Assembly: GCF_021730305.1 (NCBI RefSeq) | Contig: NZ_CP032674.1 | Coordinates: 4,449,001 to 4,513,000, forward strand | DNA length: 64,000 nucleotides | From: Xanthobacter sp. YC-JY1 | Lineage (GTDB): Bacteria; Pseudomonadota; Alphaproteobacteria; Rhizobiales; Xanthobacteraceae | Direction: 5' to 3' | Part shown: positions 1 to 64,000 of the stretch, one piece after another | Layout of the letters: each line of letters begins with the position of its first letter | Position numbering within the stretch: position 1 is the first letter of the stretch | Notes under the pieces: model-generated | What the model was told of the DNA's origin: nothing | The model's database searches: none | Seen by the model: the letters and a program-made list of their open reading frames with translations, nothing else | Program-made: the position numbers and the translations under genes

Positions 1-1340
1 GCCTTGAGGCCGAAGGTGGCGGCGACGCCCTCCAGCAGCTTCGCCTGCGTCGCGCTTTCGGCGAGCGTGCGCGCCAGCGCCTCGCGCGCGTTCTGCAAGG
101 CGTGGTCGACGAGGTCGCGCTTCTCACCGCGCTGGGGCACGGCGATCTCGACCCGATAGCCGGCCTTCTCGGACAAGGCCTCGGCCAGAAGCTCCTGCTC
201 CTCCACCTTGTGGGACAGCAGGAGAAGGCGCGGACAGGGCTTATCCTCGTAGAACTGGGCGAGGAAGGCGCCGAGCACCTCGGCTTCGGTCAGCGAGCGG
301 TCGGCGCGGGGATAATAGGCGCGGTTGCCCCAGTTCTGACCGGTGCGGAAGAAGAACACCTCCACGCAGGTGGCCCCGCCCTGCTGGTGGCAGGCGAACA
401 CGTCCGCCTCCTCCACCCCGCGCGGATTGATCCCCTGCGACCCCTGCACCGCGGAGAGCGCGGCAAGGCGATCCCGCAGGCGCGCGGCGCGCTCGAACTC
501 CAGTTCCTCGGCCGCCTGCTCCATCTCCTTGGCCAGTTCCTCCTTGATGGCGCGGGAGCGGCCGGAGAGGAAGGCGCGGGCCTCGCGCACCAGCTCGGCA
601 TAGTCCTGATGGCTCACCTCGCCCGTGCAGGGGCCGGCGCAGCGCTTGATCTGGAAGAGAAGGCACGGGCGCGTGCGATTCTCGTAATAGCTGTCGGAGC
701 AGGAGCGCAGCAGGAAGGCGCGCTCCAGGGCGTTGATTGTACGGTCCACCGCCCAAACGCTGGCGAACGGGCCGTAATAATCCCCCGGACGGTTGCGCGC
801 GCCGCGGTGCTTGGCGATCTGCGGCGAGACGTGATCGGCGGTGATGAGGATGTAGGGGAAGGACTTGTCGTCCCTCAGCAGCACGTTGAAGCGCGGCTTC
901 AGCTGCTTGATGAGGTTGGCTTCCAGCAGCAGCGCTTCGGGCTCGGTGCGGGTGGAGACGAACTCCATCTGCGCCGTCCCGGCGATCATGCGGGCGATGC
1001 GGTTGGTGTGGCCGACGGGGCGCGTGTAGCTGAGCACGCGCTTCTTGATGCTCTTGGCCTTGCCAACGTAGAGCACGGTGCCGTCCGCCGCGATCATGCG
1101 GTAGACGCCCGGCCCGTTGGGCGCGTGCTTCACCGCGCGGATGATGGCGGCGCGGCCCGTGGCGAGGCTTTCCTCTCCCGGCAGCGTCTCGTCCGCGGGC
1201 TCGAGCTCGAGAAGGACGGCCTCTTCCGTCTCTTCCGCCGTTCCCTCACCCGCTCCCGGCGGCAAGGCTTCGCTCGGCGCGCCACCATCGGCGCGGGCAA
1301 GGGCAATCTCGGGTGGGGCGGCGGGGCGGCGGCGGGTCAT
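1..1340 (-). CDS. uvrC: UvrABC system protein C, 3' end missing
   Basis: UvrC makes both incisions around a UvrB-bound lesion in nucleotide excision repair in the cytoplasm. The visible N-terminal ~446 residues carry the GIY-YIG nuclease domain at about residues 78-110 (GPGVYRM, then [12 protein letters not shown]), the cysteine-containing segment RCAGPCTGE, and the UVR helical hairpin that binds UvrB ([17 protein letters not shown]). The RNase H-like second nuclease and the HhH domain lie beyond the left edge. An acidic, Ala/Pro/Glu-rich extension of about 60 residues precedes the nuclease domain. The ATG at 1340 has no clear Shine-Dalgarno sequence, so a slightly later start is possible. 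The gene stands alone and is divergent from the outer-membrane protein at 1621. Confidence 0.95.
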
Positions 1341-1620
1341 GGATGCGTATGTAATGCGCCCGGTGCCCGGAGGGAACGGCGGAGCCGGCCGCCTGCTTTC
1401 ACCGGGCGTCAACCATAGCGGCATTCGATTCTTTGGCCGGTCCGCGCGCCAGCCCCGCACAAGGCCAAAAATCCACATTCAGCGCAAAGTCATAGATAGT
1501 TACTACGTCATCAACCATGAGCGCGATCGACAGCAACCGCAGAGAATTAGGCAAGTTTCACCTGCGAGGGTGCGCGGAAGGCCGGATGCCAACCGGCCGG
1601 CCCCTCTCGGAGGATGATCC

Positions 1621-2226
1621 ATGCGTATCCGTCTGCTTGCATCCGCCGCTGCACTGGCGGGCTTTGCTCTCGCCACGCCGGCCGGAGCGGCCGACCTCGG
1701 CTATCCGGCGCCCTACGTGCAGCCGGTGGCAGCCTTCACATGGACGGGCTTCTATCTGGGCGCCAATGCCGGCTATGGCTGGGGCTCCTCGTCCTTCAGC
1801 AGCCCGGGAGGTTTCCTCGGCGGCTTCCAGGCCGGCTACAATTTTCAATTCGGCAGCCCGTTCGTGCTCGGCGTCGAGACCGATTTCGCCTTCTCCGGCA
1901 TGTCGGCCGGAGCCTACAGCCTCAACAATCTCGGCACCGTCCGCGCCCGCCTCGGCTATTCGTTCGACCGCGTGCTGGTCTACGGCACTGGCGGCTTCGC
2001 CTATGGTCAGGGCAGCGCGAACTTCTTCAGCCTCACCTCCTCCTCCACCCAGACCGGATGGACTTTGGGCCTCGGCGCGGAGGTAGGATTTGACCGAAAC
2101 TGGTCTGCGAAGCTGGAATATCTTTATGTAGACTTGGGTAGCGCCACGTTCGCAACTGCGGTTGGTCCGGTAAATACTGGCTTGGATGCCAATATTCTTC
2201 GCGCGGGCGTGAATTATCGATTCTAG
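1621..2226 (+). CDS. outer-membrane beta-barrel protein (Omp25/31-like)
   Basis: A 201-residue outer-membrane protein of the small alphaproteobacterial barrel family. It has a clean signal peptide (about residues 1-22, ending AGAADLG), an N-terminal WTGFYLGANAGYGWG motif, alternating aromatic/Gly strands (FLGGFQAGYNFQFG, GTVRARLGYSFDRV), and a C-terminal VNYRF ending in Phe, the usual barrel-assembly signature. A strong GGAGG lies 8 bases before the ATG. It is a paralogue of the gene at 2473. From about 2080 to the stop the codons become markedly AT-richer than the preceding part, as does the following intergenic sequence (see findings). Structural or adhesin role is inferred from the family; no substrate can be named. 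Confidence 0.85.
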   Translation: MRIRLLASAAALAGFALATPAGAADLGYPAPYVQPVAAFTWTGFYLGANAGYGWGSSSFSSPGGFLGGFQAGYNFQFGSPFVLGVETDFAFSGMSAGAYSLNNLGTVRARLGYSFDRVLVYGTGGFAYGQGSANFFSLTSSSTQTGWTLGLGAEVGFDRNWSAKLEYLYVDLGSATFATAVGPVNTGLDANILRAGVNYRF

Positions 2227-2472
2227 CGGGGGACGTAACGCAAGGAAAAGAAATGCGGCTAAACATGGGAACAATCCCAAATATGCCGCGTTTACGCGCC
2301 ATTGTGTCACGGGAATTAAGAAAAGTTAGGAAAAGGCCACATCTCTGCCCGGTTTGATTTTTCGGGTGTGGCCGGATCGCTACAGACGGCACCGGGCAGG
2401 AGCTGTAAGAAAGAACCACCCGACGGCGACCTCCTCCGGGAGGGGCCGGCGAAACCACAAAGGTAGATACTC

Positions 2473-3168
2473 ATGTTGAAGCGTGCACTTCTGGGCGCCA
2501 CCGCCCTGGTTCTCCTCGCCGGCACCGCCTCCGCGGCCGACCTGGCCACCCGCTATCCGGTGAAGGCCGCCCCGATCCCCGTGCAGGTCTTCTCCTGGAC
2601 CGGCTTCTACATCGGCGGCAACGTGGGCTGGGGCTGGGCTGACAACACCTACGACTACACCCCCTTCGCTTCGCCCACCTATAGCTACAGCCCCGGCACG
2701 TCCAACGGCTTCACCGGCGGTCTGCAGATGGGCTACAATTACCAGTTCGCCAACAACGTCGTGCTCGGCGTTGAGACGGACTTCAACTGGGCCGACATCA
2801 ACACCAGCGGCGTTCTGCTCGGCGGCCCGCTCGGCGGCGGCGTGATCGACCAGAAGGTCGACTACTTCGGCACCATCCGCGCCCGCCTCGGCTATGCCAT
2901 GGACCGCTTCCTGCCGTACATCACCGGCGGCGTGGCCTATGCCAACACCAAGTACACCGACCCCTACGGCCTCTCGGACAGCAACCTGAAGTGGGGCTGG
3001 ACCGCCGGCGCCGGTGTCGAGTACGCCCTCACCAACAACTGGACGATCAAGGCCGAGTATCTCTATCTCGGCTTCGACAACAGCAAGACCAACTACATCA
3101 ACGGCGATCAGCTGTCCGTCGGCAGCAACATCCAGACCGCCCGTCTCGGCGTGAACTACAAGTTCTGA
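2473..3168 (+). CDS. outer-membrane beta-barrel protein (Omp25/31-like)
   Basis: A 231-residue paralogue of the preceding barrel: signal peptide ending at about ASAADLA, WTGFYIGGNVGWGWADN, GLQMGYNYQFANNVVLGVETDF, GTIRARLGYAMDRFLPYITGGVAYAN, and a C-terminal VNYKF. The repeated pattern of Gly/aromatic strands and the terminal Phe indicate an eight-stranded outer-membrane barrel. Codon use is uniformly GC-rich with strongly preferred codons, suggesting high expression. It is followed by a good intrinsic terminator. The 246-bp gap from the first barrel gene suggests its own promoter rather than read-through. Function beyond envelope structure is not visible. Confidence 0.88.
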   Translation: MLKRALLGATALVLLAGTASAADLATRYPVKAAPIPVQVFSWTGFYIGGNVGWGWADNTYDYTPFASPTYSYSPGTSNGFTGGLQMGYNYQFANNVVLGVETDFNWADINTSGVLLGGPLGGGVIDQKVDYFGTIRARLGYAMDRFLPYITGGVAYANTKYTDPYGLSDSNLKWGWTAGAGVEYALTNNWTIKAEYLYLGFDNSKTNYINGDQLSVGSNIQTARLGVNYKF

Positions 3169-3190
3169 TCCGAAGCACCCCCTTGCATTG

Positions 3191-3222
3191 GGCCCCCGGC
3201 ATCGCCGGGGGCCTTTTGCTTT
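3191..3222 (+). terminator. intrinsic terminator after the second barrel gene
   Basis: A 10-bp perfect stem (GGCCCCCGGC / GCCGGGGGCC) with a 3-base loop is followed by CTTTTGCTTTG. It lies 22 bases after the barrel-gene stop. The opposite strand has no T-run, so it should act only on the + strand. Confidence 0.85.
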
Positions 3223-3233
3223 GGGCGGTCCAT

Positions 3234-3683
3234 TCAGACATCCGTCCGCAGCGGCACCTTCTTCTCCGAGCCGCTTTCGTCGCGCACCGCGAATCGGTAG
3301 GCGCCCGCGCTGTCGCGGGAGACCTCGTAGGTGAGCCGGCCGGTGATGCGGTTCTCCTTGTCGAAGGTCAGCACCTTCGGCCGCAGCGCCACGATCTCCC
3401 CTTCCGGCACATAGACCGAATTGCAGATGATGACCTCGTCGCCCGGCTGGCAGGTGCGTGCCGCCGCGCCATTGAGGACACAGCAGCGCGAACCGCGCTC
3501 ACCCAGGATGACGTAGGTGGAGATGCGGGCGCCGGAATTGCGGTTCCAGATCTCCACGAACTCCAGCGGCAGGATGCCGGCCTCTTCGCAATGCTCGGGA
3601 TCGAGCGTGATGGAGCCGTGATAATTGAGGTCGGCCCCGGTCACGGTCAGTCCGTGCAGCTTGCCGGCGACGATCTTGCGCAT
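3234..3683 (-). CDS. panD: aspartate 1-decarboxylase precursor
   Basis: PanD decarboxylates L-aspartate to beta-alanine for pantothenate and coenzyme A synthesis. The proenzyme self-cleaves at a Gly-Ser bond to create a pyruvoyl group; here the site is G23-S24 in [10 protein letters not shown], with conserved GKLHGLTVT upstream and VYVPEGE and RPKVLTFD downstream. At 149 residues it has a C-terminal tail beyond the usual ~126-residue core. The start at 3683 is preferred over an upstream in-frame ATG because GAGGGAGGAGGGG lies just before it and the family begins exactly here. It sits alone, convergent with the barrel gene. Confidence 0.93.
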
Positions 3684-3901
3684 GCCCCTGTCCCCTCCTC
3701 CCTCAGTCTGGTCCCGGCGGGTGATAGGCCGGCCCATCGCCGGAGGAAATAGGATGCGGCCATCCCCCGCACCCGAGCGCGCGGTAACACGGGGATGCAA
3801 TTCTTGAACGGGGCCAGGGGCCGGATTTGACCCACTGCCTCGCCTTCTTAACTATGATCGTGCTAGAGCGCGCAATCGTTGAACGGCAGAAGAGGGCTGA
3901 A

Positions 3902-4909
3902 ATGGCTCATCCGGCAGCGCCCGATCAGGAGCGCGCCTCGAACCGTCCGGTACGCATCGGCGTCACGGGCATCGGCATCATGGGATCGAATCACGCCCGC
4001 GTGCTGGCTGAGCTCCCAGGCGCGGAACTGGTTGCGGTTGCGGATCCCGATCAGGCGCAGGCCCAGCGGGTCGCCAATTTTCTCGGCTGCAAGGCGGTGG
4101 GCGACCACCGCGAGCTCCTCGCCCTCGGCCTTGACGCCGTGGTGGTGGCAGCGCCCACCCATCTACACCACCCCATCGCCCTCGACGTGATCGCCGCCGG
4201 CTGCTCGGTGCTGGTGGAAAAGCCCGTCGCCTCCACCACCGAGGAAGGCCGCGAGATCGTGGCCGCCGCCCGCGAGAAGGGCGTCACCCTCATGATCGGC
4301 CATGTGGAACGGTTCAACCCGGCGGTGCGCGCCATCAAGGACGCCATCCGCGACGAGAACCTGCTGTCCATCGCCATCACTCGCGTCGGCCCCTTCCCGC
4401 CGCGCATGTCGAATGTGGGCGTGGTGATCGACCTCGCGGTGCACGACATCGACCTGATCCGCTGGTTCACCGGCTCGGACATCCTGGAAGTGCAGCCGCA
4501 GACCCGCGCCGCCATCGCCGAGCGCGAGGACATCGCCCTGCTGCAGTTCCGCACCGCCACCGGGGCGCTGGCGCACATCAACACCAACTGGCTGACGCCC
4601 TTCAAGGCGCGCACGGTCCACGTCGCCACCTCCAAGAAATACGTGATCGGCGATCTGCTCACCCGTCAGGTGACCGAGCATTTCGACTATCGCCCCGACG
4701 GCTCCTATTCCACCCGGCATCTGCCGGTGGCCTATGCCGAGCCGCTGCGCGCGGAACTGGAGAATTTCCTCTCCTCCGTGCGCACCGGCCGTCCGCCGGA
4801 AGTGACCGGCGAAGAGGGTGTGGCGAGCCTGGAGATCGCCATGGCCTGCCTGCCCGGCGCCGCCGCCTCGGCGCGCGCCTCCTCCACCAAGCGCCGCGCG
4901 GTGGGCTGA
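3902..4909 (+). CDS. gnnA: Gfo/Idh/MocA sugar-nucleotide dehydrogenase, GnnA-like
   Basis: A 335-residue NAD(P)-dependent oxidoreductase. The Rossmann motif GVTGIGIMGSNHARVL is at about residues 20-35 and the family EKP motif at 106-108 (VLVEKPVAS). The segment GPFPPRMSNVGVVIDLAVHDIDL provides the substrate-side acid/His residues. Paired with a DegT-type aminotransferase 97 bp downstream, it resembles GnnA, which oxidises UDP-GlcNAc at C3 before GnnB transaminates it to UDP-GlcNAc3N for amide-linked lipid A. That assignment is inferred from the pair; related WlbA-type dehydrogenases act on UDP-GlcNAcA. The start at 3902 is chosen for the AGAAGAGGG just upstream and the fit to the family. Confidence 0.72.
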   Translation: MAHPAAPDQERASNRPVRIGVTGIGIMGSNHARVLAELPGAELVAVADPDQAQAQRVANFLGCKAVGDHRELLALGLDAVVVAAPTHLHHPIALDVIAAGCSVLVEKPVASTTEEGREIVAAAREKGVTLMIGHVERFNPAVRAIKDAIRDENLLSIAITRVGPFPPRMSNVGVVIDLAVHDIDLIRWFTGSDILEVQPQTRAAIAEREDIALLQFRTATGALAHINTNWLTPFKARTVHVATSKKYVIGDLLTRQVTEHFDYRPDGSYSTRHLPVAYAEPLRAELENFLSSVRTGRPPEVTGEEGVASLEIAMACLPGAAASARASSTKRRAVG

Positions 4910-5006
4910 GCCTGCCGCTGAACGCGTGCCGCGCCGGCGTTTCGCCGGCGGGCCGGTGCGCGCCTGCGAAACGCCCGGGCTTCCGGGCCTTCTGAACGGA
5001 CCTGAG

Positions 5007-6161
5007 ATGACCTCTCCCGCGTCGGGCGCCAGCGCCCCCATCGCCTTCATCGACCTTGCCGCCCAGCGCGCCCGCATCGGCCGCCGTGTGGATGATGCGG
5101 TGCAGGCGGTGCTCGCCTCCTGCCGCTTCATCAACGGCCCGGAAGTGACCGAGTTCGAGCAGAAGCTCGCCGCGTTCGCCGGCGCGAAATATGCCGTCTC
5201 CTGCTCCAGCGGCACGGATGCGCTGGCTTTGCTGCTGATGGCCTGGGGTGTGAAGGCGGGCGACGCCGTGTTCTGCCCGGCCTTCACCTTCTGCGCCACC
5301 GCCGAGGTGGTGCCGTGGGTGGGCGCCACCCCGGTATTCGTGGACGTGAAGGAAGACACCTTCAACATGGACCCGGAGAGCCTGGAGCAGGCGATCCAGG
5401 TGGCCATCGAGCAGGGCCTCGACCCGCGGGTGGTGATTCCGGTGGATCTGTTCGGCCAGCCGGCGGACTATGACGCCATCCTGCCGATCGCCGAGAAGTA
5501 CGGCCTCAAGGTGCTGTGCGACACGGCGCAGGGCTTCGGCGGCACCTGGAACAACCGGCGCACCGGCTCCATCGGCGATGCCACCGCCACCTCCTTCTTC
5601 CCCGCCAAGCCGCTGGGCGCCTATGGCGACGGCGGCGCCATCCTCACCGACAACGAGGAACTGGTGACCATCCTCAAGAGCCTGCGCGAGCACGGCCAGG
5701 GCGTGGACAAATACCAGAACGTGCGCATCGGCATGACGGCGCGCCTCGACACCATCCAGGCGGCGGTTCTGCTCGAAAAGCTCGCCATCTTCGAGGACGA
5801 GATCGCGGCGCGGGAGAAGGTGGCCCGGCGCTACAATGAACTGCTCAAGGACGTGGCCGGCGTGCCGGTGGTCGATCCGCGGGCGACGTCGGTGTGGGCG
5901 CAATACACCATCAAGCTCTCCCCCGGCGTGCGCGACGGCCTCGCCGAGAAGCTGAAGGCCGAGGGCGTGCCCACCGCCGTCTACTACCGCCTGCCCATGC
6001 ACCTGCAGCCGGCCTATCGCCACTACCCCTCCGCCGGCGCCATCCTGCCGGTGTGCGAGGCGCTGGCGGAGGAGGTTATCTCGCTGCCCATGCACGCCTA
6101 TCTGGACGAGGCGACGCAGGACCGCATCGTCGACGCGGTGAAGCGGGCACTGGCCGCCTGA
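5007..6161 (+). CDS. gnnB: DegT/DnrJ/EryC1 aminotransferase, GnnB-like
   Basis: A 384-residue PLP-dependent aminotransferase of the sugar-nucleotide class. The Schiff-base lysine is K201 in TSFFPAKPLGAYGDGGA; cofactor-contact motifs include CSSGTDAL (about 67-74) and CDTAQGFG (171-178). The family transfers an amino group from glutamate or glutamine to a keto sugar nucleotide. Following the Gfo/Idh/MocA gene, it would aminate the 3-keto intermediate to UDP-GlcNAc3N. The start at 5007 aligns with the usual IxFxDLxxQ opening; in-frame codons upstream lie in the intergenic gap. A strong palindromic terminator follows. An aminotransferase for another deoxyamino sugar is the alternative. Confidence 0.75.
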   Translation: MTSPASGASAPIAFIDLAAQRARIGRRVDDAVQAVLASCRFINGPEVTEFEQKLAAFAGAKYAVSCSSGTDALALLLMAWGVKAGDAVFCPAFTFCATAEVVPWVGATPVFVDVKEDTFNMDPESLEQAIQVAIEQGLDPRVVIPVDLFGQPADYDAILPIAEKYGLKVLCDTAQGFGGTWNNRRTGSIGDATATSFFPAKPLGAYGDGGAILTDNEELVTILKSLREHGQGVDKYQNVRIGMTARLDTIQAAVLLEKLAIFEDEIAAREKVARRYNELLKDVAGVPVVDPRATSVWAQYTIKLSPGVRDGLAEKLKAEGVPTAVYYRLPMHLQPAYRHYPSAGAILPVCEALAEEVISLPMHAYLDEATQDRIVDAVKRALAA

Positions 6162-6182
6162 AAACACAGGACGGACCAATAA

Positions 6183-6216
6183 AAAGGGCCGCGGGAGATA
6201 TCTCCCGCGGCCCTTT
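6183..6216. terminator. bidirectional intrinsic terminator
   Basis: A perfect 34-bp palindrome (AAAGGGCCGCGGGAGAT and its complement) lies between the convergent GnnB-like and PotF-like genes. The + strand has TTTCCGTTT after it and the - strand TTTTTATTGG, so it can stop transcription from both sides. Confidence 0.85.
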
Positions 6217-6247
6217 CCGTTTCAGACCGGCATGAACCGGCCGCGCC

Positions 6248-7354
6248 TCACTTCCCGCGCTTGAAGGTGTTCCAGGTCTTGGTGATGACCCGCTGCACCG
6301 GCGGTTCGTTGGTGGTGACGATGAAGAGGCGGTCGAAGACCTCCTTCGTCGGATAGATGGACGGATTGTCCATGATCTCCTTGTCGATGAACTTCTGCGA
6401 CGCGAGGTTGCCGTTCGCGTAGGAGATGAAGTTCGAGTTCTTGGCCGCCACTTCGGGCTTCATCATGTAGTTGATGAAGGCGAGGGCATTGTCGATGTTC
6501 TTCGCATCCTTCGGGATGGCGAAATTGTCGAACCACATGAGCGCGCCTTCCTTGGGCAGCACGTAGTCCACGTTCACCGGCTTCTTCTTGGTCTTCTTGG
6601 CGGCTTCCTGGGCACGGGTCTTGGCCTGGTAGACGTCACCCGACCAGCCGAGGGCGATGCAGATGTCGCCGCGGGCCAGCGCGTTGATGTAGCCCGAGGA
6701 ATCGAACTTCTTGATGAAGGGCCGGATGGTCATCAGCAGCTCGCCGGCCTTGGCGATGTCCTCAGGATTCTTAGAGTTGGGATCCAGCCCCAGATACTTC
6801 ATGGCGGTCGGGATCACCTCTTCCGGACCGTCGAGCACGTAGACGCCGCAATCCTTCAGCTTGGAGAGGATTTCCGGCTTGAAGATGATGTCCCAGGTGT
6901 TGAGCGGGATGTCGCCAAGGCGCTCCTTCACCTTGTCCACGTTGTAGCCGATGCCGGTGGTGCCCCACATGTAGTTGACGGCGTGGGCGTTGCCGGGATC
7001 ATAGACGGCGAGACGCTGCGTCACCTCGGGCCAGGCATATTGCAGGTTCGGAAGCTTGGACTTGTCGAGGGGGATGAACACGCCCGCCTTGATCTGCCGC
7101 TGCAGGAAGGAGCCCGACGGCACCACCACGTCGTAGCCGGTCTTGCCTGCGAGCAGCTTCGTCTCCAGCACCTCGTTGCTGTCGAAGACGTCGTAGCGGA
7201 CCTTGATGCCGGTTTCCTTGGTGAAGTCTTCCAGAACGGTCGGATCGATATAGTCCGACCAGTTGAAGACGTTGACGACCTTGTCCTGGGCCGTCGCCAC
7301 GCCGGTAAGACCCAGCGTGACCACGACGACTGCAGCTAGCGTTTGGCGAAGCAT
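6248..7354 (-). CDS. polyamine ABC transporter substrate-binding protein, PotF-like
   Basis: A 368-residue periplasmic binding protein. It has a signal peptide (MLRQTLAAVVVVTLGL...ATAQ), then the hallmark start of the spermidine/putrescine family, VNVFNWSDYIDPTVLEDF, followed by TGIKVRYDVFDSNEVLETKL and SGSFLQRQI. It should deliver putrescine or a related polyamine to an inner-membrane ABC permease. No permease or ATPase genes lie in the window. It is 106 bp downstream of, and co-oriented with, a PuuA-like gene, which supports a polyamine uptake and catabolism role. The start at 7354 places the signal peptide at the N terminus, with GAGGAGAAC just upstream; the longer ORF adds a non-homologous Arg-rich stretch. 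Confidence 0.88.
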   Translation of the reverse strand: MLRQTLAAVVVVTLGLTGVATAQDKVVNVFNWSDYIDPTVLEDFTKETGIKVRYDVFDSNEVLETKLLAGKTGYDVVVPSGSFLQRQIKAGVFIPLDKSKLPNLQYAWPEVTQRLAVYDPGNAHAVNYMWGTTGIGYNVDKVKERLGDIPLNTWDIIFKPEILSKLKDCGVYVLDGPEEVIPTAMKYLGLDPNSKNPEDIAKAGELLMTIRPFIKKFDSSGYINALARGDICIALGWSGDVYQAKTRAQEAAKKTKKKPVNVDYVLPKEGALMWFDNFAIPKDAKNIDNALAFINYMMKPEVAAKNSNFISYANGNLASQKFIDKEIMDNPSIYPTKEVFDRLFIVTTNEPPVQRVITKTWNTFKRGK

Positions 7355-7460
7355 CCGCCGTTCTCCTCTTGCGCGGGGCGGGCTTTTTCTGCCGTCCCGG
7401 TGGTGGAAGGCTATTGCGTTGCGGCACACCGCTCAACAGGAAACGGGGGCGCCGCAGTGC

Positions 7461-8864
7461 TCACAGGTACGTGTCGTACTCCAAGGGCAGAATCTGGCGA
7501 GTGAAGGCGGCAAGCTCCTCCCGCTTCATCACGCCATAGATGCGGCGGTAATCTTCGCCGAAGGCGCGGGCGATGAAATCGGAGGCGAAGAACCGCCGCA
7601 CAGCCTCCTCCATGGAAGGCGAAAGACGCTCTGCCTCATGCTCATAGGCATTGCCGGAAAGCGGCGCGGGGGGCTCGATCTCCCGCTCCAGCCCCTCCAG
7701 CATGCCGGCGAGGATGCCGGCGAGCACGAGATGGGGATGGGCTTCCGCCCCCGCGATGCGGTGCTCCAGCCGGCGCGCGGCGGGCGGCCCGTTGGGCACG
7801 CGCACCGCCACCGAGCGGTTGTCATAGCCCCAGCTGATGGAAACAGGCGCATAGGAGCCGGGCACGAGGCGCCGGTAGCCGTTGTAGCTCGGCACGAACA
7901 GCAGCGTGGACTCCGCCATGGTGGCGAGCAGCCCCCCGGCGGCATGGCGCAGCGCGCGGTCGCCCACCCCGTCCGGCTTGGCGAAGAGATTGCCGCCGGC
8001 CGTCTCCATCAGGCTCACATGGACATGCATGCCGTTGCCCGCGAAATCCACCAGGGGCTTGGCCATGAAACTCGCGCGCAGGCCGTGGCGGCGGGCCACG
8101 CCGTCGATGAGCCGGCGCAGCAATATGGCGTCGTCCGCTGCCGCCAGCGCGTCCACCCGATGGTAGAGATTGACCTCGAACTGCCCGGGGGCTGCCTCGG
8201 AAATCACCGTGTCCGCCGGCAGGCCCTGCTGCTCGCAGGCGGCGCGCATGTCGTGCAGCACCGGCGCGAAGGCATCGAGGTCGGACATGGAATACATGTT
8301 CTGGCGCGCCTGCCCGGTGGCCGGAAACACCGGCTCCGGCGGCGCGCCCGGCACGTCGGACGGCTTCAGCAGATAGAATTCCAGCTCGAAGGCGACGCAG
8401 GGGGCAAGGCCCCGCGCGGTAAAGCGATCCACGATGCCGGCGAGCTGCTGGCGCGGATCGAGCTTCCACGGCGCGCCTTTGGCCGAGCCGTCCGGCTCGT
8501 GCATGGTGATGAGCACCTGCGCGGTGGGCCGGGGCGCCCAGGGCACCGGTTTCAGCGTGCCCGCTACCGGCCAGCACAGACCGTCCTTGTCGCCGGTCTC
8601 GAGGTGGATCTCGGTGGCCTCCACCTCGCAGCCCCAGATATCGAGGCCGAAGATGGAGAGGGGGATGGCCACCCCATCCTTCCAAATCTTGGTGATGGAC
8701 CGTCCGGGGATCCATTTGCCGCGCAGCACCGCGGACGTGTCGGGCAGAAGAACTTCCACCACCTCCGGCTCGCCGTAGGTGGAAAGATAGGCCGCAACCT
8801 CGTCGGCAGGCTCTGCGGCGGCAGAGGCCTCGTCGGGTCGGCGGCCGGGGAGTGTGACCGGCAT
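7461..8864 (-). CDS. puuA: glutamine synthetase family protein, likely gamma-glutamylputrescine synthetase
   Basis: A 467-residue glutamine-synthetase-fold ligase. The catalytic domain motifs are CVAFELEFYLL, EAAPGQFEVNLYH, MAKPLVDFAGNGMHVHVSL, and VPSYNGYRRLVPGSYAP with WGYDNRSVAVRVP. Lack of the GlnA adenylylation tyrosine loop and proximity to a PotF-like binding protein fit PuuA, which ligates glutamate to putrescine in the first step of the gamma-glutamyl putrescine pathway. Other members act on other amines or aromatic amines, so the substrate is inferred. The remaining pathway genes (puuB, puuC, puuD) are not in the window. Confidence 0.8.
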   Translation of the reverse strand: MPVTLPGRRPDEASAAAEPADEVAAYLSTYGEPEVVEVLLPDTSAVLRGKWIPGRSITKIWKDGVAIPLSIFGLDIWGCEVEATEIHLETGDKDGLCWPVAGTLKPVPWAPRPTAQVLITMHEPDGSAKGAPWKLDPRQQLAGIVDRFTARGLAPCVAFELEFYLLKPSDVPGAPPEPVFPATGQARQNMYSMSDLDAFAPVLHDMRAACEQQGLPADTVISEAAPGQFEVNLYHRVDALAAADDAILLRRLIDGVARRHGLRASFMAKPLVDFAGNGMHVHVSLMETAGGNLFAKPDGVGDRALRHAAGGLLATMAESTLLFVPSYNGYRRLVPGSYAPVSISWGYDNRSVAVRVPNGPPAARRLEHRIAGAEAHPHLVLAGILAGMLEGLEREIEPPAPLSGNAYEHEAERLSPSMEEAVRRFFASDFIARAFGEDYRRIYGVMKREELAAFTRQILPLEYDTYL

Positions 8865-9151
8865 GATACTCCGTCTTCACAAAAGCGACGTTCAAGCCGC
8901 ATCCAAGCGCTAACGTGGGGAACCTTCAAGCGCGTCCGCACTTATCACACCTTGAACGGGCGCGATTTGACCCCGGAGAGGTTTCCTTTTACCGCTCAGC
9001 CGGAGAGGCGGGACGAAATGGGACATCAGGCGGTTCGCCCCCTCTGTGAGGCGGCTTCCGCGAGCGGCTCGGGCCAGGCCCGCTCGGCCACCTCTGGCGG
9101 GCGGGAGCGCAGGCGCGCGCGCCGTTTGATCACGAAAGGGCTGTCCCTCTC

Positions 9152-10669
9152 ATGACGGCCACCCTCACCCAAACCGCCCCCCGCCCGTGGGCACACCGTC
9201 TCGCGACCCCGGGACCGACGCTGCTCCTGCTGCTCGGCTTCGCCATCCTCGTCGCCATCAGCGCGTCCTCCATCACCCTCATCCACCGCGCCCGGTCGGA
9301 TGCGGAGAGCGTCGCCCATACCCTTCGGGTGATGAACGCCGTTTCGCAGCTGCAGGTCCTCATCCGCCGCACGGAAAGCGCCGAACGCGGCTACCTGATC
9401 ACCGGCCGCGAGGGCTTTGCCCGCTTCTACGAGCAGTCGAAGGCCCAGACAGGGCCCACCCTCGAACAGATCGCCACCCTCATCACCGATAATCCCGAGC
9501 AGCAGCAGCGCTTGGCCGAGGCCCGCACCCTGATCGCCGAACGTCTGGCGTCCTATGAGCAATCCATGGCGCTGCGGACCGCGGGCGATCTGGAGGGAGC
9601 CGTCGCCGACCTGCGGGCCGATCGCACCGAGGGCGCCATGACGCGCCTCGGCACGCTGCTGGTGGAGATGAAGGCCGCGGAGACCGAGCTGCTCGACGAG
9701 CGCACTGACGCCTCCCACGACAGCACGGTCTGGCTGACCGTGGTCAGCCTCGCCGGCCTCGCCGTGGTGCTCGCCCTCGGCGCTCTCGCCCTCACCCTCA
9801 ATCGTCGCCAGATCGACGCCTTGAAGGCGGCGCAGCGCGAGCTGGAGGCCGCCAACCAGGGACTGGAGAAGCGCGTCGCCGAGCGTACCGCCGACCTCAA
9901 GGAAGCCAACGACGAGATCCAGAGCTTCGCTTACATCGTCAGCCATGACCTGCGCTCGCCCCTGGTCAACATCATGGGCTTCACCAGCGAGATCGAGGCC
10001 ATGCGCGGCGACCTGTTCGAGCGCCTCGCCCAGCTGCGGGCGCAGGCGGGCGACGCGCCGGAGGCCGATGCTGAGCTCGCCGCCGATTTCGAGGAGGCGC
10101 TCGGCTTCATCAAGACGTCCATCACCCGGATGGACCGGCTCATACACGCCATCCTCGCCTTGTCGCGGGAAGGCCGGAAGGAATTCGTGCCGGTGGACGT
10201 GGACATGGGCCAGCTGTTCGCCAACCTGCGGGACAGCATGACCCACCAGTTGCACGAGGCCGGCGGCGAGATCGCCATCAAGCGCCTGCCGGTGATCCAG
10301 TCCGACCGGCTGGCGCTGGAGCAGATCTTCACCAACCTCCTCGACAACGCCTTCAAGTATCGGCGGGACGACGTGCCGCTCCGCGTGGAGGTGAGCGCGG
10401 TGGACACGCCCGGCTTCGTCACCTTCGTCATTCAGGATAATGGCCGCGGCATCGATCCCAAGGATCGCGGCCGGGTGTTCGAACTGTTCCGCCGCTCGGG
10501 CCGGCAGGACCGCCCCGGCGAAGGCATCGGCCTTGCCCATGTCCGCGCGCTGGTGCGACGTATGGGTGGCCTCATCTCACTCGATTCCAAGCTGGGCGAA
10601 GGCTCCACCTTCAAGGTGACGGTGCCGCGCCGCCTGCCCACGGAGACCGGAAAGAAGGACCATGGTTGA
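9152..10669 (+). CDS. CHASE3-domain sensor histidine kinase
   Basis: A 505-residue membrane sensor kinase. Transmembrane helix 1 is at about 21-45 and helix 2 at 192-215; between them lies a periplasmic CHASE3 domain whose RRTESAERGYLITGREGF motif (about 72-89) is characteristic. A coiled-coil linker (215-255) leads to the HisKA box SFAYIVSHDLRSPL with phospho-acceptor H265. The HATPase domain shows NLLDNAFKY, DNGRGID and GIGLAHVRALV. It overlaps the next gene by 8 bp, so the downstream response regulator is the probable partner. The ligand of the CHASE3 domain is unknown. No strong Shine-Dalgarno precedes the ATG. Confidence 0.9.
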   Translation: MTATLTQTAPRPWAHRLATPGPTLLLLLGFAILVAISASSITLIHRARSDAESVAHTLRVMNAVSQLQVLIRRTESAERGYLITGREGFARFYEQSKAQTGPTLEQIATLITDNPEQQQRLAEARTLIAERLASYEQSMALRTAGDLEGAVADLRADRTEGAMTRLGTLLVEMKAAETELLDERTDASHDSTVWLTVVSLAGLAVVLALGALALTLNRRQIDALKAAQRELEAANQGLEKRVAERTADLKEANDEIQSFAYIVSHDLRSPLVNIMGFTSEIEAMRGDLFERLAQLRAQAGDAPEADAELAADFEEALGFIKTSITRMDRLIHAILALSREGRKEFVPVDVDMGQLFANLRDSMTHQLHEAGGEIAIKRLPVIQSDRLALEQIFTNLLDNAFKYRRDDVPLRVEVSAVDTPGFVTFVIQDNGRGIDPKDRGRVFELFRRSGRQDRPGEGIGLAHVRALVRRMGGLISLDSKLGEGSTFKVTVPRRLPTETGKKDHG

Positions 10670-11099
10670 GCACGTCACCATCATCATGATCGAGGACGAT
10701 GAGGGCCATGCGCGCCTCATCGAGAAGAACATCCGGCGCGCCGGCGTGAACAACGAGATCGTCGCCTTCAGGGACGGCACCAGCGCCGTCAACTTCCTGT
10801 TCGGCGCCGATGGCAGCGGGCGCGAGAGCAGTGGCCGTGCGCTCCTCGTGCTGCTGGACCTCAATCTGCCCGACATGACCGGCGTCGAGATCCTCGGCCG
10901 CATCAAGCAAAACGAGCATCTCAAGCGCTCGCCCGTGGTGGTGCTCACCACCACCGACGACAAGGTGGAAATCCAGCGCTGCTATGACCTCGGCGCCAAT
11001 GTCTATGTGACGAAGCCGGTCAATTACGAGAATTTCGCCAATGCGATCCGGCAGCTTGGCCTCTTCTTTTCCGTCATCCAGGTGCCGGAGACCGACTGA
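10662..11099 (+). CDS. single-domain response regulator (Rcp1-like)
   Basis: A 145-residue receiver with no output domain. The acidic pocket is E11-D12-D13, the phospho-acceptor is D66 in LVLLDLNLPDMTG, the conserved Thr lies in VVVLTTTDD and the Lys in VYVTKPVNYE. The loop before the phospho-acceptor strand is longer than in CheY, as in phytochrome-associated Rcp1 regulators. It overlaps the kinase before it by 8 bp and the hybrid kinase after it by 1 bp, so all three are translationally coupled. It likely passes the phosphate between the two kinases or binds a protein target; that is inference. Confidence 0.9.
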   Translation: MVEHVTIIMIEDDEGHARLIEKNIRRAGVNNEIVAFRDGTSAVNFLFGADGSGRESSGRALLVLLDLNLPDMTGVEILGRIKQNEHLKRSPVVVLTTTDDKVEIQRCYDLGANVYVTKPVNYENFANAIRQLGLFFSVIQVPETD

Positions 11100-12220
11100 T
11101 GGAATGCGCCGTGTCCGACCCTCTGGCAGTTCAACCGGACGCGGCATCCGCCCCGCCGCCGCCGCTGCGCGTGCTCTATGTGGACGACGACCCCGCCCTC
11201 GGGCGGCTGGTGCAGCGCCAGCTCGGGCGCCTCGGGTTCGAGGTGGTTCCGGCCTTCTCCGGTGAGGACGGGCTGGCACGGCTCGGCACCGAGCGCTTCG
11301 ACGTGGTCGCCCTCGACCACTACATGCCGGGCCAGGACGGCATGGCTACCCTGCGCGCCATCCGCGCCCTCGAAAACGCCCCGCCGGTGGTCTATGTCAC
11401 CGGCGCGCAGGACGGGCGCCTCGCGGTCGCCGCCCTCAAGGCGGGTGCGGCAGACTATGTGGTGAAGGAGGTCCAGGCCGATTTCATCGAACTGCTGCGC
11501 GCCGCCTTCGTGCTGGCGGTGGAGCAGGTGCGCATGCGCCGCGCCCACGAGGCGGCGGAGGCCGAAATCCGCGCCGCCCGCGACCGGTTCGAGGCGCTGG
11601 CCGCCGAACGGGCGCTGCTCCTACGCGAGATGAACCACCGCGTCGGAAACTCGCTGCAAATCATCGTGTCGCTGCTCAACGTGCAGGCCGGTGCCACCGA
11701 AGATCCGCGGGTGAAGGAAGCGCTGAACTCCGCCCGCAACCGCGTTTCCGCCGTGGCCCAGGTGCATCGGCGCCTCTACACGTCCGACCAGATCGCGACC
11801 GTCGCCCTCGACCAGTATATCGGCTCGCTGCTGGACGACCTTCAGGTGTCGGCACACCGCGAGCATGGCGGCATCACCCTCACCTATGATGCGGACCCCA
11901 TCCACATCGACCCGGATCGTGGCGTGGCGCTGGGCATCATCGCCACCGAGCTCGTCATCAACGCCATGAAATACGCCTATCCCGACGGCGAGGGGCCGGT
12001 GCGGGTGAAGCTGAAGCGCATGGGCGACCGGCTCGACTTCACCGTGGAAGACGATGGCGCCGGCATATCGCCGGAAAAGCCGGCGACATCCACGGGCCTC
12101 GGCAACCGCATCGTCAAGGCCATGTCCATGAAGCTCGGCTGCGAGCCGACATTCGACCCGCGGGAGCGCGGCACCTGCGTGCGCCTCACCTTCCGCCTCG
12201 CCGATCGCGGCAAGGCGTGA
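11099..12220 (+). CDS. receiver-HisKA_2 hybrid histidine kinase
   Basis: A soluble 373-residue hybrid. An N-terminal receiver (about 24-140) has the acidic pocket D29-D31, phospho-acceptor D73 in VALDHYMPGQDG and Lys in ADYVVKEVQ. A coiled coil (140-175) precedes a HisKA_2 dimerisation domain with H180 in LLREMNHRVGNSLQII, then an ATPase domain with IATELVINAMKYAYP, EDDGAGISP and GLGNRIVKAM. HisKA_2 kinases are common in the alphaproteobacterial general stress and light pathways. With no transmembrane segment, it probably acts downstream of the CHASE3 kinase and Rcp1-like regulator in the same operon. Confidence 0.88.
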   Translation: MECAVSDPLAVQPDAASAPPPPLRVLYVDDDPALGRLVQRQLGRLGFEVVPAFSGEDGLARLGTERFDVVALDHYMPGQDGMATLRAIRALENAPPVVYVTGAQDGRLAVAALKAGAADYVVKEVQADFIELLRAAFVLAVEQVRMRRAHEAAEAEIRAARDRFEALAAERALLLREMNHRVGNSLQIIVSLLNVQAGATEDPRVKEALNSARNRVSAVAQVHRRLYTSDQIATVALDQYIGSLLDDLQVSAHREHGGITLTYDADPIHIDPDRGVALGIIATELVINAMKYAYPDGEGPVRVKLKRMGDRLDFTVEDDGAGISPEKPATSTGLGNRIVKAMSMKLGCEPTFDPRERGTCVRLTFRLADRGKA

Positions 12221-12244
12221 GGGCTTCCCGCCGCAAGGACTTGG

Positions 12245-12598
12245 TCAGATGCGGGGGACGATGATGAGCCGTTCCACCGGCTTGCCGCCGAGCAGGTGCG
12301 AGGTGACGATCTCGTCTATGTCCTCGGGGGTCTTCGGCGTGTACCAGATGCCCTGCGGATAGACGACCATGATGGGCCCCGCCTGGCAGAAGCTCAGGCA
12401 GCCGGAGGAGGTCATGGCGATGTCGCGGCGGCCGGAGGCCTCCAGCTTCTTCCCCAGGCGTTCCCACAAAGGCTGCGCGCCATTGGCGCCGCAGGAGCCG
12501 CGCGGATGCATGGGCGGCCGCTGGGTGAAGCAGCAGAAGACGTGGTGGGTGTAGACCTGCGGAATGTCGAGGACTTCGGCTTCGGCGGCTTCGGACAT
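12245..12598 (-). CDS. thioredoxin-fold [2Fe-2S] ferredoxin
   Basis: A 117-residue protein of the thioredoxin-like [2Fe-2S] ferredoxin family. Cysteines C22, C23 and C36 (HVFCCFTQRPPMHPRGSCGANG) and C67/C71 (SSGCLSFCQAGPIMVVYPQ) provide the cluster ligands; the family uses one early Cys, one about 12 residues later, and a Cx3C pair. The C-terminal YPQGIWY and the segment with HLLGG are typical. The start at 12598 is chosen because homologous sequence begins only there; the upstream in-frame extension is Arg-rich and unlike the family. It lies between convergent kinase genes and a sulfate-binding protein; its redox partner is unknown. Confidence 0.85.
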   Translation of the reverse strand: MSEAAEAEVLDIPQVYTHHVFCCFTQRPPMHPRGSCGANGAQPLWERLGKKLEASGRRDIAMTSSGCLSFCQAGPIMVVYPQGIWYTPKTPEDIDEIVTSHLLGGKPVERLIIVPRI

Positions 12599-12703
12599 GA
12601 CGGCTCGCGGCTCGGTGGGTTTCCTGGAGCCATTCAAATTGCATGCCGCCGCGCGGCTTTCGCCAGAAAGCCGTTGCAGACCAGAGCCATAGGCCAATGG
12701 AAA

Positions 12704-12727
12704 CGCCGGCGCCCCGAGGGGACGCCG
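12704..12727 (-). terminator. possible terminator of the sulfate-binding protein gene
   Basis: On the - strand, two CGCCGGCG arms flank a short CCCC/GGGG hairpin and are followed by TTTCC. It lies about 60 bases after the sbp stop. The T-run is short, so strength is uncertain. Confidence 0.45.
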
Positions 12728-12786
12728 GCGCGGGTCGCGACATTGGCGGGAATGCGACACGGCGCGGCGCCCGCCGCGTCAGAAGG

Positions 12787-13809
12787 TCATTTGCCCACGA
12801 ACAGGCTGTCGAGCTTGCCGCCGGAGGCGAAGTGGGTGGCCTGCACCTTCTCCCAGCCGCCGAACACGTCCTCCACCTTCACGAGGCGGATGGGCGGGAA
12901 CTGGTCCTTGAACTGTTCCGCCACCTTAGGGTCCACCACGCGGTGGAAGGCCTTGGCCGCCACCGTCTGGCCGGCGGGGGAATAGAGGAACTCGAGATAG
13001 GCCGTGGCGGAAGCGCGAGAGCCGCGCTTGTCCACCACCTTGTCCACCACCGCCACCGGGAACTCGGCGAGCAGGCTCACGGACGGCACGACGGTGAGGA
13101 GCTTCTTGTCGGGATAGAGCCCCTCGATGGTGCGGGTCTCCGCCTCGAAGGTCACCAGCACGTCGCCCGTGTCGCGCTCCACGAAGGTGGTGGTGGCGGC
13201 GCGGCCGCCGGTGTCGAACACCGGCACGTTGGCGAGCAGCTTCTTCACGAAGGCATCCGCCTTGGCGGCGTCACCCTTGTTCTGCTCCAGCGCATAGGCA
13301 TAGGCAGCAAGATAGGTGTAGCGCGCGTTGCCCGAGGTCTTGGGGTTCGGGAAGATGACCTTCACGTCGTCGCGGACGAGATCGGACCAGTCCTTGATGT
13401 TCTTCGGGTTGCCCGCACGCACGAGGAAGGCCGGGAAGGAATAATAGGGCGAGGCGGAGTTGGGGAACTTCTTCGGCCAGTCCTTCGCCACATAGCCGGC
13501 CTTGGCGAGGGTATCCACGTCGATCACCTGGTTGAAGGTGACCACATCCGCCTCCAGCCCCTCGATGACCGCGCGGGCCTGTCGGGAAGAGCCGGCGTGG
13601 CTCTGGTTCACCGTCAGCTCCTGGCCGGTCTTCGACTTCCAGAACGGGATGAACTCGGCATTGACGGCCGTGAACAACTCCCGGGAGATGTCGTAGGAGA
13701 CGTTCAGCAACGTGTTGGGCCCCTGCTGGGCCAGCGACGGCCCGGCGCCGAACGGGGCCGCGGCCGCGCCGGCGAGCGCGGTGGCGAGGAGGGCGCGGCG
13801 GGTGATCAT
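12787..13809 (-). CDS. sbp: sulfate ABC transporter substrate-binding protein
   Basis: A 340-residue periplasmic sulfate-binding protein. After a signal peptide with an Arg pair (ITRRALLATALAGAAAA...LAQ) come family motifs LLNVSYDISRELF, VNQSHAGSSRQARAVIEGLEADVVTFNQ and FPNPKTSGNARYTYLAA; several of these segments contact the sulfate dianion in known structures. It should hand sulfate or thiosulfate to a CysTWA permease, but no cysT, cysW or cysA lies in the window. The upstream region has a TATAAC box and two inverted repeats (13829-13883), so control by sulfur availability is plausible. The start at 13809 is favoured over the ATG 21 bases upstream because the signal peptide begins there and GGGAG precedes it. 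Confidence 0.92.
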   Translation of the reverse strand: MITRRALLATALAGAAAAPFGAGPSLAQQGPNTLLNVSYDISRELFTAVNAEFIPFWKSKTGQELTVNQSHAGSSRQARAVIEGLEADVVTFNQVIDVDTLAKAGYVAKDWPKKFPNSASPYYSFPAFLVRAGNPKNIKDWSDLVRDDVKVIFPNPKTSGNARYTYLAAYAYALEQNKGDAAKADAFVKKLLANVPVFDTGGRAATTTFVERDTGDVLVTFEAETRTIEGLYPDKKLLTVVPSVSLLAEFPVAVVDKVVDKRGSRASATAYLEFLYSPAGQTVAAKAFHRVVDPKVAEQFKDQFPPIRLVKVEDVFGGWEKVQATHFASGGKLDSLFVGK

Positions 13810-13828
13810 GGAACGTGCTCCCGATTTC

Positions 13829-13883
13829 ACATTTCACAATTGATGAAATGTTATATTCACATGCACCGTGTCTAGCATGTGAA
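13829..13883 (-). promoter_or_regulatory. promoter/operator region of the sulfate-binding protein gene
   Basis: Two inverted repeats lie in an unusually AT-rich patch. One is ACATTTCA-N7-TGAAATGT (13829-13851). The other is TTCACATGC-N10-GCATGTGAA (13856-13883). On the - strand a TATAAC hexamer (13850-13855) sits between them, with no good -35, suggesting activator dependence. The arrangement is typical of a regulated promoter. The regulator is unknown; a LysR-type protein such as CysB is a guess from gene content. Confidence 0.5.
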
Positions 13884-13943
13884 ATCCGGACTGTGAACGT
13901 CCCGGTGCGCGGGACTCCCAGAAACTTTCCCCATGGGAATAGG

Positions 13944-13971
13944 AAAGGCCCGCGAACAGGTCGCGGGCCTT
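13944..13971 (-). terminator. intrinsic terminator of the aldo/keto reductase gene
   Basis: A stem AAAGGCCCGCGA / TCGCGGGCCTT lies 32 bases after the reductase stop. On the - strand it is followed by TTTCCTATT. Confidence 0.7.
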
Positions 13972-14002
13972 CAAGAATTGCGGGCGGATCAGACGTCCGG
14001 CG

Positions 14003-14989
14003 TCAGAGATTCAGCATGGCCATGGCGGCCTCGGGATAGCGGGTGCCGGCCACGGCCTCGGGTGCGAAGAAGGCGTCGAGGGTGGAGACCTCCTCCGGCG
14101 AGAGGCGGATGCGGGTCGCAGCCACGTTCTCCTCCAGATACTTCTGCCGCCGCGTCCCGGGGATCGGGATCACGTTGTCCTGCTTGTTGAGGATCCAGGC
14201 CAAGGCAATCTGCGCGCTGGTAGCGCCCTTCGCCGCGGCGAAGTCCTTCAGCGCCTCCACAAGCGTGAGGTTGGCCTTGAGCGCATCGCCGCTGAAGCGG
14301 GGATTGGCGCGGCGGAAATCGTCGGCGGCGAGCGTGTCGGGGCTCGTCACCGCGCCGGTCAGGAAGGAACGGCCGAGCGGGGAATAGGCGACGAAGGCGA
14401 CGCCGAGCTCGCGGCACGCCGCCAGCATTTCCTCTTCGGGATCACGGCTCCACAGGGAATATTCGATCTGCACCGCGGTGATGGGATGCACCGCATGCGC
14501 CTTGCGCAGCGTCGCCATCGAGCATTCGGACAGACCGAGGAAGCGCACCTTGCCCGCCTCCACCAGCCCCTTCATGGCGCCGACCGTCGCCTCAATGGGC
14601 GTCTTGGGGTCCACGCGGTGCTGGTAATAGAGGTCGATGGTATCGATGCCGAGCCGTTCGAGGCTGGCATCGCAGGCGGAGCGCACATAATCCGGCGTGC
14701 CGGAGACGCCGAGGCGCTCGCCATTGGGGCCGCGCACATTGCCGAACTTGGTGGCGAGGATGATCCTGTCGCGCCGCCCCTTCAGGAAGCGGCCGAGCAG
14801 GCGCTCGTTATGGCCGACGCCGTACATGTCGGCCGTGTCGAAGAAATTTATGCCGAGGTCGAGAGCGGCTGCTAGGGTCGCGAGCGACTGTTCGTCGTCG
14901 CTTGGCCCATAGAATTCAGACATGCCCATGCAGCCGAGACCGATGGCGGACGCGGACAGGCCCGAGCGACCGAGGGAGCGATGGTCCAT
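14003..14989 (-). CDS. aldo/keto reductase
   Basis: A 328-residue NADPH-dependent aldo/keto reductase of the AKR11/13-like (YajO/IolS-type) group. It begins [29 protein letters not shown]; catalytic residues D and Y are in [16 protein letters not shown] in ILATKFGN and H in [14 protein letters not shown]. The C-terminal cofactor motif is [18 protein letters not shown]. It reduces aldehydes or ketones; the natural substrate cannot be read. It is divergent from a TetR regulator with an operator-like repeat in the 90-bp gap, so repression by that regulator is likely. The start at 14989 has AGGTC just upstream, while two earlier in-frame ATGs lack ribosome sites. Confidence 0.88.
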
Positions 14990-15056
14990 GGGGGACCTCA
15001 TATGAAGGGGAAAGAAGGGAAGCACAGCCAGGCGGACCCGCGCTGGCCATGAATGT

Positions 15057-15079
15057 AAACTACACCGTATAGTGTACTT
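15057..15079. promoter_or_regulatory. tetR/aldo-keto reductase operator with a TATAGT -10 box
   Basis: An inverted repeat TACAC-N6-GTGTA (15061-15076), extended by weaker flanking matches, ends 3 bases before the TetR start codon. Inside it, TATAGT at 15068-15073 is a good -10 hexamer. The predicted transcription start falls at about 15080, on the A of the ATG, so the mRNA would be leaderless and TetR binding would block its own promoter. No convincing -35 was seen. Confidence 0.5.
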
Positions 15080-15739
15080 ATGTCAAGCGACATTCCCTCC
15101 CCGCCGCCCGTGCCGGGCGCCGCGATAGATTTGGCACCGGCTGACGCCCGGCCGGGGCGCGACCGCCGCACCACTGTGCCGCGCATCCGCGCCGCCGCGC
15201 GCCGGCTGTTTCTGGAGCGCGGCTATGAGGGCACCTCCATGGATGCCGTCGCGGCGGCCGCTCCCGTTTCCAAGCGCACGCTCTACCAGCACTTTCCCGG
15301 GAAGGCCGAGCTGTTCGCCGCGGTCATCGACGACGCATGGTCCCACTTCACCCGCGCGCCGATCCTGCCCGGAGACACGGCCGGCGACCCGCGCGCGGTG
15401 CTGCGCGCCTATGTGGGACGCCTCACCGAGCACTGGGAACGGCCGGACGTGGTGCCGCTGCTCCGGCTTGTGATCGCCGAGGCGCCGCGCTTTCCCGAGC
15501 TGTCCCAGGCCTATTTCGCCGTGGGCAAGGAGCCGGCACTGAAAGGCCTCGGCGCCTATTTTGCCACCCTCGCCGCCGAAGGCCGCCTCGCCACCAGCGA
15601 TCCGCAGCTCGCGGCGGCACAATTCCTCGGGGCCATCAAGGAACCGCTGTTCTGGCCGCGGGTGCTCGGCGTGCCGGTGGCGTTCGACGTCACCGCCGCC
15701 GTGGAGCGGGCCATCGACGGAGTACTGAAGGACCGCTGA
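15080..15739 (+). CDS. TetR/AcrR family transcriptional regulator
   Basis: A 219-residue repressor. A ~30-residue Pro-rich N-terminal tail is followed by the TetR helix-turn-helix (about 33-80: [38 protein letters not shown], given here as the region from [16 protein letters not shown] to [11 protein letters not shown]). The remainder is a helical ligand-binding domain of the TetR_C type with [13 protein letters not shown]. It likely represses itself and the divergent aldo/keto reductase. The ligand is unknown but may be a toxic carbonyl compound or its source, given the neighbour. The start is the first ATG after the operator; there is no Shine-Dalgarno, consistent with a leaderless transcript. 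Confidence 0.88.
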
Positions 15740-15775
15740 GAGGGCGTCCCCTCGCCCCTTCAATTACCCCTTCCC

Positions 15776-15804
15776 TTGCCCCTTCGGCGCCCCCCTGCTA
15801 AGAG
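15776..15804 (+). promoter_or_regulatory. possible ndk promoter
   Basis: TTGCCC (15776-15781), a 17-base spacer and TAAGAG (15799-15804) resemble a sigma-70 promoter about 60 bases before the ndk start. This is a pattern match only. Confidence 0.35.
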
Positions 15805-15865
15805 CCGCGCCATCCGCGGGATGCTCGCGGCATTCCTCTTCCAAGAACAGACAGGACGGTCCCCC

Positions 15866-16288
<423 letters not shown>

Positions 16289-16308
16289 ACTGGTATTCGA
16301 TTAGGATT

Positions 16309-16352
16309 CCGCGGCGCGCGATCGAATTTGTGCGCCGCGGCGTCCGGTTTTT
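16309..16352 (+). terminator. possible ndk terminator
   Basis: A 9-bp stem CCGCGGCGC / GCGCCGCGG with a 14-base loop is followed after 7 bases by GTTTTTC. The gap between stem and T-run is longer than usual. Confidence 0.4.
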
Positions 16353-16375
16353 CTTGAGGGTTCCTCTCGGGCAGA

Positions 16376-16430
16376 TTAACGTAGCGTCAAAATCCAAAAT
16401 ACGGCGCACCAGACGCAGAATACAATTGCG
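16376..16430 (+). promoter_or_regulatory. leader motif shared by the two terC genes (copy 1)
   Basis: TTAACGTAGCG, 25 bases, then GACGCA, then GAATAC and TGCG. The gene at 17347 has the same order with 24 bases between the first two blocks. The surroundings are AT-richer than the coding regions. It is a likely shared promoter or operator; no known metal-regulator box was recognised. Confidence 0.4.
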
Positions 16431-16468
16431 CAGTGACGCCGACGCTCAAATGGCCCGGGGTAGGGATC

Positions 16469-17176
16469 ATGTCGCTCGATTCACCAGTGCTCTGGCTGGC
16501 GCTGCTGCAGATCATTTGGATCAACGTTTTGTTGTCCGGCGACAACGCGGTGGTGATCGCCCTCGCCTGCCGCTCATTGCCGGAGAAGGTGCGCCGAACG
16601 GGCATCATCCTCGGTGCCGGCGTGGCCGTCGGCCTGCGCATCATTTTCACCGGCATCGTCGCGACACTTCTGGCCCTGCCGTGGCTGAAGCTCGTGGGCT
16701 CCCTCGCCCTCATGTGGATCGCGGTGGACCTCGCCAGCCCTGACGAGGGCGGCGAAGAGGCCATTCAATCCAGCGACAACCTCTGGAAAGCCGTGGGCAC
16801 GGTGGCGGTGGCGGACATCGTCATGAGCCTCGACAACGTGGTGGCCGTAGCCGCCATCGCGGATGGCAACTGGTTCCTGCTCATCTTCGGCCTCGCCATC
16901 TCCATTCCGCTCATCATTGCCGGCTCGTCGCTGGTGATGTCGCTCATCAACCGCTTCCCGCTGCTGGTCTGGGCCGGCGCGGCGCTGCTCGGCTGGGTCG
17001 CTGGCGACATGCTGCTCGGGGATGTGGCCATCATCGAGCGCCTGGGCGAAGAGACCACCCATCACCTCCACCGCATCGTCTCCGCCGCCGGCGCTGCCCT
17101 CGTGGTCGGCCTCGCGCTGGCCCTGCGCTGGTACAAGGGTCGGCGCGCGCACGCCCACGACGACATCGCAGCCTGA
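16469..17176 (+). CDS. TerC family integral membrane protein (YjbE-type), copy 1
   Basis: A 235-residue inner-membrane protein with about seven hydrophobic segments. Two copies of the TerC signature are visible: LLSGDNAVVIALACRSLP (near residue 20) and VMSLDNVVAVAAIAD (near 125), each with an intramembrane Asp-Asn pair that likely binds a cation. Members of the family export Mn2+ or protect against metal stress, often loading metal into secreted proteins. The start at 16469 follows GGGGTAGGG and gives a membrane helix at once. A close paralogue lies 170 bp downstream behind its own terminator-separated leader. Tellurite resistance is the historical name and not implied. Confidence 0.85.
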   Translation: MSLDSPVLWLALLQIIWINVLLSGDNAVVIALACRSLPEKVRRTGIILGAGVAVGLRIIFTGIVATLLALPWLKLVGSLALMWIAVDLASPDEGGEEAIQSSDNLWKAVGTVAVADIVMSLDNVVAVAAIADGNWFLLIFGLAISIPLIIAGSSLVMSLINRFPLLVWAGAALLGWVAGDMLLGDVAIIERLGEETTHHLHRIVSAAGAALVVGLALALRWYKGRRAHAHDDIAA

Positions 17177-17192
17177 GACGATCGACATGAAA

Positions 17193-17216
17193 GGGGCCGC
17201 ATCCGGCCCCTTTTTT
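17193..17216 (+). terminator. intrinsic terminator after terC copy 1
   Basis: GGGGCC / GGCCCC stem with a GCATCC loop, followed by six T residues. Confidence 0.85.
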
Positions 17217-17227
17217 CTGCCTCTTAA

Positions 17228-17285
17228 TTGACGTAACGGAAGTTTTGTCGCGTCATCAACATGACGCAACGTAAGAATAACTGCG
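17228..17285 (+). promoter_or_regulatory. leader motif shared by the two terC genes (copy 2)
   Basis: TTGACGTAACG, 24 bases, then GACGCA, then GAATAA and CTGCG. It parallels copy 1 at 16376. A 7-bp hairpin GCGTCAT-CAAC-ATGACGC (17250-17267) overlaps the second block. TTGACG could also serve as a -35. Confidence 0.4.
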
Positions 17286-17346
17286 GCGCGCCGAGCCCCA
17301 GTCCGGCCTCGCCCGCATCACCAGCCTTCACCACATGGAGTGGACG

Positions 17347-18090
17347 ATGGATTTCACCGCCCCGACCTTCTGGGTCGCCCTTCTGCAGATCATCTGGATC
17401 GACCTGCTGCTGTCCGGCGACAATGCGGTGGTGATCGCCCTTGCGTGCCGCTCGCTGCCGGCGAAACAGCGCAAATGGGGCATCCTGCTCGGCGCCGGCG
17501 CGGCGGTGGGCCTTCGCATCCTGTTCGCGCTGGCGGTGTCCTACCTCCTCGGCGTGCCGTTCCTGAAGGTGGTGGGCGGCCTGCTGCTGTTCTGGATCGC
17601 CATCAAGCTCGTCACCGACAATGGCGGCGATTCCCACGAGGTCGCGGCTTCGGACAGCCTGTGGAAGGCGGTGCGCACCATCGCCATCGCCGATGCGGTC
17701 ATGAGCCTGGACAATGTGGTGGCCATCGCCGCCGCCGCGCGCGGGCACTGGGAATTGTTCGTGTTCGGGCTGCTGCTCACCATCCCGCTCATCATCTTCG
17801 GCTCGCAATTGCTGCTCTCGCTGCTCACCCGCTTCCCCATCCTCATCTGGGCCGGCGCTGCGCTGCTCGGCTGGATCGCCGGCGAGATGCTGGTGGGCGA
17901 CGTGATGGCGCTCAGCTACATGCAGCAGCTGAACCCCGCACTGGTGAAGGTGGCCGAGGACGGGCTGCACCCGGCCGCTTTGCCCCATTATGTGGCCAGC
18001 ACCATCGGCGCCCTCTTCGTCCTGGGGCTCGGCTACGTCCTGCGCAACCGCGGGCGCGACCGCGCCGCCGAGGCCGGGCACGGCGCCTGA
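17347..18090 (+). CDS. TerC family integral membrane protein (YjbE-type), copy 2
   Basis: A 247-residue paralogue of the preceding protein, with LLSGDNAVVIALACRSLPAK and VMSLDNVVAIAAAARG signatures and about seven hydrophobic segments. It differs by a longer loop before the last helix (MQQLNPALVKVAEDGLHPAALPHYV), which contains two His residues. The start at 17347 is preferred over the ATG at 17335 because GGAG lies six bases before it and the upstream ATG would place that motif inside the gene. It has its own leader and a strong terminator, so it is likely regulated separately but by the same signal as copy 1. Confidence 0.85.
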   Translation: MDFTAPTFWVALLQIIWIDLLLSGDNAVVIALACRSLPAKQRKWGILLGAGAAVGLRILFALAVSYLLGVPFLKVVGGLLLFWIAIKLVTDNGGDSHEVAASDSLWKAVRTIAIADAVMSLDNVVAIAAAARGHWELFVFGLLLTIPLIIFGSQLLLSLLTRFPILIWAGAALLGWIAGEMLVGDVMALSYMQQLNPALVKVAEDGLHPAALPHYVASTIGALFVLGLGYVLRNRGRDRAAEAGHGA

Positions 18091-18112
18091 GCCTCCCCGC
18101 AAGAGATGTGAA

Positions 18113-18143
18113 AAGGGGGCGACGGCACGCGTCGCCCCCTTTA
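18113..18143 (+). terminator. intrinsic terminator after terC copy 2
   Basis: A 12-bp perfect stem AAGGGGGCGACG / CGTCGCCCCCTT with a 5-base loop and TTTATTG. The next gene starts only 14 bases later, so its promoter must overlap or lie upstream of this hairpin, or the start is further downstream. Confidence 0.85.
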
Positions 18144-18156
18144 TTGTCTCAAGGCC

Positions 18157-20277
18157 ATGAACGTCCATGCCCCGACCGTTTCGCACACCGCCCACAGCCC
18201 GGTTGCGACCCACCCGTCCGTCTGTCCCCATGACTGCCCGTCCGTCTGCGCCCTGAAGGTGGACGTGATGGCCGATGGCCGCATCGGCCGGGTGCATGGC
18301 TCCAAGGACCAGCCCTATACCGCTGGCGTCATCTGCGCGAAGGTTGCCCGCTATGCCGAGCGGGCGAACCACCCGGACCGCCTGGCCCATCCGTTGCTGC
18401 GCACCGGCCCCAAGGGCTCCGGCCAGTTCACCCGCATTTCCTGGGACGAGGCGCTGGACCGGGTGGCCGAAGGCCTCCTCAAGGCCGAGCGGGAGCACGG
18501 GGCGGAGTCCGTCTGGCCCTATTATTACGCCGGGACCATGGGCCTCGTGATGCGCGACGGCATCAACCGGCTGACCCATGTGAAGCGCTATTCGCGCTTC
18601 TTCTCCTCCATCTGCGTCAATCCCGCCTGGAGCGGCTACATGGCCGGTGCCGGCCGCATCGCCGGCGTGGACCCCCGGGAAATGGCGGCCTCCGGCCTCA
18701 TCACGCTCTGGGGCACCAATGCGGTGTCCACCCAGGTCAATGTGATGACCCACGCCATCCATGCGCGGAAGCGCCACGGCGCGAAGATCGCGGTGGTGGA
18801 TGTCTATCGCACGCCCACCATGGAGCAGGCGGACATCCCCCTCCTCATCCGCCCCGGCACGGACGGGGCGCTGGCCTGCGCCGTAATGCATGTGCTCTTC
18901 CGCGACGGTTTCGCCGACCGCGCCTACATGGATCAGTACGCCCGCGACGCCGCCGCGCTGGAGGCGCATGTGGCGACGCGGACGCCCGAATGGGCTTCCG
19001 CCCTCTGCGGCCTGCCGGTGGCCGAGATCGAGGCCTATGCGCGGCTCGTGGGCACGACGCCGGCCTCCTATTTCCGCATCGGCTACGGCTTCTCCCGCAG
19101 CCGCAACGGCGCGGTGAACATGCACTCGGTGGCGTCCATCCCCGTGGTGGCCGGAAGCTGGCAGCATCTCGGCGGCGGCGCGCTCCACTCCATGTCCGGC
19201 ACCTATGGCTGGCGCAAGAAGATGATCGAGGGGCTCGACCGGCTCGATCCCACCGTGCGCGCCCTCGACCAGTCCCGCATCGGCCCCATCCTGGTGGGCG
19301 AAGAGGATGCGCTGGCGGGCGGCGGCAAGGTGGCGGCGCTCTTCATCCAGAACACCAATCCGGTCGCCGTCGCGCCCGAGCAGGAGAAGGTGAAGCGCGG
19401 CTTCGCGCGGGAAGACCTGTTCGTGGCGGTCCACGAGCAGTTCATGACCGATACGGCCCGGATGGCCGACATCGTGCTGCCCGCCACCATGTTCACCGAG
19501 CATGACGACATCTATGGCGCCGGCGGACATCCCCACATCCAGATCGGCACCAAGCTGGTGGAGCCCCCGGGCGAGTGCCGCACCAATCACGACGTGATCT
19601 GCGCCCTGGCGTCACGCCTTGGCGCCGAACACCCCGGCTTCGCCATGACCGCCCGCGAATTGATCGACTGGACCCTGCGCGAGAGCGGACGGGGCCCGGT
19701 GGAAGCGCTGGAGGAGGCCCGCTTCATGGACGTGGGCCAAGACTTCCGCGCCGCCCATTTCCTCGACGGCTTCGGCCATCGCGACAAGCGCTTCCACTTC
19801 GCGGTGGACTGGGCGAACCTCTCCTTCCCCGCGCCCGGCAAGTTCGGCCCGGTGGCCGACATGCCGGCCCTGCCCGACCATTGGGCGGTGATCGAGGAGG
19901 CGGATGCGGAGCATCCCTTCCGGCTCGTCACCGCGCCAGCCCGCAACTTCCTCAACTCCTCCTTCACCGAGACGCCCACCTCGCAGGAGCGGGAGGGCGC
20001 GCCCTCTTTGCTGGTCCATCCTGAGGACGCGGCGGCGCTTGGCGTCGCGGAGGACGATCTCGTGGCGGTAGAGAACCCGCGCGGGCGGGTGGAGCTGCGC
20101 GTCCGGCTGTTCGACGGGCTGCGGCGCGGCGTCGTCGTCTCCGAGCAGATCCAGCCGTCCGGCGCCCATCGCGGCGGGCGCGGCATCAACACTTTGACCG
20201 GCGCCGACCCGGTGGCGCCGGTGGGCGGCGCTGCGTTTCATGACAACAAGGTGCGGGTGGTAAAGATCGAGGCGTGA
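18157..20277 (+). CDS. molybdopterin-dependent oxidoreductase of the DMSO reductase superfamily
   Basis: A 706-residue bis-MGD enzyme. The N-terminal [4Fe-4S] motif is C23-x3-C27-x3-C31-x28-C60. Later family segments include ICVNPAWSGYMAGAGRI, GTNAVSTQVNVM, VVDVYRTPT with LIRPGTDGALACAVM, IQNTNPVAVAPEQ, and a C-terminal dinucleotide-binding domain (from about 590: FRLVTAPARNFLNSSF, with LLVHPEDAAALGV). There is no Tat signal, so it is probably cytoplasmic. No iron-sulfur or membrane subunit gene is adjacent, and no chaperone. The substrate is unknown; formate, nitrate, thiosulfate or sulfoxide-type chemistry cannot be separated here. It follows a terminator closely, and the ATG at 18157 is the only early start. 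Confidence 0.85.
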   Translation: MNVHAPTVSHTAHSPVATHPSVCPHDCPSVCALKVDVMADGRIGRVHGSKDQPYTAGVICAKVARYAERANHPDRLAHPLLRTGPKGSGQFTRISWDEALDRVAEGLLKAEREHGAESVWPYYYAGTMGLVMRDGINRLTHVKRYSRFFSSICVNPAWSGYMAGAGRIAGVDPREMAASGLITLWGTNAVSTQVNVMTHAIHARKRHGAKIAVVDVYRTPTMEQADIPLLIRPGTDGALACAVMHVLFRDGFADRAYMDQYARDAAALEAHVATRTPEWASALCGLPVAEIEAYARLVGTTPASYFRIGYGFSRSRNGAVNMHSVASIPVVAGSWQHLGGGALHSMSGTYGWRKKMIEGLDRLDPTVRALDQSRIGPILVGEEDALAGGGKVAALFIQNTNPVAVAPEQEKVKRGFAREDLFVAVHEQFMTDTARMADIVLPATMFTEHDDIYGAGGHPHIQIGTKLVEPPGECRTNHDVICALASRLGAEHPGFAMTARELIDWTLRESGRGPVEALEEARFMDVGQDFRAAHFLDGFGHRDKRFHFAVDWANLSFPAPGKFGPVADMPALPDHWAVIEEADAEHPFRLVTAPARNFLNSSFTETPTSQEREGAPSLLVHPEDAAALGVAEDDLVAVENPRGRVELRVRLFDGLRRGVVVSEQIQPSGAHRGGRGINTLTGADPVAPVGGAAFHDNKVRVVKIEA

Positions 20278-20342
20278 GGCTCTCACGCCTCGGCCTATCT
20301 CAGGAGCGCCAGCACTGGGGACAGCGGGCACCCGCCCGGGAA

Positions 20343-21002
20343 TTAAACCCCCGGCGAAACCAGCGCCGGCAGCCCGCCTTTGGCGCCGCGGATCTCCACG
20401 CGCTCGTCGGCGACCTTGAGGCGGCCGGCGGCCAGAAGCTCCAGCCCCTTGGGATAGATCACGTGCTCCTGCGCCAGGACGCGGGCGGCGAGGACGTCCG
20501 GCGTGTCGTCGGCTTCCACCGGCACGGCCGCCTGGAGGATGATCGGCCCCTCGTCCATCTCGGCGCGCACGAAATGGACGGTGCAGCCGTGGAAGCGCAC
20601 CCCCGCCTCCAGCGCCCGCTCGTGGGTGTGCAGGCCTTTGAAGCTCGGCAGGAGCGAGGGGTGGACGTTGATCATGCGGTTGCGCCAGCGTTCCACCAGC
20701 CAGGGCGTGAGCAGGCGCATGAAGCCAGCGAGGCAGACGATCTCGATGCCCTCGGCCTTCAGATAGGCGTCGAGCGCCGCGTCGAAGGCGAGGCGGTCGC
20801 TATAGCCCTTGTGCGACAGCACGAGGGTCGGCACGCCGTGCTCCTTGGCGAAGTCCAGGCCGGCGGCGTCCTCCCGGTTGGAGAGGACCAGCGCGATCTC
20901 GGCCGGGAAGTCCGGCGCCTCGGCGGCCTTCACCAGCGCCGCCATGTTGGAGCCGCGGCCGGAGATGAGAATCGCGGTGCGTTTCGGCGCCGCCTCGCTC
21001 AT
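20343..21002 (-). CDS. purN: phosphoribosylglycinamide formyltransferase
   Basis: PurN transfers a formyl group from 10-formyl-THF to GAR in purine synthesis. The 219-residue protein shows [13 protein letters not shown] (phosphate binding), [15 protein letters not shown], the catalytic Asn/His in [20 protein letters not shown], and the Asp in [14 protein letters not shown]. Its ATG overlaps the purM stop by 4 bp (ATGA), so the two are co-translated, the usual purMN arrangement. Confidence 0.96.
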
Positions 21003-22072
21003 GACGCGAACCCGAAGTCGGCGGCCCCGTCATAGACCACATGGGCCGCGCCGGTGCCGGGCTCGATGACGCCAAGGCGGATCACCGTCTCGCCCGCGGC
21101 GGCGAAGGCGTCGGCCACCTCCTCCTCCCGCTCCACCGGCACCACGACGGCCATGCCGACGCCGCAGTTGAAGGCGCGCAGCATCTCTTCCGGCGCCACC
21201 GCGCCAACGCTGGCCAGCCAGCGGAAGACCGGAGGGACGATGAGGTTGGACAGGTCGATGCGGGCGATGGTCCCGGCCGGCAGCACGCGCGGCAGGTTCT
21301 CTGTGATGCCGCCGCCGGTGACATGGGCGAGCGCCTTCACCGCGCCGGTCGCGCGGATGACGGACAAGACGCTCTTCACATAGAGGCGAGTGGGGGTGAG
21401 GAGCGCGGTGCCGAGGTTCTGGCCCTTGTGGAAGGGGGCCTCGTCGGTCCAGGCAAGGCCGGACCGCTCGACGATGCGGCGCACCAGTGAATAGCCGTTG
21501 GAATGCACGCCGTCCGAGGCGAGGCCGAGGATCACGTCGCCCGGCCCCACATCCTTGCGCGGCAGCAGCTCGGTGCGCTCGACGGCACCGAGGGAGAAGC
21601 CGGCGAGGTCATAGTCGCCGTCGCGGTACATGCCCGGCATCTCGGCCGTCTCGCCGCCGATGAGGGCGCAGCCGGCTGCCTTGCAGGCCCGCGCGATGCC
21701 CGCGACGATATGGGCGCCCACATCCGGCGCGAGGCGGCCGGTGGCGAAATAATCGAGGAACAGCAGCGGCTCGGCGCCCTGGACCACGAGGTCGTTGACG
21801 CACATGGCCACGAGGTCGATGCCGATGGTGTCGTGAACGCCGGTATCGATGGCGATCTTGAGCTTGGTGCCCACGCCGTCGGTGGTGGCGATAAGGAGGG
21901 GATCGGCAAATCCCGCCGCCTTCAGGTCGAACACGCCGCCGAAGCCGCCGATGTCCGCGTCGGCGCCCGGCCGGGCCGTCGCCTTGACCAGCGGCTTGAT
22001 GAGATCGACCAGGCGGTTGCCCGCATCGATGTCCACGCCCGCGTCGCGGTAGGAAAGTCCGTCCTGAGCCAT
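20999..22072 (-). CDS. purM: phosphoribosylformylglycinamidine cyclo-ligase
   Basis: AIR synthetase closes the imidazole ring of FGAM using ATP. The 357-residue protein is full length, with [16 protein letters not shown] at the start, [51 protein letters not shown] and [26 protein letters not shown] precedes the ATG. It is first in a purMN operon and divergent from nothing: the oxyR gene upstream runs in the same direction, 41 bp away. Confidence 0.96.
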
Positions 22073-22113
22073 AGGATCCCCGTCTTTGCGCGGGGCTTAG
22101 CCGCGAACGCGGG

Positions 22114-23043
22114 TCAAAGCAAGGCAGAGCGCCGGTCTTCGCCGTCTTGCACAGCCGGGCGGCAGGCCCGGACCATGGCGGCGACCTGCTCCACGTCGTC
22201 CCGGAACGGCAGAGTGCGCCGCCAGACGAGACCGATGGTGCGCGACGGCGCGGGATCGGGAAAGCGCAGCAGCCGCACGCGCGGGATGCGCCCGCCCTCG
22301 GAGGCGACGAACATCTGCGGCAGCAGCGTCACGCCCTGCCCGTTGGCGACCAGCTGGGCCAGCGTCGACAGGCTGGAGGCGCCGAAGCGCCGCAGCTGGC
22401 GAGCGTCCACCTTGCGGCAGACGTTGAGCGCCTGGTCCCGGAAGCAGTGGCCGTCCTCCAGCAGCAGGAGGTCGGCGGCGAGGATGTCCTCGGCGGCGGC
22501 GGTCTCGCCCGCAAAGTCCGCCGAGCTTTCGGGAACGGCGAGCAGGAACGGGTCCTCGAACAGCGCCATGGTCTCCAGCGCCGGATGTTCTACCGGCAGG
22601 CTGAGGATGACGAGGTCGAGGTCGCCATGGGCGAGGTCGTTCACCAGCTGCTCGGTCTGGCTCTCCCGCAGCGCGATCTCCACGCCCGGCCAGCGGCCCG
22701 CCATCTCCGGCAGCAGGCGCGGCAGGAGATAGGGCGCGATGGAGGGGATGACGCCGAGCCGCATCCGCCCTTCCAGCAGCCGCCCCCGGTCGCGGATGGT
22801 GCGCTCCATGTCGGCGAGGGCGGCGAGCACGCCACGGGCGCGCGATGCCGCCTCCTCCCCCACCGGCGTCAGGCGCACACCGCTCCGCCCCCGCTCGACC
22901 AGGCGCACGCCCAGCGCCTCCTCCATCTCGCGAATCTGCATGGAAAGGGCCGGCTGGGTGACGGCGCATTCCTCCGCCGCGCGGCCGAAATGACGGTGGC
23001 GGGCGAGGGCGTCGAAGTAGCGAAGCTGACGGGTGGAGAGCAC
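22114..23043 (-). CDS. oxyR: hydrogen-peroxide sensor OxyR (LysR family)
   Basis: A 309-residue LysR-type regulator. The winged helix (about 1-60: RQLRYFDALARHRHFGRAAEE then TQPALSMQIREMEEALG) is followed by a sensor domain with the OxyR redox pair C200 and C209 in LLEDGHCFRDQALNVC, the same nine-residue spacing as E. coli C199/C208. Peroxide forms the disulfide and switches the protein to an activator. It is divergent from katA, its expected target. The start is GTG, directly next to an 8-bp-arm palindrome, and the best promoter places the transcript start on that GTG, suggesting a leaderless mRNA. Confidence 0.93.
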   Translation of the reverse strand: MLSTRQLRYFDALARHRHFGRAAEECAVTQPALSMQIREMEEALGVRLVERGRSGVRLTPVGEEAASRARGVLAALADMERTIRDRGRLLEGRMRLGVIPSIAPYLLPRLLPEMAGRWPGVEIALRESQTEQLVNDLAHGDLDLVILSLPVEHPALETMALFEDPFLLAVPESSADFAGETAAAEDILAADLLLLEDGHCFRDQALNVCRKVDARQLRRFGASSLSTLAQLVANGQGVTLLPQMFVASEGGRIPRVRLLRFPDPAPSRTIGLVWRRTLPFRDDVEQVAAMVRACRPAVQDGEDRRSALL

Positions 23044-23077
23044 TCGATAAGATTACCTTATCGAAAACTCAATGCAA
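23044..23077 (-). promoter_or_regulatory. oxyR promoter and candidate OxyR operator in the oxyR-katA gap
   Basis: A perfect inverted repeat TCGATAAG-N5-CTTATCGA (23044-23064) touches the oxyR start codon. On the - strand TTGCAT (23072-23077), a 16-base spacer and TAATCT (23050-23055) form a promoter whose start point is the G of the GTG. OxyR bound at the palindrome could both repress oxyR and activate katA, the usual logic of this pair. Binding is inferred. Confidence 0.55.
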
Positions 23078-23166
23078 TCTGATTTGTCCTTATTCCAACT
23101 CACAGCCATGCTGCGCTCCGGTTGATCCGCCGCCGTCACGGCGCGAGTCCAAGCAGGGAGCCCTTC

Positions 23167-24672
23167 ATGACGCGACCCACCCTCACCACCACCGCCGGCA
23201 ATCCCATCGCCGACAACCAGAACTCGCTGACCGCCGGTCCGCGCGGTCCGGTGCTGATGCAGGACTATCAGCTCCTCGAGAAGCTCGCCCACCAGAACCG
23301 CGAGCGCATTCCCGAGCGCGTGGTGCACGCCAAGGGCTGGGGCGCCTTCGGCACCCTCACCATCACCGGCGATATCTCGAAATACACCAAGGCCAAGGCG
23401 CTCCAGCCCGGCGCGCAGACGCCCATGCTGGCCCGCTTCTCCACGGTGGCCGGCGAACTCGGCGCGGCGGATGCCGAGCGCGACGTGCGCGGCTTCGCGC
23501 TCAAGTTCTATACGCCCGAGGGCAACTGGGACCTCGTGGGCAACAACACCCCGGTCTTCTTCGTCCGCGACCCCTACAAGTTCCCGGACTTCATCCACAC
23601 CCAGAAGCGCCACCCCAAGACCAACCTGCGCTCCCCCACCGCCATGTGGGACTTCTGGTCGCTCTCGCCGGAGAGCCTGCACCAGGTGACGATCCTGTTC
23701 TCCGACCGCGGCCTGCCCGTGGGAGTCCGGAACATGAACGGCTACGGCTCGCACACCTATTCCTTCATCAACGAGGCGGGTGAGCGCTTCTGGGTGAAGT
23801 TCCACTTCAAGACCCTTCAGGGCCACAAGCACTGGACCAATGGCGAGGCCACCGAGGTGGTCGGCCGCACCCGTGAATCCACGCAGGAGGATCTGTTCAC
23901 CGCCATCGAGCGCGGCGAATTCCCCAAGTGGAAGGTGCAGGTGCAGGTGATGCCGGAGCTGGATGCGGAGAAGACCTCCTACAATCCCTTCGACCTCACC
24001 AAGGTGTGGCCGCACGGCGAGTATCCGCCCATCGACATCGGCGTCATGGAGCTGAACCGCAATCCGGAGAACTATTTCGCCGATATCGAGCAGGCGGCTT
24101 TCTCGCCGTCCAACATCGTGCCCGGCATCTCCTTCTCGCCGGACAAGATGCTGCAGGCCCGCATCTTCTCCTACGCCGACGCCCATCGTTATCGCATCGG
24201 CACCCATTACGAGCACCTGCCGGTGAATGCCCCCAAGTGCCCGGTGCATCACTACCACAAGGACGGCGCCATGCGGTTCTTCCCGCAGGTGACCGGGAAT
24301 ACCGACGCCTATTACGAGCCGAACTCGTTCAACGGCGCCGCCGAGGACGCCAAATATGCCGAGCCGCCGCTGCAGATCTCGGGCGATGCCGAGCGCTACA
24401 GCCACCGCATCGGCAATGACGACTTCTCCCAGCCGCGCGCCCTGTTCGAGCTGTTCGACGCCGGCCAGCGCCAGCGGCTCTTCAGCAACCTCGCGGCGGC
24501 CATGTACGGCATTCCGCAGGAAATCGCCGACCGGCAGATCGCCCTCTTCACCAAGGTCCACCCGGAATACGGGGCGGGCGTGAAGGCGGCGCTGGAGCAC
24601 GAGACCCGCGCCAAGGCGGCGGAGACGGCCCAGCAGCAGAAGAACCCGGCGGGCCCTGTCGCCGCCGAGTGA
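23167..24672 (+). CDS. katA: monofunctional heme catalase
   Basis: A 501-residue catalase converting H2O2 to water and oxygen. The distal His is H54 in [13 protein letters not shown], followed by [28 protein letters not shown] and the distal Asn region [23 protein letters not shown]. The proximal heme-ligand segment [23 protein letters not shown] contains the axial Tyr. Size and motifs fit small-subunit clade 3 catalases. There is no signal peptide, so it is cytoplasmic. The start at 23167 has GGGAG upstream; the longer ORF adds an unrelated Arg-rich stretch. Divergent oxyR suggests peroxide induction. Confidence 0.96.
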
Positions 24673-24720
24673 CGTGATCCCGGAGCGGGGGTTTGCCGGG
24701 AGCCCCGACCCGGCAAACGG

Positions 24721-24757
24721 AAAGGGGGCGCGCCTCGCCGGCGCGCCCCCTTTTTAT
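24721..24757. terminator. bidirectional intrinsic terminator between katA and aqpZ
   Basis: A 14-bp stem AAAGGGGGCGCGCC with a TCGCC loop and its complement, followed by TTTTTATTT. The left side offers TTTCCGTTT for the - strand. Confidence 0.85.
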
Positions 24758-24771
24758 TTCAGCTGAAGATC

Positions 24772-25461
24772 TCAGTCCTCAAGCACCTTCAGCTTGAACA
24801 GGAGGCCGGCGAGATAGGCGCCCACCAGCGGCACCACGATGAACAGCCAGAGCTGCGAGATGGCCTTGCCGCCCGCGAACAAGGCCGGGCCGATGGAGCG
24901 GGCCGGGTTCACCGACACGCCGGTGACGGGAATGAAGACGATGTGGATCATCACCAGCGACAGGCCGATGGCGAGGCCCGCCGCCTGGGTGATGCCCGCC
25001 TTGGAGGTGGAGCCGAGGATCACCACCAGGAACACGAAGGTGCCCACCAGCTCGGCGAGGATCGCGGCGCCGAGGCCGTAGCCGCCGATATAGCCCTCGC
25101 CCCAGCCGTTCTGGCCGAGACCGGCGGTCTTCACATCGAAGCCCGCGAGCTTGCCGGAGGCGATCATGAACAGGATGGCGGCGCCGGCGATGCCGCCCAG
25201 GATCTGGGCGATCCAGTATTTCGGCACTTCGGAGGTGGGGATGCGGCCGGCGGCCCAGACGCCGATGGTGACGGCGGGATTGATGTGGCAGCCCGACACA
25301 TGGCCGATGCCATAGGCCATGGACGTCACGGCAAGGCCGAAGGCAAAGGCGATGGCGAGCATCCCAATGGGTGCCGAGCCATAGCCGGTGAGCACCGCGG
25401 AGCCGCAGCCGAAAAGAACGAGAACCGCTGTTCCGATGAACTCGGCGACGTATTTATTCAT
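24772..25461 (-). CDS. aqpZ: aquaporin Z
   Basis: A 229-residue water channel of the inner membrane with six transmembrane helices and two half-helix NPA loops: N61 in GCHINPAVTIG and N185 in VSVNPARSIGP. The selectivity filter fits a strict aquaporin: the His-type segment IVFIPVTG, and the Arg of NPAR (R188). The start at 25461 follows a good GGGGAG site and gives the standard MNKYVAEFIGT opening; the longer ORF adds 21 unrelated residues. It is convergent with katA. Confidence 0.95.
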   Translation of the reverse strand: MNKYVAEFIGTAVLVLFGCGSAVLTGYGSAPIGMLAIAFAFGLAVTSMAYGIGHVSGCHINPAVTIGVWAAGRIPTSEVPKYWIAQILGGIAGAAILFMIASGKLAGFDVKTAGLGQNGWGEGYIGGYGLGAAILAELVGTFVFLVVILGSTSKAGITQAAGLAIGLSLVMIHIVFIPVTGVSVNPARSIGPALFAGGKAISQLWLFIVVPLVGAYLAGLLFKLKVLED

Positions 25462-25881
25462 TGCCCAGTCTCCCCTGCGCGCTGTCTCCCGGCGAGGACC
25501 GGGCACTGAGCGCGCATCCGTCACAGTTCAGGAGCCGAATTCGCCGCCCGGACCGAACGAAACCGGGCGGACTCGCCTCCAATCAGGCGCCCCCTGAGGA
25601 CACGCCGCAGCTCAAGCCAACTCCGCCCAAAGGCAGAGATCAAGACTGCAACTTCAAATCGGGGTGGCTCGCGCGCACCTTTTTGACGTGCGGCAGCGCA
25701 GCATCGCGTACCGCGCTCGCGAAAAGATGAACGGAAGGTAAAGGCCCGTGTCGGCACGGGTTCAGCCCCGGCGTCGTACAAGCAGGGTGAAAACATCCTC
25801 CATTGAGGGGACGACCTGCCCCGGTCCGGCGTTCTAAGCCGGCCACGCGACGTCGAACAAAGAGCTGCCCCGGACCCTGCC
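25462..25881. other. 420-bp intergenic region, no gene recognised
   Basis: Divergent promoters for aqpZ and the small exported protein at 25882 must lie here. The only structure noted is a short hairpin CCCGTG-TCGG-CACGGG (25745-25760). Open frames in it are low-complexity shadows with no ribosome site. Confidence 0.5.
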
Positions 25882-26163
25882 ATGAAGACCTCCTCCCTGA
25901 TTGCGGCTGCCGCCACCACCTTCATCGCCATCGCCGCCTGGGGTGGCGGCGACCTCGTGCGCGCCTTCCCCGGCGATGCCGCTCCCGCCATGGCGAAGGC
26001 GGATCAGCCCGCGGCGCGCAACGTCGCCTATCAGTGGCGCGACTATTGGGATCGCGGCGGGGCGGATGCTGCGACGCGGGCCTGCCCGGCGCGCAAGAGC
26101 ATCAGCCTCTCTTGGGAGGGCCCGCGCCTGTCCTGGCAGCGCAGCTGCGCCCGGCCTGGCTGA
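25882..26163 (+). CDS. small exported protein of unknown function
   Basis: A 93-residue protein with a probable signal peptide (MKTSSLIAAAATTFIAIAAWGGG, cleavage perhaps near FPGDA). The mature part is about 60 residues, has two cysteines (RACPARK and RSCARPG) and several Trp/Tyr-Arg pairs (YQWRDYWDRGG, LSWEGPRLSWQRSC). No family recognised. Support for a real gene comes from the export signal, GC-rich third positions and the AT-poor, gene-like codon use; a clear Shine-Dalgarno is missing. It lies just upstream of another exported protein in the same direction. Confidence 0.5.
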   Translation: MKTSSLIAAAATTFIAIAAWGGGDLVRAFPGDAAPAMAKADQPAARNVAYQWRDYWDRGGADAATRACPARKSISLSWEGPRLSWQRSCARPG

Positions 26164-26285
26164 GCTTCACCCCTCGCGCGCCACGATCGGGCGGTGCAAC
26201 CGCCGGGAGCCTCCCGCCACGCTGACGTTCGCCCGCGAACATGGTAGGTGTGCCCCGCCCCGGCGTTCGGGGAGGGAGGGAGTTC

Positions 26286-28853
26286 ATGAAGCGACTTTGG
26301 ACCGGCGCCTCAGCCGCAGCGCTGGTTGCAGCTGCGACGCTGTGGACCGCGACGGCCGACGCCCAGCAACCCCAGTCGACACCTCAGGCGCAGGCCCAGC
26401 CCGCGGCCGCGCCCTCCGCGCCGCCGACATGGCCGCGCGTCTATGACCTGCCCGACAACCAGGTGCTTCAGCTCTACCAGCCGCAGATCGATGCCTGGAC
26501 CGGCGACACCATGTCCGGCCGCGCCGCGGTGGCCATCGGCGCCAAGACCGGCGCGCCCACCTACGGCATGGTGAAGTTCTCCACCCGCGTCGCCATCGAC
26601 AAGCCGGCGGGCCTCGTCCATTTCGCCACCTTCACCATCGAAGGCGTGCAGGTGCCCACCGAGCCGGGCAAGGCCAGCGAGATCCGCTCGGCCCTCCAGA
26701 CCCGCCTGCCCCCGGACGGCATGACCATGCCGCTGGACCAGCTCCAGGCGAGCTATGCGGTCAACCAGGAACTGGCCAAGGTCCAGACCCAGCCGGTGGA
26801 CAACACCCCGCCGCAGATCCTGTTCGCCACCACCACCACCGTCCTCATCCCCATCTCCGGAGAGCCGGTGCTGCGGCCGATCAAGGGCGTCAGCGGCTTC
26901 CAGCGGGTCATCAACACCCGCCCGCTGCTGCTGAAGGACGATGCCGGCACCTATCATCTGGAAGCCGCCGGCCACTGGTACGAGACGCCCAGCCTTACCG
27001 GCACCTGGATCGTCACGCCCCAGGTCTCCGATGCCCTCGCCTCCGCCGGCAAGGCCGCCATCGCCGAGACCCCGGCCGATCCGCTGCTCAACAACGAGAA
27101 GAAGCCGATCAACCCGGCCCCGGCCATCTTCGCGGTCACCAAGCCGACCGAGCTGATCCAGACCGACGGCCAGCCGCAGATGCTTCCCGTGGCGGGCACC
27201 AACCTGCTCACAATGAACAATGCCGATCACGCGGTGTTCATGGAGACCACGTCCAATTCCTATTACGTCCTGATTTCGGGCCGCTGGTTCAAGGCGCCCG
27301 ACCTCAAGGGGCCGTGGGCCTTCGTCGCCAGCAACGCGCTGCCCAAGGACTTCTCGAAGATCTCACCGAACGATCCGAAGGCCAACGTGCTGGTCTCGGT
27401 CGCCGGCACGCCGCAGGCGAAGGAAGCGGCCATCGCCGCCACCATCCCGCAGACGGCCACGGTGAAGCGGAGCGTGGAGCTGAAGGTCGCCTTTGAGGGC
27501 GCGCCGAAGTTCGAGCCCATTAGCGGCACCGCGCTGGCCTATGCGGTGAACACCGCGACCCCGGTGATCCGCCTCGCGCCCGACCGCTTTTATGCGGTCA
27601 ACAACGGCGCCTGGTTCGTGGCGGTCGATCCGGCCGGCCCCTGGCGGGTCGCCGATGTGGTGCCGGACGTGATCTACACGATCCCGGTGTCCTCGCCGAT
27701 GCACTACGTCACCTACGTCCGCATCTATGGCTCAACGCCGGATGCGGTGGTGGTGGGCTACACCCCCGGCTATATGGGCGTCGTCGTGGCGCCCGGCGGC
27801 ACGGTGGTCTATGGCACCGGCTACAATTGCGTCGGCTATGCCGGCTTTGCCGACTGGTATTCCTGCCCCGTTACCTACGGCGTCGGCGCCGGCTTCGCGC
27901 TGGGCCTCGACACCGGCTTCGCCTTCGGCTTCGCCGCCGGCTGGGGCTGGGGCGCGGCGGTCTATCCCTATTGGGGCCCCTACTGGCATCCCTATGGCCC
28001 CTATGGACCTTATGGACCCTACGGCCCGTGGGGCGGCCACTGGGGCTACACCAACCTGAACCAGACCAACCTCTACGGCCGCTGGGGCGGCGCCGCGACG
28101 GTCAACCACGCCTGGGGCACCACCTGGAACGGCACCGACTGGTCGGGCCGCGACTGGCACGGCACCACGGCCAACGGCACCAACTTCGCCGGCCGCTCGG
28201 GCGCCGCGTTCAATCCCTATTCCGGCAATTATGCCGCAGGCCGGGAGAACGCCCGCTACAATCCCACCACCGGGGCCCGTGGCGAAAGCCGCGCCGGGGT
28301 GGAAGGCAATGCCTATACGGGCAATGCCGTCGCCGGCCGTGAATCCGCCGGCGCCAACCCCACCACCGGCACCTATCACGCCTCCCAGACCGGCGTGACC
28401 GACAAGAACGGCAACGTGAACGTCAACAGCCGCGGTGTCGCCGGCAATGCCAAGACCGGCAACGCGGTGGCCTGGGACAACGGACACGTGGCGGTGGACC
28501 ATGACGGCAACGTCTACCAGCACAACGACAATGGCAGCTGGAGCCAGCACACCACCTCGGGCTGGCAGAACACCACCCGCGACACTTCCAGCCTGGACCG
28601 CGAGGAACAGGCGCGCTCCTGGGGCAACCAGCGGGTGTCGAGCTATGGTGGCGACGGCTTCGGCGGCGACGCCTATGGCCGTGGCGACAGCTTCGGCTCC
28701 GGCGGCTTCGACCGCGACTTCGGCGGCTTCGGCGGCGGCGATCGCTTCGGCGGCGGCAGCAGCTGGGGCGGCGGAGACCGTTTTGGTGGCGGCGGCTTCG
28801 GTGGAGGTCGTGGCTTCGGCGGGGGGTTCGGCGGCGGCTTCGGTCGGCGCTGA
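26286..28853 (+). CDS. large exported protein with three W-rich repeats and a Gly-rich tail
   Basis: An 855-residue protein not assigned to a named family with confidence. It has a signal peptide (MKRLWTGASAAALVAAATLW...DAQQ). Three repeats end in a shared motif: GHWYETPSLTGTW (about residue 229), GRWFKAPDLKGPW (332) and GAWFVAVDPAGPW (441), each preceded by a P-I-x-G/L-x-V segment. Next come a Gly/Trp/Tyr-rich part with YPYWGPYWHPYGPYGPYGP, then imperfect 20-residue repeats of the NPTTGxxxxS / NAYTGNAVAGRES type (630-750), and a terminal Gly/Phe/Asp-rich tail (about 790-855). GGGAGGGAG precedes the start. It is probably a surface or periplasmic scaffold; no enzymatic motif is visible. Confidence 0.75.
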   Translation: MKRLWTGASAAALVAAATLWTATADAQQPQSTPQAQAQPAAAPSAPPTWPRVYDLPDNQVLQLYQPQIDAWTGDTMSGRAAVAIGAKTGAPTYGMVKFSTRVAIDKPAGLVHFATFTIEGVQVPTEPGKASEIRSALQTRLPPDGMTMPLDQLQASYAVNQELAKVQTQPVDNTPPQILFATTTTVLIPISGEPVLRPIKGVSGFQRVINTRPLLLKDDAGTYHLEAAGHWYETPSLTGTWIVTPQVSDALASAGKAAIAETPADPLLNNEKKPINPAPAIFAVTKPTELIQTDGQPQMLPVAGTNLLTMNNADHAVFMETTSNSYYVLISGRWFKAPDLKGPWAFVASNALPKDFSKISPNDPKANVLVSVAGTPQAKEAAIAATIPQTATVKRSVELKVAFEGAPKFEPISGTALAYAVNTATPVIRLAPDRFYAVNNGAWFVAVDPAGPWRVADVVPDVIYTIPVSSPMHYVTYVRIYGSTPDAVVVGYTPGYMGVVVAPGGTVVYGTGYNCVGYAGFADWYSCPVTYGVGAGFALGLDTGFAFGFAAGWGWGAAVYPYWGPYWHPYGPYGPYGPYGPWGGHWGYTNLNQTNLYGRWGGAATVNHAWGTTWNGTDWSGRDWHGTTANGTNFAGRSGAAFNPYSGNYAAGRENARYNPTTGARGESRAGVEGNAYTGNAVAGRESAGANPTTGTYHASQTGVTDKNGNVNVNSRGVAGNAKTGNAVAWDNGHVAVDHDGNVYQHNDNGSWSQHTTSGWQNTTRDTSSLDREEQARSWGNQRVSSYGGDGFGGDAYGRGDSFGSGGFDRDFGGFGGGDRFGGGSSWGGGDRFGGGGFGGGRGFGGGFGGGFGRR

Positions 28854-28879
28854 TCCGCCCCCCCCTCGCACAGAACAGG

Positions 28880-28909
28880 AAAGGCCGAGCTCACGCCCGG
28901 CCTTTTCGT
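28880..28909 (+). terminator. intrinsic terminator
   Basis: AAAGGCCG / CGGCCTTT stem with a 10-base loop followed by TTCGTTT, 27 bases after the stop of the large exported protein. Confidence 0.75.
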
Positions 28910-28926
28910 TTCTGCGCCGTCTCGGA

Positions 28927-30759
28927 TCAGGCCGCCCGGCGGGTCTCGAAGCTTTCGCCCGCGAGCAGGCGCTGCACCCGGCTGGGGCGGAACTCCTCCG
29001 GCACAGCGCACAGGCCAAGGCGCACGCAGAGCCGGCCGAGGCGCGGATCGGCGGTGGCCATGGTGAAGGGAATGGCGAGGACATAGCCCGCCAGAACCGG
29101 CGCCGCCCACAGCGCCAGCACCGGCTGCACCGCCAGCAGCGCGACGAGCACCGCAAGGCCGAACACCGTCTGCGGCCAGAACGCCCGTGCCGCATGGGCG
29201 AAGTCCACCCCATGGCCATCGCGCGCCTGCGCCCGCCAGGATGCGCGCACCCGGCCCAGCAGTAGGCGAACCATCTCCAGAGTCACCGCCATGGCGGTGA
29301 TGGCACTGAGCAGGAAGGAGAAGACCAGCTCCACCGCCACCGAACCGGCAAAGCGCAGCGCGCCGCCATAGCGGGCGACGCCCCCCGCGGTCAGCAGAAC
29401 GTCCGCGACACCGGCGAGCTTGGGCAGGAGCGCCATGGCCATCATGCCCCCGTAGAGCGCGAGGGCGAGGCCGGTGGGATAGGCCGGCCCGGCCTCCGCC
29501 GCCGCCAGCGGCAGCAGCGCCAGCAGCGTCGGATGCGCCGGCACCGTCACGAACATCAGGATGGCCCAGACCAGCTGGAACCGGCTCATGGGCTGGAGGC
29601 TCGCCGCGAGGCCCGGCACGGTCAGCAGGCGCAGATACTGGAGATTGCCGAGACACCAGCGCAGGTCGCGGCCGACGAAATCGGTGGCGGCCGGCGGGTT
29701 CTCCTCATAGCTCTCGCTCTCCACCGGCAGCACGCGCACCTCGTAGCCGGCGCGGCGCATGAGCACCGCTTCCACCTGATCGTGGGAGAGCACGGGTCCA
29801 CCGAACGGCGGGCCGCCGGGAAGCTCGGGCAGGTGGCAGGCGTCGCGGAAGGGGGCGACGCGGATCACCGCATTGTGCCCCCAGAACGGCCCGCAATCCC
29901 CCGCCCACCAGCTCGCGCCGAGGGTGTAGCTGCGCATGCCGTGGCGCATGCCGAACTGGAAGATGCGCCCGAACGCGCTCGGCGAGGGCAGGCCCACCAC
30001 GAGGCTCTGGAGGATGCCGAGGCGCGGATAGGCCGCCATCAGGCGCACCATGGAGAGGATGGTGTCCGCCCCCATCAGGCTGTCGGCATCGAGCGGCAGC
30101 ATGAAATCGTAGCGCTCGCCCGCATCCGTGCAGAAGGCGCGGATATTGCCCGCCTTGAAGCCGGCATTGTCGGCCCGGCGGCGGTAGAAGATGCGGGAAG
30201 GCCCCTCCTGCGCGCGCCACGCCGCCACCAGCGCCTCCTCGGCGGCGGCGATCTCCGGCCGCGAGGTGTCGCTGAGCACATGGAAATCGAAGGCGCCGCC
30301 GTGACCGGACAGGTCGAGATCCGCCTTCACCGCCTTCAGCCGTGCCAGCGCCCGCGAGGGGTCCTCATTGCGCACGGTGAGGAGGATGGCGGTGCGCGCG
30401 GTGATCGGCCCTTCGGGCAGAGGCGGGGCGAGGAAGGGCGCCGCGGCCTCGACGCCCCGGCGCCGCCCGTGCAGCAGGTAAAGACCCACCGCCGCATTCC
30501 AGAAGCCGATGGCATTCCAGGGCGTGATGGCCAGCGCGCAGACCAGCAGCAGCCCATCCACCACCGAGAAGCCGTCATGGGCGCCCAGCGCCACCATGCC
30601 GACGAGAACGAGGGCGACCGTCGCGACATTTGCGACGAGCATGAACAGACGGCGCCGCCGGAGCGTTGAGAGCGGCTGGATCAAGGCCGGCGTCAGCGTC
30701 GCCGACGCAGGTGCGGGTTTCTCGGGAAGCGTGGACAGTGGACCGGACCTTGAAGACAT
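28927..30759 (-). CDS. opgH: glucans biosynthesis glucosyltransferase H
   Basis: A 610-residue inner-membrane glucosyltransferase that polymerises the backbone of osmoregulated periplasmic glucans from UDP-glucose. Two N-terminal helices (about 40-90) precede a family-2 catalytic domain: LDLSGHGGAFDFHVLSDTSR, the DAD metal site in MLPLDADSLMGAD, WAGDCGPFWGHNAVIRV, LSHDQVEAVLMRRAG and the product-binding RDLRWCLGNLQYL. Several C-terminal helices follow. The start at 30759 has GGGAG upstream. No opgG or other glucan gene is adjacent, which is unusual for an operon normally written opgGH. It is divergent, with a 65-bp gap, from the dehydrogenase operon. Confidence 0.92.
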   Translation of the reverse strand: MSSRSGPLSTLPEKPAPASATLTPALIQPLSTLRRRRLFMLVANVATVALVLVGMVALGAHDGFSVVDGLLLVCALAITPWNAIGFWNAAVGLYLLHGRRRGVEAAAPFLAPPLPEGPITARTAILLTVRNEDPSRALARLKAVKADLDLSGHGGAFDFHVLSDTSRPEIAAAEEALVAAWRAQEGPSRIFYRRRADNAGFKAGNIRAFCTDAGERYDFMLPLDADSLMGADTILSMVRLMAAYPRLGILQSLVVGLPSPSAFGRIFQFGMRHGMRSYTLGASWWAGDCGPFWGHNAVIRVAPFRDACHLPELPGGPPFGGPVLSHDQVEAVLMRRAGYEVRVLPVESESYEENPPAATDFVGRDLRWCLGNLQYLRLLTVPGLAASLQPMSRFQLVWAILMFVTVPAHPTLLALLPLAAAEAGPAYPTGLALALYGGMMAMALLPKLAGVADVLLTAGGVARYGGALRFAGSVAVELVFSFLLSAITAMAVTLEMVRLLLGRVRASWRAQARDGHGVDFAHAARAFWPQTVFGLAVLVALLAVQPVLALWAAPVLAGYVLAIPFTMATADPRLGRLCVRLGLCAVPEEFRPSRVQRLLAGESFETRRAA

Positions 30760-30824
30760 GCATAGCTCCCTGGGTGCCGGCGGCCCGCGGCGACGAAACC
30801 CCAAGCGTATACGAGAGCCAAAGC

Positions 30825-31835
30825 ATGGCCGTTCATCCTGCGTCAACTTGCCACGCTTCGGTTTTCGCCCGCGCGCTCTGGTACATCGCGCCCGGCGTGA
30901 GCGAGTTGAGACCCGGCGTGCTGCCGGCCGTGGACGAGGCGACAGCGCAGGTTCGCACCCTCTATAGCGCCGTCAGCCGCGGCACCGAGCGGCTGGTTTC
31001 GGCGGGCCTTACCGATCCCGTTCACCGCACCCGCATGCGCGCACCGTTGCAGGAAGGCGAGTTCCCGTTTCCCGTGAAGTACGGCTATTGCGCCGTCGGC
31101 GAGGTGGAAATGGGGCCGCCCGAGCTGCTCGGCCGCCGCGTCTTCTCCCTCGCGCCCCATCAGGAGCGCTTCGTCGCGCTGCGCGAGATGCTGGCCCCGG
31201 TGCCCGACGCCGTGCCGGCGCGGCGCGCCACCCTCGCCGCCAACATGGAAACCGCCCTCAACGCGGTATGGGACGGCGGCGCCGGCCCCGGAGACCGCAT
31301 CGTCGTGGTGGGCGCGGGGCTCGTCGGCCTGCTGGTCGCCTATCTGTGCTGCGGCTTGCCCGGCGCGGAGGTGACGGTGGTGGATACCGACCCCGCCCGT
31401 GCCGCGGTGGCTGCCACGTTCGGCGCGCGGTTCCTGCCCGCCGCGCCCGGCCCGGCCGATCTCGACGCCGATCTCGTCTTCCACACCTCGGGCTCCTCGG
31501 CCGGCCTCAACATCTGCCTCGCCTGCTGCGGCGACGAGGGCCGCGTGATCGAGATGAGCTGGTACGGCGACCGGCCGGTGGATGTGGCGCTGGGTGGCGG
31601 ATTCCACCACAAGCGCCTCGCCATCGTCTCCTCGCAGGTGGGCGCCGTGAGCCCGGCCCGCCGTCCGCGCTGGAGCCGCCGCCGACGCCTGCTCAAGGCC
31701 TTGGACCTCCTCGCCGACGACCGGCTCGATGCGCTCATCACCGAGGAGGTCGCCTTCAATGATCTGCCGGCCCGGCTGCCGCGTATCCTCGCAGCCGGAG
31801 CGGAAGGGATCGCCACCGTCGTCAGGTATGGCTGA
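30825..31835 (+). CDS. BchC-like medium-chain dehydrogenase, first gene of a four-gene operon
   Basis: A 336-residue MDR-superfamily dehydrogenase. The NAD-binding motif is VVVGAGLVGLL (G163, G165, G168). SAVSRGTERLVSAG, MRAPLQEGEFPFPVKYGYCAVG, RATLAANMETALNAVWD and IEMSWYGDRPVDVALGGGFHHKRL resemble BchC, the bacteriochlorophyllide dehydrogenase, more than ordinary alcohol dehydrogenases. The usual structural and catalytic zinc cysteines are not evident, so the metal may be absent. There are no bacteriochlorophyll genes nearby. It leads an operon with a pterin-synthase-like protein, a glycosyltransferase and a methyltransferase, so it probably oxidises or reduces a hydroxyl of their product. 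Start at 30825 is the first ATG matching the family. Confidence 0.75.
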   Translation: MAVHPASTCHASVFARALWYIAPGVSELRPGVLPAVDEATAQVRTLYSAVSRGTERLVSAGLTDPVHRTRMRAPLQEGEFPFPVKYGYCAVGEVEMGPPELLGRRVFSLAPHQERFVALREMLAPVPDAVPARRATLAANMETALNAVWDGGAGPGDRIVVVGAGLVGLLVAYLCCGLPGAEVTVVDTDPARAAVAATFGARFLPAAPGPADLDADLVFHTSGSSAGLNICLACCGDEGRVIEMSWYGDRPVDVALGGGFHHKRLAIVSSQVGAVSPARRPRWSRRRRLLKALDLLADDRLDALITEEVAFNDLPARLPRILAAGAEGIATVVRYG

Positions 31836-31865
31836 GGCCGGACCACCGGACAGAAAGGACATTCA

Positions 31866-32276
31866 ATGTACGCGGTAGAGGTGCGGGACCACATCATGAT
31901 CGCCCATTCATTCCGGGGCGACCTGTTCGGCCCGGCGCAGGCGCTGCACGGGGCGACCTTCGTGGTGGATGTGGCCTTCTATCGCGAGGACCTGACCGAA
32001 GAAGGCGTCGTGGTGGACATCGCCCGCGCCCATGAGGCGCTGAAGGGCGTGCTCGGCCCGCTCAACTACAAGAATCTCGACGAGGTGCCCGCCTTCGCCG
32101 GCCGCAATACCACCACCGAGGTGCTGGCCCGCCACGTGTTCGACCACATGGCCGCCGCCGCCCGCTCCGGCGATCTCGGCACCGGGGGCGACGGCATCGT
32201 GCGCATCCGGGTGTCGCTGCACGAATCCCACGTCGCCCGCGCCTGGTACGAGGCCGACATCGGCCCTGCCGCGTGA
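31866..32276 (+). CDS. 6-pyruvoyl tetrahydropterin synthase/QueD-fold protein lacking the catalytic triad
   Basis: A 136-residue T-fold protein. It keeps the PTPS frame: IAHSF with a first metal His (H14), LHG (H28), VVVDIARAHEAL, LGPLNYKNLDEVPAF, NTTTEVLARHVFDHM and the pterin-anchoring Glu E120 in VSLHESH. But the third zinc His of the usual HGH is A30. The catalytic Asp-His of LDHKNLD reads N67-Y68, and there is no cysteine anywhere in the protein, so the catalytic Cys is missing. It should bind a pterin-like or purine-like molecule without doing standard PTPS or QueD chemistry. It is 30 bp after the dehydrogenase and overlaps the glycosyltransferase by 4 bp. Confidence 0.75.
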   Translation: MYAVEVRDHIMIAHSFRGDLFGPAQALHGATFVVDVAFYREDLTEEGVVVDIARAHEALKGVLGPLNYKNLDEVPAFAGRNTTTEVLARHVFDHMAAAARSGDLGTGGDGIVRIRVSLHESHVARAWYEADIGPAA

Positions 32277-33331
32277 GCGCTCCCGCGCGGCCGGCGGTGG
32301 CACTGGTCCATCCCGGCGCCATCGACACTCCCAGCGGCGGCTATGCCTATGACCGGCGCATCCTCGCCGGCCTCAAGGCGCAGGGTTTCGATGCGGTGCC
32401 GCTCTCGCTCCAGGGCGGCTTCCCCTTTCCCACGACGGACGAGATCGGGCCGGCCCTCGCCGCTCTTGCCGCGACACCTTCCGGCACCGTGCTGCTGGCG
32501 GATGGCCTCGCCCTCGGCGCCCTGCCGGGCGAGGCCCTGCGGCGGCTCGAACGGCCTGTGGTGGCGCTGGTGCATCATCCCCTTGCGCTGGAGACTGGCC
32601 TCTCTGAGGAGATCGCGGCCCGCCTGCTGGAGAGCGAGGCCGGGGCGCTGGCCGCTGCCGCCGCCGTCATCGCCGTCAGCCCGGAGACGCGGCGGATGCT
32701 GGTGGAGCGCTATGGCGTGCCGCCGGAGAAGATCACCCTCGCCTTGCCCGGTACCGCCCCCGCGGCCCGCGTGCTGGCGGACGGCCAGCCGCCCCGGCTC
32801 ATCGCAGTGGGGTCGCTGACGCCCCGCAAGGGCTATGGCGTGCTGCTCGACGCTCTCGACGGCCTCACGGATCTCGACTGGACGCTGACCATCGTCGGCA
32901 GCCCGGATTTCGAGCCCGGGACGGCGCGGGAGATCGCCGCCCGCGCGGCCGGATTTGGCCCCCGCATCCGCCTCGCCGGCGCGCTCCATGTGGCGGCGCT
33001 GGACGAGGCCTATGCGGCCGCCGACATCTTCGTCCATCCCTCCTTCTATGAGGGCTATGGCATGGTGCTGGCCGAGGCGCTGCGGCGCGGCCTGCCCGTC
33101 ATCTGCACCACCGGCGGCGCGGCGGGAGAGACCGTTCCCGACGGGGCGGGCCTCAAGGTCGCTCCCGGCGATGTGAAAGCCCTTGCGGCGGCGCTGCGCG
33201 CGCTGCTCGTCGATCCCGCGCGCCGGCGGGCGATGGCCGATGCCGCCTTCGCCGCCGGCACGGCCCTGCCCGACTGGTCCGACACCGTCGCCGTGATCGG
33301 CCGGGTCGTGATGGAGGTCGCCGACCGATGA
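32273..33331 (+). CDS. GT4-family glycosyltransferase
   Basis: A 352-residue GT-B-fold retaining glycosyltransferase. The N-terminal half opens VALVHPGAIDTPSGGYAYDRRILAGL, matching the family's Gly-rich acceptor loop. The C-terminal half carries LIAVGSLTPRKGYGVLLDAL and the EX7E motif E260-E268 in SFYEGYGMVLAEALRRGLPVI, which binds the nucleotide sugar. The start is GTG in a GTGA overlap with the pterin-fold gene, and the stop overlaps the methyltransferase start (ATGA), so all are co-translated. It probably glycosylates the small molecule made by this operon; no polysaccharide genes surround it. Confidence 0.82.
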   Translation: MSAPARPAVALVHPGAIDTPSGGYAYDRRILAGLKAQGFDAVPLSLQGGFPFPTTDEIGPALAALAATPSGTVLLADGLALGALPGEALRRLERPVVALVHHPLALETGLSEEIAARLLESEAGALAAAAAVIAVSPETRRMLVERYGVPPEKITLALPGTAPAARVLADGQPPRLIAVGSLTPRKGYGVLLDALDGLTDLDWTLTIVGSPDFEPGTAREIAARAAGFGPRIRLAGALHVAALDEAYAAADIFVHPSFYEGYGMVLAEALRRGLPVICTTGGAAGETVPDGAGLKVAPGDVKALAAALRALLVDPARRRAMADAAFAAGTALPDWSDTVAVIGRVVMEVADR

Positions 33332-34194
33332 GCGAATTGACCCCCGCGCCTGCCGCGACCTTCTCCGCCGGGTGGCTCGCTTTGCGGGAAGTCGCCGACC
33401 ATCGCGCCCGCGCGGCGGCGCTCGAGGCGGAACTCGCCGCCCGACTGTCCCCCCTCGCCGAGCAGCGCATCGTCGATCTCGGCGCTGGCTCCGGCTCCAA
33501 TCTCCGGGCCCTCGCGCCGAAGCTCGGACCGCGCCAGCACTGGATATTGGTGGACCACGACGACACCCTCGCCGAGGCCGCCCGGACCGCCTTTCGCGCC
33601 TTCGCGGACGGCTGGCGGGAGGATGGCGGGACCTTGGTGCTCGATCTCGCGGGCAAGGAGGTGACGGTGGAATTTGCTTTGCGCGACATCGCCGCCGATC
33701 CCGCCGCGCCGCTGGCGTTCCGGCCCCATCTCGTCACCGCTTCGGCCTTCTACGATCTCGTGTCGGCGGACTGGTGCCGACGCTTCGCGGCAGCGTTCGC
33801 CGGCAGCGGCGTGGTTCTCCATGCGGCGCTGACCTGCGACGGCCGGGATGCCTGGTCGCCTCCTCATCCGGCGGATGCGGAAATCGCGGACGCCTTCCGC
33901 GCCCATCAGGGCACCGACAAGGGCTTCGGCCCCGCCACAGGCGCGGACGCGGCCACCATCCTCGGCGAGGCCCTTGAAGCTGCGGGCTACGCCATCGAGA
34001 CCGCAAATAGCCCGTGGCGGCTCGACGCCGGCGACCGGCAGCTGATCGCCGAGCTGGCGAAAGGCACCGCGCAGGCGGCGGTGGAGAGCGGTCGCGTGCC
34101 GGCCGCGGTCGCCGCGGACTGGCATCAGGCGCGGGCGATGGCGCAGGGCTGCGTCATCGGCCATGTGGACCTGCTGGCGATGCCGCGGGGCTGA
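33328..34194 (+). CDS. class I SAM-dependent methyltransferase, last gene of the operon
   Basis: A 288-residue methyltransferase. Motif I is IVDLGAGSGSNLRAL (about 48-62) and the ribose-binding acidic residue follows in HWILVDHDDTL. The rest diverges from named families; TASAFYDLVSADWCRRF and LLAMPRG are notable. An N-terminal ~45-residue helical segment precedes the Rossmann core. It starts in an ATGA overlap with the glycosyltransferase stop, placing it in the same pathway, and stops 3 bp from a convergent gene. Substrate unknown; methylation of the operon's glycosylated product or its aglycone is an inference. Confidence 0.78.
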   Translation: MSELTPAPAATFSAGWLALREVADHRARAAALEAELAARLSPLAEQRIVDLGAGSGSNLRALAPKLGPRQHWILVDHDDTLAEAARTAFRAFADGWREDGGTLVLDLAGKEVTVEFALRDIAADPAAPLAFRPHLVTASAFYDLVSADWCRRFAAAFAGSGVVLHAALTCDGRDAWSPPHPADAEIADAFRAHQGTDKGFGPATGADAATILGEALEAAGYAIETANSPWRLDAGDRQLIAELAKGTAQAAVESGRVPAAVAADWHQARAMAQGCVIGHVDLLAMPRG

Positions 34195-34197
34195 CAG

Positions 34198-35121
34198 TCA
34201 GCTGCAGTTCGTGACCTGATTGGAGCAGATGCCGCGCCACCAGCCGCGCTTGCCATCCCGGCTCTTCGTCAGCGCCCAGTTGGCCGAGCAGGCGTAGAGG
34301 CGCTCCAGCGTGCCGTCGATGGGCAGGTTGCCGGAGGGGTCGGCCGCGTCATCGCCGGGCGGGATGTCCTTCGCATCGACGTTGGGGGCCTGGTGCAGGC
34401 GCATCACCGGCATCTGCGTGTTGGCATAGGCGCCGCCGGCCTTGTCCGCCGGGATCCAGCCGGCGCCCTTATAGGTCTTCGGATAGGAGCGGGGCGGCGG
34501 ATCGTCATAGGGCGCGCCGGGCGGGGTGGCGTTGCGGATGCGGAACCAGCCGTCCTTGTAGCCGGTGATCTCGAACTCCACGTGCCAGCTGTCGTCCTCG
34601 CCCTGTCCGGACTCGGGCGTGTGGCGCGGCGGGGCGAGGGTGCCGACCACCTTCGCCGTGGCGGAGGGAGCCGCCCGCACGGCAAGGCCCTTGCGGCTCT
34701 TGTCGATGGACCATGCCCGGATATGGCAGGGCTCGACCCCCGCCTCCGCCTTCTGCTTCGCGAGACCGGCGAGGATTTCGCCCTGATCCTCCGCGAAGGG
34801 ATCGTCGCCGGCCGGGTCCTGCGGGGTGCGCGGGCGCACGGTGGCCGAGACAACCTTCCGGGCATCGCCCTCCGGCGCCAGCGTCACCTCCAGCACCTGC
34901 CCGGGCGCGAAGGCGCTGCCCGGCGTCCCGGGATCATCCGTGCCGGCGGGAAAGACGGCGATCAGCGCCGTCTGGCCCAGTTCGCCCGCGCGCAACACGC
35001 GGCCTGCGACCAGCGTCTTCGGCAGGTGCGCCGTGGCGGCGGCGACCCACGTCGGGTCTTCCGCTCGTGCCTCGCCGACCAGCACCGGCGCCGCGAGCGC
35101 GAGGAGGAAAAGGCGCCTCAT
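34198..35121 (-). CDS. exported SH3-like domain protein
   Basis: A 307-residue periplasmic protein with a signal peptide (MRRLFLLALAAPVLVGEARA). The middle (about 145-240) contains a bacterial SH3-like fold: GLAVRAAPSATAKVVGTL, GWFRIRNATPP and KGAGWIPADKAGG. A C-terminal Trp/Cys-rich part has LYACSANWALTKS and GWWRGICSNQVTNCS, with four Cys that may pair. SH3_3 domains bind peptidoglycan or protein partners. It overlaps the gene before it by 4 bp (ATGA), so the two are co-expressed, and it is convergent with the methyltransferase of the neighbouring operon. Confidence 0.75.
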   Translation of the reverse strand: MRRLFLLALAAPVLVGEARAEDPTWVAAATAHLPKTLVAGRVLRAGELGQTALIAVFPAGTDDPGTPGSAFAPGQVLEVTLAPEGDARKVVSATVRPRTPQDPAGDDPFAEDQGEILAGLAKQKAEAGVEPCHIRAWSIDKSRKGLAVRAAPSATAKVVGTLAPPRHTPESGQGEDDSWHVEFEITGYKDGWFRIRNATPPGAPYDDPPPRSYPKTYKGAGWIPADKAGGAYANTQMPVMRLHQAPNVDAKDIPPGDDAADPSGNLPIDGTLERLYACSANWALTKSRDGKRGWWRGICSNQVTNCS

Positions 35122-35477
35122 TGGGGCGCGATGATCTTCAAAGGGGTGGTGTAGGGCTCGACCCGCAGGCTGTCATTACCGAGGATGCTGACGCGCGCCA
35201 CCGGCGCCTGCTCCAGTGCCCCATCCGCCCCCTTGCGCACCGCATAACGCCAGAGCGTCACCTCGCCCTTCGCCTTCAGCGCACGGCCGATGGCCGTCAC
35301 GTCGCTGCCGCCGAGCGCTGTCACGTCCTGCGGCGCGAGGCCGACGACGATCTCGTCCTTCACCGTGACGATTTTGAACAGCGGCGTCGTCTCCGCGCCC
35401 GAGGCCGCTCCGGCGAGGACCAGAAGGCTGCCGGCGACCAGCGACAGGGAGAACAGGCGGCGGGTGGGACGGGTCAT
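35118..35477 (-). CDS. small exported protein coupled to the SH3-like protein
   Basis: A 119-residue protein with a signal peptide (MTRPTRRLFSLSLVAGSLLVLAG...SGA). The mature part is about 90 residues, no cysteines, with a mixed beta pattern (FKIVTVKDEIVVGLAPQDV, GEVTLWRYAVRKG, VARVSILGNDSLRVEPY). No family recognised. It overlaps the SH3-like protein start by 4 bp, so the pair probably works together in the periplasm. The ATG is followed by a consistent signal peptide; the ribosome site is modest (GAGGATCGCCGCA). Confidence 0.65.
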   Translation of the reverse strand: MTRPTRRLFSLSLVAGSLLVLAGAASGAETTPLFKIVTVKDEIVVGLAPQDVTALGGSDVTAIGRALKAKGEVTLWRYAVRKGADGALEQAPVARVSILGNDSLRVEPYTTPLKIIAPQ

Positions 35478-35608
35478 TGCGGCGATCCTCGGGATGGCGC
35501 ACGGCGGCGCTCAAGGCCGACATTTCCCGAGGAACGGCGGATTCGCAACCGCCGCGTGCCGAAACGGCAGCAGGGCGGCAGAGTGCTACCGCACAGCCGC
35601 GAAAGACC

Positions 35609-36952
35609 TCATTCCAGCCCGGCGATGGCCCGTGCGAAATCCCGCGCCGCGAACGGCTGGAGATCGTCCTGCCCCTCGCCCACGCCGATGAGATGGATGG
35701 GCAGCTTGTGCTTCGCCGCGATGGCCACAAGGATGCCGCCGCGCGCCGTGCCGTCGAGCTTGGTCATGACGAGGCCGGTGACGCCCGCGATGCGTGCGAA
35801 GGCCTCCACCTGCGAAAGCGCGTTCTGGCCCACGGTGGCGTCGAGCACGAGAAGCACCGCATGGGGCGCGGTGGGCTCCTGCTTCTTGATGACCCGGACG
35901 ACCTTTTCCAGCTCGGCCATCAGCTCGGTGCGGTTCTGCAGCCGGCCGGCGGTGTCGATCATCAGGATGTCCGCGTTCTGGGCGCGCGCCTCGGTAATGG
36001 CGTCATGGGCGACGCCCGCCGCATCGGCCCCCTGCTCGCGGGCGATGACGGTGGCGCCGGTGCGCTGGCCCCACACCTTCAGCTGCTCGATGGCAGCGGC
36101 ACGGAAGGTGTCGCCGGCGGCCAGCACCACCTTGCGGCCCTCGACGCGCCACTGGGAGGCGAGCTTGCCGATGGTGGTGGTCTTGCCCGATCCGTTGACG
36201 CCCACCATCAGCAGGATGAACGGCTTGTGTGCGGTGTCCACCACCAGCGGCGTGGCCACCGGAGCGAGGATGCGCTCCACCTCGGCGGCAATGAGGCTCT
36301 TGACCTCCTCGGCCGAGATCATCTTGTCGTGCCGACCGCGCCCCACGTCCTCGACGATGCGCATGGAGGTCTCGACGCCGAGATCAGCGCGGATCAGCAC
36401 CTCCTCCAGCTCCTCCAGCGTCGCCGCATCGAGCTTGCGCTTGGAAACGAGGTCGGTGATGCCCTGCCCGAGGCTGGAAGCTGTGCGGGCGAGACCCGAG
36501 GCGAGGCGGCTCCAGAAGCCCTTGCGCGGCTCCGGGGCCGGGGCCGTGGCCACGGGTTCCTCCGCCGGCGGAGGGAGGTCGGGCGGGGGAGCTTCGGCGG
36601 CGAGGGCCGGGGTCGGCTCAGGCGCGGGGGCTTCAACAGGTTGGGGGACTTCGACCGGCTCGGGCGTGACCTCGGCGACGGGCTCGGGCTCCGCCTCGGC
36701 GACCGGCTGCTCCTCGATCGCGGCAACCGGCTCGGGCGCGACGGGCTCGGGCGCAGGGGCCTCCGCAGCTTCGGCGGCAACGCTTTCGACCGGTGCCGGT
36801 GCGGGCGCTTCCGGTGCGACGTCCGATGGAGCAGGCTCCGGCTCGATGGGAGCGGGCTCCGGCGCAACAGGCGTTTCGGCCGCCGGCTCGCCCTTCAGCC
36901 AGCCCCAGAAGCCGCGCTTCTTCTTGTCGTTTCCGCCGTCCTGCTGGCTCAT
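35609..36952 (-). CDS. ftsY: signal recognition particle receptor FtsY
   Basis: FtsY docks SRP-ribosome complexes at the inner membrane. The 447-residue protein has a basic tip (KKKRGFWGWLKG), an acidic Pro/Glu/Ala-rich A domain (to about 165), the N domain, and the SRP GTPase with GVNGSGKTTTIGKLA (P-loop), AAGDTFRAAA, DTAGRLQN and TKLDGTARGG. The start at 36952 is chosen over an ATG 51 bases upstream because FtsY homology begins with the basic tip and the longer form runs into the mtaB stop region. It is 22 bp downstream of mtaB and forms an operon dapF-mtaB-ftsY. Confidence 0.95.
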   Translation of the reverse strand: MSQQDGGNDKKKRGFWGWLKGEPAAETPVAPEPAPIEPEPAPSDVAPEAPAPAPVESVAAEAAEAPAPEPVAPEPVAAIEEQPVAEAEPEPVAEVTPEPVEVPQPVEAPAPEPTPALAAEAPPPDLPPPAEEPVATAPAPEPRKGFWSRLASGLARTASSLGQGITDLVSKRKLDAATLEELEEVLIRADLGVETSMRIVEDVGRGRHDKMISAEEVKSLIAAEVERILAPVATPLVVDTAHKPFILLMVGVNGSGKTTTIGKLASQWRVEGRKVVLAAGDTFRAAAIEQLKVWGQRTGATVIAREQGADAAGVAHDAITEARAQNADILMIDTAGRLQNRTELMAELEKVVRVIKKQEPTAPHAVLLVLDATVGQNALSQVEAFARIAGVTGLVMTKLDGTARGGILVAIAAKHKLPIHLIGVGEGQDDLQPFAARDFARAIAGLE

Positions 36953-36974
36953 GCCCGAAATCCCATGAAATGCG

Positions 36975-38261
36975 TCACGCCGCGATGAGCCGAGCGCCGT
37001 CATGCCCGGCGATCCTCAGATCGGCGAGGCTGCCGCGCACGGCCGCGCCGGAGAGGCGCACCGGGGTGAAATGTTCGGTATGTCCGCGCCCGCCCGCTTC
37101 CACCAGCACCGTGCGGCGCCGGCCGACTTCGGCCGACAGGTGCCGGCGCAGCAGCCCTGCCCCGGTCTCACGCAGCCGCGCCGCGCGCTCGGCAACCAGC
37201 GCCGGGGCAAGCTGCGGCATGCGGGCCGCTGCCGTGCCCGGCCGGGCGGAATAGGGGAAGGCGTGGAGAAAGGCGAGGCCTGCCTCCTCCGCGAAGTCGC
37301 GCGTGGCGCGGGCCTGCGCCTCGGTCTCGGTGGGAAAGCCGGCGATGATGTCGGCACCCAGCACCACGTCCGGCCGCGCCTGCCGGAGCGCGGCGATGAA
37401 GGCGAGCGCCTCGGCCCGGCTATGGCGGCGCTTCATGCGCTTCAGGATGAGGTCGTCGCCGGACTGGAGCGAGAGGTGCAGATGCGGCATCAGCCGCTCC
37501 TCCTCGGCCAGCGCCCGCATCAGCTCGGCATCCGCCTCCACCGCGTCGATGGAGGAGAGGCGCAGCCGCTTCAGCTCGGGCACGCCGGCGAGCACCGCCC
37601 GCACCAGCCGCCCGAGGGTCGGCGCGCCCGGAAGGTCGCCGCCATAGGCGGTGAGATCGACGCCGGTCAGCACGACCTCGCCATGCCCGCTTGCGACGAG
37701 CCGCGCCACCTGCGCCACCACCGCGCCCATGGGCACGCTGCGCGAGGGGCCGCGGCCGAACGGGATGATGCAGAAGGTGCAGCGGTGGTCACAACCGTTC
37801 TGCACCTCAACGAAGGCGCGGGTATGCCCCTCGAACCGGTCGGCGAGATGGGGCGTCGCCTCGCGCACCGCGGAAATGTCCTGGACCTGCACCTTCTGCT
37901 CGGCCGAGACGCCGAAATCCAGGGAGGTGCGGGCGGCCGCCCAAGTCTCCACTGTCGTCTTGGCGGCATTGCCAAGCACGAGGTCCACCTCGTCCATGGC
38001 GGCGAAGGTGGCGGGCTCGGTCTGCGCGGCGCAGCCGGTGACGATGACCTTGAGCGCGGGATCACGTCGGCGAGCGCGGCGGATGGCCTGGCGCGCCTGC
38101 CGCACGGCTTCGGCCGTCACGGCGCAGGTATTCACCACCAAGGCGCGCTCCAGCCCTGCGGCCGTGGCGGCACGGGCGATGCCATCGCCTTCCAGCGCGT
38201 TCAGGCGACAGCCGAAATTGACCACATCGACGCCTCTTTGCTCGCCCGGCCCCTCCGCCAT
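36975..38261 (-). CDS. mtaB: tRNA (t6A37) methylthiotransferase
   Basis: MtaB adds a methylthio group to t6A37 of ANN-decoding tRNAs. The 428-residue protein has the N-terminal UPF0004 domain with auxiliary-cluster cysteines C18, C46 and C77 (NFGCRLNALEG, NTCAVTAEA, TGCAAQ). The radical-SAM motif is C157-x3-C161-x2-C164 in QNGCDHRCTFCIIPFGRG. A TRAM-like region ends it. The MtaB-type order and lack of a MiaB C-terminal sequence support this assignment. The start overlaps the dapF stop by one base. Confidence 0.93.
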   Translation of the reverse strand: MAEGPGEQRGVDVVNFGCRLNALEGDGIARAATAAGLERALVVNTCAVTAEAVRQARQAIRRARRRDPALKVIVTGCAAQTEPATFAAMDEVDLVLGNAAKTTVETWAAARTSLDFGVSAEQKVQVQDISAVREATPHLADRFEGHTRAFVEVQNGCDHRCTFCIIPFGRGPSRSVPMGAVVAQVARLVASGHGEVVLTGVDLTAYGGDLPGAPTLGRLVRAVLAGVPELKRLRLSSIDAVEADAELMRALAEEERLMPHLHLSLQSGDDLILKRMKRRHSRAEALAFIAALRQARPDVVLGADIIAGFPTETEAQARATRDFAEEAGLAFLHAFPYSARPGTAAARMPQLAPALVAERAARLRETGAGLLRRHLSAEVGRRRTVLVEAGGRGHTEHFTPVRLSGAAVRGSLADLRIAGHDGARLIAA

Positions 38262-39118
38262 CAGGCGGCCTCCCCCAGCATGGCGGGGGTGAGGGTACCG
38301 GCGAACTCATGCTCCACCGGCCCGGTCATCAGCACGTGGCCGTCGCTCTCACGCCATTCGATCTCCAGCGGCCCGCCGGGCAGCGTCACTGTGACGGCCC
38401 GGCCGGTGCGGCCGGTGCGAACGGCGGCGACCCCGGTGGCGCAGGCGGCGGTGCCGCAGGCCCGGGTCCGGCCGGCGCCGCGCTCCCACACATGAAGCAG
38501 GATGCGGTCCGGCGCGGTGAGGCTGGCGAACGAGATGTTGGCGCGCTCGGGGAAGAGCGGATGATGCTCCAGCGCGGCGCCGAGGCCCTCGACATCCATG
38601 GCGTCGGCATCGGGGACGAAGAAGATGGCGTGGGGATTGCCCATGCTCACCATCACCGCCGGCCCGAGATTCTCGAAGCCGGGCACCAGGACGGAGGCGG
38701 TGTCGCCCACATCATGGGCCAGCGGAATGTCGCGCCAGCCGAGGCGGGGGGCGCCCATGTCCACCTTCACCTGCCCGTCCGGGCGCAGGGTGCAATCGAG
38801 CAACCCCGCCTCGCTCTCGAACAAGACGTGGGGCGCGCCCGTGCGCTCGGCCTCCAGCGCCGCGATGCAGCGTGTGCCGTTGCCGCAGGCGGCGGAAAGC
38901 GAGCCGTCATTGTTGAGGATGCGCACGAAGGCAGCGGTGTCCGCCCGGCGCGGCGGATAGAGCACCATGGCCTGGTCGAACGGCAGCACGGAAGGGCGCG
39001 CCAGCGCCCGCGCGGCGGCGGGCGGCACCTCCACCGGATCGGCGCGCAGGTCGAGGACGAGGATCTCATTGCCGAGACCATTCATCTTCACGAAGGGGCG
39101 GTGGCTGAGCGGGTTCAC
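38261..39118 (-). CDS. dapF: diaminopimelate epimerase
   Basis: DapF converts LL- to meso-diaminopimelate for lysine and peptidoglycan synthesis. The 285-residue protein has the family opening FVKMNGLGNEILVLD, the catalytic cysteines C78 (SAACGNGTRC) and C221 (TRACGTAACATG), and SMGNPHAIFF. The start appears to be GTG at 39118, since the family has about 8 residues before KMNGLGN; the ATG at K-M would cut a conserved strand. It heads an operon with mtaB and ftsY, a common arrangement in this order. Confidence 0.95.
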   Translation of the reverse strand: MNPLSHRPFVKMNGLGNEILVLDLRADPVEVPPAAARALARPSVLPFDQAMVLYPPRRADTAAFVRILNNDGSLSAACGNGTRCIAALEAERTGAPHVLFESEAGLLDCTLRPDGQVKVDMGAPRLGWRDIPLAHDVGDTASVLVPGFENLGPAVMVSMGNPHAIFFVPDADAMDVEGLGAALEHHPLFPERANISFASLTAPDRILLHVWERGAGRTRACGTAACATGVAAVRTGRTGRAVTVTLPGGPLEIEWRESDGHVLMTGPVEHEFAGTLTPAMLGEAA

Positions 39119-39283
39119 GGGCGTCCGGGGCTGTCCTGATAGGTCTTTGCCCTATATGGCGCCGTTCCGTCCATCACACCACCCCCGCGCCGCCTGCAAC
39201 CCGCCGCAATGGCGCCGAACTGCGGCATGAGAACATGCTAGACAGAGTGCGTCGCGGCCCTTCGGCCCGCGGGAGGATGGACG

Positions 39284-39931
39284 ATGACGGGCGTTTGGGG
39301 GACGAGGCTCGGACGGGCGGCGGTTGTTTTCGGGCTGATGATGGCGCTGGTGGCTCCCGCGGCGGCGCAGGCCCCGCAGAAGGGGCCGGACGCTTTGACC
39401 CCGCCGCCGGTGGTGGACCCGAAGAAGGTGGAGACGACCCCCGTCACGCCCGGCGCGCCCGCCGCGTCGACCTTTGCGCCGGACGAACTGACCCTGTCGC
39501 CGGTACCGGTGCTGACGATCTCGGGCTCTTCCTCGTGGGAAGACGCCTATGACAAGCTGGTGGAGGCCGTCCGCAAGGCCGACACCGAGCTGAAGCGGCT
39601 GGGCCTGACGCAGGCCGGCCAAGTGTTCGTCATGTACAACACCAGCGACGATCGCGGGTTCGACTATGAGGTGCAGGTGCCGTTCTCGGGCACCACCACG
39701 CAGAAGCCGGCGGAGCCCATGAAGCTCGGCGGCTCCTTCGCGGGCAAGGTGTTGCGGTTCGTCCATACCGGCTCGTTCGGCGACATGGACAACACCTACG
39801 AGCAGATCGCCAACTATCTCGACGAAAAGAACATCGAGCAGAACGACCTCTATATCGAGCGCTACCGCACCGACCTCCTGACCGCCTCCCCCGAGGCGCT
39901 GGAGATCGAAATCCTCGTGCCCCTGCCCTGA
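39284..39931 (+). CDS. exported GyrI-like effector-binding protein
   Basis: A 215-residue protein with a signal peptide (about 1-28, [20 protein letters not shown]...AAAQ) and a Pro-rich linker (30-70). The rest fits the GyrI/AraC-effector-binding fold: [25 protein letters not shown]-type helix (here [14 protein letters not shown]), [44 protein letters not shown] and IERYRTDLL...EIEILVPLP with the conserved Glu. Usually this fold sits in cytoplasmic regulators and binds small hydrophobic ligands. An exported stand-alone version is unusual. It lies 91 bp before the DUF3300 gene, which is also exported. Confidence 0.75.
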
Positions 39932-40022
39932 GCAGGCCCAGCAAGAAATAGAGCAACATCAAGGACACGGTGGCGCCGACAGGTCTAACCTTCGGTCAAA
40001 ACGCCGCCACAAGGAGGGCCGC

Positions 40023-42047
40023 ATGGGTGGCATATCCGTAAGAAACTGCGTCAAGGGGCGGACGGGAAACCTTTCGCGCATCGCCGTCGCGGCGGTGTTC
40101 GGCTGGTCCACCATCTACCCGGCCCTCGCCCAGACACCGCCCCCCGGGCCGCAGGGCGCCCAGGGCTATCCGCAGGGAGGGCCTCCGGCTGTCCAGCCCG
40201 GCACCGTCCCGCCGGCGCCGCAGGGCCAGCCGCTGCCGCCGCCTCAGGCGGGCGATCAGGTGCAGCCGGCCTATTCGCTCAGCGAGCTTGAATATCTGCT
40301 TGGCCCGGTGGCGCTCTATCCGGACCCGCTGCTCGCCATCCTGTTCCCGGCAACCCTGTTCCCGGAACAGCTGGTGGAAGCCTACAACTGGATCATCGCC
40401 AATCCCGGCCCCGTCCAGGAACGCAACTTCACCGCCGTGGATGCCTTCAACTGGGACTCCTCGGTGAAGGCGCTGGTGCGTTTTCCCGACGTCATCATCC
40501 TGTTCCACGAGCATATGGAATGGGCGGAATCCCTCGGCCTCGCCTTCTCGACACAGCCGCAGGACGTCTCCAACACCATCCAGATGCTGCGCGCCAAGGC
40601 GCAGGCGGTCGGCAATCTGCAGACGACGCCGCAGCAGGTGGTGACGACGCAGGAGGTTCCCACGAGCAGCGGCGGCAGCGGCCCCGCGCGCACCATCTAC
40701 ATCCAGCCGGCCGATCCCGAGCGGATCTACGTGCCGGCCTATGACAGCTCGGAGGTGTTCACCACCTTCGCCACCGGCGCCCTGGCGTTCGGCGCCGGCG
40801 TGCTGGTCGGCTCCTACTGGAACAACAATTGGGGCTGGAACAACCGGCCGTGGAACTCGGTGTGGGTCGTGCCGCCGCGCTGGGTGCGTCCGCCCTATTG
40901 GGGTCCGGGCTGGGGTGGCGGCAGGCCCCCGGTCTGGGGACCCGGACCGTGGCGTCCCGGCCGTCCCGGCGTGCCGCCGCCGGTCCGTCCCGGCTGGCCG
41001 GGTGGCCCTGGCGGTCCCGGTCGTCCGGGCTGGCCCGGCGGTCCGGGTGGCCCCGGCTGGCCGGGTGGTCCGGGAGGCCCCGGCGGTCCGGGACGTCCCG
41101 GCTGGCCTGGTGGTCCTGGTGGGCCCGGTGGTCCTGGAGGCCCCGGCCGTCCCGGCTGGCCCGGTGGACCCGGAGCACCGGGTGGTCCCGGTGGACCCGG
41201 CCGTCCCGGAATGCCCGGATATCCGGGTGGACCGGGCGTCGGTCCAGGCCGTCCCGGAATGCCTCTCGTTCCCGGTGCCCCCGGCCGTCCGGGCTATCCC
41301 GGTGGTCCGGGCCGTCCCGGCACGCCCGGCTATCCCGGTGGACCCGGCGTCGGCCCCGGCCGTCCTGGAATGCCTGTCGTTCCCGGTGCCCCCGGCCGTC
41401 CCGGATATCCGGGCGGCCCGGGCATGGGACCGGGTCGCCCCGGCTATCCCGGCACGCCCGGCGTCGGACCCGGTCGTCCCGCCCGCCCCGGCATGCCCGG
41501 CAACATCCCCGGCCAGCCCGGCGCGGGTCCCGGCCGTCCTGGCTATCCCGGCACACCCGGCGTCGGACCCGGTCGCCCCGGCCGTCCCGGCATGCCCGGC
41601 AACATCCCCGGCCAGCCCGGCGCGGGTCCCGGCCGTCCTGGCTATCCCGGCACACCCGGCGTCGGCCCCGGTCGTCCGGGCCGTCCCGGCCAGCCCGGTG
41701 TCCCGGGCGCTGGACCGAACCGGCCCGGCTATCCCGGTGCCGGACCGAACCGGCCCGGTTATCCGAACGCGGGCCCCAACCGGCCCAACCGACCGTCGGC
41801 ACAGCCGAACCGGCCAGCCAACGTGCGGCCGCAGAACCGGCCGCAGCAGATGCGTCCGCAACAGCGGCCCCAGCAGATGCGACCCCAGCAAAGGCCGCAG
41901 CAGATGCGTCCGCAACAGCGGCCCCAGCAGATGCGGCCCCAGCAACGGCCGCAGCAGATGAGGCCCCAGCAGATGCGTCCGCAGCCGCGGGCCATGCCGC
42001 AGCAGAGGGCGGCGCCGCAGAACCGCCCGCGGCCCGGCCAGCGCTGA
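40023..42047 (+). CDS. DUF3300 protein with collagen-like Gly-X-Pro tail
   Basis: A 674-residue exported protein. A signal peptide (to about residue 37, PALAQ) is followed by a Pro/Gln-rich linker. A DUF3300 domain follows (about 84-270: [36 protein letters not shown] and [17 protein letters not shown]). A Trp/Asn-rich stretch ends this part. From about 322 to 580 the protein consists of Gly-X-Pro triplets with few interruptions, a collagen-like pattern. The last ~90 residues are Pro/Gln/Arg-Met repeats (RPQQMRPQQ). DUF3300 function is unknown. The start codon has AAGGAGGG upstream. Repeats at DNA level are listed separately. Confidence 0.85.
41433..41717 (+). repeat. 99-bp tandem repeat in the DUF3300 gene
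   Basis: Nearly identical 99-bp units (33 residues beginning [15 protein letters not shown]) start at 41433 and 41532; a third, shortened and diverged unit runs from 41631 to about 41717. They remain in frame, so copy-number change would lengthen or shorten the collagen-like tail without breaking the gene. Confidence 0.85.
41844..41996 (+). repeat. 27-bp tandem repeat in the DUF3300 gene
   Basis: Four full units encoding QQMRPQQRP begin at 41844, 41871, 41898 and 41925, followed by shortened units. Alternate copies are most alike, suggesting a 54-bp higher-order duplication. All are in frame. Confidence 0.85.
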
Positions 42048-42060
42048 GCCCCCGACATTT

Positions 42061-42088
42061 CGCCCGGCTCCGGCCGGGCGGTTTGTTT
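42061..42088 (+). terminator. intrinsic terminator after the DUF3300 gene
   Basis: CGCCCGGC / GCCGGGCG stem with a TCCG loop and GTTTGTTT. Confidence 0.8.
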
Positions 42089-42222
42089 CAGCGTCGCCGA
42101 AGGCGTGGCAGAGCCCTTTCCTTCGGCGCGCGAATCTCCTTCACTGCAAGCGTTGGGCCCGCGGTTGCGCCGCGGTCGCTCGTGAGACCGGCACCGTTCC
42201 GCCGGCCTTCGCGGAGGGTTCA

Positions 42223-42753
42223 ATGCCGCGACTGTTCACCGCCATCGAGATTCCCCCAGAGGTGGGGCTCGGCCTCTCCATGCTGCGGGGCGGGCTGTCC
42301 GGCGCGCGCTGGATCGACCAGGACAACTACCACGTCACCCTGCGCTTCATCGGCGACGTGGACGACGCCACCGGCCGCGACATCATGCTGATGCTGGGCC
42401 AGGTGCGCCGCCCCGCCTTCGACATCGCGCTGGACGGGCTGGACCAGTTCGGCGGCCACAAACCGCGCGCGGTGTTCGCGGCGGTGAAGGCCAATGCGGC
42501 GCTGATGGAGCTGCAGGCCGAGCAGGAGCGCATCATGCAGCGCCTCGGTCTTGGCGCGGAACGCAACTACAAGCCCCACGTCACCCTCGCCCGGCTGCGC
42601 GACGCCTCCTCTCGGCAGGTGGCAGATTACCTCGCCGCGCGCGGCTCCTTCCGCACCCCGCCGTTCCGCGTGCCGCGCTTCGTGCTGTTCTCCTCGCGGG
42701 ACTCGGTCGGCGGCGGCCCCTATCTGGTGGAAGCGGCCTACCCGCTCCTCTAG
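42223..42753 (+). CDS. thpR: RNA 2',3'-cyclic phosphodiesterase
   Basis: A 176-residue 2H phosphoesterase (LigT/ThpR). The two HxTx motifs are H37-T39 in NYHVTLRFIG and H119-T121 in YKPHVTLARLRD. The family opens 2',3'-cyclic phosphates of RNA in vitro; the physiological role is unclear. It has the typical MPRLFTAIEIPPE opening and usual length. GCGGAGGG precedes the start. It is followed 45 bp later by the DUF1232 gene. Confidence 0.92.
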   Translation: MPRLFTAIEIPPEVGLGLSMLRGGLSGARWIDQDNYHVTLRFIGDVDDATGRDIMLMLGQVRRPAFDIALDGLDQFGGHKPRAVFAAVKANAALMELQAEQERIMQRLGLGAERNYKPHVTLARLRDASSRQVADYLAARGSFRTPPFRVPRFVLFSSRDSVGGGPYLVEAAYPLL

Positions 42754-42798
42754 CCCCCGGCCCTTGCGGCCGGCCGGGCGGTCCCCATTTCACTGTGC

Positions 42799-43212
42799 AT
42801 GACCACGCACACGCTGAACCCCGATGATTTCGACCGGCTCTCCGGCGCCGAGCGCGACAAGGTGGCCGAAGACGAAGCCAGCGTCCGCAAGGGCTTCTGG
42901 AAGAAGATGCGCGGCGCGGCCCGGCACGTTCCCTTCGCCGAAGACGCGGTGGCGAGCTATTACGCCGCCCTCGACCGCCAGACGCCGCTGCGTGTGCGGG
43001 CGACCCTGTTCGGCGCACTCGCCTATTTCATTCTGCCGTTCGACCTGACGCCGGATCTCCTGCCCCTGATCGGCTTCGGCGACGACGCGGCGGTGCTGAT
43101 GGGCGCGCTCAAGCTGCTCTCGGGCCATGTGAAGCCGGAGCATTACGAGGCGGCGCGATCCGCCCTCGATCCCGACGGCCGGCCGACCACAGAGGACGAC
43201 CGACCGGCCTGA
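42799..43212 (+). CDS. DUF1232 (YkvA-type) protein
   Basis: A 137-residue protein with the DUF1232 core ATLFGALAYFILPFDLTPDLLPLIGFGDDAAVL, given here by its ends (ATLFGALAYF ... GFGDDAAVL, about 73-105). The PxDxxPD signature is read as PFDLTPDLLP. One or two membrane-associated helices are expected; function is unknown. It is co-oriented with thpR and convergent with the quinone oxidoreductase, only 3 bp apart. The start gives no strong Shine-Dalgarno. Confidence 0.85.
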   Translation: MTTHTLNPDDFDRLSGAERDKVAEDEASVRKGFWKKMRGAARHVPFAEDAVASYYAALDRQTPLRVRATLFGALAYFILPFDLTPDLLPLIGFGDDAAVLMGALKLLSGHVKPEHYEAARSALDPDGRPTTEDDRPA

Positions 43213-43215
43213 GCT

Positions 43216-44196
43216 TCAGTCCGCGATGGTGAGCACGACCTTGCCCTTCACCCTGCGCCCGGAAATCTCGCCAAGGGCCTCGGCGCAGTGTTCCAGCGGG
43301 AAGGTCTTGTCCACGTGCGCGGAGATGCGCCCGTCCCGCGCATAGCCCATCAGTTCCGCCACCGCGTCGCGCAGCCAGCCGGGATTGGCCCGGGCATGGG
43401 TGCCGAAGGCGACGCCGCGCGCGTCGCAATTCTTCACCAGCAGCAGGTTGAGCGGGATCTTGGGGATCTCGCCGGCGGCGAAGCCCACCACCAGGAAGCG
43501 GCCGAGCGAGCCCAGCGCCCGCAGGGCCTGCTCGGCCATGTCGCCTCCCACGGGGTCGTAGACCAGGTCCAGCCCCTTCTCGCCGCCGAAGGCCTTGAGC
43601 GCGGCCTTGAGGTCGCCGGAGGCATAGTCGAAGCCTTCGTCCGCGCCGTGCTCCAGGGCGAAGCGCACCTTATCCGGCGAGGAGGCGCAGGCGATGATGC
43701 GGGCGCCGAGCACCCGGCCGAGTTCCACCGCCGCGAGGCCCACGCCGCCCGAGGCGCCGAGCACGGCGAGCCGCTCGCCCGCCTTCAGTTCGCCGCGGTC
43801 CCTGAGGGCGTAGAGCGCCGTGCCATAGGTGACGATGAGGCCGGCCGCCTTCACGAGGTCGAGGTCATCCGGCACCTTGGCCAGGAACTGGGCGGGTGCC
43901 GCGACATACGCGCGCGCCGCCCCGTAGGTCTGATAGCCGCACACCCGGTCGCCCACGGCAAAGCCGGTCACGCCCTCGCCCAGCGCCGCCACATGGCCGG
44001 CATATTCCGCGCCGGGGGAGAAGGGCAGCTCGGGCTTCACCTGGTAGAGATCGCGGATGATGAGCGTGTCGAAGAAATTAAGGCCGATGGCCGCGACCTT
44101 CACCAGCACCTCACCGGGACCGGGCACCGGCTGCGGCAAGTCGCGAATCTCGAGGGTTTCGGGGGCACCATGGCGCGCGCACACCACCGCTTTCAT
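43216..44196 (-). CDS. NADPH:quinone oxidoreductase (zeta-crystallin/QOR type)
   Basis: A 326-residue zinc-free MDR reductase. It has GEVLVKVAAIGLNFFDTLIIRDLYQ, FSPGAEYAGHV, the cofactor motif LAVLGASGGVGLAAVELG and VYDPVGGDMAEQALRAL, all characteristic of the quinone oxidoreductase branch. It uses NADPH to reduce quinones or activated alkenes. The start at 44196 has AAGGAGCG upstream; the longer ORF adds 14 unrelated residues. Co-substrate preference is inferred from the family only. Confidence 0.88.
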   Translation of the reverse strand: MKAVVCARHGAPETLEIRDLPQPVPGPGEVLVKVAAIGLNFFDTLIIRDLYQVKPELPFSPGAEYAGHVAALGEGVTGFAVGDRVCGYQTYGAARAYVAAPAQFLAKVPDDLDLVKAAGLIVTYGTALYALRDRGELKAGERLAVLGASGGVGLAAVELGRVLGARIIACASSPDKVRFALEHGADEGFDYASGDLKAALKAFGGEKGLDLVYDPVGGDMAEQALRALGSLGRFLVVGFAAGEIPKIPLNLLLVKNCDARGVAFGTHARANPGWLRDAVAELMGYARDGRISAHVDKTFPLEHCAEALGEISGRRVKGKVVLTIAD

Positions 44197-44535
44197 GAAC
44201 GCTCCTTCTCTCCCGCATGAACGGGACCGGATTACCAAAAATTAACCCAACTGGGTGGAAGCACGGGGTAAATACGCCCTTCCGCGACGGCACCGGCCCC
44301 TTACGAACCCTGCGCCTTGCGCTTCACCGAGCGGCCGGACAGTCTCGCAAAGTCCCATGGCGCAACGAATCGGGCGAATTCGCACGTCCGGCGCATTGAG
44401 CGGAGCCGAGCCTTTGGGTTAGGAAAACGCAAGACTACCCCGCCATTTTTTTGACCGCCTGCGCAGCTACCCGACAGCCGGCGGCCAGCCCGAAGTCAGT
44501 TTGCCTTAAAGGGCCCCAGCGATTTAGGAGAAGCC
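44197..44535. other. 339-bp intergenic region
   Basis: Divergent control region of the quinone oxidoreductase and IalB genes. It is somewhat AT-richer than its surroundings, with a TTTTTT run near 44450. Small open frames have no support and no terminator or operator could be singled out. Confidence 0.45.
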
Positions 44536-45057
44536 ATGACGCTTCCTCGTGTCCATCCTGCTCTCCTGGGCATGTTCCTCGCCTGTGCCGCAGCCGCCCC
44601 GGCCGCAGCGCAGGGTCAGCCTCAGTCGAAGGCGGTGGCTCAGTTCGGCGACTGGAGCGTCTACGTCTCCACCTCCAGTCCGAAGGTCTGCTACGCCATC
44701 TCCCAGCCGAAAACCCGCGCGCCCGAAGGGCTGAAGCGCGATCCGGCCTATTTCTTCATCTCTACCCGTCCCGGTGAGAACGTGAAGAACGAAGTGACCG
44801 TCACCATGGGCTTCCCCCTGAAGGAGGGCTCCGACGCCACCCTCACGGTCGGCAACGCGACGCTCCAGCTCTACACCAAGGATCAGGGCGCATGGGTGCG
44901 CAACGTGGCGGACGAATCCAAGCTCGTGGAAGCCATGAAGCGCGGCAAGGACCTCACGGTCGCCTCCACCTCCCTGCGCGGCAACGTGACCACCGACAAA
45001 TATTCGCTGGTCGGCCTCGGCCAGGCGATCGATCGGGTGGCGCAGGAGTGCAAGTGA
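44536..45057 (+). CDS. invasion-associated locus B (IalB) family protein
   Basis: A 173-residue periplasmic protein. The signal peptide ends near PAAAQ (about residue 26). Then come FGDWSVYVSTSSPKVCYAISQP, AYFFISTRPGENVKNEVTVTMGFPL and a C-terminal LVGLGQAIDRVAQECK, the arrangement of IalB proteins with two Cys (VCYA and QECK) that likely pair. The family, first described in Bartonella, is widespread in non-pathogenic Hyphomicrobiales, so an envelope role is more likely than invasion. TTAGGAGAAG precedes the start. Confidence 0.85.
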   Translation: MTLPRVHPALLGMFLACAAAAPAAAQGQPQSKAVAQFGDWSVYVSTSSPKVCYAISQPKTRAPEGLKRDPAYFFISTRPGENVKNEVTVTMGFPLKEGSDATLTVGNATLQLYTKDQGAWVRNVADESKLVEAMKRGKDLTVASTSLRGNVTTDKYSLVGLGQAIDRVAQECK

Positions 45058-45120
45058 GGGATGCGGCTGAGCGGATGCCGCTAAGCGCGTTCAGATGATG
45101 CGTAAGGGACGGGCTAAGCC

Positions 45121-45195
45121 CGTCCCGGAAATCTCCGTCCCGACACTCACCGTCCCGGAAATCACCGGCCGGGCAATCACCGGCCAGGAAGATCC
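45121..45195 (+). repeat. 15-bp tandem repeat across the yidB stop codon
   Basis: Five 15-bp units begin at 45121, 45136, 45151, 45166 and 45181; the consensus is CGTCCCGGAAATCAC with the last two diverging (CGGCC-). The yidB stop lies in the fourth unit. Read in another frame on the - strand it would give GDFRD-type pentapeptides, but no ORF start supports that. Confidence 0.75.
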
Positions 45196-45593
45196 AGCAC
45201 GCCGTTGGGGCTGAAGCGGTCGATGATGGCCGGCAGGTGCTTGGCCAGGAGTTCCGGCAGCATCTCCGGCTGGAGGCCGAGGCCGTTCGCAATGGCGTTG
45301 AGGGGTTCGGCGCCCAGCGCATTGACGATCTCGTCCGCGCTCACCGGCACGTTGGGGCCGGTGGAAAGCCAGCTCTCCACCTCGTGCGCCAGCCCCGCCT
45401 CGTGCAATTGCGCCAGCACGCCCTCGATGCTGCCATACGGCGTCTTCGCCAGCGCCCCGTCGAGAATGCCGGGCAGTGCCGTGGCCATGGGGCCGCTCAG
45501 GAGCGTGTCGATGAGGGCGCCGGCGCCCTCGGGCCCGGCACGGCCAAGCATGTTGGACAGCATGCCGCCCATCATCTGGTCGAACAGGCCCAT
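45177..45593 (-). CDS. YidB-family protein (DUF937-like)
   Basis: A 138-residue protein with the YidB pattern: MGLFDQMMGGMLSNMLG start, a Gly/Ala-rich segment, VLAQLHEAGLAHEVESWLSTGPNVPVSADEI and LLAKHLPAIIDRFSPNG. Function is unknown. The start at 45593 follows GGAGGAG and gives the family opening; the longer ORF adds 51 Arg-rich residues. The 3' end runs into the 15-bp repeat, so its final residues may vary between strains. Confidence 0.85.
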   Translation of the reverse strand: MGLFDQMMGGMLSNMLGRAGPEGAGALIDTLLSGPMATALPGILDGALAKTPYGSIEGVLAQLHEAGLAHEVESWLSTGPNVPVSADEIVNALGAEPLNAIANGLGLQPEMLPELLAKHLPAIIDRFSPNGVLDLPGR

Positions 45594-45778
45594 CCGCGTC
45601 TCCTCCGCGCTGTTGCGCTGCACGATGCGGCGCGCCGTGCGTTGGTGTACCGGATCGCCCGGACGGTGTCGATCTGGCGCGGATCGGTCACGAACGCCTG
45701 ATCGCCTGCGGCTCCGCGCCGCTGGGACGGCGTGTGACCTATGCACGACGATCGTCAGCCGCTAACGGCTCGCAGGTG

Positions 45779-46930
45779 ATGATTTCACTCCCTCTGTTCA
45801 CGGCCCTCGCCCTCATGACCGCCGTCGCGGCCCTCGCCGTGCTGTGGCCGCTGTCGCGCGCCCGCACCATGAAGGCGACGCGGGAGGCGGACCTCGCCGT
45901 CTATCGCGACCAGCTCGCCGAGCTCGCCCGCGACGCCAAGTCCGGCCGCCTGCCCGCCGCCGAGGCGGAGGCCGCGCGCATCGAGGTCGCCCGGCGAATG
46001 CTGGCCGCCGACGCAGCGGCCGATGCCGCCTCCGCCGACCCGGCCATCGCCGGCCGGCGCCGGCGCGCGGCCGCCATCGTGGCGCTCGTCTTCGTCCCGG
46101 TCTGCGCCGCCGCGCTCTATGCGGTGATGGGCTCGCCCGGCATTCCCGGCGCGCCCCTCGCCGAGCGCCTGTCGGCGACGCCGGATCGCAGCGACGTCGC
46201 GATCCTGGTGCGCCGCGTGGAGGAGCACCTCCAGAAGAACCCCAATGACGGGCAGGGCTATGAAATCCTCGCCCCCATCTATCTGCGCCTCGGCCGTCCC
46301 GAGGATTCCGCCCGCGCCTACGGCGAAGCCATCCGCATTCTCGGCCCCACCGCCGAGCGCCTGTCGGCACGCGGCGACGCGCTGGTCGTGGCGGCGGACG
46401 GCCTCGTCACCGCGGACGCCGCCAAGGCCTTCGCCGCCGCGCTCGCGCTGAACCCGGCCGAGCCGCGCGCCGCCTATTTCCTCGGCCTCGCCGCGGAGCA
46501 GGACGGGCGCACGCAGGATGCGGCGCGCATCTGGGGCGACCTGCTCGCCCGCACGCCGGCTTCGGCCCCCTACCGGCCCGTGGTGGCGGAGGCGCTGGCC
46601 CGCGTCGGCGGTACGGTCCCGCCCGCAGCATCTTCCCCTGCGACACCGGGTCCCGGTGCCGCCGATGTCAATGCGGCCGCCCAAATGTCGCCGCAGGACC
46701 GGAACGCCATGATACGTGGCATGGTGGAGCGTCTCGCCGCCCGGCTCGACAAGGAGCCGAACGACATTGACGGCTGGGAGCGGCTGATCCGCGCCTACGG
46801 CGTGCTCGGCGACAAGGACAAGGCAGACGCCGCGCTCAAGACGGCGCGCGCTGCCTTCAAAGACGATCCGGCGGCCCTCGCCCGTCTCGACGCGGCGGAG
46901 AAGGCCCTGCCGACAGGAGGAAAAGGATGA
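45779..46930 (+). CDS. ccmI: cytochrome c maturation protein CcmI
   Basis: CcmI holds apocytochrome c for heme ligation in the System I pathway. The 383-residue protein has two membrane helices (about 1-25 and 92-115) with the basic/leucine-zipper-like cytoplasmic loop between, [24 protein letters not shown], then a periplasmic TPR region ([42 protein letters not shown], and [22 protein letters not shown]). It starts at 45779 with AGG upstream and overlaps ccmE by 4 bp. It heads ccmI-ccmE-ccmF-ccmH. Confidence 0.92.
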
Positions 46931-47406
46931 CGCGCAAGCAGCGCAGGCTGATCCTCATCGGCGCCGGGCTCGGCGTGCTCGCGCTTGCCGCCGGCCTCAT
47001 CCTCTCGGCGCTCAATGACACAATCGTCTTCTTCCGCACCCCCACCGAGGTGGCGCAGAAGCAGGTGACGCCCGGTGCGCGCCTCAGGCTCGGCGGGCTG
47101 GTGGAGACCGGGAGCGTCACCAAGGCCGGCACGCTCACCACCTTCTCCATCACCGACGGCAACGCCACGGTGAAGGTGGCCTATCAGGGCATCCTCCCCG
47201 ACCTGTTCCGCGAGGGTCAGGGCGTGGTGGCCGAAGGCGCGCTCCAGCCGGACGGCCAGTTCAAGGCCGACAGCGTGCTTGCCAAGCATGACGAGAAATA
47301 CATGCCCCGCGAAGTCGCCGACGCGCTGAAGCAGCAGGGTCTCTGGAAGGACGGGGCGCCCGCGCCCGGTGCCGCTTCCCCCTCCACCCGCCAGCCCGGG
47401 AGCTGA
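46927..47406 (+). CDS. ccmE: cytochrome c maturation heme chaperone CcmE
   Basis: CcmE carries heme in the periplasm through a covalent bond to its His. The 159-residue protein has an N-terminal membrane anchor ([20 protein letters not shown]), an OB-fold, and the heme-binding H121 with Y125 in [15 protein letters not shown]. The C-terminal tail is Pro/Ala-rich. It overlaps ccmI by 4 bp and ends 3 bp before ccmF. Confidence 0.95.
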
Positions 47407-47409
47407 GGC

Positions 47410-49398
47410 ATGATCGCCGAGATCGGGCAATACGCCCTCGCCCTCGCCTTCGCGCTGGCCCTCGCGCAGGTGATCCTGCCCGCCTGGGGCGCGGGGCGGG
47501 GCGACGCCGTGCTGATGGGCTCCGCGGGGCCGATCGCCCTCGCTCTGTTCGGCTTCGTCGCCTTCGCCTTCGGCGCGCTGGTGCAGCTCTACGTCACCTC
47601 CGACTTCACGGTGGTGAACGTGGTGGAGAACTCCCACTCCCAGATGCCGCTGGTCTACCGCGTGACCTCCACATGGGGGAACCACGAAGGCTCCATGCTG
47701 CTGTGGGTGTTCGTGCTCGCCATCTTCGGCGCGCTGGTGGTGGTGTTCGGCGCCAACCTGCCGGACCGGCTCAAGGCGCTGGTGCTGTCGGTGCAGGGCG
47801 CGGTGGCGGCGGCCTTCCTCTCCTTCATCCTGTTCACCTCAAACCCGTTCGCGCGGATCGTGCCCCCGCCGGCCGAGGGACGCAGCCTCAATCCCATCCT
47901 CCAGGACCCCGGCCTCGCCATCCATCCGCCGCTGCTCTATCTCGGCTATGTGGGGCTCTCCATCTCCTTCTCCTTCGCCATCGCGGCGCTGATCGAGGGG
48001 CGGATCGACGCCGCCTGGGCGCGCTGGGTGCGGCCCTGGACGCTGGCGGCCTGGGTGTTCCTCACCCTCGGCATCGCGGTGGGCTCCTACTGGGCCTATT
48101 ACGAGCTGGGCTGGGGCGGCTGGTGGTTCTGGGACCCGGTGGAGAACGCATCCCTGATGCCGTGGCTCGCCGCCACCGCGCTGCTGCATTCCGCCGTGGT
48201 GATGGAGAAGCGCGACGCGCTGAAGGTGTGGACCATCCTCCTCGCCATCCTCGCCTTCTCGCTCTCGCTGGTGGGCACCTTCCTGGTGCGTTCGGGGGTG
48301 CTGACCTCGGTGCATGCGTTCGCCACCGATCCGGCGCGGGGCGTGTTCATACTTGGCATCCTCACCTTCTTCATCGCCGGCGGACTCGCGCTGTTCGCCT
48401 TCCGCGCCTCCGAGCTGAAGCAGGGCGGCCTCTTCGCGCCGATCTCGCGGGAGGGGGCGCTGGTGTTCAACAACCTGTTCCTCACCGCCGCCACCGCCGC
48501 GGTGCTGGTGGGCACGCTCTATCCGCTGGCGCTCGAAGCCTTCACCGGCGCCAAGATTACGGTGGGCCCGCCCTATTTCAATCTCGTGTTCGGCGGGCTG
48601 ATGCTGCCCCTCGTCTTCGCCATGCCGTTCGGCCCGCTGCTCGCCTGGAAGCGCGGCGACATCCTCGGCGCGGCGCAGCGGCTGATGCTCGCCGCAGGGC
48701 TCGCCATCGTCGCGGCGGTGGTGACGGCGGCAGCGACCACCGGCGGTCCGGTGCTGGCGCCGCTGGCGGTGGGCCTTGCCGCCTTCATCATGCTCGGCGC
48801 CCTGACCGACCTCGCCGAACGCGCCGGCCTCGGCCGCGTGGGGGCGAAGGTGGCGCTCGCCCGGCTCGCCGGCGTGCCGCGCTCGGCTTATGGCACGGCC
48901 ATCGCCCATTTCGGCGTGGGCGTGTGCCTGCTCGGCATCGTCTGCGAGACCTCGTGGAGCCTTGAGAAGATCGCCGCGGTGAAGCTCGGCGACACCATCA
49001 CCATCGGCTCGCGCACCCTCACTCTCGACCGGCTGGAAAACCGCACCGGGCCGAACTTCCGCGCCCGCACCGCCGTCTTCTCCATCCGCGACGGCGGCGT
49101 CCCGGACGGCACCATCGAGGCCTCTCGCCGCACCTTCGCCGCGCGGCAGATGGCCACCACCGAGGCGGGGCTGCGCACGTTCGGCTTCAGCCAGCTCTAT
49201 GTAAGCATGGCCGAGGAAGCCGCCGACGGCCATGTCTCCGTCCGCGCCACCTTCAAGCCGTTCGTGACGCTGATCTGGCTCGGCGCGGTGGTGATGGCGC
49301 TGGGCGGCGTGCTCTCCCTCGCCGACCGGCGCCTGAGGGTGGGCGCACCACGTCCGGCGGCGAAGAAGCAGCGCCAGGCCGTGGCGCCGGCGGAGTGA
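47410..49398 (+). CDS. ccmF: cytochrome c heme lyase subunit CcmF
   Basis: CcmF takes heme from CcmE and, with CcmH and CcmI, attaches it to apocytochrome c. The 662-residue polytopic protein has the WWD heme-binding segment [15 protein letters not shown] (about 230-245), [18 protein letters not shown] and conserved His in LLHSAVV and HSQMPLVYR, followed by the IAHFGVG region. The stop overlaps the GTG that could begin ccmH. No CcmA-D genes are in the window. Confidence 0.95.
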
Positions 49399-49403
49399 AC
49401 GCC

Positions 49404-49898
49404 ATGGCACCGAACCCGCGCCCCCTTCTCGCCGCGCTCCTGCTCCTCCTCGCCCTCGGCAGCCCGGCCTTCGCCGTGCAGCCGGACGAGGTGCTGGGCG
49501 ATCCGGTGATGGAAAGCCGCGCCCGCACCATCTCGGCGGAACTGCGCTGCATGGTCTGCCAGAACCAGTCCATCGACGATTCTGACGCGCCGCTGGCGAA
49601 GGACCTGCGCATCATCGTGCGCGAGCGGCTGAAGGCGGGCGACAGCGACAGCCAGGTGCTGGACTTCATGGTGGCCCGCTACGGCGAATTCGTGCTGCTC
49701 CGCCCGCGCATGTCCTGGCGCAACGCTCTTTTGTGGGGGGCGCCCATCCTCGTGCTGCTGCTGGGCGGCCTCGGCGCCATCCTCGCTTTGCGCCGCCGCA
49801 GCGCCGCGCCCCCGGCGCCCCGCCTTTCGGCGGCCGAGGAGGCCCGGCTGAAGGCGCTGCTCGCCGAGGGCGACGGGGCCGGCACGAACAAGCCCTGA
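49404..49898 (+). CDS. ccmH: cytochrome c maturation thiol protein CcmH
   Basis: CcmH reduces or presents the CxxCH thiols of apocytochrome c. The 164-residue protein has a signal peptide, the redox motif LRCMVCQN (C49 and C52 from this start), a three-helix domain with [16 protein letters not shown] and [13 protein letters not shown], and a C-terminal membrane helix. The ATG at 49404 follows GGAG; a GTG at 49395 overlapping the ccmF stop would add three residues and cannot be excluded. It ends the ccmIEFH operon. Confidence 0.93.
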
Positions 49899-49966
49899 GG
49901 CGGACGCGGGGCGGCTCCCGCATTCTTCCCGTGGAAAGGTGGGCCGCGAGGGATTATGTGTGGCGG

Positions 49967-51211
49967 ATGATGTCCACGCCCGAAGCCATGCCCGACCCCA
50001 CGCTCACGCCTGAAACCGCCGTGCCCCCCATGGCTCCCGAGGTTGCGCCTGCGCGCGCGTCCCTCGTCGGCCTCGACCGGGACAAGCTGGGCGATGCGCT
50101 CGACGCCATCGGCGTGAAGGGCTCCGAGCGGCGCATGCGCGTCAACCAGCTCTGGCACTGGATCTACCTGCGCGGCGCCCTCGACTTTTCGGAGATGACC
50201 AACGTCTCCAAGCACCTGCGCGCCCGGCTGGAAGAGGCCTACACCCTCGCCCGCCCCGAGATCGTGGCAGAGCAGGTGTCGCAGGATGGTACCCGCAAGT
50301 GGCTGCTCCGCTTCCCGGCGGACCACCCGGGCGAGCGGCCGCACGACATCGAGACGGTCTACATCCCCGAGAGCGACCGCGGCACGCTGTGCGTCTCCTC
50401 GCAGGTGGGCTGCACGCTGAACTGCTCCTTCTGCCACACCGGCACCCAGCGCCTGGTGCGCAACCTCACCGCCGCCGAGATCGTGGCGCAGGTGATGGTG
50501 GCCCGTGACCGGCTGGGCGACTATCCCGGCCGCGAGCGCGCCGTCGGCCCCGGCCTGCCCACCGAGGGCGACCGGCTCGTCACCAACATCGTCTTCATGG
50601 GCATGGGCGAGCCGCTCTATGCCTATGACAGCGTGAAGGAAGCCATCGAGACCCTCTCGGACGGCGACGGCCTCGGCCTCGGCAGAAGGCGCATCACCGT
50701 CTCCACCTCCGGCGTGGTGCCGGAGATCGAGCGGCTGGGCTCGGAAGTCGGCCCCATGCTGGCCATCTCGCTGCACGCGGTGCGCGACGATCTGCGCGAC
50801 GTGCTGGTGCCCATCAACAAGAAATACCCCATCAAGGAGCTGATGGAGGCCTGCCGGACCTATCCGGCCGCTTCCAACGCCAAGCGCATCACCTTCGAAT
50901 ACGTGATGCTGAAGGGCGTGAACGACTCGCCCGCCGATGCCCGCGCGCTGGTGAAGCTGCTGGAAGGCGTGCCGGCCAAGATCAACCTCATCCCCTTCAA
51001 CCCCTGGCCGGGCACGCAATATGAGTGCTCGGACTGGGAGACCATCGAGCGCTTCTCGGACATCGTGTTCCGCGCCGGCTATGCGAGCCCGGTGCGCACG
51101 CCGCGCGGGCGCGACATCCTCGCCGCCTGCGGCCAGCTCAAGAGCGAGAGCGAGAAGCTCACCGCCCGCGAGCGCCTCGCCTACCGCGCCATGATGGCCC
51201 AGGCGGAATAG
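49967..51211 (+). CDS. rlmN: 23S rRNA/tRNA adenine C2-methyltransferase RlmN
   Basis: RlmN is a radical-SAM enzyme methylating A2503 of 23S rRNA and A37 of some tRNAs. The 414-residue protein has the cluster motif C149-x3-C153-x2-C156 in [68 protein letters not shown] and the late catalytic Cys in DILAACGQL. Start 49967 or the ATG three bases later are equivalent; the longer ORF is a shadow over ccmH. It is monocistronic or loosely linked to the VOC gene 28 bp on. Confidence 0.95.
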
Positions 51212-51239
51212 CGCCCGCCCCTTTCCGGAGACGCGTGCC

Positions 51240-51632
51240 ATGCTCGACCATGTGGGGATTTCGGTTCACGACGTGGCGCGCTCCCGCGCCTTCTACCTCG
51301 CGGCGCTCGCCCCCCTCGGCTACGGCATCCTCATGGAGGCGAGCCCCCCGGGCGGGCATCATTATATCGGTTTCGGCGTGATCGGCTCCGGCAAGCCGGA
51401 CTTCTGGATCGGCGATGCGCCGGTCGCCACCGGGCACCTGCATCTCGCCTTCGCCGCGACGGACCGCGCGGCGGTGGATGCCTTCTACGCCGCCGCCATC
51501 GCCGCCGGTGCGCGGGACAATGGCGCGCCGGGCCTGCGCCCGCATTACCACCCCAATTATTACGGGGCCTTCGTGTTCGATCCCGATGGCCTCAACGTGG
51601 AAGCCGTCTGCCACCTGCCCGAGACCGCCTGA
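51240..51632 (+). CDS. VOC-superfamily protein (glyoxalase/bleomycin-resistance fold)
   Basis: A 130-residue single vicinal-oxygen-chelate protein. The two beta-alpha-beta-beta-beta modules begin LDHVGISVHDVARSRAFYLAAL and HLHLAFAATDRAAVDAFYAAAI. Candidate metal ligands are H4, H66 or H68 and E116 in GLNVEAVCH. Substrate unknown; members act on lactoylglutathione-like, aromatic or antibiotic substrates. It starts 28 bp after rlmN and ends 4 bp before a membrane protein gene. Confidence 0.85.
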   Translation: MLDHVGISVHDVARSRAFYLAALAPLGYGILMEASPPGGHHYIGFGVIGSGKPDFWIGDAPVATGHLHLAFAATDRAAVDAFYAAAIAAGARDNGAPGLRPHYHPNYYGAFVFDPDGLNVEAVCHLPETA

Positions 51633-51636
51633 GCCC

Positions 51637-52173
51637 ATGGACAACCTCGTCCGCCTGCTGCTGCGCTTCGTTCTGGTGCCGCTCGGCTATTTCGCGTCGG
51701 TGATCGCGGGAGCGTGCGTGATCCTCATCGGGGAGTGGCGCATCGGCTCGCTGTTCACCGCCGCCGATCCCGGCGACCGGGCGCTGGGCTTCATCGTCGC
51801 CATCGCCACCACCGTGGTGGTGCTGTTCATGTTGCTGATGCTCATGTGGCTGGTGGCGGCGGTGGGCATCCTGTTTTCGGAGGCCTTCGCCATCCGCTCG
51901 TGGATGTTCCACGTGGCCAATGGCGTTGTCTCGGCCTGGATCGGCGCCCAGCTCTTCGCGCCCACCGATGGCGCGACGGCGGTGGCAGGCGATCCCTTCT
52001 ATGTGGTGGCGGCGGGCCTTGCCGGCGGCCTTGCCTATTGGCTGGTGGCAGGCTCCACGGCCGGCTTCTTCAAGCCCATCCTGCGCTCGCCCGCCGAGCG
52101 GGCCGGCGCCCTGCCCCCGCCACCCCGCCGGCCGGACCTGTCGCCGCCCTCGCCTGAGTCGCCCCCCAGATGA
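51637..52173 (+). CDS. small membrane protein of unknown function
   Basis: A 178-residue protein with about four hydrophobic segments (LLLRFVLVPLGYFASVIAGACVIL, a second spanning FIVAIATTVVVLFMLLMLMWLV, VVSAWIGAQL, and YVVAAGLAGGLAYWLVAG) and a Pro-rich cytoplasmic tail. No family recognised. Its last helix, AGLAGGLAYWLVAGSTAG, is close to AGAGGGLAYWAVAGRSAG of the next gene, which it overlaps by 4 bp (ATGA). The start at 51637 follows CCTGAGCCC with weak ribosome signal, but the 4-bp spacing from the VOC gene suggests coupling. Confidence 0.7.
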   Translation: MDNLVRLLLRFVLVPLGYFASVIAGACVILIGEWRIGSLFTAADPGDRALGFIVAIATTVVVLFMLLMLMWLVAAVGILFSEAFAIRSWMFHVANGVVSAWIGAQLFAPTDGATAVAGDPFYVVAAGLAGGLAYWLVAGSTAGFFKPILRSPAERAGALPPPPRRPDLSPPSPESPPR

Positions 52174-52640
52174 GTCCCGGCGCCGACGGTCCCGGTGCGG
52201 CCCGGCGCACGGGTCGTCTGGCGTTGGCCTATCTCGCGTCCGTCCTCGTCACCGTAAGCCTGCTGCCGCTTGTCGGCGCCGCCATGGACCGGATAGCGCC
52301 CGCTCCCGGCGCGTCCGAGGGGCTGGCGCTGTATTATGGCGTGGCGATCGCGTCCGCTGGCTTCGCCTATCTGCTCGCTGCCGTATGCGGACTTGTGCCG
52401 GCACTGGTGTGGATCGCCGTCTCGGAACGGAAAAGCCTGCGCCATCCGCTCTCCCATGTGGCGGCCGGCGCGATCTGGGCCGCGGCGGGCTGGCTGGGCT
52501 TCTCCCTCGTCACCGATTCTCTCGGCGACCCGCTGCTGGCGCGGGTGACGATCGACCTTCTCATCGCCGGTGCCGGCGGAGGCCTTGCCTACTGGGCCGT
52601 GGCCGGGCGCAGCGCGGGCGGCGGCACACCCCGTCGCTGA
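52170..52640 (+). CDS. small membrane protein, paralogous tail with its neighbour
   Basis: A 156-residue membrane protein with about four hydrophobic segments: ALAYLASVLVTVSLLPLVG, GVAIASAGFAYLLAAVCGL, AAGAIWAAAGWLGFSLV and IAGAGGGLAYWAVAGRSAG. Family unknown. The start is in a 4-bp overlap with the preceding membrane gene. The two proteins may form a heteromer; the shared final helix suggests duplication. Downstream comes the rpmB terminator on the other strand. Confidence 0.7.
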   Translation: MSPGADGPGAARRTGRLALAYLASVLVTVSLLPLVGAAMDRIAPAPGASEGLALYYGVAIASAGFAYLLAAVCGLVPALVWIAVSERKSLRHPLSHVAAGAIWAAAGWLGFSLVTDSLGDPLLARVTIDLLIAGAGGGLAYWAVAGRSAGGGTPRR

Positions 52641-52660
52641 GAAGCGCACCCACGACGAAA

Positions 52661-52686
52661 AACCGCGGACGTTGCCGTCCGCGGTT
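52661..52686 (-). terminator. intrinsic terminator of rpmB
   Basis: AACCGCGGACG-TTGC-CGTCCGCGGTT; on the - strand it is followed by TTTTTCG. It can also act on the upstream + strand genes, with weaker TTCAAAA. Confidence 0.8.
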
Positions 52687-52712
52687 CAAAACGTCTCGGG
52701 AAACCCGAAGGC

Positions 52713-53009
52713 TCAGGCCGCGGCAGCGGCAGCGGCGGCCTTGGCGATCTGGCGCTTGAGGTCGAGGGCAACGGGAGACAGCTCCTCGTCGCGGGCCTTG
52801 GCGAGGAAAGCGTCGAGGCCACCGCGGTGGTCCACGCTCTTCAGCGCGTTGGCGCTGATGCGCAGGCGCACGGAACGCTTCAGCGTCTCGCTCTCCAGCG
52901 TCACGTTGCACAGGTTCGGCAGGAACCGGCGCTTGGTCTTGCGGTTCGAGTGGCTCACGAGGTTGCCGCTCTGAACCCCCTTGCCGGTCAGGTCACACCG
53001 CCGGGACAT
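52713..53009 (-). CDS. rpmB: 50S ribosomal protein L28
   Basis: Ribosomal protein L28, 98 residues: [29 protein letters not shown], the conserved N-terminal signature, then [27 protein letters not shown]. The C terminus ends in an alanine run. The start at 53009 has AAGGAC upstream; the longer ORF extends into the ricin gene's upstream region. The promoter at 53100-53128 is nearly ideal, as expected for a ribosomal gene. Confidence 0.96.
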
Positions 53010-53099
53010 GGCGAAAGTCCTTTTTTCTTCGTATGGCGCGGGGAACGCGTCGGGGCCAGAAGACCCGCGTGCACTCACCCGCTCTATCGGGAAGCGGCT

Positions 53100-53128
53100 C
53101 CTATAGGGGGAGAGGGGGAGCCAGTCAA
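53100..53128 (-). promoter_or_regulatory. rpmB promoter
   Basis: TTGACT (53123-53128), a 17-base spacer and TATAGG (53100-53105) on the - strand, transcript start near 53093, about 85 bases before the rpmB ATG. It is the best sigma-70 match noted in the window. Confidence 0.75.
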
Positions 53129-53234
53129 GGTGCGGAGCATATTGCCTCCGCCCGGACCTTGCTATGAGAATGACGTTACGGCCAGGCTTGACGGGGAACA
53201 AGGGTCGAGCCTGATGGCCGGGATGGGGGATTTC

Positions 53235-53765
53235 ATGAACATCGGAAACTGGCTTTTCGCCGCCGCGCTGTCGACGGCGGGGATCTTCTGCGCGGGCGAG
53301 GCGAGCGCGCAGGGCAAGTTCATCGTCAACCAGCTCTCGGGCAAGTGCATCGACGTGTCCGGCGCCCCCGGCACCAAGAATGGCGCGCCGCTGATCCTTT
53401 ATACCTGCGAGTTCTCCGGGCTGAACCCCAACGGGACGCCTACCGACCAGATGTGGGAAGTCCTGCCGCAAGGCTTCATCCGCAACGCCCTTTCCGGCAA
53501 GTGCATCGACGTGCCCGGCGCTCCCGGCATCAAGGCAGGGACCGCCCTGATCCTTTATGATTGCGAGCTTTCCGGGCGGAACCCCAATGGCTCGACCACC
53601 GACCAGCAGTGGCAGTTCACCAAGGAGGGGCTGATCCGCCATCGCCTGTCCGGCCTGTGTCTCGATGTGCGCGGCGCCCCCGCCACCGCCAACGGCACGC
53701 GCCTGCAGCTCGCCACATGCGAGGTGGCTGGCGGGCCGTCCGACCAATACTGGCGCCTGAAGTAG
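53235..53765 (+). CDS. exported ricin-type beta-trefoil lectin domain protein
   Basis: A 176-residue protein: signal peptide ([19 protein letters not shown]...SAQG) then one beta-trefoil. Three repeats each carry GKCIDV or GLCLDV ([48 protein letters not shown]) and end in a QxW element (DQMWEV, DQQWQF, DQYWRL). Six or more cysteines pair within repeats. It probably binds galactose-type sugars on the cell surface or outside. The start at 53235 is preferred for GGGGGA upstream over two nearby ATGs at 53214 and 53223. No catalytic domain is attached. Confidence 0.85.
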
Positions 53766-53777
53766 AGCGCCGCCGCC

Positions 53778-54698
53778 TCACCCCGGCATCAGCACCCCCC
53801 TGCCCTTCTGCGCCGCCTCCGCGATGAAATCGGCGGCGACGCGGATGCGGGCGAGGTCGCGGGTGTCGGTGTGGGTGAGAAGCCAGAAGGTGCGCGTCAG
53901 CCCCACCTCCGTGGGCAGGATCGGCACCAGCCCCTCCGGCCCCTCGCCGGCGAACAGATCAGCCATGAAGCGAGGGAGCACGCACACGCCGGCCCCCGCG
54001 CGGGTCGCCGTCATCTGGGCGACGAGGCTGGAGCTTTTCAGGCGCACCCTGAGGTCCTTGGCCACCAGAGGCACGTAATCCAGCTCGGGCGCGTAGATCA
54101 GGTCGTCCACATAGCCGATGAAGCGGTGACGCTGGAGCGCCGCGCGGCTCTCGATGGCCCCATGCTTCTCCAGATAGGCGCGGGCGGCATAGAGGCCGAG
54201 CCGGTAGTCCGTGAGCTTGCGCGCGTGGAGCCGCCCCTCCTTCGGCCGCGAGAGCGAGATGGCGATGTCCGCCTCGCGCTTCGACAAGGAGAAAAGCCGC
54301 GGCATGGCGAGGAGCTGGATGTCCAGCTCCGGGTGCAGATCCGAGAGCGCACCGATGCGCGGGGCGAGGAAGAACGTGCCGAAGCCGTCCGGTGCACCGA
54401 TTCGCACCGTGCCGGAAACGCCGAGGTCCGATCCGGCGATCTCGCCCTGTGCCGAGAGCGCCAGCGTCTCCATGCCCTCGGCTGCGGCGAGCAGGCGATC
54501 CCCGGCGGCGGTCAGCGCATAGCCGTGGGGGCGCCGGTCGAACAGCTTCGCCCCCAGCGCCGCCTCCAGCGCGGCGATGCGACGGCTCACGGTGGAGTGC
54601 TCCACCTTCAGCCGCGCCGCCGCCACCGTGAGCCGTCCGGCCCGCGCCACCGCGAGGAAGAAGGTGAGGTCGGACCACTCGAAATCGCCGCCGGGCAT
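53778..54698 (-). CDS. LysR-family regulator, divergent from mmsA
   Basis: A 306-residue LysR-type regulator. The helix-turn-helix is at about 8-65 (LTFFLAVARAGRLTVAAARL, STVSRRIAALEAALG), then a substrate-binding domain with GTVRIGAPDGFGTFFLAPRI and MPRLFSLSKREADIAIS. It belongs to the broad group without a named ligand. Being divergent from mmsA, which leads the valine-degradation genes, it is a candidate regulator of that pathway. The start at 54698 is the only ATG giving the usual MxxxWxDLxxF opening; the upstream in-frame reading is antisense to mmsA. Confidence 0.88.
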   Translation of the reverse strand: MPGGDFEWSDLTFFLAVARAGRLTVAAARLKVEHSTVSRRIAALEAALGAKLFDRRPHGYALTAAGDRLLAAAEGMETLALSAQGEIAGSDLGVSGTVRIGAPDGFGTFFLAPRIGALSDLHPELDIQLLAMPRLFSLSKREADIAISLSRPKEGRLHARKLTDYRLGLYAARAYLEKHGAIESRAALQRHRFIGYVDDLIYAPELDYVPLVAKDLRVRLKSSSLVAQMTATRAGAGVCVLPRFMADLFAGEGPEGLVPILPTEVGLTRTFWLLTHTDTRDLARIRVAADFIAEAAQKGRGVLMPG

Positions 54699-54860
54699 GG
54701 CTCTCGGGACTGTGAAAGGGTGCACATCAATGGTGCGGAGATTGCCGTAGCTGTGCACAAAAAGATAGGGCAGTGTGCCGGCCAACGAACGCTGCCGGGA
54801 AGCGGTGGCGCCGCATTGGAAACGCATTCCCCAGAAGATGCCCAAGGAGGCACCCGCATC

Positions 54861-56357
54861 ATGCGTGAGATCGGCCATTTCATCGGCGGCAAGCATGTGC
54901 CCGGCACGTCCGGTCGTTTCGCCGACGTCTACCAGCCCATGACGGGCGACGTGGTCGGCCACGTGGCCCTCGCCTCCAAGGACGAGCTCGCCGCCGCCGT
55001 CGCCAACGCCAAGGCCGCGCAGCCCGCCTGGGCCGCCACCAATCCGCAGCGCCGCGCCCGCGTGCTGATGAAGTTCCTGGAGCTGGTGCACCGCGACTAC
55101 GACATGCTGGCGGACCTGCTCGCTCGCGAGCACGGCAAGACCGTGCCCGACGCCCGCGGCGACATCCAGCGCGGCCTCGAGGTGATCGAGTTCGCCATCG
55201 GCATCCCGCACCTCATGAAGGGCGACTTCTCCGACAGCGCCGGCCCGGGCATCGACATCTATTCCATGCGCCAGGCGCTGGGCGTGGTGGCCGGCATCAC
55301 CCCGTTCAACTTCCCGGCCATGATCCCCATGTGGAAGTTCGGCCCGGCCATCGCCTGCGGCAACGCCTTCATCCTGAAGCCGTCCGAGCGTGATCCCGGC
55401 GTGCCCATGCACCTCGCCGAGCTGATGCTGGAAGCCGGCCTTCCCCCCGGCATCCTCAATGTGGTGAACGGCGACAAGGAAGCCGTGGACGGCCTGCTCG
55501 ACCATCCCGACGTCCACGCCATCGGCTTCGTCGGCTCCTCGGCCATCGCCCAGTACATCTATGCCCGCGGCGCGGCCAACGGGAAGCGCATCCAGGGCTT
55601 CGGCGGCGCCAAGAACCACATGATCATCATGCCCGACGCGGACATGGACCAGGCCGTGGACGCCCTCATCGGCGCCGGCTACGGCTCCGCCGGCGAGCGC
55701 TGCATGGCGATCTCCGTGGCGGTGCCGGTGGGCCCCGAGGCGGCCGACAAGCTGCTGGAAAAGCTCGTTCCCCGTGTCGAGAACCTGAAGATCGGCCCGT
55801 CCACCGACGGCTCCGCCGACTTCGGTCCCCTCGTCACCCGCGAGGCGCTGGAGCGCGTGCGCGGCTATGTGGACCTCGGCGTACAGGAAGGCGCGCAGCT
55901 GCTGGTGGACGGCCGCGGCTTCAAGATGCAGGGCTATGAGAACGGCTTCTACATGGGCGGCTGCCTGTTCGACCATGTGACCGCCGACATGCGCATCTAC
56001 AAGGAAGAGATCTTCGGCCCAGTCCTCTCCGTGGTGCGCGCGCCGGACTACAAGGAGGCCCTGCGCCTTCCCACCGAGCACGAATACGGCAACGGCGTCG
56101 CCATCTTCACCCGCGACGGCGATGCCGCCCGCGACTTCGCCTCCAAGGTGAATGTGGGCATGGTGGGCATCAACGTGCCGATCCCGGTGCCGCTCGCCTA
56201 CCACACCTTCGGCGGCTGGAAGCGCTCCGGCTTCGGCGACCTGAACCAGCACGGCCCGGACGGCGTGCGCTTCTACACCAAGACCAAGACCGTCACCTCC
56301 CGCTGGCCCTCGGGCATCAAGGATGGCGCGGACTTCGTGATCCCCACCATGGGCTGA
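54861..56357 (+). CDS. mmsA: methylmalonate-semialdehyde dehydrogenase (CoA-acylating)
   Basis: MmsA oxidises methylmalonate semialdehyde to propionyl-CoA in valine catabolism; it also serves inositol degradation. The 498-residue aldehyde dehydrogenase has the catalytic C281 in AGERCMAIS, the phosphate loop GFVGSSAIAQYIY, and FPAMIPMWKFGPAIACGNAFILKPSE, all typical of MMSDH. AAGGAGG lies ten bases before the ATG. A LysR gene diverges from it; acyl-CoA dehydrogenase and mmsB follow on the same strand. Confidence 0.95.
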   Translation: MREIGHFIGGKHVPGTSGRFADVYQPMTGDVVGHVALASKDELAAAVANAKAAQPAWAATNPQRRARVLMKFLELVHRDYDMLADLLAREHGKTVPDARGDIQRGLEVIEFAIGIPHLMKGDFSDSAGPGIDIYSMRQALGVVAGITPFNFPAMIPMWKFGPAIACGNAFILKPSERDPGVPMHLAELMLEAGLPPGILNVVNGDKEAVDGLLDHPDVHAIGFVGSSAIAQYIYARGAANGKRIQGFGGAKNHMIIMPDADMDQAVDALIGAGYGSAGERCMAISVAVPVGPEAADKLLEKLVPRVENLKIGPSTDGSADFGPLVTREALERVRGYVDLGVQEGAQLLVDGRGFKMQGYENGFYMGGCLFDHVTADMRIYKEEIFGPVLSVVRAPDYKEALRLPTEHEYGNGVAIFTRDGDAARDFASKVNVGMVGINVPIPVPLAYHTFGGWKRSGFGDLNQHGPDGVRFYTKTKTVTSRWPSGIKDGADFVIPTMG

Positions 56358-56468
56358 CACGCCGGATCAGCCGCTCCGTCCACAGGACGGGGCGGCTCTG
56401 GCATCGGCGGGTCCGTCGGGTGCATATCTCGGCGGGCATTGGATGGCTCGCACGAAGGCGCCCCCAAC

Positions 56469-57611
56469 ATGTTCACCCTCTCCGAGGACCAGATCGCCAT
56501 CCGGGACATGGCGCGCGATTTCGCCAATGAGCAGATCGCGCCCTATGCCGTGGAATGGGACGAGAAGAAGCATTTCCCCGTCGAGCAGTTGCGCGCCGCC
56601 GCCGCGCTCGGCATGGGCGGCATCTATGTGAAAGAGGATGTGGGCGGCTCCGGCCTCACCCGCCTTGATGCGGCGCTCATCTTCGAGCAGCTCGCCACCG
56701 GCTGCCCCGGCACGTCCGCCTATCTCTCCATCCACAACATGTCGACTTGGATGATCGACCGCTTCGGCGACGACGCCCAGCGCAGGAAGTGGGTGCCGCG
56801 CCTCGCCAGCATGGAGCACTTCGCCTCCTACTGCCTCACCGAGCCCGGCGCGGGATCGGACGCGGCGGCGCTGAAGACCAAGGCGGTGCGGAACGGCGAC
56901 CATTACATCGTCGACGGCCAGAAGCAGTTCATCTCCGGCGCCGGCTCCTCAGACATTTATGTGGTGATGGTGCGCACCGGCGGCGACGGGCCGAAGGGCA
57001 TCTCCACCCTCGTCATCGAGGCGGGCGCGCCGGGCCTCTCCTTCGGCGCCAACGAGCGCAAGATGGGCTGGAACGTGCAGCCCACCCGCACCGTCACCTT
57101 CGAGGGCGTCAAGGTGCCGGTGGAGAACCGGCTGGGCGAAGAGGGCGAGGGCTTCAGGATCGCCATGGCCGGGCTCGACGGCGGCCGGCTGAACATCGGT
57201 GCCTGCTCGCTGGGCGGGGCGCAGGCGGCGCTGGAGAAGGCGCTCTCCTACATGCGTGAACGCAAGGCTTTCGGAAAGCGCCTCGACGAATTCCAGGCGC
57301 TGCAATTCCGCCTCGCCGACATGGCGACCGAGCTGGAATGCGCCCGCACCTTCCTGTGGCGCGCCGCCTCCGCGCTCGACGCCAAGGCGCCGGACGCGAC
57401 GCAGCTCTGCGCCATGGCCAAGCGCATCGCCACCGATCGCGGCTTCGAGGTGGCCAACGACGCCCTGCAGATGCACGGCGGCTACGGCTACCTCGCCGAC
57501 TACGGCATCGAGAAGATCGTGCGCGACCTCAGGGTCCACCAGATCCTCGAGGGCACCAACGAGATCATGCGCCTCATCGTTGCCCGCGCGCTGATCGCGC
57601 AGGGGAACTGA
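56469..57611 (+). CDS. acyl-CoA dehydrogenase, probably isobutyryl-CoA
   Basis: A 380-residue flavin acyl-CoA dehydrogenase. It has YCLTEPGAGSDAAALKTKA, the substrate/flavin region RKMGWNVQPTRTVTFEGVKVP, the late motif ALQMHGGYGYLADYGIEKIVRDLR and the catalytic Glu E361 in HQILEGTNEIMRLIVAR. Placement between mmsA and mmsB suggests isobutyryl-CoA dehydrogenase of valine degradation. Start 56469 is chosen for GAAGG upstream; 56439 in frame is weaker. The chain length preference is inferred only from context. Confidence 0.85.
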   Translation: MFTLSEDQIAIRDMARDFANEQIAPYAVEWDEKKHFPVEQLRAAAALGMGGIYVKEDVGGSGLTRLDAALIFEQLATGCPGTSAYLSIHNMSTWMIDRFGDDAQRRKWVPRLASMEHFASYCLTEPGAGSDAAALKTKAVRNGDHYIVDGQKQFISGAGSSDIYVVMVRTGGDGPKGISTLVIEAGAPGLSFGANERKMGWNVQPTRTVTFEGVKVPVENRLGEEGEGFRIAMAGLDGGRLNIGACSLGGAQAALEKALSYMRERKAFGKRLDEFQALQFRLADMATELECARTFLWRAASALDAKAPDATQLCAMAKRIATDRGFEVANDALQMHGGYGYLADYGIEKIVRDLRVHQILEGTNEIMRLIVARALIAQGN

Positions 57612-57645
57612 GGGGCGCGTCTCACGCGCGGCGTCCCACGCGCGG

Positions 57646-57754
57646 CGTCATGCCCGGGCTTGTCCCGGGCATCCACGTGAACAGGCCGGGCACCCTGTCT
57701 GCGGTCCGTGCAGGCGGAACGACGTGGATGCCCGGGACAAGCCCGGCCACGACG
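57646..57754. repeat. long inverted intergenic repeat (REP-like)
   Basis: Left arm 57646-57678 (CGTCATGCCCGGGCTTGTCC then CGGGCATCCACGT) and right arm 57722-57754 are nearly perfect complements across a 43-base spacer. Internal CCCGGG elements repeat. This family of palindromes is common between genes in Hyphomicrobiales. It lies between the acyl-CoA dehydrogenase and mmsB and may weaken or terminate read-through. Confidence 0.8.
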
Positions 57755-57810
57755 GCGGCGAAAACCATAGATAGCTGCACCGGCGGCACCCAATTTGGGA
57801 GGAAACCATC

Positions 57811-58710
57811 ATGGCCACCATCGCATTCATCGGCCTCGGCAATATGGGCGGGCCCATGGCCGCCAACCTCGTGAAGGCCGGCCACGCCGTCACCGGCTTC
57901 GACCTCGTGCCCGCCGCGCTGGAGGCGGCGAAGGCCAAGGGCGTCGCCATCGCCGACAGCGCCAAGTCGGCCGTGGCGTCCGCCGATGCGGTCGTCACCA
58001 TGCTGCCCTCCGGCAAGCATGTGGTGGGCGCCACCACCGGCGCGGACGGCCTGTTCGCGGCGGCAAAGCCCGGCACGCTCTTCATCGACAGCTCCACCAT
58101 CGACGTCGCCTCCGCCCGCGCCTTCCACGAGGCGGCCAAGGCGGCAGGTCACGCGAGCGTGGATGCCCCCGTCTCCGGCGGTGTCGGCGGGGCGGAGGCA
58201 GGCACGCTCACCTTCATGGTGGGCGGCACGGACGAGGCGTTCGCGGCGGCAAAGCCCATCCTGGAGCTGATGGGCAAGAAGATCGTCCATTGCGGCGGCG
58301 CCGGCGCGGGCCAGGCGGCGAAGATCTGCAACAACATGATCCTCGGCATCTCGATGATCGCGGCCTCGGAAGCCTTCGTGCTGGCCGAGAAGCTGGGCCT
58401 CTCCCATCAGGCTCTGTTCGACGTCGCCTCCACCTCCTCGGGCCAGTGCTGGTCGATCAACACCTATTGCCCGGTGCCCGGCCCGGTGCCCACCAGCCCC
58501 GCCAACCGCAACTATGTGCCGGGCTTTGCGGCGGCCCTCATGCTGAAGGACCTGAAGCTCTCGCAGGAAGCGGCGGAGACGGCCGGCGCCGCCACCGCGC
58601 TGGGCGCCGCGGCGACCGCCCTCTACACCGCCTTCGCGGCCGAAGGGAACGAGGGCAAGGACTTCTCCGGCATCATCGAGTGGATCCGCACGCGCGCCGA
58701 CGAGACCTGA
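57811..58710 (+). CDS. mmsB: 3-hydroxyisobutyrate dehydrogenase
   Basis: MmsB oxidises 3-hydroxyisobutyrate to methylmalonate semialdehyde with NAD, the step before MmsA. The 299-residue protein has IAFIGLGNMGGPMAANLVKAGH (Rossmann), the catalytic loop DAPVSGGVGGAEAGTLTFMVGG, and GAGAGQAAKICNNMILGISM with the catalytic Lys and Asn. GGGAGGAAACC precedes the ATG. It is the last valine-pathway gene here, and the intervening enoyl-CoA hydratase and hydroxyisobutyryl-CoA hydrolase genes are not in the window. Confidence 0.95.
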   Translation: MATIAFIGLGNMGGPMAANLVKAGHAVTGFDLVPAALEAAKAKGVAIADSAKSAVASADAVVTMLPSGKHVVGATTGADGLFAAAKPGTLFIDSSTIDVASARAFHEAAKAAGHASVDAPVSGGVGGAEAGTLTFMVGGTDEAFAAAKPILELMGKKIVHCGGAGAGQAAKICNNMILGISMIAASEAFVLAEKLGLSHQALFDVASTSSGQCWSINTYCPVPGPVPTSPANRNYVPGFAAALMLKDLKLSQEAAETAGAATALGAAATALYTAFAAEGNEGKDFSGIIEWIRTRADET

Positions 58711-58742
58711 GGGGCGCCAGTTCGCCCTTCACTCAGCCAACA

Positions 58743-58775
58743 AAAAGGCCCGCGGCGGAAGCTCGCGGGCCTTTT
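58743..58775. terminator. bidirectional intrinsic terminator
   Basis: AAAAGGCCCGCG / CGCGGGCCTTTT stem with a 9-base loop lies between the convergent mmsB and DUF805 genes. Both flanks are A/T-rich. Confidence 0.8.
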
Positions 58776-58790
58776 GCTATGGAGCGCAGT

Positions 58791-59225
58791 TCACCGCGCC
58801 GGCCACGGCGCCGGCAGCGGCGAGGGGCCGTAGGCATTCGTTTGGGGCTGCGAGGGCTGCACCCACCAGAACAGCAGCAGCAGCAGGCCGAAGAGCGGAA
58901 CCAGCATGATGAAGATCCACCAGCCGCTCCGTCCCACATCATGCAGGCGCCGGACCGTCACGGCGAGGGTGGGCAGGAACAATGCGAGGTGGGCGAGGCT
59001 CATCATCCAGTTCGGCGCGGTCATGGCGTACCAGCTGGCGACGCTCTCGCCGTTCGCCTGAATGTTCATGATCGTCCCGCTTATCAGCATTCCGCCGACG
59101 AGCATGATGGCCAGATCCACCAGCAGCGTGAACAGGGAGAACCACCAGAACTCGCTGCGGGGCGCCCGTCCCTGGAAGCCGGCATATTGGCTGAGGCAGC
59201 TGCGAACGGCTTCGATGAATGTCAT
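58791..59225 (-). CDS. DUF805 membrane protein
   Basis: A 144-residue inner-membrane protein of the DUF805 family: FQGRAPRSEFWWFSLFTLLV, a short periplasmic/helix region, then AVTVRRLHDVGRSGWWIFIML and PLFGLLLLLFWWVQPS. Three or four helices. Function is unknown. The start codon has GAGGAGGGGCC upstream. It is convergent with mmsB and 114 bp from the alpha/beta hydrolase start. Confidence 0.88.
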   Translation of the reverse strand: MTFIEAVRSCLSQYAGFQGRAPRSEFWWFSLFTLLVDLAIMLVGGMLISGTIMNIQANGESVASWYAMTAPNWMMSLAHLALFLPTLAVTVRRLHDVGRSGWWIFIMLVPLFGLLLLLFWWVQPSQPQTNAYGPSPLPAPWPAR

Positions 59226-59338
59226 GGCCCCTCCTCGCGCACCGTGACCCTGCGGCTGCGCCGGGCTACCTATAGCGGAAGCGTCCGCGCGCGGCCAACC
59301 GGGCCGGCGGTCGCCGGGCCGGAGCGGCGGGGGACTTC

Positions 59339-60307
59339 ATGGAACTGATCTTTCCGCTTCTCGCCGGCGCGGCCGGGCTGGCGCTGGCCGTAGGGGTCGC
59401 CCGCAGGTTCAGAGCGTTTCACAGGCAGGCGCTCGCAAGCGTCGCCTCCGGCAGCGAGATGGCCGCGCTGCCTGATGGCGCGGTGGAATATGCCGACCGC
59501 GGCACGGGCCCGGTGCTGCTCTCCATCCATGGCGCGGGCGGCGGGTTCGACCATGGCCTGTTCTTCGCGGACGAATTGATGGGCGGCGGCTTCCGCCTCA
59601 TCTCGCCCTCGCGCTTCGGCTATCTGCGCACCGGTACGCCCGCCGCAGGAGTGGATGCGCCGGACGGCGGCATCGCCGCGCAGGCCGATGCCCATGCCGC
59701 GCTGCTCGACCATCTCGGCCTCGACAAGGTGATCGTGATGGGCCTGTCGGCGGGCGCGCGGTCGGCGGCGGCGCTGGCCGTTCGCCATCCGGACAAGGTG
59801 CGGGCGCTGGTGCTGCTGGTGCCGGCCCTCGACGCGCCGCACAGCCCGGTGGCCACCGATCCCACCGGAGGCAGCCGGCTCGCCTTCGCCATCGTGAAGG
59901 CCGGGGGCGATTTCTTCTGGTGGCTGATCGGCGCCCTCGGCCCCTCGATGGTGATCCGCTTCGTGGGCGTGCGGCCGGCACTTCTGGCTCAGGCGGGCGA
60001 GAAGGAACGCGCCCGCGTGCTGAAGATCGCCGCCGCTATCGCGCCGGTGTCCGAGCGCGCGGCCGGCATCAGGCTCGACAGCGCCTGCCCGCACCCCGTG
60101 CTGCCGCTGGAGCGCATCACGGCACCGACCCTCATCGTCTCGGCGCGGGACGATCTCTTCAACACGTTGCCGGCGGCGGAGGTGGCGGCGGCGCGCATCC
60201 CCGGCGCCCGGCTCATCGCCTACAACACCGGCGGCCACCTGCTGGTGGGGCGGGCGGCGCAGACGCGCGCGGCCGTGCGCGCATTTCTCGATGAAGTCGC
60301 GCCGTGA
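59339..60307 (+). CDS. alpha/beta hydrolase, probably membrane-anchored
   Basis: A 322-residue alpha/beta hydrolase. An N-terminal hydrophobic helix (FPLLAGAAGLALAVGVA) likely anchors it. The oxyanion segment is LSIHGAGGGFDHG, the nucleophile S137 in VMGLSAGARSA, the acid in IVSARDDLFNT, and the His in NTGGHLLVGR. Substrate unknown; ester, lactone or epoxide hydrolysis are possible. Start codon has GGCGGGGGA upstream. It is next to, but transcribed away from, the tRNA gene. Confidence 0.85.
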   Translation: MELIFPLLAGAAGLALAVGVARRFRAFHRQALASVASGSEMAALPDGAVEYADRGTGPVLLSIHGAGGGFDHGLFFADELMGGGFRLISPSRFGYLRTGTPAAGVDAPDGGIAAQADAHAALLDHLGLDKVIVMGLSAGARSAAALAVRHPDKVRALVLLVPALDAPHSPVATDPTGGSRLAFAIVKAGGDFFWWLIGALGPSMVIRFVGVRPALLAQAGEKERARVLKIAAAIAPVSERAAGIRLDSACPHPVLPLERITAPTLIVSARDDLFNTLPAAEVAAARIPGARLIAYNTGGHLLVGRAAQTRAAVRAFLDEVAP

Positions 60308-60332
60308 CGAGAATTTGGAGGCAGGGAATGAA

Positions 60333-60409
60333 TGGTAGCAGCGGGTGGATTTGAACCACCGACCTCCGGGTTATGAATCCGGCGCTCTCACCGACTGAGC
60401 TACGCTGCC
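60333..60409 (-). tRNA. tRNA-Met (anticodon CAT)
   Basis: A 77-nt cloverleaf on the - strand starting GGCAGCG with CGCTGCT and encoded CCA. The anticodon stem CCGGA/CCCGG frames the loop TTCATAA, anticodon CAT. The T-arm GGTTCAAATCC is standard. The first pair is G-T, so elongator Met fits; it could be the Ile-type CAT tRNA if lysidine-modified, but the body favours Met over Ile2. A strong promoter lies at 60448-60477. Confidence 0.93.
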
Positions 60410-60447
60410 ACAACACACATCCGACGCAAGTTGCGTCAGGAGACGCG

Positions 60448-60477
60448 CATATAGAGGCGGGGCCACGCGGGTGTCAA
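60448..60477 (-). promoter_or_regulatory. tRNA-Met promoter
   Basis: Consensus TTGACA (60472-60477), an 18-base spacer and TATATG (60448-60453) on the - strand, transcript start about 60441. In the 5' leader the palindrome GACGCAA-C-TTGCGTC (60423-60437) sits between start point and tRNA. Confidence 0.7.
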
Positions 60478-60522
60478 GAATCCCCGCGCGCCCTGTGAAC
60501 AGAAGGCTTGCGGCCGAAAGGC

Positions 60523-61167
60523 TCAGGCCGCCTTCTTCTTGATGCGCACCATCTTGAAGAAGCCCACCGGGAAGACGGGAGCGATGCTCACCACTTCCAT
60601 GTCGGGGTATTTGGCCGCCCAGTTGCGCAGCCGGCTGGCCTTGAAGGCGATGCTCCAGCCGACCTTCTTGACCAGTGGCGCCAGCGCCGCCTCGATGTGC
60701 ATGGTCGCGCCTTCGTCCGCCCCGAGCTTGGAGGCGATGACGATCTCGCCGCCCGGCCGCAGCACGCGGTACATCTCGTCCAGCGCGCCCTCGGGGTCGG
60801 GCACCAGCGTGATGACGAAGGGCACGGTGACGGCGTCGAAGCTGTGGTCGGCGAAGCCGAGCTTGCAGGCATCCATGGCGCAGAGCAGGCCCACCTGCTT
60901 CAGGCCGCGCTCCACCTTCTTCTCTACCGCCTTCTGCAGCATGTGGAAGGACAAATCGATGCCGGTGACGCGGCAACCGGCGGGGTAATAGGGCAGCACC
61001 AGCCCGGTGCCGACGCCCACTTCCAGAATATCGGGACCGCAGGCGGCAGCGGCGGCGGAGGTCTTGCGCTGGGCGTCCGCCAGCAGCTTCACATAGACCT
61101 TGTCATAGATGGGCGCCCACTTGGCATAGGCCTTCTTCTGGCCTTCGAGATCGTACTGAACCGCCAT
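60523..61167 (-). CDS. pmtA: PmtA-like SAM methyltransferase
   Basis: A 214-residue class I methyltransferase. It matches the Rhodobacter-type phosphatidylethanolamine N-methyltransferase: YAKWAPIYDKVY, SAM motif ILEVGVGTGLVLPYYP (about 47-62), GIDLSFHMLQKAVEK, VTVPFVITLVPDPEGALDEMYRVLRPGG, and a C-terminal FFKMVRIKKK. It would convert phosphatidylethanolamine towards phosphatidylcholine at the membrane face. The alternative is a related lipid or quinone methyltransferase. It is co-oriented with mnmA, whose end is 25 bp upstream of its start. Confidence 0.78.
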   Translation of the reverse strand: MAVQYDLEGQKKAYAKWAPIYDKVYVKLLADAQRKTSAAAAACGPDILEVGVGTGLVLPYYPAGCRVTGIDLSFHMLQKAVEKKVERGLKQVGLLCAMDACKLGFADHSFDAVTVPFVITLVPDPEGALDEMYRVLRPGGEIVIASKLGADEGATMHIEAALAPLVKKVGWSIAFKASRLRNWAAKYPDMEVVSIAPVFPVGFFKMVRIKKKAA

Positions 61168-61191
61168 TGCCGTCTCTCCCGCCCCGCGTCC

Positions 61192-62373
61192 TCAGGCGAC
61201 CTCCGCGACCGCCTTCGCCACCCGCTCCGCCTTCACGATGGTGCCGCCGCCCAGAAGGCGGGCACCGGCGCCGGGGGCATCGTAGAGCACGCAGGCCTGC
61301 CCCGGCGCAACGCCTTCCTCGCCCAGCGCGAGATGCACGGCCGGGGTGCCATCCGCCGTGCGGCCGAGGCGCGCCGGTACCGGGGGACGGGTGGACCGCA
61401 CTTTCACATACACCTCGGCCTCGGCATCCAGAGCCGCAGCGAAGGGGATGTCGCCCAGCCAGTTCACGTCGGCCATGGAAATGGCGCGCACCGCCAGCGC
61501 CTCGCGCGGGCCGACCCGCACCTCGCGCCGGGAGGCATCGATGGAGATCACGTAGAGCGGCTCGGGCGTGGCGATGCCGAGGCCCTTGCGCTGGCCGATG
61601 GTGTAATGGAGCACGCCCTTGTGGCGGCCCAGCACCCGGCCATCCAGATGCACGATGTCGCCCGCCTCGCCGGCCTCGGGCCGCAGGCGCTGCACCACCT
61701 CGGCATAATCGCCGCCGGGCACGAAGCAGATGTCCTGGCTGTCCGGCTTCTCCGCCACCGGCAGGCCGAATTCGGCCGCGAGCGCCCGCACGTCCGCCTT
61801 CTGCATCTCGCCGAGGGGGAAGCGCAGCTTGTCGAGCTGGGCAGCCGTGGTGGCATAGAGGAAATAGGACTGGTCCCGCGCCTCTTCCGCCGCGCGGAAC
61901 AGGCCGCGCCCGCCGCCGGGCAGCGCGCGGCTCGCCACGTAATGGCCGGTGGCGAGAAAACGCGCGCCCAGTTCCTCGGCGGTGGCGAGCAGGTCGCGGA
62001 ACTTGACGGTGCGGTTGCAGTCCACGCAGGGGATGGGGGTGACGCCGGCCGCATAGCTCGCGGCGAAGCGGTCGATCACCTCCTCGCGGAAGCGGCTTTC
62101 ATAATCGAGCACGTAGTGCGGAATGCCCAGCGTGCGCGCCACTTCGCTCGCGTCATAGATGTCCTGCCCCGCGCAGCACGAGCCGGCCCGGTGCGCCGCC
62201 TCGCCGTGGTCGTAGAGCTGGAGGGTGACGCCCACAACGTCATAGCCGGCGCGGGCCAGCAGGGCGGCCACTACGGACGAATCCACCCCGCCCGACATGG
62301 CCACCACGACGCGCGTCGCCGCGCGTTCGGCACGGGCGGCGTCGGAGGCATCGAGGAGGAGGTCGTCGGTCAT
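61192..62373 (-). CDS. mnmA: tRNA 2-thiouridine(34) synthase MnmA
   Basis: MnmA thiolates U34 of Lys, Glu and Gln tRNAs using ATP and a persulfide. The 393-residue protein has the PP-loop SGGVDSS (27-33), the catalytic cysteine region with [11 protein letters not shown] (C116, C119) and the later [18 protein letters not shown] and a C-terminal RNA-binding domain. The start at 62373 is preferred; upstream in-frame codons extend 75 residues into the glnD gap without homology. It is 154 bp downstream of glnD on the same strand. Confidence 0.95.
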
Positions 62374-62527
62374 CTCGGTCGTCGGCTTTCGGCCGTGGGG
62401 TCGGAAGGAGGCGCGGCAGAACGTATGCCGCACCGTCGCCAAGTGCAAACAAGGTGCAAACGATTGGCATCTGAGCCATGCGAGCGCGGCGAAAAAACGG
62501 CCTTCCCGTCCGCGCCGCGGCGGTCCG

Positions 62528-64000
62528 TCACCCCCGCGCCACCCGGCGGGCCGGCTCCTCGTCCTCCACCGGCCCCTCGAACACCGAGACGAGGGCACGG
62601 CGGATGGTGGACTGGCGGGCGGCGCCGGTGATCTTCGCGCCCATCAGGTCGGTGACGTAGAACACGTCCACCGCCCGCTCGCCGAAGGTGGCGACATGGG
62701 CCGAGGCGATGTTGAGGTTGAGCCGCGACAAAGTGTTGGTGAGGGCGAACAGCAGGCCCGGCCGGTCGAGGCCGGAGACCTCCACCACCGTGTGGCGGTT
62801 CGACCAGGAATTGTTCACCGTCACCTCGGGCTCCACCGTGAACGTGCGGCGGCCCTTGGGCAGCTTCTTGGCCATCACCTCCGGCAGGCGCACCTCGCCG
62901 GTGAGCGCCTGCTCCACCGCTTCCCGGATGCGGTTGGCGCGGCGCAGCTCGTCCTCGTCATGGTCGAAGGCGCGGCGAATGGCGATGGTGTCCAGCGCCA
63001 GCCCGTCCGTGGTGGTGGAGATCTGCGCATCCACGATGTTGGCGCCCGCCGCGGCGCAGGCCCCGGCGATGATGGATAGGAGCTTGGGATGGTCCGGCGC
63101 CAGCACGGTGAGCGTGGTGATGCCGCGGCCCGGCTCCAGCGACGCATGGGTGGCGATGGAGCGGCCCGCCGTCTCCGCCTCGTCCACGAAGCGGGCATGG
63201 CGCAGCTTGGTCTCGAGGTCCACGCGCAGCCAGTAGGGCGGATAATGGCGCGCCACATAGGCCGCCACCTTCTCGTCGTCCCAGTCGGAGAGGGCCGAGC
63301 GGAACTGCGACTGGGCGGCGGTGACGCGCTTGCCCCGGTCCACTTCCGAGAAGCCGCCGGTGAGCACCGGCTCGGTCTCGTAATAGAGGGTGCGCAGGAG
63401 CTGCGCCTTCCAGCCGTTCCAGGTGCCCGGCCCCACCGCCTTGATGTCGGCCGTGGTGAGGATGGTGAGCAGCTTCATGCGCTCCAGGTTCTGCACCACG
63501 GAGGCGAAATTCTCGATGGTCTTGCGGTCCGAGAGGTCGCGGGACTGGGCGACCGTGGACATGACCAGGTGCTGCTCCACCAGCCAGGCCACCGTCTCGG
63601 TCTCAACCGGCGAGAGGCCGAAGCGCGGGCAGAGCTTGCGAGCGATGCGGGCGCCGGCCACCGAGTGATCCTCCGGGCGGCCCTTGGCGATGTCGTGCAG
63701 CAGGAGGGCGACATAGAGCAGGTTGCGGTTCTTCACCGTGCCCATCAGCTCGTTGGCGAGCCCGTTCTCCGGGTTCACCTTGCGCTCGATCTCCGAGAGA
63801 ATGCCGATGCAGCGCAGCAGGTGCTCGTCCACCGTGTAGTGGTGGTACATGTTGAACTGCATCATCGCGACGATCTTGCCGAACTCCGGCAGGAACCGCC
63901 CCAGCACGCCCACCTCGTTCATCCGCCTGAGCACCGTCTCGGGCGCGTCCTTGGAGGTGACGATCTCCAGGAACAGGCGGTTCGCCTCCGGATTCTCGCG
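62528..64000 (-). CDS. glnD: [protein-PII] uridylyltransferase, 5' end missing
   Basis: GlnD uridylylates and deuridylylates PII proteins in response to glutamine. The visible ~490 C-terminal residues contain the end of the nucleotidyltransferase helper region ([39 protein letters not shown]), given here from [10 protein letters not shown] to [10 protein letters not shown], the HD hydrolase domain ([15 protein letters not shown] and [14 protein letters not shown]) and two ACT domains ([20 protein letters not shown] and [20 protein letters not shown]). The N-terminal nucleotidyltransferase lies beyond the right edge. The reading frame stays open to the last base. Confidence 0.95.

Follow-up and report, generated by a model that had tools for sequence, protein, structure and literature searches.

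Our analysis of the divergent oxyR-katA locus of Xanthobacter sp. YC-JY1 suggests that the 123-bp gap between the two genes acts as a LysR-type switch, with oxyR transcribed into a leaderless mRNA, or one with a leader of at most 1 to 2 nt, from a promoter whose -10 element lies inside IR1, the primary operator of OxyR. We assign this reading a probability of roughly 0.7. Comparison with related loci further supports, if somewhat less firmly, a model where the OxyR operator and the leaderless oxyR start are one and the same element in many Alphaproteobacteria, and where the operator in a second group, which includes Xanthobacter, is displaced by 5 bp against an otherwise rigid promoter-start unit. 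Below, the window denotes the whole 64,000-nucleotide stretch of DNA that was analyzed, and the positions of all features in it are given in Table 1.

RESULTS

OxyR and the divergent katA gene

The product of oxyR carries a LysR helix-turn-helix domain (PF00126; 1.4e-23) and a substrate-binding domain (PF03466; 6.1e-44), is 99% identical to OxyR of X. aminoxidans, and has OxyR 4x6g as its best PDB match (6.3e-53). Alignment to 4x6g placed the redox cysteines nine residues apart at C200 and C209 (GHCFRDQALNVC); in E. coli, the corresponding pair is C199/C208 (PMC2225504). The top NCBIfam family was the OxyR equivalog NF008361 with 239.1 bits, which is below a 329-bit cut-off presumably tailored to proteins closely related to E. 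coli OxyR. These domains and the cysteine pair point to a LysR family peroxide sensor with a putative role in peroxide-dependent activation of its targets. Beyond katA, we noted by eye a GC-rich hairpin followed by a T run at window positions 24724-24755, between the convergent katA and aqpZ genes, which is probably a terminator shared by both.

Table 1. Features of the oxyR-katA locus in the window
Feature	Position	Strand	Description
oxyR	22114..23043	-	309 aa; GTG start (23043-23041); LysR family; OxyR Cys pair C200/C209
oxyR transcription start (predicted)	23043	-	First base of GTG; inferred from -10 spacing
Palindrome, 8-bp arms	23044..23064	-	TCGATAAG-N5-CTTATCGA; exact; touches oxyR GTG
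IR1, primary operator (predicted)	23047..23061	-	T-N11-A OxyR box ATAAG-GTAAT-CTTAT; similar box near start in 175/189 relatives
oxyR -10 TAATCT (predicted)	23050..23055	-	6 nt before start codon
IR2, second OxyR site (predicted)	23069..23083	-	22 bp upstream of IR1; left half ATCAG good, right half poor
oxyR -35 TTGCAT (predicted)	23072..23077	-	TTG at -34 from start codon; TTG tracks start codon
IR3-like site (predicted)	23079..23093	-	ATAAG-N5-ATCAG; overlaps IR2 and katA -35
katA -35 TTGTCC (predicted)	23084..23089	+	TTGTnn-N17-CATnCT in 8/8 distinct Xanthobacter loci
katA -10 CATGCT (predicted)	23107..23112	+	Start ~23119; weak by consensus
katA Shine-Dalgarno AGGGAG	23155..23160	+	By eye
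katA	23167..24672	+	Haem catalase, divergent from oxyR; ATG at 23167; Pfam PF00199 2.3e-186

A predicted OxyR box lies next to the oxyR start codon

An initial annotation of this DNA had described a perfect palindrome with 8-bp arms, TCGATAAG-N5-CTTATCGA, that touches the GTG start codon of oxyR and overlaps the -10 element. We found the palindrome to be exact, with TAATCT inside it, and to be the sole match in the window when up to three mismatches were allowed; shuffled sequences gave a mean of 0.06 matches, with a match in 6 of 100 shuffles. The 8-bp arms extend beyond the conserved part, which is GATNAG-N5-CTNATC; the outermost bases vary in sister species. A search of the 5.39-Mb genome for the core GATMAG-N5-CTKATC gave a single location, a count no greater than chance since a backwards control pattern also matches once. 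Among LysR controls from the same genome (30 of 58 loci), oxyR was alone in having both TAnnnT at N5-8 and a perfect dyad box at its start.

The proposal that the palindrome serves as a self-operator on the oxyR start gained support from the eight distinct Xanthobacter loci (L001, L009-L012, L062, L063, and L066), all of which keep the predicted T-N11-A box at a constant position. The arms read GATAAG..CTTATC in three loci and GATCAG..CTGATC in three and are mixed in two (L063 and L066), so that both arms change together in six of the eight. Six nucleotides before the start codon, seven loci have TAATCT and one (L062) has TAAACT. Neither the outer bases of the arms nor the AAGG stretch is constant among these loci, and AAGG upstream of GTG was rejected as a Shine-Dalgarno sequence because it is not conserved among them.

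A box near the oxyR start recurs across relatives

For a wider comparison, we collected 214 loci similar to Xanthobacter OxyR and excluded duplicates (7), LsrB-like loci (12), and loci of other LysR genes (6), which gave 189 distinct OxyR upstream regions. These came from an order sample (E ≤ 1e-70; 132 of 199 genomes), a genus sample (E ≤ 1e-60), a class sample (E ≤ 1e-65; 40 of 387 genomes), and named loci, with four second copies in the order sample and 14 lower rows in the class sample not included. All regions are alphaproteobacterial apart from L029, which belongs to a Burkholderiales MAG.

A box scoring at least 9/12 within 31 nt of the codon that anchors the helix-turn-helix was present in 175 of the 189 regions, compared with 230 of 3,780 base shuffles and with 17/189 in a control window further upstream (45 versus 31 positions). 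The idea of an OxyR operator on the start, which the initial annotation had taken as a local feature, was supported as to the operator and not as to its locality: the box recurs across the sampled relatives, ruling out a strictly local oddity.

An ATG lies inside the box in 131 regions, 103 of which have no rival start codon at +1 to +9 and were defined as class I, a few members having a later or earlier in-frame candidate. The other 28 loci have an ATG in the arm and a possible later start and were excluded from the main tests as ambiguous. Six of these 28 have TTG at -29 counted from the A of the T-N11-A box (hereafter the operator frame), and the true start of these six may thus be the later one. 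Class II comprises 29 loci, including the eight from Xanthobacter, with the start 5 to 8 nt after the A of T-N11-A; together with one locus at +10, they form a shifted group of 30. The remaining loci have a start at +3 or +4 (12 loci), +1 (1 locus), +10 (1 locus), or elsewhere (1 locus) or lack a box (14 loci). Some loci scored as lacking a box hold variants recognizable by eye, namely ATAAC-N5-GTTAT in L040 and L044 and a box with N6 in L109.

The architecture of class I suggests how operator and start could be fused. The 13 bases of T-N11-A equal the length from a -12 T to a +1 A, so that the T of the box would be position -12 and its A the first base of the AUG. If this is true, the OxyR binding site encodes the initiator codon of OxyR itself.

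The predicted oxyR promoter points to a leaderless start

The minus-strand promoter TTGCAT-N16-TAATCT that had been put forward for oxyR is present in the window. Given the 6 nt between TAATCT and GTG, transcription would begin on or beside the G. The in-frame codons up to the start read TAA TCT TAT CGA GTG, and because the stop codon TAA sits 12 nt upstream, this GTG is the only usable start; a longer open reading frame from an alternative upstream start codon is excluded by the same TAA. By eye, the -35 and -10 elements each match the E. coli consensus at only 3/6 positions, and an E. coli-type promoter scan listed no site of at least 9/12.

Two marks expected of a leaderless gene are present at oxyR, namely a predicted -10 element roughly 6 nt ahead of the start codon (TAATCT-N6-GTG) and the lack of a conserved Shine-Dalgarno sequence; N1 is G in only 13/103 class I loci and 3/30 shifted loci. 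The start codon is not the usual AUG, being GTG here and in three more of the eight Xanthobacter loci and ATG in the other four. The GTG is a caveat for the leaderless model since leaderless mRNAs favor AUG. In S. meliloti, one study gives AUG for 171 of 171 reported leaderless starts, with AUG also part of the leaderless definition in gene prediction, and cites non-AUG starts as inefficient in E. coli (PMC3616915). For B. japonicum, 192 transcript starts are reported exactly at start codons, and the leaderless set there has an extended -10 motif, TGnTA, in the part of the report available (PMC4842269). TGnTA occupies the corresponding place in 48/103 class I loci and is absent from that place at oxyR of the window.

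Promoter elements tend to follow the start codon and not the operator

A leaderless oxyR mRNA would require the spacing between promoter elements and start codon to hold even at loci where the operator is placed differently. In the operator frame, 70/103 loci of class I and 2/29 of class II carry TTG at -34; at -29, the counts are 2/103 and 22/29 (p = 6e-17). Related sequences in this comparison are not independent, and the contrast was also seen among representatives with less than 70% identity, with TTG at -34 in 32/52 versus 1/21 and at -29 in 14/21 of class II versus 2/52 of class I (p = 3e-8). Counted instead from the start codon, TTG lies at -34 in the same 70 class I loci and in 10 of the 12 loci with a start at +5, 8 of these 12 being from Xanthobacter, and it lies at -35 or -36 in 11 of the 17 loci with a start at +6 to +8.

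The -10 element behaves as the -35 element does, less strongly. TA at operator positions -12/-11 occurs in 98/103 class I and 18/29 class II loci (representatives, 49/52 versus 15/21; p = 0.014). In the correspondingly displaced position, TAnnnT occurs in 13/103 class I and 18/29 class II loci (representatives, 8/52 versus 10/21; p = 0.007). Other operator half-sites largely stay put and are somewhat less frequent in class II: the IR2 T at -34 is present in 101/103 versus 25/29 loci (p = 0.02) and the IR3 AT at -45 in 94/103 versus 21/29 (p = 0.01). Furthermore, the two halves of the class I box are unequal, with A at -11 in 98/103 loci and T at the mirror base in 70/103 (p = 4e-7), an asymmetry not expected from a pure operator; the corresponding values in shifted loci are 18/30 and 12/30 (p = 0.2).

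The TTG contrast is not due to katA linkage, since it was seen among katA-linked loci alone (3/18 versus 13/16; p = 4e-4) and since TTG at -29 is present in 9 of the 13 class II loci that lack katA. Several subgroups fit the pattern poorly. TTG at -34 is missing in 33/103 class I loci and present in only 4 of the 15 katA-linked ones, and loci with a start at +6 to +8 have TAnnnT at N5-8 in 6 of 17 cases. The shifted pattern also does not fit the 12 loci with a start at +3 or +4, none of which has TTG at -29 and 5 of which have TTG at -34, suggesting a leader of 3 to 4 nt or another promoter. Overall, the leaderless oxyR mRNA proposed in the initial annotation agrees with this comparison, in which the spacing of the predicted -35 and -10 elements tends to be fixed relative to the start codon and not to the operator.

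These results bear directly on whether a more distant upstream promoter could give oxyR an ordinary leader, with translation proceeding without a Shine-Dalgarno sequence and the operator acting as a roadblock to polymerase. The gap has room for such a leader, the promoter elements close to the start match the consensus poorly, and GTG is poor as a leaderless start. Nonetheless, we consider an ordinary leader unlikely. A long leader would need no conserved spacing, and the tendency of the TTG and TA elements to track the start codon across a 5-bp shift of the operator therefore speaks against it. A Shine-Dalgarno match of at least 5 bases is found in 3/103 class I and 0/30 shifted loci versus 3 of the 14 loci without a box (L115, L119, and L120, with matches of 5 to 7 bases).

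Separately, two loci look like leadered exceptions: in L120 and L133, the A of an OxyR box lies about 32 to 33 nt before the start as judged by eye, with AAGGAGG preceding the TTG start in L120 and no Shine-Dalgarno match in L133.

The predicted sites in the gap match the geometry of an OxyR-controlled divergent promoter

The initial annotation had also proposed a switch between oxyR autorepression and katA activation, a putative function in keeping with the arrangement of sites in the gap, which matches the IR1/IR2/IR3 geometry of E. coli oxyR-oxyS. As in E. coli, there are three 15-bp sites: IR1 overlaps the oxyR promoter, IR2 lies next to the -35 element of the target, and IR3 overlaps that -35 element. 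Counted from the predicted katA start, IR1, IR2, and IR3 lie at about -65, -43, and -33, within 2 bp of the -66, -44, and -35 of E. coli oxyS (PMC5002191). The available part of that account describes IR1 and IR2 as the activating pair of the OxyR group and IR3 as the repressing site, with autorepression arising from IR1 because it overlaps the promoter of the regulator (PMC5002191). The sequence of the gap has this layout, with promoters and occupancy being predicted; in the right half of IR2, the T of T-N11-A is present and the A is not.

On this basis, an OxyR dimer on IR1 would cover the -10 element, the start point, and the start codon of oxyR, and OxyR would therefore limit its own synthesis. 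Oxidized OxyR would place a second dimer on IR2 to form a tetramer beside the katA -35 element and activate katA. Reduced OxyR would place the second dimer on IR3, covering the katA -35 element and holding katA down. The katA promoter pattern on the plus strand is conserved in all Xanthobacter loci (Table 1), which is weak evidence because these eight loci are close relatives. One of them, L063 (genome G206, positions 1078-1500), has no katA between aqpZ and oxyR and retains the operator and TTGTGC-N17-CATGCT; this locus is a natural katA loss.

A box of this kind could alternatively be the operator of another regulator such as LsrB. In A. tumefaciens, gel shifts showed LsrB binding to the oxyR-katG gap (PMC11975290), and the Xanthobacter genome encodes a 43% identical OxyR paralogue that we take for LsrB. 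We regard this assignment as very improbable, given that the three 15-bp sites with their 22- and 32-bp spacing resemble those of E. coli OxyR and that the box is present at oxyR with or without an adjacent katA.

Finally, translational control by an RNA hairpin at the start codon merits hardly any weight: although a transcribed palindrome would fold as an 8-bp stem, we rejected this structure because the 71-nt stretch folds no more stably than shuffled sequences (z = -0.64; 51 of 200 as stable), the stem would often be broken in class I since position 4 is A in 98/103 loci and its partner is T in only 70 (G in 20 and A in 13), and the palindrome would lie outside the transcript given the predicted start point.

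DISCUSSION

OxyR is a model redox switch, and descriptions of its autoregulation usually follow the E. coli layout. The predicted Xanthobacter arrangement departs from that layout at the oxyR start. E. coli oxyR has GGAGG before its ATG, and E. coli IR1, at -66 relative to the annotated 5' end of oxyS, precedes that ATG by about 30 nt as judged by coordinates, whereas Xanthobacter IR1 lies on the predicted -10 element and adjoins the start codon. Leaderless autoregulated repressors in which operator and start share the same short DNA are exemplified by lambda cI and tetR of Tn1721. These differ from OxyR in that they are not LysR proteins and are not known to use the spacing of a T-N11-A box as promoter spacing. 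LysR autoregulation is already known, and the layout proposed here, with the operator on a leaderless start, would be a new form of it. With the initiator codon, the promoter, and the predicted OxyR site all at one spot, OxyR may repress its own gene at the level of transcription, leaving no leader for posttranscriptional control. The layout also gives a simple rule for spotting other leaderless, self-covering LysR regulators.

A divergent catalase gene under OxyR likens the locus to the bidirectional katG/katA-oxyR promoter of Rhizobiales (PMC11975290; PMC8226930). Unlike in the katG systems, the Xanthobacter catalase is a haem catalase (PF00199) and not the catalase-peroxidase KatG. The available portions of these accounts contain no statement on the oxyR leader that we could find. 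Among the matches listed in our search, which left the subscription literature mostly uncovered, we likewise found no description of a leaderless alphaproteobacterial oxyR or of an OxyR operator that includes the start codon of oxyR, and this is a weak negative.

Other OxyR-type and LysR loci in the genus

Six further genomes of the genus (G199, G202, G204, G209, G210, and G211; loci L068-L073) have a best-match OxyR of 48 to 50% identity, with the ATG inside the box and no katA within the stretch examined. Genome G206 carries both kinds of OxyR, its second copy (L074) being 45% identical. These observations suggest gene exchange, or the differential loss of two OxyR lineages.

The OxyR paralogue of the YC-JY1 genome (L002; C1:2455083-2455958) shows no such box at its start by eye. 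It has counterparts in 12 of the 14 genus-sample genomes, its own included (E ≤ 1e-60), and is likely LsrB, a name that we infer. In the same genome, another LysR gene (L238; C1 near 2045760) has TAnnnT-N6 before one candidate ATG and, near that ATG, a T-N11-A dyad matching at 4/5 positions (ATAAATCCTGCTTAT), making it a possible, weaker candidate for a second leaderless, self-covering regulator.
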